From positions 1 through 23,585 of IMG/VR virus record IMGVR_UViG_3300039310_000125: a stretch of 23,585 bases of DNA; one strand, 5' to 3'. Each line of letters starts with the position of its first letter. The first letter of the stretch is position 1. This document shows positions 1 to 23,585 of this stretch, in pieces. The DNA is from a virus. The position numbers and the translations under genes are program-made. Below the pieces are notes generated by a model that was not told the DNA's origin, ran no database searches, and was given only the letters and a program-made list of their open reading frames with translations.

Positions 1-296
1 CCAGGGACCTTAAAATCCTTAGCAAACCGGATTTTTAAAGCTTTTCGGGTCCTGGATTTATCCAAATCTTTATTATACCATTCCGGCATAATATCCTGGT
101 CGATTTTAAAATTCCAATTGTCATAATCCAGGAGAGATTTTATTTTTGGAGTAGGAATAATTTCTACTTTAAGGATATTAGGTCCATTGGCTCCATCTTC
201 ATGGAGTTCAAATTCCTCAATAATATCGGTATGGGAATCGGAGTCTGACCAAAAAACCTTATCTTTCGTTAAGACAAATGATGCAAAATTACACAT
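1..296 (-). CDS. Partial conserved hypothetical protein (MCNF... family), C-terminus off the window
   Basis: The reading frame starts at ATG 296 and is open to the left edge, giving about 98 residues. It begins Met-Cys-Asn-Phe-Ala-Ser-Phe and continues with an acidic stretch rich in Asp/Glu, a Trp-Asn-Phe-Lys-Ile-Asp-Gln-Asp segment and a Met-Pro-Glu-Trp-Tyr segment. I recognise this pattern from small uncharacterised proteins found in phages and bacteria; no biochemical function is known to me. The start is supported by a GAGG Shine-Dalgarno-like element 11 bases upstream and a near-consensus sigma70 promoter at 318-346. This suggests it is transcribed separately from the late genes. Base composition is less AT-biased than in the tail genes. 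Function unassigned. Confidence 0.75.
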   Translation of the reverse strand, partial: MCNFASFVLTKDKVFWSDSDSHTDIIEEFELHEDGANGPNILKVEIIPTPKIKSLLDYDNWNFKIDQDIMPEWYNKDLDKSRTRKALKIRFAKDFKVP

Positions 297-317
297 ATAT
301 TAATCAACCTCAATTAC

Positions 318-346
318 ATCATATCACAAGGGCCGCTGGATGTCAA
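318..346 (-). promoter_or_regulatory. Sigma70-type promoter P1 (TTGACA-17-TATGAT)
   Basis: On the minus strand TTGACA lies at 346-341, followed by a 17-base spacer and TATGAT at 323-318, with an extended -10 TG (TTGTGATATGAT). The expected transcription start is near 311, about 15 bases before the ATG at 296. It sits directly after the stop codon of the gene at 347-664, so it re-initiates transcription for the next gene. The TTGTGATA block is shared with promoter P2. Confidence 0.8.
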
Positions 347-664
347 TTATAAAATATTATGGTCTATTTTATATCGATTTTTGAAAAGTTCCAAAGAAAC
401 ATTTTCTACAAAATCTTCTCGATTGGAAATATGGGTAAAAATTGCGAAATAGGTATAACAATCCTTTATTGGTATGTTATTAATAACTGCCACTTGGCGA
501 GTAATATCTTCTATAAAGTTATCTCTTCCACAAATAAAAAAACGAAGATATACCTTTTCACTTAAAGATTTTTTGGTAATTAAAGAAAATATATGTAAAT
601 TTCCTTTAACAGCCATAAGCTTAAATTTTAATGCCAAACTTTCCAGAGCTTCACAATATTCCAT
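347..664 (-). CDS. Hypothetical protein, 105 residues
   Basis: The ATG at 664 comes one base after the TAA of the upstream small membrane protein gene (stop 666-668), which suggests translational coupling in a short operon. The protein is a mixed charged/hydrophobic sequence without a signal peptide, obvious membrane segment or cysteine motif; its two cysteines after the N-terminus are isolated. I do not recognise a family. The frame is preferred over overlapping plus-strand frames because it continues an operon that has its own promoter (P2) and a good ribosome site one gene upstream. Its stop abuts the -35 element of promoter P1. Confidence 0.55.
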   Translation of the reverse strand: MEYCEALESLALKFKLMAVKGNLHIFSLITKKSLSEKVYLRFFICGRDNFIEDITRQVAVINNIPIKDCYTYFAIFTHISNREDFVENVSLELFKNRYKIDHNIL

Positions 665-665
665 A

Positions 666-875
666 TTATTGGACCTCAGGTTCTTTTGGATCTTCCAATT
701 TTAGAATCATTCTCCTAGATTCTCGATATATTTGCCGACCCATTCTAAGAGCCATGGCACGGGAATATAATATAGATGCTAGAGTTTCGGCAATAGTAGG
801 CTCAATTAAAGCCAAAAATAATACTCCTAAAGCCAAAACATTAATAAGAAGAGAAAAACCAATTAATAGTTGCAT
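666..875 (-). CDS. Small membrane protein, 69 residues
   Basis: ATG 875 is preceded by CTGGAG with suitable spacing, so the start is well supported. Residues about 3-27 form one strongly hydrophobic helix rich in Leu/Val/Ala. A short helix and a basic tail with several Arg-rich turns follow (about residues 38-58), and the protein ends in an acidic, Pro-containing tail. By the positive-inside rule the C-terminal part is probably cytoplasmic. It overlaps the end of the 45-residue reading frame upstream by 13 bases and is followed by the next gene after one base, so the three probably form one transcript from P2. No holin or spanin hallmark is clear enough to name it. Confidence 0.65.
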   Translation of the reverse strand: MQLLIGFSLLINVLALGVLFLALIEPTIAETLASILYSRAMALRMGRQIYRESRRMILKLEDPKEPEVQ

Positions 876-1000
876 AATTTTAACTCCAGATCATCGGCCC
901 GTTTGGCGGTTTCAATAGAGATATCGGTCATTGATAAGGACTCCAATCGTAAAAGTTTAGTTCCTTTAACTGTTGTGCGTTTACATAATGTAGTAGGCAT
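863..1000 (-). CDS. Small ORF (45 residues) directly behind promoter P2
   Basis: The frame runs from ATG 1000 to TAA 863-865. It lies 8 bases after the -10 hexamer of a near-consensus sigma70 promoter, so a transcript from P2 would have a leader of about two bases: a leaderless start if the first ATG is used. An internal ATG (residue 24) has a good Shine-Dalgarno (GGAG, nine bases upstream) and would give a 22-residue peptide beginning Met-Thr-Asp-Ile-Ser. The first half is basic (several Lys/Arg/Thr) and the second half acidic. The 3' end overlaps the membrane protein start by 13 bases, so it may act as a leader peptide or coupling device. No family recognised. Confidence 0.5.
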   Translation of the reverse strand: MPTTLCKRTTVKGTKLLRLESLSMTDISIETAKRADDLELKLCNY

Positions 1001-1008
1001 AAAAAATG

Positions 1009-1037
1009 AGATTATCACAAATTTTATTGGTTGTCAA
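1009..1037 (-). promoter_or_regulatory. Sigma70-type promoter P2 (TTGACA-17-TAATCT)
   Basis: Minus-strand TTGACA at 1037-1032, 17-base spacer, TAATCT at 1014-1009 with an extended TG (TTGTGATAATCT). The predicted start of transcription is around 1002, only about two bases before ATG 1000. It serves the small genes at 863-1000, 666-875 and 347-664. The block TTGTGATA is also found in P1. Confidence 0.8.
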
Positions 1038-1138
1038 GCGGTAATTCGACAAAATAAAAATTGTTTTATTTTTATTCTATGGCTCCCCTTAATTTCTTAT
1101 GGTTCCAAATGGAGTTATAAAATAATTCCAAATAGCCT

Positions 1139-1329
1139 TCAGAATGCCCAAGAGGAACAAATTGGTTTGGTTTTGAATGGTAATTGCTTGGCTACCCATT
1201 CCATTTTTTCGGTAAGAGAAGGCTTTTCTAAACCATGGATAATTTGGGTCGGTTGCTAATGCCACACAAGCAAAACAAAGTATCAACCAATTTTTGTTTG
1301 TTGTTCCGTAATTCTTCAATTTTGGTCAT
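1139..1329 (-). pseudogene. Possible frameshifted small gene in an otherwise gene-poor stretch (1001-1382)
   Basis: An ATG at 1329 opens a 33-residue frame beginning Met-Thr-Lys-Ile-Glu-Glu-Leu that stops at 1228-1230. In another minus-strand frame the same region continues with a well-balanced sequence (…LEKPSLTEKMEWVAKQ…) ending at TGA 1139-1141. Joining the two frames with a single indel near 1240 would give one protein of about 63 residues. A third frame (1319-1089) is open from a TTG but has an odd composition. None is clearly intact. The stretch 1038-1138 shows nothing else recognisable. The decayed-gene reading is inference, since a sequencing error or unrelated non-coding DNA would look the same. 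Confidence 0.28.
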
Positions 1330-1382
1330 TTATTCATCCCAAAATCTTAAAATATATAGAAAATACTAATATACTTATTTCT

Positions 1383-1646
1383 TTATTTATTATAATTTCC
1401 TTTTTTAAATTCTTCAATAGCCGCATTACAACATTGGGGGCATCCAGCACAGTCAATTTCCCACTCATATCCACAAAAAGAACAAGTTGAATTTACATCC
1501 CATTTAATTCTAATTGTTCCGAGATCATCCACATGCCGCTTTATTTCGGATTCTATACGTTTGCATTCCTGTTCTTCGGTTAAACGAGTGAACCTAACAT
1601 CTGGAAAGATCAACACTCTATAATTTTCACATTTTGTTATTTTCAT
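1383..1646 (-). CDS. Small zinc-ribbon-like protein, 87 residues
   Basis: The C-terminal half carries a Cys-Ser-Phe-Cys-Gly knuckle followed about ten residues later by a cysteine cluster (Cys-Ala-Gly-Cys-Pro-Gln-Cys-Cys). This gives paired CxxC motifs typical of a zinc ribbon or rubredoxin-like fold. The N-terminal half is charged and probably helical. An ATG at 1658 is in frame, but it lies inside the -10 element of promoter P3 and so would not be transcribed from it. The ATG at 1646, one base after the predicted transcription start, is therefore chosen. Zinc binding is inferred from the cysteine spacing; a role in nucleic-acid or protein binding is only a guess. Confidence 0.65.
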   Translation of the reverse strand: MKITKCENYRVLIFPDVRFTRLTEEQECKRIESEIKRHVDDLGTIRIKWDVNSTCSFCGYEWEIDCAGCPQCCNAAIEEFKKGNYNK

Positions 1647-1653
1647 AGACTCT

Positions 1654-1682
1654 ATCATAACATATTAAAATATGGTTATCAA
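1654..1682 (-). promoter_or_regulatory. Sigma70-type promoter P3 (TTGATA-17-TATGAT)
   Basis: Minus-strand TTGATA at 1682-1677, 17-base spacer and TATGAT at 1659-1654 with an upstream TG. It lies immediately beyond the terminator of the late operon. Predicted initiation is near 1647, one base before ATG 1646, so the transcript of the zinc-ribbon-like gene would be essentially leaderless. Confidence 0.65.
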
Positions 1683-1688
1683 ATAAAA

Positions 1689-1740
1689 AAGAGTGGTTCT
1701 AATAGAACCCTTTTATTGAGGTGCTATTAGAACCACTCTT
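1689..1740 (-). terminator. Strong intrinsic terminator ending the late operon
   Basis: A perfect 17-base-pair inverted repeat has arms at 1689-1705 and 1724-1740 around an 18-base loop. Read on the minus strand it is followed by a T-rich run (TTTTTATTT). It lies 30 bases past the stop codon at 1771. A third, shorter palindrome of the same family (GTTCTATTAGAAC, 1756-1768) lies between the stop codon and the hairpin and could form an alternative stem. The hairpin separates the virion-gene operon from promoter P3. Confidence 0.85.
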
Positions 1741-1770
1741 ATTAATTTTAATTAGGTTCTATTAGAACTT

Positions 1771-2334
1771 TTACTTTTGAGTACTAGCGGCTTTTAATTT
1801 ACTCAAATTGAAAACAACACCAAATTCTACAACTGGATTCCAACCTACATTGGAAACATAAATTCCTCTAACTGGTAAAATTAAACTAACAGCCGGAGAA
1901 ACTTGATAAAGAGGTGTAAGAACAATTGAAGAAGCAAAATTTACCGTTAATCCTGAAGTAGCGCTTGAACCAATAGAAGGGCCAACATCACCACCAATTA
2001 AGAAAGACCAACGGCCAGTATCTAAAACATCTTTATGGAGTCCTTGTCTTAATTGCGTAGTAACAGCATAAAAACTTCTTTGAGTTGTGGGATCAATTAC
2101 CTTTTGTGGTGATAATAAAGCGGTTGTGGTTGCATAAAGACCAAGTTGCCCAGATACCGGATAAATGGCAGTAACACCACCAACCACTTGAGGAGTCCCA
2201 AGTTGATTATATTCTACAAATCCAGCGACCCCTAATGGAAGAGGAACCGAAGGAAATGCAGGCGCAGGTGTTTGTGCAAATACGGAAAAAGCACTCACCA
2301 GTAATAAAGTTGCGATAGTTAAGAAATTCTTCAT
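1771..2334 (-). CDS. Secreted protein with signal peptide, probably a small outer-membrane-type beta protein (187 residues)
   Basis: Residues 1-20 form a classical signal peptide (Lys at 2, hydrophobic core, Val-Phe-Ala cleavage site before Gln21). The mature part is rich in Gly/Val/Thr/Leu in alternating patterns, with a Tyr-Pro-Val-Ser-Gly turn and repeated short strands. This resembles a small beta-barrel or beta-sandwich protein of the cell envelope. It does not end in the aromatic residue usual for barrel proteins but in a Lys-containing tail. A strong AAGGAGAA ribosome site precedes ATG 2334. It is the last gene before the terminator, 11 bases after the peptidase gene. Export to the periplasm or outer membrane is well supported; the barrel fold is inference. 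It may be host-derived. Confidence 0.75.
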   Translation of the reverse strand: MKNFLTIATLLLVSAFSVFAQTPAPAFPSVPLPLGVAGFVEYNQLGTPQVVGGVTAIYPVSGQLGLYATTTALLSPQKVIDPTTQRSFYAVTTQLRQGLHKDVLDTGRWSFLIGGDVGPSIGSSATSGLTVNFASSIVLTPLYQVSPAVSLILPVRGIYVSNVGWNPVVEFGVVFNLSKLKAASTQK

Positions 2335-2345
2335 CTCATTTCTCC

Positions 2346-3077
2346 TTAAATTTTTGTCAAATCAGATTGTAAATCTGCCAAAGCTACATGATCAGGATTC
2401 ACACCATTATTTATCCAGTCTTGTGATAAGACGGCAAAAGCTTCATCACAGTAGGCATCATAAAATGCCCAACTCATTTGCAATAAAGCACCCCAAGTTA
2501 TTACAGTAATCCAACGAGGATCATATTTTACAGCTAATACACAATGTCCACCCCAACTACCTGGAGCTCCTTTACCACTAATTTTTGATGGAACTTGCCA
2601 ACATTTAGCTCCTTGAACTGTAAGTGGCAAAGCAATTCCTAAATATGCACCACCAAATAAATAAATTGAATCTTGTAATTCTGTATGGTTTTTAGGTTCA
2701 AGAGATGCATAAGCTCCAATTTTATGTCCGGCAATTCCAGTTTGGCGAGAATAATTAAGAACATCATTCAAATTTGCGCCTTGATCTGTATTGGGATCGC
2801 TTGGTGTATATCCTGTAATAGCTGAATATGCGGCAATAACTTGAGCATCTGAAGGAATAAAAGGTGAACCACAATTGGTTGTCCAATCTTGGATAAAATG
2901 TCCCATTCCAGCACAAGTACAATCGCCAACTGTATCATTTTTCATCATTGGCCAATTTGCTACTTTAGTTGTCCAATCTACAGTTGACGGAGATATGGGT
3001 AAACTGGAAGTAAAATATTTGGCTAATTTTAAATCTCTTGAATCGTAACGAGGTTCTTTTTTCCCTAATTTAAACAT
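2346..3077 (-). CDS. Papain-like (C1-fold) cysteine peptidase family protein, 243 residues
   Basis: The sequence matches a family common in soil bacteria and some phages. It has an N-terminal propeptide-like segment, a Gly-Asp-Cys-Thr-Cys-Ala motif at 51-56 (catalytic Cys probably Cys55), a Gly-Gly-His at 176-178 (catalytic His) and a Thr-Trp-Gly motif at 194-196. The last replaces the papain Asn-Ser-Trp-Gly, so the third catalytic residue is unusual. No signal peptide is visible. ATG 3077 was chosen because the only longer start is a TTG at 3092 further inside the preceding gene; with ATG the overlap with the patatin gene is 13 bases. Its place behind the patatin gene and before a secreted protein suggests a virion or lysis-related role on host envelope proteins. 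Activity is inferred from motifs only. Confidence 0.75.
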   Translation of the reverse strand: MFKLGKKEPRYDSRDLKLAKYFTSSLPISPSTVDWTTKVANWPMMKNDTVGDCTCAGMGHFIQDWTTNCGSPFIPSDAQVIAAYSAITGYTPSDPNTDQGANLNDVLNYSRQTGIAGHKIGAYASLEPKNHTELQDSIYLFGGAYLGIALPLTVQGAKCWQVPSKISGKGAPGSWGGHCVLAVKYDPRWITVITWGALLQMSWAFYDAYCDEAFAVLSQDWINNGVNPDHVALADLQSDLTKI

Positions 3078-3967
3078 AAAATTTTTGTCCAATCTATAGT
3101 TGTAGCTGCTTGAGTACCAATACTTAACAATTCTTGAATAGCATCCGTATCAGCCATATCAATAGCACAAGGTAATTCCCAATCAAATTTTTGTTGAAGG
3201 TTTGGCCATTGTCTTTGAACCGCAGAATCTACCCAATTTTCTGAAGTATCGACCAAAGTATCTGTAGCCCATTCTATTGTAGCTATTAATCCATTTGGTG
3301 GTGTATTTCCAGAAGAATAATATCCTGTTCCTAATGTAATTAATTTTGTAAATTCGGGACGAAATGAATCATATTGGAACATTTCAACACATGCTTGATA
3401 TGAAGGATTTGCTAAACAACCAGTCCCACCATCAAAAAAATTGATTCTATTTCCTTTAATTAAAATTGGCCAACAATCGAAATAAGTAGGAGCACATGCG
3501 CTTGCAATAGCAGCATCCAATAATTTAATATTACCAGTAGTTTTAGCATTTGTGGTTTTATCTTTTACAAAAAACCAATTGTGTCCATTCACAGCAGTGG
3601 CATTGATGCAAACCCCAATAGGACAATCATTTAATACCCAAGAGGCTTTAGAACCAAAAATTATTTTTAAAACCTTATAAAGATTTTCCGGATCAAATTT
3701 ATAACCTTTAGTTATTTGTTTTGCATCTCCTAATACACCCGATGGAGTGAAAATTTTATCAGATTGTAAAGCATAAACTTCAAGGAGATTTTGAGCAGGA
3801 ATACCGACTGCTATTCCTGCGGCTAATAATGCTCCAGTACTTGTTCCTGAAACATAATCAAAAAATTGATTTGTCAGTTTACCAGTTTGTTTTTCTAAAG
3901 CGGCCAGAACCGAACAAGGAATAATACCTCGGATTCCACCACCACATATAGCAAGAGAATTTTTCAT
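3065..3967 (-). CDS. Patatin-like phospholipase, 300 residues
   Basis: All patatin landmarks are visible: the oxyanion-loop motif Gly-Gly-Gly-Ile-Arg-Gly at 9-14, the nucleophile elbow Gly-Thr-Ser-Thr-Gly at 41-45 (Ser43) and the catalytic Asp in Asp-Gly-Gly at 179-181. The length fits the single-domain bacterial family, which hydrolyses acyl esters of membrane lipids. There is no signal peptide, so it acts inside the cell, is released at lysis, or travels with the virion. ATG 3967 directly follows the TAA of the upstream gene without a gap, and no Shine-Dalgarno is visible, so translation probably depends on coupling. The 3' end overlaps the peptidase gene. Substrate and timing cannot be read from the sequence. 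Confidence 0.9.
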   Translation of the reverse strand: MKNSLAICGGGIRGIIPCSVLAALEKQTGKLTNQFFDYVSGTSTGALLAAGIAVGIPAQNLLEVYALQSDKIFTPSGVLGDAKQITKGYKFDPENLYKVLKIIFGSKASWVLNDCPIGVCINATAVNGHNWFFVKDKTTNAKTTGNIKLLDAAIASACAPTYFDCWPILIKGNRINFFDGGTGCLANPSYQACVEMFQYDSFRPEFTKLITLGTGYYSSGNTPPNGLIATIEWATDTLVDTSENWVDSAVQRQWPNLQQKFDWELPCAIDMADTDAIQELLSIGTQAATTIDWTKILCLN

Positions 3968-4201
3968 TTAAGCAACCATATACGTTTTGACTAATTGTTT
4001 CAAGCCATCTAATTCGGATCGTAATTCACTTATTTGATCTATTGTATTATTCAATAATTTCTTTTCTTCCAAAATTCTAGCTTTTTGTATTCGATAATGA
4101 GATAATGCTTGTTTATCTAAATTCACAACTCCCATTGAACTGGTATGGCGTGCAAGGTTGGCATTATTATCAATTTTAATATATTCTGGTAATAGTGACA
4201 T
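3968..4201 (-). CDS. Small coiled-coil virion-associated-type protein, 77 residues
   Basis: Starting at ATG 4201 the protein has an N-terminal Leu-Pro-Glu-Tyr-Ile-Lys-Ile segment, a middle containing Asn-Leu-Ala-Arg and Gly-Val-Val-Asn-Leu-Asp, and a charged helix from about residue 30 to 72 with heptad-like Leu/Ile spacing. Small proteins with this layout lie beside large structural genes in T4-like phages. A longer frame reaches ATG 4270 but would overlap the preceding gene by 50 bases and adds an unlikely Trp/His-rich segment, so the shorter start is preferred. No clear Shine-Dalgarno is present; a CATAAATA lies 16 bases upstream. It ends exactly where the patatin gene begins. Function unknown, perhaps an assembly aid or linker for the DUF4815 protein. 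Confidence 0.65.
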   Translation of the reverse strand: MSLLPEYIKIDNNANLARHTSSMGVVNLDKQALSHYRIQKARILEEKKLLNNTIDQISELRSELDGLKQLVKTYMVA

Positions 4202-4220
4202 AAAAATAATACACCAATAT

Positions 4221-7200
4221 TTATGATTCCAGAGCAATGCACCGGAACTGTTGACAGAGTGGTACAGCACTAGAATTTGTGGATCTTAAAACTACTTTAA
4301 TTGCAAACTGTGTAAAGTCTGGTAATGGACCTAAAGTATCAGTTTGCCAATAATAATCTTTAAAATCTGTCGAATTTTGTGCAGGTGAAAAATCTGTATT
4401 AGGATCTGGTAGAATTAATACATAGGGTTGTGAAGTAAATGTGGCATTTGTATTTGTTGGTAAAATTTTATAATAAACATCCACTTGTGCTGCATAAGGC
4501 CACATTACTGTTAACCAAACTTGAAGGCTATTTGCGGTTGTGGCTAAAGTTACAGGTAATGTAATATATTTTGCAGCATCAGTTGCTCCTTGATTAATAG
4601 TTTCAGACACATATATAGGTTCAACACCAGCAGGAGAACTGGCAGGATTTGTAGCAGTAATACGGTTGTCAATAAGATTACTGATTAATAAAGCTGAAAT
4701 TCGGGTTAAATCAATCATAGGAGAAAGATTATCAGATGTAGATGTCAAATTAATTTCCCAAACTAAACTCTTATTTGCAAATGCGGTTCCATGATTTATT
4801 AAATATTGTTCATTTACCGCGGATGCTACTAATTGTGGTTGTGATAAATTAAAATTAACATTAGGTACAAATTGTGTAAATGGAAATGTTCCAGAAACAA
4901 TATATTCATATGGAATTTGGGTTCCATCGGCTGATGTTTCTGAAATACCACGTAAATAATAATTTGTAGATGTTCCTGAAAAATTTAATTCATTTACAAT
5001 TGGCATCATTACATCATATGGATAATTTTGTGTAACTGAACAAGAAACTCCAGTATAACCAGATGAACTTGCATCATCGGCAACATTACTTGCATTGACA
5101 ATAAAAATGGTATAAGAATTTAATTCTACATTCTTAATTTGATAGGTTCTGGATCCTACTACATTATCAGCAATAGAAATGCCTGAAGTCCATCCAGAAG
5201 CTCTAAAAGCACCAGAACTTGTAGGAATAATATCACTTACAGGAATTCCATTATAACTAGCGGCCCAATTAGCATTTCCTACTCCTGGAGGAATTGTTAA
5301 TGTCACTAAACTTCCGGCAGGCATTCCATGATTTGGATGTAAAATACGAATTACATTTGTACCATTATAAGTTATCATTGATAAATTAGGTAAGGTAAGA
5401 GTTGGTAAAGTAGGATTTTCTACAATTAAAGTTCCAACTTTTAAATAATCAAAAACTGCACGATATAATGTAAATTTATAAGCTTCACCTGGTGAAGGAA
5501 CCCAAGTACTTGCATTTTGAGATTTAAACATTGAACCTGCATAAGGTACTTGAGAAATTAATATATCGGTATTAAGTGAATAATCTCCTAATAAAGCGGT
5601 CCAAATAAAATATGCATTACTATTGGATAATAAAACAATTGCATATTCTTCACCTTGTTGTAAATAAACTGGAGATGGAAATGCAAAATTTGTTTTTTTT
5701 GCACCATTTACCGGATCAACATTTATTTGGCTTGGATTTAAAACAACAGTACTATAAGGAACAACTGTTTGTGTAGGTGTTCCATTTACCATTGTTCGAA
5801 TTTGTAAAGTTACTGGAATGGTAGGATCTTTAGTAGCAAAATAAAGATCAATTGAAGTAGCACAGAAACCACCTTGCAATGTTCCGACTAAAAATGCTTG
5901 TGCTAATGGATCGACATATCCTGCACCACCAACAATAACATAAGTAGTTATTTGATTTGTTGATTGAACTGCACCAGTTTGGGTAACTTGTTGCGTTTGT
6001 AGTTCAGGAACTCCAATTGAAGTAATTGTTTCTTGATCATTATCTAATGTTCCTGAAGCAATATAATTTGCTTGAGCATAAGAAGTGATATTTGCTCCAA
6101 CATTATTTATATCATTAACTAAGGAAAATATTCTGGTACCTGTTCTAAATTGAACTGTAGATGTTGATGGATTAGGTAAGGCAAAAACACCAGAAACCAT
6201 ACCATTTGCATCTGACATTAATTTCTCACCTAATGTTCCTCCAGTTGGAGTACAAAATGAACTAACTGGAGTAATATCCATAAATGCCCAAAATTGTGTA
6301 AGTGGTTTTAATCCTTTAGCAACGAAACTAATATTATTTGCACGGCAATAAGGAACAACTCCAGTACTAACAATTTTATTATCAATTGTTTGTGTTGGTA
6401 CATTTACTAATGTAGTTTGGGTTCCATTTCTCGTTTGTTGAGATAACGTTGTAGTTGTACTTGCTAAAGTATTGGTTGGAAGAACTGGAACTCCTTGGGC
6501 TGCTGCACTACCTACAGCACCCATAATGGAAGTATCACTATTTCCTCCTGGGCCAACATTAATATTATTTGGATTACTTACACTTGTTGAAACACCTATC
6601 CAATTTGTTGTCCAAGCATTCCAAACCGTACCTAAAATATTATCTGCTTGGTCTTGTGCTTGTGTTGCATTAAATAAAGTATTATCAGTTATTGTAATAT
6701 CTGGTAAATAATCTACTGCAATCCATGTATCGGTTGCAGGAGTTAATGATATAGATCCTGCCCATGCAAAAATATTATATGGATTAATATTTTCTTGGCG
6801 TGAAGCAAGAGGTTGTGTAATAATTGGGCTTTCAGTATATGGTAATGTTGCTATATTATTTAATGGTTTTAATGTATTAACTTCAATATTATCGCTTTCT
6901 ACTGAATCATATTGCATATTTACTGAATTAGTTACATATTCTGGCCGCATGATTCCATTCGCTGCATCAATTGAAAATGAAATATCTGGATTATTATAAT
7001 CTGCCACATTCATATTTTGGAAAGGATCTACAATAAAACCTGCTTGATAACGATTTAAACCTGTTGTAGCATCTGGAATTTGCATACTAGCTGTAGTTTG
7101 TTCTAATAAATTTAATGCTGTATAATATTCTAAATTCGTAATACGTTTATCTAAATTACCAATATCAGCCATTGTATATACTTTATTAGGTAATGTTTTG

Positions 7201-9896
7201 ATAGTAACACTACTTGGAACAAATGTATAAGCTGGTAATGTTAGAATAGCTAAAACCATTCCATCTGTTGGATCTGGTGGAGCAAGTGGTTGAAGTGCAG
7301 GTGTTCCTTGTAAATCAATAAATGCGCCTGAAGAAGACAGATATAATTTATCTACACGTCCTAAATAATATGAAAAATCTGTAACGATATCATCATTTGG
7401 TTTAACCAAACCACCAACAGTAGTATATGTAGGAACTGTAGGAACTGCCGCAACTGGTGGAAATACTGAAACATCATCCACTCTTGGACGGAAATCTAAA
7501 CAATCTCTTAAAGCATATAATGTACCACTAGAAACATAATAAGGAATTAATGCGTACCAATCTATTCCAGCAGGTGAAGTAATAAAATTATTATAACTAT
7601 TGACTGAGAAATAATCTCCAGAACTGTGGGTAAAATATCTAAATGTTATTGTAATAGAACTTGGAGCCGGATAACCTGGTAATAAAGTTAATTGTCCAAA
7701 ATCATAACGATTATCTCTTTGTCCATTATCTAATGTATACCAATCAGTTATATCAGTTGAAGTATCATTATCTATTATACTATCTAATGCAAAAATATCT
7801 GCTTTTCCTAAATTAACTAAACTAGTAGCTCCAGTATATAATGAAGAAAGAACCGTCAATGATTGAGAATTCAAAGTTTTGGTTTTTTCTGCGGCAATTT
7901 CTTTGATAACCGTAGCTGATAATTTAACAGTAGTTCCTACTGGCGCATTAAATGATATTTGAGAAAGACCTGAAGCAAAAGATGCACTTGGAACTATATC
8001 AATTAATGTTCCTGCACTACCCGCACTACTTCCTGTTTCAATAGTAGCTACATAATCTTCCACCGATAAAGCTTCAAAAATTTCATTTACTCCAGTAGCA
8101 AATGTAACTGTTCCATAAGTAGGATTTTGTGCTACTGCTGAAAAAACTTTCCGATAAGAATATGAAGTTGAAACATCATCGCTTAAATCACGAACTGTAG
8201 AAACCGTAGATTGTGGTAATTGATATAATAAAATATTATCTGGAGTATCGAATAATGTAATTCGTTGTAAAATATTTGCCGTTCCACTAGCACTTGTTAT
8301 AGGAACATTATTTGAAATTGCTATTGTTTTCGAACCACTTACTGTAACTGGTAATGTTAATAGGAAATTATTAATAGTATCCCAAGCATATATATTTTCA
8401 ACATATGTTCCATCAGTTATTGTATCCCCTACAGTGAAATCACCAACAACATTTACAATATCTAATTGTGAAAGAACATTTGCGGTTGTAGTTAAAACAC
8501 CATCGGAAACTGCAAAAGATCTAACATCTCCAATACCTAAACCTACCGCAGTAATATTAATATCTGCTAAGAATACTTCAAAAATTGGACCAGGATTTCC
8601 AATAGATTGAAAATTTCCTTCTTGAAATTGTAACCCACGAATTGTAGCTGTACCAATTACGCTGGTTAAAGGAGCTACTCCATCTGTAACAATAGGTGTC
8701 CCATACAAATTAACACTTGGCCATTGATCGTAATTTGGTAAACCAAATAAGCGATTAATATAAACATAATTTCCAAGATAAGCTCTTGTATGACTATTTT
8801 GGTAAAAATTAGTTGTTCTTGCTTTATTGATTGGTAAGTATTGTTTAGAAATGGTTTGAATTCTATACCCATCAACATATGCTCTACCAGGTTCAACACC
8901 TAATGCTAATTGATCGGCTTGGCCGCCACCTGCACTTGTATAAATCCCACCATTACTACCCACTAATAAACTTTCATGCAAATCAAATCCAAAAGGAGAA
9001 ACAATAAAATTACCATTAGTTTCCATTGTTCTTTGAGCTAATGTAGTCATAATTTCGCTCAAAGCAGTATTTTGAACTTGTGTTTGAATCACTCCATTTT
9101 GAATCCGCATTAATTCGGTAAAATTATTATCTGCGGTAGCATTAATATCAATTGCAGTAAGATTCAGAACAATTTTATATCTATCTGCTCCAGGAGCCGC
9201 ATAATTTGGAGAACCAATTGCATTACTATTTAAAGAAGAATCAATTTCAGGTGTAACAATGGTTTCAATAGCTTCTAATCCCACCCGAACATTTGGAAAA
9301 GAATATCCTAATGGTGGAGGTGTTCCATTAACTGGAGAAAGAATTATGGTTTGTGATGCAACATCTAATAACATCCCGAAAATAAAATAAACACCTGCAG
9401 CAATAGAAGCTGAAGCCGTAACACCAGTAGAATTTGAAGATATAGCTTGTGCAATTCCTGTATTGGCGGGAAGAATATTTAATACTTCTCCATCTGCAAA
9501 TACTTTTGTTGTTCCGGAAGTACCTGAAGTGGTATATTGGATATAAATTACATTATTTGTTGAATCTACCGAAATAACTGTTGCTACTACTCCGGCAGAA
9601 TCTTGAATTTGGATTCCGGGAGTTAATGCTGCCCAATCAACTGGAACACTTGAATAATTCGGTAATACAATAACATAAGATTGTTGTTGATTATAAGTAA
9701 TTTGTCCTGGAGTAACCATTGCTCCATTTTGGAATACATATTGTCCAAATCGGGCAATTTGTTCAGCAATAATGGATTGTAATTGTGTCAATTCCCGTGC
9801 TTGAACAGGGTATCCTGGCCGAAAAAGAACTTTATAGAATTCTTTAGAAGGATTATAATCATCGTAAAATGGAGATGAAGCGAAAGTTAGTGGCAT
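4221..9896 (-). CDS. Giant DUF4815-type virion structural protein (tail fibre/baseplate periphery), 1891 residues
   Basis: The N-terminus shows the DUF4815 signature: a Tyr-Asp-Asp-Tyr-Asn-Pro-Ser-Lys start, then Phe-Arg-Pro-Gly-Tyr-Pro-Val-Gln-Ala-Arg-Glu-Leu and a Gly-Gln-Tyr-Val-Phe segment within the first 65 residues. Other family landmarks are Asp-Ile-Gly-Asn-Leu-Asp-Lys-Arg followed by Leu-Glu-Tyr-Tyr-Thr near 905-920, Phe-Arg-Thr-Gly-Thr-Arg near 1250, Asp-Pro-Leu-Ala-Gln near 1327, and Glu-Tyr-Ala-Ile-Val-Leu-Leu-Ser-Asn-Ser near 1415. The C-terminal 450 residues are Ser/Thr/Asn-rich beta sequence and may bind receptors or carry decorations. Related proteins of T4-like cyanophages are virion components. 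It is longer than the family members I know. Position after the gp8-like gene corresponds to the T4 gp9-gp12 fibre-attachment genes. No Shine-Dalgarno precedes ATG 9896, but TATAAATA lies five bases upstream. Confidence 0.9.
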   Translation of the reverse strand: MPLTFASSPFYDDYNPSKEFYKVLFRPGYPVQARELTQLQSIIAEQIARFGQYVFQNGAMVTPGQITYNQQQSYVIVLPNYSSVPVDWAALTPGIQIQDSAGVVATVISVDSTNNVIYIQYTTSGTSGTTKVFADGEVLNILPANTGIAQAISSNSTGVTASASIAAGVYFIFGMLLDVASQTIILSPVNGTPPPLGYSFPNVRVGLEAIETIVTPEIDSSLNSNAIGSPNYAAPGADRYKIVLNLTAIDINATADNNFTELMRIQNGVIQTQVQNTALSEIMTTLAQRTMETNGNFIVSPFGFDLHESLLVGSNGGIYTSAGGGQADQLALGVEPGRAYVDGYRIQTISKQYLPINKARTTNFYQNSHTRAYLGNYVYINRLFGLPNYDQWPSVNLYGTPIVTDGVAPLTSVIGTATIRGLQFQEGNFQSIGNPGPIFEVFLADINITAVGLGIGDVRSFAVSDGVLTTTANVLSQLDIVNVVGDFTVGDTITDGTYVENIYAWDTINNFLLTLPVTVSGSKTIAISNNVPITSASGTANILQRITLFDTPDNILLYQLPQSTVSTVRDLSDDVSTSYSYRKVFSAVAQNPTYGTVTFATGVNEIFEALSVEDYVATIETGSSAGSAGTLIDIVPSASFASGLSQISFNAPVGTTVKLSATVIKEIAAEKTKTLNSQSLTVLSSLYTGATSLVNLGKADIFALDSIIDNDTSTDITDWYTLDNGQRDNRYDFGQLTLLPGYPAPSSITITFRYFTHSSGDYFSVNSYNNFITSPAGIDWYALIPYYVSSGTLYALRDCLDFRPRVDDVSVFPPVAAVPTVPTYTTVGGLVKPNDDIVTDFSYYLGRVDKLYLSSSGAFIDLQGTPALQPLAPPDPTDGMVLAILTLPAYTFVPSSVTIKTLPNKVYTMADIGNLDKRITNLEYYTALNLLEQTTASMQIPDATTGLNRYQAGFIVDPFQNMNVADYNNPDISFSIDAANGIMRPEYVTNSVNMQYDSVESDNIEVNTLKPLNNIATLPYTESPIITQPLASRQENINPYNIFAWAGSISLTPATDTWIAVDYLPDITITDNTLFNATQAQDQADNILGTVWNAWTTNWIGVSTSVSNPNNINVGPGGNSDTSIMGAVGSAAAQGVPVLPTNTLASTTTTLSQQTRNGTQTTLVNVPTQTIDNKIVSTGVVPYCRANNISFVAKGLKPLTQFWAFMDITPVSSFCTPTGGTLGEKLMSDANGMVSGVFALPNPSTSTVQFRTGTRIFSLVNDINNVGANITSYAQANYIASGTLDNDQETITSIGVPELQTQQVTQTGAVQSTNQITTYVIVGGAGYVDPLAQAFLVGTLQGGFCATSIDLYFATKDPTIPVTLQIRTMVNGTPTQTVVPYSTVVLNPSQINVDPVNGAKKTNFAFPSPVYLQQGEEYAIVLLSNSNAYFIWTALLGDYSLNTDILISQVPYAGSMFKSQNASTWVPSPGEAYKFTLYRAVFDYLKVGTLIVENPTLPTLTLPNLSMITYNGTNVIRILHPNHGMPAGSLVTLTIPPGVGNANWAASYNGIPVSDIIPTSSGAFRASGWTSGISIADNVVGSRTYQIKNVELNSYTIFIVNASNVADDASSSGYTGVSCSVTQNYPYDVMMPIVNELNFSGTSTNYYLRGISETSADGTQIPYEYIVSGTFPFTQFVPNVNFNLSQPQLVASAVNEQYLINHGTAFANKSLVWEINLTSTSDNLSPMIDLTRISALLISNLIDNRITATNPASSPAGVEPIYVSETINQGATDAAKYITLPVTLATTANSLQVWLTVMWPYAAQVDVYYKILPTNTNATFTSQPYVLILPDPNTDFSPAQNSTDFKDYYWQTDTLGPLPDFTQFAIKVVLRSTNSSAVPLCQQFRCIALES

Positions 9897-9901
9897 ATTA
9901 A

Positions 9902-9909
9902 TATTTATA
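9902..9909 (-). promoter_or_regulatory. T4-late-promoter-like TATAAATA before the DUF4815 gene
   Basis: On the minus strand TATAAATA is followed by TTAAT and then ATG 9896. In T4, late transcription starts about five bases after this octamer, so here the first base would be the A of the start codon. AT-rich spacers make chance matches possible. Confidence 0.4.
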
Positions 9910-9912
9910 TTG

Positions 9913-11061
9913 TTAGAAAGGGATAATAATTTTAATATCCTCTATCTGTGCTAAGGCGCGTTTTATAGGACTTATATTTTCTTCTGTAAGAATAAGTCCT
10001 GTATTAGGTGTAATATCAGGATTAATAGGTGTTCCAGAAATTGCTGTCCCGCTACTTGTAATATCTGTTATAGTTTCACCATTTACAAAAGTACCTGATA
10101 CTTGCGTTAATCTTAAAATACCAGGTAAAATATTATAATCAACAATATAAGCAGTTGCAAGGCTTGTTGTTCCTTTTACTTGGTCATTTGGATTAAACGT
10201 TCCCGTAACACTTGAAATTGGAATATTTGTAGTACCTACTCCAATTAATGCAGTATATGGTATAACAGAATCATATGAAAGTGGATTTAAAAGTAATCCA
10301 AATTCTCTATAAGAATTATCGGTTGTAATTTTCCCCGATTCATCATAATTAAAATCAACATCAATCATAACATACATAGCACCTAATTCATTTACTGGAT
10401 CAGATCCATGTCCACCTGGTATACCAGATCCATCGGTGGATGAAGCCGTATCTTGAACTGCCCATTGTAATGAACCATCATTATATTGTAAAGTATAAAT
10501 TGGAATCCAACCACTTATAGAAGAATCGGCATTTAATAAAAATTTTTGTGCATTTTCTGGTGATACTTGAAACATAAATTTCCAAATATACCCATCTGCT
10601 AAAGTAACAGGTGTTGTTCCAGTACTAGTAGGCATAATTGAAGATGCACCACCACTATTATTCCCTAAACATTTATAAACATTATTAGAAGTATTGATAA
10701 CATAAAAAGGTTCAATACTTAAAGTAGGTTCAAATTGATCGTATGATATTCCTCCTACTGTAGCACCATTTTTTGAATATTGAGAATAAACTGTTCCAGA
10801 AGTCCAGGGATAATTTGGAATAACTAAAATGGCATCTGATGGAGAAACTTTTTTAATTGCCAACATAATTGAAAATAATGATCCGCGAGATTCTACAGTA
10901 TCGTTAGGTTGAGGAGGATTAGTATCATCTGTCCAAGGAATCGATTGTCCTATATAAACATAAAGATTATTGGTACTTAATTGAGTTTGAAATAATCCCT
11001 CAAGAAACTTTTGAGAGGAATATATACGAAAAATATTTGATTCGATTGCTTTATTAGCCAT
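9913..11061 (-). CDS. gp8: Baseplate wedge protein, T4 gp8-like (382 residues)
   Basis: The sequence aligns by eye with T4 gp8 at several points. An N-terminal Tyr-Ile-Gly-Gln-Ser-Ile-Pro-Trp corresponds to the gp8 Phe-Gly-Arg-Ser-Glu-Pro-Trp. A Val-Tyr-Lys-Cys-Leu segment at 128-132 and Asp-Gly-Tyr-Ile-Trp-Lys-Phe-Met-Phe at 156-164 also match, as does a Leu-Leu-Asn-Pro-Leu near 255-262. A C-terminal Glu-Asp-Ile-Lys-Ile-Ile-Ile-Pro-Phe resembles the T4 ending. In T4, gp8 dimers join gp7, gp10 and gp6 in the wedge. It lies between the gp7-position gene and the DUF4815 gene, as expected from T4 order. ATG 11061 has a GAGAGA ribosome site. An insertion of about 60 residues rich in Gly/Thr before the C-terminus may be an extra small beta domain. 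Confidence 0.8.
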   Translation of the reverse strand: MANKAIESNIFRIYSSQKFLEGLFQTQLSTNNLYVYIGQSIPWTDDTNPPQPNDTVESRGSLFSIMLAIKKVSPSDAILVIPNYPWTSGTVYSQYSKNGATVGGISYDQFEPTLSIEPFYVINTSNNVYKCLGNNSGGASSIMPTSTGTTPVTLADGYIWKFMFQVSPENAQKFLLNADSSISGWIPIYTLQYNDGSLQWAVQDTASSTDGSGIPGGHGSDPVNELGAMYVMIDVDFNYDESGKITTDNSYREFGLLLNPLSYDSVIPYTALIGVGTTNIPISSVTGTFNPNDQVKGTTSLATAYIVDYNILPGILRLTQVSGTFVNGETITDITSSGTAISGTPINPDITPNTGLILTEENISPIKRALAQIEDIKIIIPF

Positions 11062-11077
11062 AAGTCTCTCTAATTAT

Positions 11078-13288
11078 TTAGTATAAGGGAACACCGCGAC
11101 CAATCATGATTGGTCTAATAAATTGATATGCATTACTTATTTCTTGATCTGAAAGATATCTATTCCAAATAATAGCATAAGAAATAATACCATTAAAATA
11201 TCCTGGTAAAATAGTTGCAGGAAGAATCAATGATCCTGGAATTCCTGGAATTACACGTTTAAATAAACTTTCTGCATATAATGGTGACATAGGATCATAA
11301 CTTGGATGATATCCTCCAATCCCAAAATAATATCCATGTGAATTATTTAAAACTGAAGTGGCATCAATATTAAATCCAAAACTACCAGAAATAGGAAGTT
11401 GTTGATTTAAATTTGCAACTATGGTATTATTTAAATACCGTAAAGATGCAAAGAAATAATCAGAAGTATTAATAGAACCCGCAGGATATTTAATTACTAA
11501 ATTATTTTGGCTTGGATTAATTTTTTGTGTTCTAAATGAAATACTACCATCTGAATTAATAAAAATTTGATATCCAGAAATTCCAGAATCATTCGTAGTA
11601 TCAATAGAACCAATAAAACAAGAATTTGAAACCAATTCATTTATCTTAGCTACCACAACAATTGTTTGTTCTAAATTATTTGGCATTAAACTTGTATCAG
11701 TAATAAAAGTATTTAAAAACTCAACACCTGTTGTTCCCCAATTTGGATCATCAATATCAATATTAGGTGTAGATCCTAAATATCCATTATATCCATTTGG
11801 ATATGCTGAACTATCGTCATATAAAAGTTGTGAATTAGTCAAATCTTCCATCATGGAATATTGTGCTTCAACACCAGAAGGTAATAAACCACTAAAACCA
11901 GCAGTTGTTGCTAATCCAGAAATTTCATGACTTTTACGCACAAAAGGAACATTTTCTAAAATTACTTCACCAAATAAAGCTAATCCCGCAGGATGTAAAA
12001 GTTTTTTAACCACATTTTCATATTGTTCTAACGTTTCATGAGATTTAACCACATAAGAAAATGCTTGATAATAATAATCATCTTCCAAATATTTTTTATA
12101 ATCAATAAAACTAGAATCATTTACAAAACGACCAGCATAATGACCTACAGCACCAACCATGATTGTTCCAGTTGCATCACCATTTCCAGATAATGAAAAA
12201 TTCGCTGCTATTGGTGTTGTATATCCAATTCCAAAATCATTTACTTTTATTGTTTGAATATTACCTAAAGAAATGCTATAATGACTTGTGATATCAGGAA
12301 GTATGATCCAATTTGAATCTATAATTGCTACTTGATTTTCACCGATATAATTTATAATCTTTTTAGTTTGTCCATTACCATTACCATCTGTAATGGTTAT
12401 TTCCATATTATTATAATATCCATCTACCATCGATGCTGAAGATGCTAATTGAATAGCTGGGGGTTGTGGGTCATTTTCAAATGTGGCTTGAACAACTCTT
12501 CCTATTTCTGTTCCGTTAATGACATCAACAGAAAAAATGGTAGTTGTATTTAAACCAGTTGCCGTAATAATATCATCAGGCTGATATGCTGTTCCAGGAT
12601 TTGTCAACAGAATGCCTGTTGCTAATCCATAAGTTGTTTCTTGAACAGTTCTATTATTAGGTAACGTAACATTTACATATTCACCAATTGAAAAGATACC
12701 CACAAGCCCAGAAATATAAATTTCACTTACTAAATTTGATTCGATTTGGTATTGTACTACTTGTTCAACATAAGCTGTTGCCCCGGAAGTAACACCAGTA
12801 ATTTTTCTACCAATAAATTCATAAGTATTATTATTAGTTGTTGTTCGGATAATAGTATCAACTGACCAAATACCACCATCAGCTATAAAAAGATCATTTT
12901 TAGGATAATAAAACTGTATTGGATCACTATAGAGAATTTGGAATAAAAGTTTATAAGAACCTTCTGAACCGCGTGCTAGATAAAAATCTTTTATATGTTT
13001 GGCTAATTTTCTTGGATCAGCTAGAATTGTATTAGGAATATTATTTAAATATTCATAAAAGAAATATGGTAAAAATTGGGCAAGAGTAGAATCAATATCT
13101 CTCTGTGCCAATAATTCGAAAATTCCTTGAATTACACCTAATTGTGTTGCACTTTGATTCTGTTCTAACCATTCATAATAATTTTGAATAAAATCTAATA
13201 TAGTTGGAAATTGATTACGAATATAGAGTGTAGCTCCAGGTTGTACTGGAACAATTTCACTAATAAATGGAAAATCTGTTTCTGCCAT
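11078..13288 (-). CDS. Baseplate wedge protein in gp7 position with C-terminal LamG-like domain (736 residues)
   Basis: Residues 1-141 hold a block found in T4-like wedge-initiator/structural proteins: helical N-terminus with Asn-Tyr-Tyr-Glu-Trp, then Lys-Asp-Phe-Tyr-Leu-Ala-Arg-Gly-Ser-Glu-Gly-Ser near 100-111 and Phe-Tyr-Tyr-Pro-Lys-Asn-Asp-Leu near 126-133. The middle (about 150-400) is beta-rich with repeated Gly/Thr/Val segments. From about residue 500 to the end it looks like a concanavalin/LamG-type jelly roll: a Val-Val-Val-Ala-Lys-Ile strand, Phe-Arg-Thr-Gln, Phe-Gly-Ile-Gly-Gly-Tyr, and Phe-Asn-Gly-Ile-Ile-Ser-Tyr-Ala-Ile-Ile-Trp-Asn-Arg. Such domains often bind carbohydrate. Gene order (gp6-like, this gene, gp8-like) supports the gp7 position, although sequence similarity to T4 gp7 is confined to the N-terminal block. 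Confidence 0.75.
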   Translation of the reverse strand: MAETDFPFISEIVPVQPGATLYIRNQFPTILDFIQNYYEWLEQNQSATQLGVIQGIFELLAQRDIDSTLAQFLPYFFYEYLNNIPNTILADPRKLAKHIKDFYLARGSEGSYKLLFQILYSDPIQFYYPKNDLFIADGGIWSVDTIIRTTTNNNTYEFIGRKITGVTSGATAYVEQVVQYQIESNLVSEIYISGLVGIFSIGEYVNVTLPNNRTVQETTYGLATGILLTNPGTAYQPDDIITATGLNTTTIFSVDVINGTEIGRVVQATFENDPQPPAIQLASSASMVDGYYNNMEITITDGNGNGQTKKIINYIGENQVAIIDSNWIILPDITSHYSISLGNIQTIKVNDFGIGYTTPIAANFSLSGNGDATGTIMVGAVGHYAGRFVNDSSFIDYKKYLEDDYYYQAFSYVVKSHETLEQYENVVKKLLHPAGLALFGEVILENVPFVRKSHEISGLATTAGFSGLLPSGVEAQYSMMEDLTNSQLLYDDSSAYPNGYNGYLGSTPNIDIDDPNWGTTGVEFLNTFITDTSLMPNNLEQTIVVVAKINELVSNSCFIGSIDTTNDSGISGYQIFINSDGSISFRTQKINPSQNNLVIKYPAGSINTSDYFFASLRYLNNTIVANLNQQLPISGSFGFNIDATSVLNNSHGYYFGIGGYHPSYDPMSPLYAESLFKRVIPGIPGSLILPATILPGYFNGIISYAIIWNRYLSDQEISNAYQFIRPIMIGRGVPLY
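11098..11115. repeat. 18-bp perfect palindrome near the end of the wedge gene
   Basis: GACCAATCATGATTGGTC reads the same on both strands. It lies inside the last codons of the gene at 11078-13288, upstream of the next gene in transcription order (gp8-like, start 11061). As RNA it could form a small stem; as DNA it could bind a dimeric protein. Chance is also possible. Confidence 0.5.
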
Positions 13289-13292
13289 ATTT

Positions 13293-15104
13293 TTATCCGA
13301 GAGAAGGATTAATGACCATATTTACCGTTACATCTGAAGGATCAATAACAATAATATTATTTTGATAAGGAATAATATCATTAATTTGTGGAATAGCAAT
13401 TATACTCAATTGACCACTACTATCTGTAATACTTGAAGGTTCAAAATTTGTTAAAGTAACGATACCATTTATATAATCAATTGTTCCTGAATTTAAATTG
13501 GTATAAGTTTTTACAGCACCCACATACTTATAAGTTCTTACTACACCATTTCCATTATCATCAAAGTAATATAATTGTCCCGATACATAATTTACATCTG
13601 TGGCATCAATAAATGATCCACTAGTTAAAGTATTTGGTTGAATTGCATTATTAAAAGTAATGGTATAATTATCTGTTGTATTTATTGGAGGAGTAAATTT
13701 TTTCTTTATTAAAATGGTAGTTAAATCGTTAGTAATAGAAGGTTCAGAATTATCAATTAATTTTGTTAATAATGAATAACGGAAAATATCATCAAAATGT
13801 CCTACATATTCTTCAGCAAAATTATTAATTGTGGTAGTAACTAATGACTGAATTGTTCCTGAAGTGTTGGTAGTATTTTGGGCATTATATTTAACTGTAG
13901 AATTTACTATCAAATAAATGTAATCTGGATCGACAATAGTAGGAATAATTGAAACAATATTTCTTGGTGAAAGAATATTATCAATGATACTTTGTTTAGT
14001 TAAATTTGTAATCGTATATCCTGAAACAGGTTTTAAACTTAAAAATACTTTTCCATATTGTGGAGGATTATTTGTTTCTCCACCCCATACAGCAACACTA
14101 TCCACATTAGGATATTCTCTCATAATAATTGTTGCATAATCATTTACCGTAACGCATCTATTTTGTGTTTGATAATTTTTTGGAGCCGAAAAGCGAATAC
14201 TATCTTTTGTTTCTCTTTCAGCACCACCGGAAGCTGGATTAATTGTAGTAATTACAATACTTGTATATCCACCTATTGTTCCAGAAAGTGTAAATAAATT
14301 GGCTCCATTAGGAGCAGCAGCATTACATGCAAGGTAATTTAAGAAAATTACATTACCATCTTGTAAAGCTGACCCTAAAATTCCATCGCCAAAATAAACT
14401 TCATATTGTTCGTTATCATCTTCTTGTAACCAATAAACATTTGATGTTCCATTTAAGGTAGTTAAATCAGTTGATAAATTATAAGTAACCAATAATGCCG
14501 ATTCAGGACTATCTTGAATAGCAACCGATAATGTATTTGTATCTATAGAAGAATTTGGGATTAAATATTTGACAGGATTAGAAAAATTTACCACATATTG
14601 ATAAGTATATAATTTTCCTTCATTTATAGGAACATTTGTAGCCACATATTGATTATGGATGGCATCATATATTAATGTGAAAGCTTCCAAATTCACAAAG
14701 GTATAACTCACATTATTAACCATTGTATTAAAAGTTGTTCCAATTGGTACCACTAAAGTGGCTGGAGGTGTTGGTATTAATGGAGGTGTTAATACAAAAT
14801 TAATGACTGCTTGTGCCGATTTTCTTGAAGTTGGTAAATAACCAATTTGTTTGGCCACACTTACGATATTTTCTCTTCGGTCCGCTGAATCCAGGAACAT
14901 TTCGTTAGAGACCATGTTAAGGTAAAAACTTAAATACGTGGTATTATAACTGAGCAAATTTAGAATAGAATTCAACCCCGACCCAGAAAAATTATAATCT
15001 GTCCATTCTGGTTGTCCCTGGAGGAAATTTATTAAAGAGGCTTTGATTGTATCAAAATCTAATGAAGAAATATTAAATTTGGAACTATTAGAAGAATTTG
15101 CCAT
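13293..15104 (-). CDS. gp6: Baseplate wedge protein, T4 gp6-like (603 residues)
   Basis: The N-terminal Asp-Phe-Asp-Thr-Ile-Lys-Ala-Ser-Leu segment, the Tyr-Asn-Phe-Ser-Gly-Ser-Gly-Leu motif, Leu-Leu-Ser-Tyr-Asn-Thr near 50-56 and Glu-Met-Phe-Leu-Asp-Ser-Ala near 68-74 match gp6/gpJ-family proteins closely. The following Gln-Ile-Gly-Tyr-Leu-Pro motif and a central Gly-Gly-Ala-Glu-Arg-Glu motif with an Asn-Asp-Tyr segment are typical of the Baseplate_J fold. In T4, gp6 dimers make the continuous ring of wedges around the hub and bind gp25 and gp53. The gene starts at ATG 15104, six bases after gp25, and ends four bases before the gp7-position gene. Length is close to T4 gp6 (660). The extended beta-rich C-terminus (about 460-600) is more variable. 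Confidence 0.88.
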   Translation of the reverse strand: MANSSNSSKFNISSLDFDTIKASLINFLQGQPEWTDYNFSGSGLNSILNLLSYNTTYLSFYLNMVSNEMFLDSADRRENIVSVAKQIGYLPTSRKSAQAVINFVLTPPLIPTPPATLVVPIGTTFNTMVNNVSYTFVNLEAFTLIYDAIHNQYVATNVPINEGKLYTYQYVVNFSNPVKYLIPNSSIDTNTLSVAIQDSPESALLVTYNLSTDLTTLNGTSNVYWLQEDDNEQYEVYFGDGILGSALQDGNVIFLNYLACNAAAPNGANLFTLSGTIGGYTSIVITTINPASGGAERETKDSIRFSAPKNYQTQNRCVTVNDYATIIMREYPNVDSVAVWGGETNNPPQYGKVFLSLKPVSGYTITNLTKQSIIDNILSPRNIVSIIPTIVDPDYIYLIVNSTVKYNAQNTTNTSGTIQSLVTTTINNFAEEYVGHFDDIFRYSLLTKLIDNSEPSITNDLTTILIKKKFTPPINTTDNYTITFNNAIQPNTLTSGSFIDATDVNYVSGQLYYFDDNGNGVVRTYKYVGAVKTYTNLNSGTIDYINGIVTLTNFEPSSITDSSGQLSIIAIPQINDIIPYQNNIIVIDPSDVTVNMVINPSLG

Positions 15105-15110
15105 ATTATT

Positions 15111-15512
15111 TTACCGAAGTTTCTCCAAGAAAACTGTAATGGTTGTAGTTAATGGTTGGCCCAGGATTTGGTACGTAATTGTTGCATTATAAGAATTTTG
15201 ATCTGGTGCAGGAATAACATTTACAGATTGGACAATTACCCGAGGTTCATAATTTTGTAAAACGTCCATAATTGATCTACGAATTTTAGCAGCCGTCATT
15301 GGTGAAATATTTTCAAAAAGAGAACTATAGACCGCACATCCTTGTTCTGGATGGAAAGGAATTTCATAATTCATTGTAAATACTAAATTTATAACAGAAG
15401 CTTTAATAGCTGCATCATCCGTTAAAGTTGTTACATCTCCTGTAACAGGATTAGCATTAAATGCAAGTGATAAATCCGTATATCTAACTGTTGGAGTTAT
15501 AAAAGGTGTCAT
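15111..15512 (-). CDS. gp25: Baseplate wedge / sheath initiator, gp25-like (133 residues)
   Basis: Length and sequence fit the gp25 family (also called GPW_gp25). It has an N-terminal Tyr-Thr-Asp-Leu-Ser-Leu-Ala-Phe segment, a central Asn-Leu-Val-Phe-Thr followed by Pro-Phe-His-Pro-Glu-Gln-Gly-Cys, and the diagnostic Glu-Pro-Arg at 89-91 within Asn-Tyr-Glu-Pro-Arg-Val. In T4 and related contractile injection systems gp25 sits at the base of the sheath and starts its polymerisation, contacting gp6. It is followed after six bases by the gp6-like gene. There is no Shine-Dalgarno upstream of ATG 15512; instead TATAAATA ends six bases before it. Confidence 0.93.
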   Translation of the reverse strand: MTPFITPTVRYTDLSLAFNANPVTGDVTTLTDDAAIKASVINLVFTMNYEIPFHPEQGCAVYSSLFENISPMTAAKIRRSIMDVLQNYEPRVIVQSVNVIPAPDQNSYNATITYQILGQPLTTTITVFLEKLR

Positions 15513-15518
15513 CAGTTA

Positions 15519-15526
15519 TATTTATA
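15519..15526 (-). promoter_or_regulatory. T4-late-promoter-like TATAAATA before gp25
   Basis: Minus-strand TATAAATA is followed by TAACTG and ATG 15512, so a T4-type late start would fall one base before the start codon. It lies in the spacer that also holds the endonuclease remnant. Confidence 0.42.
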
Positions 15527-15580
15527 ATACATTTGGAGCCATTTATCCGACATTTATTTTTATCCTCTTCAATTGGCGTC

Positions 15581-15742
15581 TTATTTGTTTGGATATTTTC
15601 TAATGGCATAATCAAGTTTTCTTTTATTTTGAAAATTCTTAGAATGGGAAATTTCACGATTCCATCGTGTTATTAATCCTTGGCAAGTATATCCAATATA
15701 AGATTTACCAGTAAGACTCGTATGTTTATAAATGATATACAT
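15581..15742 (-). CDS. Truncated GIY-YIG endonuclease domain (53 residues), probable homing-endonuclease remnant
   Basis: The frame encodes the N-terminal half of a GIY-YIG nuclease: Tyr-Ile-Ile-Tyr-Lys at 2-6, Gly-Lys-Ser-Tyr-Ile-Gly-Tyr-Thr at 12-19, the Arg-Trp pair at 26-27 (Arg is the usual catalytic residue) and an Asp-Tyr-Ala-Ile-Arg-Lys-Tyr helix near 44-50. It stops just where the helix with the catalytic Glu should follow, and no DNA-binding domain is present. A 41-residue frame (15609-15484) overlaps its end and the gp25 start but does not continue the domain. It occupies the only sizeable spacer inside the baseplate cluster, between PAAR and gp25. Stand-alone GIY-YIG genes are common inserts between T4-like phage genes. 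A decayed insertion is the best reading; a short functional protein is less likely. Confidence 0.75.
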   Translation of the reverse strand: MYIIYKHTSLTGKSYIGYTCQGLITRWNREISHSKNFQNKRKLDYAIRKYPNK

Positions 15743-15747
15743 ATAAA

Positions 15748-15755
15748 TATTTATC
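15748..15755 (-). promoter_or_regulatory. ATAAATA motif (GATAAATA) before the GIY-YIG remnant
   Basis: Minus-strand GATAAATA is followed by TTTAT and ATG 15742, the same five-base distance as at the DUF4815 gene. It overlaps the stop codon of the PAAR gene. The first base departs from the T4 consensus. Confidence 0.3.
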
Positions 15756-16089
15756 CACAGAATACGTTGGGACTGGCCTGGTCTGCAAAATCAATTTCAA
15801 TTGTAGGTGCAGAAGGATATACAATAAAATCTCCATTTCTTCCGGCTGCTAATCCATTAACAAATACAGTTTTAGATCCAAACCCTAATATTGCAATTGG
15901 ATTTAAAGGATTAGGAATATCCCAATGATCTGTAACTCTATGCCATGGAAGCCCATTGACAAATACACTTGGAGACCCTTGTATATTTGGTTCTGGTGGA
16001 AGAGGAAAATTACCCGCAGATATATCACCTAATCGAACTGCACGTTTTATAGTTTGAACTTCAACATATAATGTATTAGATATTTGCAT
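15751..16089 (-). CDS. PAAR-repeat spike tip protein (112 residues)
   Basis: The protein shows the PAAR pattern of short beta-turn units. These are Arg-Leu-Gly-Asp near 19-22, Gly-Ser-Pro-Ser-Val-Phe-Val-Asn-Gly near 38-46, followed by His50 and His55, and a second Val-Phe-Val-Asn-Gly-Leu near 75-80 with a Gly-Arg-Asn-Gly-Asp turn. PAAR proteins cap the beta-helical spike with a sharp, usually metal-binding tip. The spike here would be the gp5-like protein at 19958-21151. A terminal Cys (residue 111) and the two histidines could hold the metal. Its ATG overlaps the stop of the preceding gene by one base (TAATG), so translation is coupled. Length is typical for the phage members. Confidence 0.9.
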   Translation of the reverse strand: MQISNTLYVEVQTIKRAVRLGDISAGNFPLPPEPNIQGSPSVFVNGLPWHRVTDHWDIPNPLNPIAILGFGSKTVFVNGLAAGRNGDFIVYPSAPTIEIDFADQASPNVFCG

Positions 16090-17168
16090 TATGGATCCAA
16101 AATATGTACTGGTACATTTCCAATCATATTTATATCCATTGATGGTAAAATACCTTGCAATTCTTCAGGTGAAATAAAAATTGTAGGAATATTAATTCCA
16201 TTCCAAACTATAATACTAGTAGGTAAAAATCCCCATCCAATACAAGTTAAAGTAACATTTGGTTGAAACTCTGGTAATATATTTGGATAAATAGCAAATA
16301 AAACTGGATGATGTTCATCAAGGATTTGAAAAGAACAAATATCTAAAGATTGTGTTTTAATTGTTATGGAAGATTTTTCTACAATTTGTATTTGGCAATT
16401 ATCATAAAGGTGAAATCTATAAAGAGCTACTAATATTTCATTATATAATTGAGTTATTCTTGTGTTTGATGGTTCAGATACCAAAGTTTCATTATATAAT
16501 GAAGTTATCCTAGCATCCGATGGTTCAGATACCAAAGTTTCATTATATAATGAAGTTATCCTAGCATCCGATGGTTCAGATACTAATATTTCATTATATA
16601 ATGCAGTTATTAAAGCGTGTTGTGTTGTACCATATAACGAAGAACTTTCAGAAATTTGGATATCTAAAGTATCAGAATCTAAAATCCTAGAAGTAATATG
16701 TATAGAAGAACTTTCAGAAATTTGGATATCTAAAGAATCAAAATCAATTATAGGAAATTCTATAATACGATTTGAACTTTCAGAAATTTGAATAGATAAA
16801 TTATCTGTATCATTTATTGGATAAATGGGAACAGAACTAGGAATTCTTAAAATATATTTAAGATGAGGTAAATATTGTCCAACATAAGAACCAGAATTAA
16901 TAATTAAAGTTTTAGTGGCCGTAACCATTAAAACTGTAGATGGAGAATCTGAAGGAAGAGTATTAGTAGAAGGACTCCGATGTAATATTTCTGTTTGTAC
17001 ATCGGTATCGACAATATTTTTTAAAAGAGGTAAATATTGTCCAACATAAGAACCAGAATTAATAATTAAAGTTTTAGTGGCCGTAACCATTAAAACTGTA
17101 GATGGAGAATCTGAAGGAAGAGTACTGGTAGATGGATTACGGTAGGTAATTTCTTCGTAAGTACTCAA
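16089..17168 (-). CDS. Internally repetitive tail protein with C-terminal IPT/TIG domain (359 residues)
   Basis: Three families of repeats precede a C-terminal Ig-like domain. Family A: two copies of about 41 residues (10-50 and 64-104), nearly identical. Family B: three 22-residue units centred on Ile-Gln-Ile-Ser-Glu-Ser-Ser (126, 148, 170), with a degenerate relative near 259. Family C: three 17-residue units Ile-Thr-Ser-Leu-Tyr-Asn-Glu-Thr-Leu-Val-Ser-Glu-Pro-Ser (187-237) plus a partial fourth. Residues about 293-358 fit an IPT/TIG domain (Ile-Tyr-Pro-Asn near the start, Gly-Trp-Gly-Phe, Val-Trp-Asn-Gly). The start is TTG 17168, preceded by GTGAGA; no ATG exists before the first repeat. 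It overlaps the PAAR gene by one base. Likely a baseplate-tip accessory or adhesin; the function is inferred from position only. Confidence 0.78.
   Translation of the reverse strand: MSTYEEITYRNPSTSTLPSDSPSTVLMVTATKTLIINSGSYVGQYLPLLKNIVDTDVQTEILHRSPSTNTLPSDSPSTVLMVTATKTLIINSGSYVGQYLPHLKYILRIPSSVPIYPINDTDNLSIQISESSNRIIEFPIIDFDSLDIQISESSSIHITSRILDSDTLDIQISESSSLYGTTQHALITALYNEILVSEPSDARITSLYNETLVSEPSDARITSLYNETLVSEPSNTRITQLYNEILVALYRFHLYDNCQIQIVEKSSITIKTQSLDICSFQILDEHHPVLFAIYPNILPEFQPNVTLTCIGWGFLPTSIIVWNGINIPTIFISPEELQGILPSMDINMIGNVPVHILDP
16450..16602. repeat. 51-bp tandem repeat, three units, in the IPT-domain gene
   Basis: Units at 16450-16500, 16501-16551 and 16552-16602. The second and third are identical over their first 31 bases and differ at a few later positions; the first is more diverged. 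A partial further unit ends at 16449. Each unit codes for 17 residues, so copy-number change keeps the frame. Confidence 0.92.
16642..16797. repeat. 66-bp direct repeat, three diverged units, in the IPT-domain gene
   Basis: The block GAACTTTCAGAAATTTG starts at 16642, 16708 and 16774, giving a 66-base period (22 codons). The first two copies stay similar for about 27 bases; the linkers are diverged, so this family is older than the 162-base duplication. Confidence 0.88.
16865..17142. repeat. 162-bp-period direct duplication with 98 identical bases, in the IPT-domain gene
   Basis: Bases 16865-16962 are identical to 17027-17124, including every synonymous position. The similarity continues imperfectly for about 18 bases beyond. 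The period is 54 codons. Such identity implies recent duplication or ongoing gene conversion. Confidence 0.93.
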
Positions 17169-17183
17169 AATATTTTCTCACTT

Positions 17184-18359
17184 TTAACTTGTTGCTATCC
17201 ACATACTACCACGAGCGTAATTTGATGCTCCATTATTATTGTTTGTTAAATTATACCAATTATGGCTATTAAAAGTATCAGTAGCATCAATTGTAAATGC
17301 TTCAGCTACATAAATTAAATCGAAAAATTGTCCTTTGAGAGTACCAACATCCGATTGAGAAGTTAAACCAGAAGTTAATAATACATCTGATGTATTAATA
17401 TCTCCATTAGCCCACAAATATCCTCTTGTTACTAAATTGTAAATACTACCAATTTCTGGAATTACAATTTCTGGCCCACCACCCAATTGACAAAAATTAC
17501 TACTATTACCACCTTCCAAGAAATTTGTATCCCAAATAACTTCTGTATTTCCATTACTATTCAAATTACCTACTTGAGTTCCTCCACCATATAAATTAAC
17601 TCCAACTCGAAAACTAGAACGTAAAGAAGTATCTCCATCACTATCAGCATTACTGAGCATGTATCCTACATTAGCTATACCAGTTATAAAACTAGGAACA
17701 TATAACATACCAGCCATAACAAAATCACGATTTACACCTGCTCCTACAACAAAACATAAAAAATGATATTGTGTTGCTATAATTCCAAAAGTTTTACCAA
17801 TATTAGGATATAATTCTCCACCATAATTTTGGTTCGTTTGGTTTGAACTTTTAATAGTACCATCTTGGCTTTCTATATGAACTTGAATACAATTATGGAC
17901 ATTATCAATTAAACGTACTCTAATAGGATTTGTGACATTTGTTTGTGTTGTACTTTCTAATAGATAATATTGTGTATTTAATGTATGAGTACCTGATTGA
18001 GAACCTGTTGTAGTAATATTACCTCCACCTGGAGAAGAGGCTAAATGGAAAGTATTAGCATCAATATAATTTACATAATAAATAGTATTTACAGATAATC
18101 CACTAGGTAAAGTTCCTGAAGTTTGTAATATAATAGCTTCATTACCTAAAAATCCATGAGAATTAAAGGTTACAACTCCAGGATTAGCAATAGAAATTGT
18201 AACAATGCCAGTATTTCCTAATCCTTGTCCAGAAGCAATAGCTTTGCTTGTCCATCCTGCACTTATTAAAGCAGCCGCTATATTAACTTGAAAATCAGAT
18301 TTGACTAATGGAACAAATGTTGTATCAATATAAGTACCACCACTAAATTGTGTTGCCAT
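17184..18359 (-). CDS. Conserved tail-associated protein, 391 residues
   Basis: The protein begins with Phe-Ser-Gly-Gly-Thr-Tyr-Ile-Asp-Thr-Thr and a Leu-Ile-Ser-Ala-Gly-Trp motif near residue 30. It includes Asn-Pro-Ile-Arg-Val-Arg-Leu-Ile-Asp-Asn plus Cys-Ile-Gln-Val-His-Ile-Glu near 145-160, followed by a Tyr-His-Phe-Leu-Cys-Phe segment. I recall this pattern from uncharacterised phage and prophage proteins encoded among tail genes. A segment around 50-115 (Val-Thr-Phe-Asn-Ser-His-Gly … Asn-Thr-Ile-Tyr-Tyr-Val) resembles a small repeat found in many phage fibre proteins. The sequence is rich in Gly/Asn/Ser and beta-prone. ATG 18359 has an AAAGGAT ribosome site. It lies nine bases after the LamG-like gene. 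Precise role unknown. Confidence 0.75.
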   Translation of the reverse strand: MATQFSGGTYIDTTFVPLVKSDFQVNIAAALISAGWTSKAIASGQGLGNTGIVTISIANPGVVTFNSHGFLGNEAIILQTSGTLPSGLSVNTIYYVNYIDANTFHLASSPGGGNITTTGSQSGTHTLNTQYYLLESTTQTNVTNPIRVRLIDNVHNCIQVHIESQDGTIKSSNQTNQNYGGELYPNIGKTFGIIATQYHFLCFVVGAGVNRDFVMAGMLYVPSFITGIANVGYMLSNADSDGDTSLRSSFRVGVNLYGGGTQVGNLNSNGNTEVIWDTNFLEGGNSSNFCQLGGGPEIVIPEIGSIYNLVTRGYLWANGDINTSDVLLTSGLTSQSDVGTLKGQFFDLIYVAEAFTIDATDTFNSHNWYNLTNNNNGASNYARGSMWIATS

Positions 18360-18368
18360 ATTTATCCT

Positions 18369-19415
18369 TTATGCTGTAAGTTTATAGCCGACTTCTAATG
18401 CATTAACGGCTGCTGGAGTCCAAGGAGCATCGGTTGCTGGATCTACTTCCATATAATTAGAAAATGATTGGTATGTAGAAAGTAAAACATTATCATTAAA
18501 TTGGTCTACAGTCATCCCAGATGTAACTATATTGGCAACATCTCTTTCTCCTACATCATCTTTTCTAGCAATAATAGTTGTTTTAGTTGCCTGAATTTCA
18601 TTACCTTTAAAAGATTGACTTTCATAACTTCCTAATGTTAACATATTAAAATAATCAGTATCACCACTTGTTGCTGAATAATTATAAGTAACATCACCAT
18701 CATTAGTTTGCAAATTTTGCCAATTACCAGCAGTACCATTACTTAAAAATTGAACCGAAACATTAGAAGCTGGAACAGTAGTTAATACTTTTTGTTCTCC
18801 AAGAAATCCATTATTATAAGATCCAGAAGTATTTAAAATATAAAGATCATCCAAAAAAACACTAGCTCCATAACTATATATTTGCACTCTATTTGTATTG
18901 GCATTTGTTGATAAAGGATTCATGGTATTTACACCAGATCCTGATAAAATAGTTTGTTGTCCTAATCTAACTTCAAAAGAACCATTTACTCCTATAGTAG
19001 CAGAAAATTCAATATATTGCCACGCATTAACAACCATAATATTAATAGATGTTTTTGCTAATAATACAGGACTATAAATGCCAGTTCCATTATGATTTCC
19101 ACTATAAACTGCTAAACTCCCATCATATAAAAATCTTAAATAAATTTGTTCATAATTATCATCATCCCAAAATGTAATTAAACCTTGAGTATCAGCTTCT
19201 AATGGATAACCATTATTTGGATAAACTGCTAATCCAACAATACGAGGACCAGATATTCTTGAAAGTGTTTTATATGCTTGAAAATTATAAGTACTATATC
19301 CTCCAAATCTACCTGTCTCACTATTTCCGGTAGGTATAGGATATGAATCGAATTCTCCAAGATTTACAAAAATAGGAGCAACTAATGTATCAAATCCGGT
19401 GTAAAGTTCTATCAT
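18369..19415 (-). CDS. LamG/concanavalin-like tail protein, 348 residues
   Basis: The first 200 residues look like a jelly-roll domain: Leu-Tyr-Thr-Gly-Phe-Asp-Thr at the start, Leu-Ala-Val-Tyr-Ser-Gly-Asn-His-Asn, then Trp-Gln-Tyr-Ile-Glu-Phe-Ser-Ala-Thr-Ile-Gly and Phe-Glu-Val-Arg-Leu-Gly-Gln, and Phe-Leu-Asp-Asp-Leu-Tyr-Ile-Leu. The Trp-x-Tyr-Ile-Glu-Phe pattern and the Asp-Asp-Leu-Tyr strand are common in phage minor tail proteins of this type. The C-terminal third is a separate conserved segment with Ala-Thr-Lys-Thr-Thr-Ile-Ile-Ala-Arg-Lys-Asp. ATG 19415 has a strong AAAGGAAA ribosome site. It sits between two other tail-associated genes. Carbohydrate binding is possible but not shown. 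Confidence 0.75.
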   Translation of the reverse strand: MIELYTGFDTLVAPIFVNLGEFDSYPIPTGNSETGRFGGYSTYNFQAYKTLSRISGPRIVGLAVYPNNGYPLEADTQGLITFWDDDNYEQIYLRFLYDGSLAVYSGNHNGTGIYSPVLLAKTSINIMVVNAWQYIEFSATIGVNGSFEVRLGQQTILSGSGVNTMNPLSTNANTNRVQIYSYGASVFLDDLYILNTSGSYNNGFLGEQKVLTTVPASNVSVQFLSNGTAGNWQNLQTNDGDVTYNYSATSGDTDYFNMLTLGSYESQSFKGNEIQATKTTIIARKDDVGERDVANIVTSGMTVDQFNDNVLLSTYQSFSNYMEVDPATDAPWTPAAVNALEVGYKLTA

Positions 19416-19426
19416 TTATATTTCCT

Positions 19427-19813
19427 TTAAGGGGTGCTAAATGTTAATGTAACTGATAAAACCCAAATTTGTGTATTTGGTTTGGTACCTAAATTTTCTA
19501 CTTTTCGATTTAATGCTGTTCCGGCTGTACCATTAGAACCATTTAAAACTACCCATTCATTCCAATCATAATTTGCAGCATTTGTTCCAAATGTTGCTTC
19601 AAATGTAATAGAAGGTGTAGAAATAGTAGGATATCCTATATCCATTGGAAGATATGTTTTATTAGATGATGCTTGTAAATCTGTTTGAGATACATTAAAA
19701 CCCGCAGTCCCATCTCCTATTCCAATATATGCATGAGTATTATCATATGCAGGACTACCTAAACCTGTTGCTAACCCGGCTAAAGCGGAAACACCTGAAT
19801 TCAAAAGTGGCAT
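19427..19813 (-). CDS. Conserved phage tail protein, 128 residues
   Basis: The N-terminus has Tyr-Ile-Gly-Ile-Gly-Asp-Gly-Thr at 29-36. A central Ile-Thr-Phe-Glu-Ala-Thr-Phe-Gly-Thr-Asn-Ala-Ala-Asn-Tyr-Asp-Trp-Asn-Glu-Trp segment precedes Leu-Asn-Arg-Lys and a C-terminal Trp-Val-Leu-Ser-Val-Thr-Leu-Thr-Phe strand. This arrangement (GDGT, F-x-A-T-F, W-x-E, L-N-R, W-x-L) is one I recognise from small proteins in many phage tail modules, often near fibre genes. It is probably all-beta. ATG 19813 has a good GGAG ribosome site that lies inside the preceding 49-residue reading frame. Its stop is 11 bases before the LamG-like gene. Exact place in the tail unknown. Confidence 0.75.
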   Translation of the reverse strand: MPLLNSGVSALAGLATGLGSPAYDNTHAYIGIGDGTAGFNVSQTDLQASSNKTYLPMDIGYPTISTPSITFEATFGTNAANYDWNEWVVLNGSNGTAGTALNRKVENLGTKPNTQIWVLSVTLTFSTP

Positions 19814-19950
19814 AATTTTTCTTTCTCCGTAATTCTATCTATTATTTTTCCATCTTCTAATAAAATTATTTCCATTAATTCACCATTAGAAGCATCAAAT
19901 TTTTTTAAAGTGAGAATTTCTTTTACTTTTAATTTTGAAAATTCAACCAT
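19801..19950 (-). CDS. Small ORF of 49 residues between the spike and tail genes
   Basis: The frame runs from ATG 19950 to TGA 19801-19803 and fills the 144-base space between two genes. It starts seven bases after the spike gene's stop and overlaps the next gene by 13 bases. The peptide is highly charged: a Lys-rich first part, then Asp-Ala-Ser-Asn-Gly-Glu and an Ile-Ile-Leu-Leu-Glu-Asp-Gly-Lys-Ile-Ile-Asp strand-turn-strand. The packing without waste and balanced composition favour a real gene. There is no Shine-Dalgarno; AATAAATA lies four bases before the ATG. No family recognised. Confidence 0.6.
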   Translation of the reverse strand: MVEFSKLKVKEILTLKKFDASNGELMEIILLEDGKIIDRITEKEKLCHF

Positions 19951-19954
19951 ATAA

Positions 19955-19962
19955 TATTTATT
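19955..19962 (-). promoter_or_regulatory. ATAAATA motif (AATAAATA) before the 49-residue ORF
   Basis: Minus-strand AATAAATA, then TTAT and ATG 19950. It overlaps the spike gene's stop codon. One of five occurrences of ATAAATA 4-6 bases before a start codon in this window. Confidence 0.28.
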
Positions 19963-21151
19963 CTACTTTAGGTTCTGTTGCATGGATTACTGTAGCTCCA
20001 GTAGATTTTTGAGTATTAAGCCAAATAAAAGGAGCATCCATATTTATAGAAGTTCCAGAAATTAAGTTAATAGCTTGTAATGATTGTAATGTTACAGTAT
20101 TACCTGAACTAATGTTCACGTTACGTGAACCTAATACATTTATATCTGCACAAGCTTCCACATTTACATTTCCACCAGCTTTAATATTTGCATCACCTTG
20201 AACTGTAATATAAGCGGCTCCACGATCTGCTTTAATATTAATATTTCCAACAACTTCAATATTCCAATCTCCACCAACCAAAAGATTATAATCTTTATTT
20301 ACAGTTTCATTCTTTTGATTCATAATGAGGATATTATGTCCTCGCATAACAATCTCATATCCATCACCCACCACTTTATCAATTTTAGTTCCATCAGTCA
20401 GATATTCTTTAAAAGATCCTGAACGATCAATATCTAACTGACCTTCAAAATTAGGAGTATCATCTATAATTTTAACATGACCTGATTCACTTTGAGTGAC
20501 ATGGACATATGGATAAACACCATTATAATAAAGTGGAGGTTCTGCCCAAGTACCTCCAAAAGCAATTGGTACTTCTGATACTATTATATTTTTTAGGACA
20601 TTTAATATAGTTTTATCTATTTTTTCATTTCGTGCAATTCTATTTGTATCAGATTCATTTAAGAAATCTGTTTGAGGATATTGTGGCCCTTGAATTCCAT
20701 TAATTAAATGGGCACCTGTTCCATCTTTAGAATAAGAACGAAAAGCAATTTGACGTGGTGCACCTGCTAATGTTTCAATTAATTTTGGATCATTACGTGG
20801 ATCATTAAACCCTTTTGTAGGATCTGGAGCTAATTGAGGAATACCACCTATTGATCCAAAAATAACAGCTTCTTGCATTGCAGGACCATCACGGAAAAAT
20901 CCTACTACCCAAGTACCTGGAACTAATCCTAAAGGAACTTCACCAATCCCATTTATTGAAGCTGAAGTAATTGGTAATAAAACATATGCCCATTGCAATT
21001 GATCTGTTGAAATATATGTTTTATCGGGAGTATGACATCCTAAAATTCTTACTCTTACTTTTCCTAACTTATTTGGGTCCATTCTATCTTCAACAACTCC
21101 CATAAACCAAATCATACCTTCATGACCCATATAAAATGTTTCTTTTGCCAT
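19958..21151 (-). CDS. gp5: Baseplate central spike/hub protein, gp5-like without lysozyme domain (397 residues)
   Basis: Residues about 13-108 form the gp5/VgrG-type OB-fold: Val-Val-Glu-Asp-Arg-Met-Asp-Pro-Asn-Lys-Leu-Gly-Lys-Val-Arg-Val-Arg at 19-35, then Leu-Pro-Ile-Thr-Ser-Ala, Gly-Thr-Trp-Val-Val-Gly-Phe-Phe-Arg-Asp-Gly and Val-Ile-Phe-Gly-Ser-Ile. The middle has Ser-Glu-Ser-Gly-His-Val-Lys-Ile-Ile-Asp-Asp-Thr, shared by many spike proteins. From about 270 to the end, octapeptide-like repeats (Val-Gly-Asn-Ile-Asn-Ile-Lys, Gly-Gly-Asn-Val-Asn-Val-Glu and similar) make the triple-stranded beta-helix needle. T4 gp5 carries a lysozyme between OB-fold and needle; no such domain is visible here. 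The PAAR protein at 15751-16089 would cap the needle. ATG 21151 follows the preceding stop after one base. Confidence 0.92.
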   Translation of the reverse strand: MAKETFYMGHEGMIWFMGVVEDRMDPNKLGKVRVRILGCHTPDKTYISTDQLQWAYVLLPITSASINGIGEVPLGLVPGTWVVGFFRDGPAMQEAVIFGSIGGIPQLAPDPTKGFNDPRNDPKLIETLAGAPRQIAFRSYSKDGTGAHLINGIQGPQYPQTDFLNESDTNRIARNEKIDKTILNVLKNIIVSEVPIAFGGTWAEPPLYYNGVYPYVHVTQSESGHVKIIDDTPNFEGQLDIDRSGSFKEYLTDGTKIDKVVGDGYEIVMRGHNILIMNQKNETVNKDYNLLVGGDWNIEVVGNINIKADRGAAYITVQGDANIKAGGNVNVEACADINVLGSRNVNISSGNTVTLQSLQAINLISGTSINMDAPFIWLNTQKSTGATVIHATEPKVE

Positions 21152-21152
21152 A

Positions 21153-21539
21153 TTATATACCTAAGATTCCAGATGTAACTGAAGATTTTAATTGTGTAAT
21201 AATTTGTGTTGGATTTTGAATTACAGAATTTGGAGTAAAATTTGTAGAAAATGCAACAGGAGGAAGACAATTAACTGTAACCATAATTTCAGGAGTTAAA
21301 GAAATTGCTGGTATAGCTGGTATTGCCAATTTGACCAATCCTGCTAAAGCAGAAAATAAATTAGGAATTGGTGGTAAAGAAGGAATACCAGGTAAGGCAG
21401 GAAGCCCTAAACATTTAACTGTAGAAGAATTTGAATATGCTTGTAATGCAGCTAAAACCGGTAATTCAGGGAGATTTGGTTGTGGTGTAAGTGGTACTCC
21501 AGGAATTAGAGGTAATGGTAGAGAATTAATTGATCCCAT
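21153..21539 (-). CDS. Proline/leucine-rich protein before the spike gene, 128 residues
   Basis: The first 90 residues are dominated by Pro, Leu, Ile and Ala in short repeating turns (Leu-Pro-Leu-Pro-Leu-Ile-Pro-Gly; Leu-Pro-Gly-Ile-Pro-Ser-Leu-Pro-Pro-Ile-Pro). An Ala/Leu-rich helix near 60-75 interrupts them. Two cysteines lie near 43 and 91. The C-terminal 40 residues are polar and contain Thr/Ser/Gln/Asn. There is no signal peptide. It ends one base before the spike gene's ATG, suggesting coupled translation and perhaps a direct role with the hub, for instance as an extended linker or assembly partner. No named family is recognised. No Shine-Dalgarno; CATAAATA lies five bases before ATG 21539. 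Confidence 0.7.
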   Translation of the reverse strand: MGSINSLPLPLIPGVPLTPQPNLPELPVLAALQAYSNSSTVKCLGLPALPGIPSLPPIPNLFSALAGLVKLAIPAIPAISLTPEIMVTVNCLPPVAFSTNFTPNSVIQNPTQIITQLKSSVTSGILGI

Positions 21540-21544
21540 ACCTA

Positions 21545-21552
21545 TATTTATG
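21545..21552 (-). promoter_or_regulatory. ATAAATA motif (CATAAATA) before the proline-rich gene
   Basis: Minus-strand CATAAATA is followed by TAGGT and ATG 21539. The distance equals that at the DUF4815 gene. It would place a late transcription start at the first gene of the hub block. Confidence 0.35.
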
Positions 21553-21814
21553 GTAAAATTTTTACATATGAAACTGCAAATAATCCATCAGAACTTGTGA
21601 TAATAGCTCCTGGTTGTTGAAGATTTTCAGCACACCATTCTCTTAATTCTCTGGAATTTTTCTTTTCAGTTACAAGTTTACCTAAATATTTAAATTTCTC
21701 AATAGCTGTAGATCTATCAGAAGATCTAACAACTTGTTTAATCATTCTCCCACCATTAGCAGGAAGATATACATTAAGGATAATTTGATATTCAATTAAT
21801 GAATCATTGTTCAT
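21548..21814 (-). CDS. Hypothetical protein, 88 residues
   Basis: A soluble-looking small protein: N-terminal Tyr-Gln-Ile-Ile-Leu-Asn-Val-Tyr-Leu strand, Gly-Gly-Arg-Met-Ile-Lys-Gln-Val-Val-Arg strand, then a basic helix (about 34-63) and a final Gly-Leu-Phe-Ala-Val-Ser-Tyr-Val strand. The beta-beta-alpha-beta pattern with many Arg/Lys suggests a compact domain, perhaps one that binds nucleic acid or protein. It overlaps the upstream hydrophobic protein's gene by 11 bases and ends eight bases before the proline-rich gene. No family recognised and no Shine-Dalgarno visible. Confidence 0.6.
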   Translation of the reverse strand: MNNDSLIEYQIILNVYLPANGGRMIKQVVRSSDRSTAIEKFKYLGKLVTEKKNSRELREWCAENLQQPGAIITSSDGLFAVSYVKILP

Positions 21815-22073
21815 GGTTTTTTAATATTTCATCTGTAATTTTATTCAATTTTTTTAATGCATTAATAACCATAATATTATGATATTGTTGTATTGTATGT
21901 AAAAAGAAGGCAATAGGAATTGAAAAAGGACTATAAAAAAGAGCAATTGGTTCTAATCCATTTGGAAAAGTAGTTTGAGTTGTTAATTTCAAAATATGTA
22001 TCCAATTAATTTGAGGAAAACATATAAAGAAAGTTATTATAGTTTTAAATATTTTTGAAACAATTTTATACAT
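21804..22073 (-). CDS. Small hydrophobic protein, 89 residues
   Basis: There are two hydrophobic stretches, about 8-24 (Ile/Phe/Thr-rich with Phe-Phe-Ile-Cys-Phe-Pro) and about 41-60 (Ile-Ala-Leu-Phe-Tyr … Ile-Pro-Ile-Ala-Phe-Phe-Leu). A charged helix at 68-89 with Lys/Glu/Asn ends the protein. The layout, two possible membrane segments and a polar tail, would fit a small inner-membrane protein such as a holin, but prolines and aromatics in the segments make this uncertain. It overlaps genes on both sides (8 bases upstream, 11 bases downstream). No ribosome site is evident at ATG 22073. Confidence 0.55.
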   Translation of the reverse strand: MYKIVSKIFKTIITFFICFPQINWIHILKLTTQTTFPNGLEPIALFYSPFSIPIAFFLHTIQQYHNIMVINALKKLNKITDEILKNHEQ

Positions 22074-22335
22074 AAAATATTGCCTTTTTATCTACCATTC
22101 CATTTTTTAAGGTTATTTGATTAGGTAATTTATCCCACTGTTCTTTAGTAAATACTTTTCCTATAAATTCATGATTATTATATGAAATATAATTATCATA
22201 TTGTTCTGGATAAATGGCTGTTTTATAATGGCAATTAACTAATGGACCATCCCGCCCAGGATTATATTCATCCCAATGAAGTTTCCTGGGCGGGATTTTG
22301 CATACGCCGACTTTAAGAGGTAAAATTAAAGGCAT
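22066..22335 (-). CDS. Hypothetical protein, 89 residues, containing a GC-rich hairpin
   Basis: The frame starts at ATG 22335, immediately after the TAA of the secreted-protein gene, so it is probably coupled. The protein contains Cys-Lys-Ile-Pro-Pro-Arg-Lys at 12-18, then Asn-Pro-Gly-Arg-Asp-Gly near 25-30, a Tyr-rich middle and Phe-Thr-Lys-Glu-Gln-Trp-Asp-Lys-Leu-Pro. It is soluble and mildly basic. Bases 22249-22296, within the 5' part of the gene, form a GC-rich inverted repeat unlike its AT-rich surroundings. I do not recognise a family. Confidence 0.6.
   Translation of the reverse strand: MPLILPLKVGVCKIPPRKLHWDEYNPGRDGPLVNCHYKTAIYPEQYDNYISYNNHEFIGKVFTKEQWDKLPNQITLKNGMVDKKAIFYV
22249..22296. 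repeat. GC-rich 12-bp perfect inverted repeat inside a small gene
   Basis: Arms ATCCCGCCCAGG (22249-22260) and CCTGGGCGGGAT (22285-22296) pair perfectly around a 24-base loop, which itself can form a short TTCA/TGAA stem. The arms are about 75% G+C in a region of about 30%. Read on the plus strand, TTTT overlaps the end of the right arm (22296-22299); on the minus strand no T-run follows, so it is not a normal terminator for these genes. Confidence 0.85.
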
Positions 22336-23412
22336 TTAAAATGAACTAACAGGAATAAATTGGAAATTCACATTAAAGAACATTTCAAGTCCTGATAAAA
22401 CATTATATGTTGTTGATACAACCAATAACCCAGTTTGATTTAATAAAGCAACATCATTTAAAAGGAATGAAGTATGCCCTTTAGCTGCAAGTGTTAAAGA
22501 TTTTGTTTCTAATATAGTACCATCAATTCCATAATAAGTCAATGATATATTAGATGAATAATTTAATGAATTTCGTAATGCTAATCCAGTTTGGCGACCA
22601 TTTGTATTATCATACCAGAAATTCAAAGTTTTATTCAATGTAGATGGTGTATAAGCTGAATCATATGGAACAGAATTCAGAGTTTCATATATAACTGTTA
22701 AACCAACTGTAGGACTTCCAACTTCAGGAGTAATTTCAGCCGATCCAGTTAATGTATTTGGATTTGTTGGATCTTCTAAAATAACATTAGTTGTAGAAAA
22801 TGCTTGGATAGGAACTGTTACTTTAAATTCTGGATTAGTATAATCACGGAGTTTAAAGAGAGAAGAATATCCAGCTTCATTATAGAAATTTATATCTACC
22901 AAGCTTATAGTAGATGTTGGATTTGTGAGTTGGAAAATAGTACGCCATCCATAACCTGAAGTTAAATGAGGAACAACTAATGTATTAGATTGAGGAAAAT
23001 CATTTAATCCACAAGCTACAGTTAAATTGATAGTAAATCCCCCTTGTTGTGTATTTTGAGGAGTAGTTATATCATTTATTTCAATTGGAACTGTATATGT
23101 TGCTGGTGCTAAATTATTAGCATTAACTTCAATATCAAATACTGCGCTTTGCCCCGGTTCTAAAGATCCAGGATTTGTAGAACCCGGCGTAACTGGTACA
23201 ACAGAATATGCAGGATTATATCCAGCTATAATTTGATATGCATGATAACTAACAGTTGTTGCTGGTAAAGAAACTGTCAATTGTGAAATGACTTGTATTC
23301 CACCAGCACAAGGATCTGCGGTTGCATTAACCGTTGTTGGTGAAAATGTAAACGGATATGATTGTGCGAATAATCCCATTGCAAAAGCAAGGAATAATAA
23401 AATCGTCTTCAT
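22336..23412 (-). CDS. Secreted protein with signal peptide, acidobacterial-type beta-sandwich (358 residues)
   Basis: Residues 1-16 are a signal peptide ending in Leu-Phe-Ala before Gln17. Residues about 18-135 look like an Ig-like/abnormal-spindle-type beta-sandwich (Ser-Leu-Glu-Pro-Gly-Gln-Ser-Ala-Val-Phe-Asp-Ile followed by Ala-Pro-Ala-Thr-Tyr-Thr-Val-Pro-Ile-Glu-Ile). Residues about 140-358 form two related segments with Trp-Arg-Thr-Ile-Phe-Gln-Leu-Thr-Asn-Pro, Asn-Phe-Tyr-Asn-Glu-Ala-Gly and Leu-Ala-Leu-Arg-Asn-Ser. This arrangement I know from secreted proteins of Acidobacteria. Two cysteines (near 35 and 134) could pair after export. The ATG follows the stop of the upstream gene after one base. 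A host-derived gene in a phage tail operon is the likely reading; role unknown. Confidence 0.8.
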   Translation of the reverse strand: MKTILLFLAFAMGLFAQSYPFTFSPTTVNATADPCAGGIQVISQLTVSLPATTVSYHAYQIIAGYNPAYSVVPVTPGSTNPGSLEPGQSAVFDIEVNANNLAPATYTVPIEINDITTPQNTQQGGFTINLTVACGLNDFPQSNTLVVPHLTSGYGWRTIFQLTNPTSTISLVDINFYNEAGYSSLFKLRDYTNPEFKVTVPIQAFSTTNVILEDPTNPNTLTGSAEITPEVGSPTVGLTVIYETLNSVPYDSAYTPSTLNKTLNFWYDNTNGRQTGLALRNSLNYSSNISLTYYGIDGTILETKSLTLAAKGHTSFLLNDVALLNQTGLLVVSTTYNVLSGLEMFFNVNFQFIPVSSF

Positions 23413-23413
23413 T

Positions 23414-23585
23414 TTATTTTAATACCTCTGTTCTTAATTCAGTTAATATATTACAAAATTCTCTTTCTGTTAAAACGGTTTCTTCTTCTCGATTGGATCC
23501 AAGAGAATGAGAATAAACAGCATTTTTGGAAGCAACCAAAGCACGCCGAAAGGATTCTGATTGATTAAACATTTCACGATAGGCT
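23414..23585 (-). CDS. C-terminal end of an unidentified protein, N-terminus off the window
   Basis: The frame is open from the right edge to TAA 23414-23416, giving 56 residues. It contains Phe-Arg-Arg-Ala-Leu-Val-Ala-Ser, then His-Ser-Leu-Gly-Ser-Asn-Arg and a Glu-Glu-Glu-Thr-Val-Leu-Thr-Glu-Arg-Glu-Phe-Cys segment before a final helix. The stop lies one base before the secreted-protein ATG, so the two genes are in one transcript. Not enough is present to assign a family. Confidence 0.65.
   Translation of the reverse strand, partial: AYREMFNQSESFRRALVASKNAVYSHSLGSNREEETVLTEREFCNILTELRTEVLK

Follow-up and report, generated by a model that had tools for sequence, protein, structure and literature searches.

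What are genes for a phospholipase and a peptidase doing at the end of a phage baseplate operon? The question is raised by a virus record of 23.6 kb, analysed over its whole length of 23,585 nucleotides (hereafter the window), which carries the baseplate and tail operon of a T4-like myovirus with all genes on the minus strand. The operon is anchored by a giant DUF4815/VrlC protein that has full-length matches at 33-35% in T4-like pelagiphages and is followed, in every relative reaching that far, by a small coiled-coil protein. In the window these two are succeeded by a patatin, a papain-fold peptidase and an outer-membrane-barrel-like (OM-like) protein (Table 1). A VrlC of 100% identity is present in four more IMG/VR records (3300009636, 3300037993, 3300041418 and 3300018017), indicating that the phage recurs across samples.

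Table 1. Features of the gene array at the 3′ end of the baseplate operon
Feature	Coordinates	Strand	Evidence
DUF4815/VrlC giant baseplate-type protein, 1891 aa, operon anchor	4221..9896	-	PF16075 E=1.8e-59; phrog_358
Small coiled-coil protein, 77 aa, ATG start	3968..4201	-	phrog_473 "virion structural protein"
Patatin-like phospholipase, 300 aa, stop TAG	3065..3967	-	Ser43/Asp179 dyad, CapV-like fold, acidobacterial clade
Papain-fold cysteine peptidase, 243 aa from ATG 3077 (alternative TTG 3092)	2346..3077	-	phrog_19005
OM-like protein, signal-peptide-like, 187 aa	1771..2334	-	signal peptide and barrel judged by eye
Terminator-like hairpin with T-run, 62 bp past the cassette	1695..1709	-	weak: number of sites equals the shuffle mean

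An earlier, sequence-only reading had drawn attention to the three closely packed genes behind the DUF4815 gene, and its account of their coordinates, their junctions and the catalytic motifs of both enzymes proved accurate, the motifs being conserved in relatives as well. The TAA of the coiled-coil gene ends at 3968 and abuts the patatin ATG at 3967, the patatin and peptidase genes overlap by 13 bases (3065-3077), and a gap of only 11 bases (2335-2345) precedes the OM-like gene. Starting the peptidase at the alternative TTG would extend it to 248 aa and the overlap to 28 bases, although the ATG is favoured because the usual N-terminus of the family is M-x-KLG. Same-strand order, tight junctions, purifying selection and conserved catalytic residues together exclude the possibility of chance ORFs, and we have high confidence in the identity of the parts. 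A scan for T4 late promoters (TATAAATA) was uninformative, with 6 sites seen versus 7.6 expected.

By score, motifs and modelled fold the 300-residue protein is classed as a patatin-like phospholipase, for which lipid acyl hydrolase activity is predicted. It matches PF01734 with 73.7 bits (E=2.9e-20; curated cut-off 27.7) and carries GGGIRG at residues 9-14, GTSTG at 41-45 with Ser43 of the catalytic dyad, and DGG at 179-181 with Asp179. An alignment of 19 relatives retains the catalytic letters as well as the invariant positions of GGGxRG, GTSTG and DGG, and a dN/dS of about 0.32 against the patatin of a sister phage indicates purifying selection. In Foldseek the structure model (pLDDT 86) comes closest to CapV and plant patatin, with E values of about 1e-17 or better, and inspection by eye revealed no signal peptide or membrane anchor. 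The sister-phage protein (L003:8001-8828) is shorter by approximately 27 residues, corresponding to window residues 241-268, which are kept in host relatives.

CapV-type CBASS lipases provide the best PADLOC, NCBIfam and PDB matches of the patatin, and they (PDB 8zr9, 9kh6) represent the closest solved fold, with the Ser-Asp dyad in common. However, the CBASS_lipase score of 134.9 bits falls below the curated equivalog cut-off of 200, no CD-NTase is apparent among the ORFs of the window or, judged by eye, among the listed neighbours of host relatives, and the protein belongs to an acidobacterial clade of its own. Membership among the CBASS effector lipases was rejected on the score and the missing CD-NTase partner.

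The second enzyme is a papain-like cysteine peptidase of the clan CA fold as far as sequence and model can tell, with Cys and His in place. It has no match in Pfam and does not reach the cut-off of papain family C1 (PF00112), whereas phrog_19005 matches it over its full length (E=8.1e-37, residues 11-245 of 248). Cys58, His183, Asn52 and Trp200 (numbered from the TTG) are kept in 100% of 69 relatives. The model (pLDDT 93.3) matches xylellain (PDB 3ois, E=1.5e-10) and papain (E about 6e-7), and the likeness to these C1 enzymes extends to the catalytic Cys and His and to the Trp-Gly after the third catalytic position. In contrast, identity to them is only 17%, and the catalytic Asn that precedes SWG in papain is replaced by Ile or Val, followed by Thr-Trp-Gly. 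Again, no signal peptide or membrane anchor was seen by eye.

Relatives of this peptidase occur in at least 253 IMG/VR contigs, so the enzyme itself is common in viruses and its pairing with a patatin is the rare part. Phages of Komagataeibacter and MW202816, where the protein is annotated as a "cysteine protease", encode full-length homologues with invariant Cys and His, but the neighbour is not a patatin; a general pairing of patatin with phrog_19005 was rejected, as a patatin was found at none of the other peptidase loci examined. In MW202816 the gene and an Amidase_2 gene overlap where a tail operon ends, and the "endolysin" of an Alicyclobacillus phage joins a C1 papain to a glycosidase-like domain and a peptidoglycan-binding one. 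The family was also considered as a marker of lysis cassettes. A first count of near neighbours looked promising (six wall hydrolases, and holins), but about 6 of 102 near neighbours being wall hydrolases compares with about 5 of 102 control proteins located 4-6 genes away, and the idea was dropped.

A survey anchored on VrlC and the coiled coil yielded six more members of the lineage, of which five are readable beyond the slot that follows. This slot is variable. The window and L001 carry the patatin, the phrog_19005 peptidase and the OM-like protein. A sister phage (L002 and L003, the former ending inside the patatin) carries a patatin that is 66% identical, a xylellain-like C1 peptidase, an OM-like protein and a lipoprotein-like gene. 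L027 has the peptidase and the OM-like protein but no patatin, L100 has the OM-like protein only, and L103 and L107 have other small genes. Neither enzyme is encoded anywhere in the three near-complete relatives of 176-180 kb (L100, L103 and L107). A radical-SAM-like protein with the motif CNFHCPYCRS is conserved near the slot in L027, L100 and L107 and was not seen in the window.

The sister-phage peptidase reaches the PF00112 cut-off and matches 3ois with E=3e-39. It shares no BLAST similarity longer than ten residues with the peptidase of the window, and hhalign (95%, E=3e-8) indicates that the two are distantly related. From these gene orders, the patatin is evidently an insertion into a variable slot, and a papain-fold enzyme stands behind it in both phages that have it. 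This bears on the earlier suggestion that the pairing would be refuted if homologues of the two genes never co-occurred elsewhere: a patatin beside the phrog_19005 family was seen in two records of this phage alone, but in the sister phage a different papain-fold peptidase accompanies the patatin.

Such variability could mean that the slot simply gathers host-derived genes that are singly useful, with no joint function of patatin and peptidase. The content of the slot differs from one relative to the next, as expected for independent cargo, the peptidase family travels alone in more than 250 viral contigs, and the patatins of other viruses have no peptidase neighbour. Nevertheless, we consider this explanation rather unlikely, since two different papain-fold peptidases lie directly behind the same patatin in two sister phages, the start and stop of the pair overlap, and a conserved OM-like gene follows.

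Thirteen of 237 genomes of one acidobacterial family, whose genome G008 includes a contig titled Bryobacterales bacterium, encode patatins in ordinary chromosomal settings. Almost all of these match over their full length, with identities of 40-59%. Both T4-like phage patatins nest among these chromosomal proteins with support of 100/100, and the hosts of this T4-like group are probably Acidobacteriota (Bryobacterales). When six further viral patatins are added, the tree shows no fewer than four switches between viral and chromosomal location inside the acidobacterial clade; the gene has therefore passed between the two repeatedly. The patatin is very probably an optional, host-derived cargo. 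No close patatins were found among annotated phages, and a literature search on patatins in acidobacterial phages returned no usable paper. A secreted protein at 22336-23412 of the window, with a weak DUF5719 match, has a C-terminal part that resembles proteins in 66 of the 237 genomes, which supports the host assignment. The GC content of the phage is 32%, compared with 60-67% in the patatin-bearing family (loci L215-L226); the patatin, with a GC3 of 15%, is fully phage-adapted, so either it was acquired long ago or the host has been assigned wrongly.

The six added proteins came from a scan with an acidobacterial patatin profile, which recovered patatins of the same clade in six additional viruses from soil. 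A phrog_7 endolysin gene shares 4 bp with the patatin gene of L262, and such a gene lies 277 bp downstream of the patatin in L260. L259 and L261 both read endolysin, recombinase, TerS, patatin and OM-like protein; TerL comes next in L259, and the sequence of L261 stops at this point. These OM-like proteins are homologous to that of the window (aligned HMM matches, E=1.3e-43 for L259 and E=5e-14 for L261). L259-L262 share a recombinase/terminase block and hence are not four independent cases, and none has a peptidase partner beside the patatin. L264 places its patatin between replication-type genes without any endolysin link, and in L263 the locus is cut by the contig end. A virus protein with a PEP-CTERM-like tail (L264:6894-7496) is encoded directly behind the patatin of L264.

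Relatives of the OM-like protein also occur in two genomes of the host family, beside a lysozyme in G466 and, by eye, beside a glucosaminidase/muramidase-like gene in G460, in loci that look like prophage lysis islands. Taken together, these arrangements connect patatin and OM-like protein with lysis modules outside the T4-like group, in viruses unrelated to it. The G466 island (L294, G466:C6:4000-22000, at 6435-9242) adjoins murB-like and other chromosomal genes and comprises a transmembrane/coiled-coil protein, an NlpC-like gene (by eye), the OM-like protein and a phage lysozyme; it may be what is left of a prophage, or a lysis cassette that has been domesticated. The assignment of the 200-aa gene before the OM-like gene to NlpC/P60 was not retained, as a PDB sequence search gave no confirmation.

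We tentatively favour the view that the genes form a cassette for envelope attack, optional and expressed late, that occupies the variable 3′ end of the T4-like baseplate operon, a reading that we hold to be distinctly possible if still short of probable; our confidence that patatin and peptidase act jointly is lower. The cassette would be transcribed together with the structural genes. Having no signal peptide, the patatin might deacylate phospholipids of the host either from the side of the cytoplasm or once a holin has opened the way, while the peptidase could cut peptidoglycan cross-links or envelope proteins and the OM-like protein could act in the outer membrane. The cassette would thereby speed or complete lysis alongside an ordinary endolysin encoded elsewhere by the phage.

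Late envelope attack is the best reading because patatins of the same clade lie in the endolysin/terminase region of another soil-virus group. It is supported further by the intact catalytic residues and folds, by OM-like homologues that follow the patatin in L259 and L261 and adjoin wall hydrolases in G466 and G460, and by the two distantly related papain-fold peptidases that hold the slot behind the patatin in sister phages. The peptidase relative overlapping an Amidase_2 gene, the papain fused within the Alicyclobacillus phage protein and a published proposal for phage WO (see below) point the same way. The reading is weakened because, by eye, both enzymes lack a signal peptide or anchor and no holin or endolysin was recognised within the 23.6 kb window, because the three near-complete relatives lack both enzymes, because comparison with the control shows no enrichment of the peptidase family near endolysins, and because L259-L262 are non-independent and devoid of the peptidase while the L264 patatin sits among replication-type genes.

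Alternatively, patatin and OM-like protein may remodel the host envelope, altering membrane lipids and surface so as to exclude other phages or retain progeny. The OM-like protein is present in four of six readable slots, including that of L100 where neither enzyme occurs, and the patatin derives from host chromosomes, in which it occurs on its own. This explanation is nonetheless unlikely, given that OM-like homologues adjoin peptidoglycan hydrolases and that the cassette closes a late structural operon.

The sequence-only reading had proposed that the pair could be virion-borne or lysis-time enzymes that attack the host envelope and replace the lysozyme missing from the gp5-like spike. Its lysis-time part agrees with the envelope-attack reading favoured here, but the replacement does not hold. 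Relatives without patatin and peptidase have gp5-like spikes of the same length (382-401 aa) that are equally free of lysozyme, and the long relatives encode T4-type lysozymes (PF00959) elsewhere: two genomes have stand-alone versions (142 and 270 aa), and all three have a lysozyme domain within an approximately 900-aa frame. A spike devoid of lysozyme is thus nothing unusual in this lineage. No M15 endolysin was found in the relatives. Delivery of virion-borne enzymes at entry would fit an operon shared with baseplate genes and an upstream small protein of a virion-protein family. We judge it very unlikely, as close relatives that share the baseplate set do without the enzymes, neither a tail fusion nor a packaging signal was seen, and the patatin of other viruses sits with endolysin and terminase rather than tail parts. 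A CBASS-like effector for phage-phage competition, or a cyclic-nucleotide decoy, is suggested by the CapV-type matches but is highly improbable in view of the sub-cut-off score, the absence of a CD-NTase in the window or named beside host relatives, and an active catalytic centre that would be unexpected in a decoy.

The closest precedent is phage WO of Wolbachia, for which a patatin-based lytic cassette has been proposed beside the tail module, in a slot that holds a GH108 endolysin in relatives (PMC9203015); the suggestion of patatin in lysis had been made earlier (PMC3173496). As in the window, the patatin is located at the tail module of a tailed phage that also has VrlC, and it is proposed to serve lysis or exit. 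However, the WO patatin was captured independently and shares no common descent with ours: the WO and megaphage patatins lie elsewhere in the tree, on separate well-supported branches. Phage WO pairs its patatin with a holin-like and an ankyrin protein, whereas the array in the window has a papain-fold peptidase and the OM-like protein. No holin-like transmembrane partner of the WO type was found in the window, the adjacent small protein being of phrog_473 with no hydrophobic segment by eye. WO also lacks an endolysin, whereas three long relatives of the window lineage carry PF00959 lysozymes, the genome of the window itself being incomplete.

The patatin-like phospholipases of megaphages (Mar_Mega_1, LR745206) have been described as an auxiliary gene (PMC9723777); that of LR745206 is likewise phage-encoded but only 25% identical. 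Mycobacteriophage LysB (PMC5707550) is a lipid-directed hydrolase within a lysis cassette and offers a functional analogy only, being an unrelated enzyme that acts on mycolyl-arabinogalactan. The papers on phage WO and megaphages do not describe a phage patatin with a papain-fold peptidase. Thus, the earlier remark that a lipase plus peptidase is not a standard phage module is fair for the pair, but tail-adjacent phage patatin had already been proposed for lysis in phage WO (PMC9203015), and the present array is a variant of that arrangement.

Lysis by phages of Gram-negative bacteria is usually told as a sequence of holin, endolysin and spanin, and Acidobacteriota are a dominant soil phylum. 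A broader and rather doubtful possibility is that viruses of Acidobacteriota share a phospholipase lysis module, composed of patatin, a wall or envelope hydrolase and an OM-barrel protein, which would replace spanins in opening the outer membrane, the T4-like lineage using a papain-fold peptidase instead of a muramidase. If this is true, phages that are not related to each other have repeatedly acquired patatin from acidobacterial chromosomes and retained it next to wall hydrolases, which would add a lipid-cutting step to lysis. The proposal made for phage WO would then gain weight, and the module would offer a handle on lysis in phages of Acidobacteriota.

Elsewhere in the window, the protein encoded at 16089-17168 contains internal duplications, with NPSTSTLPSDSPSTVLMVTATKTLIINSGSYVGQYLP present nearly twice and ARITSLYNETLVSEPSD several times, and is perhaps a tail-fibre or linker repeat.
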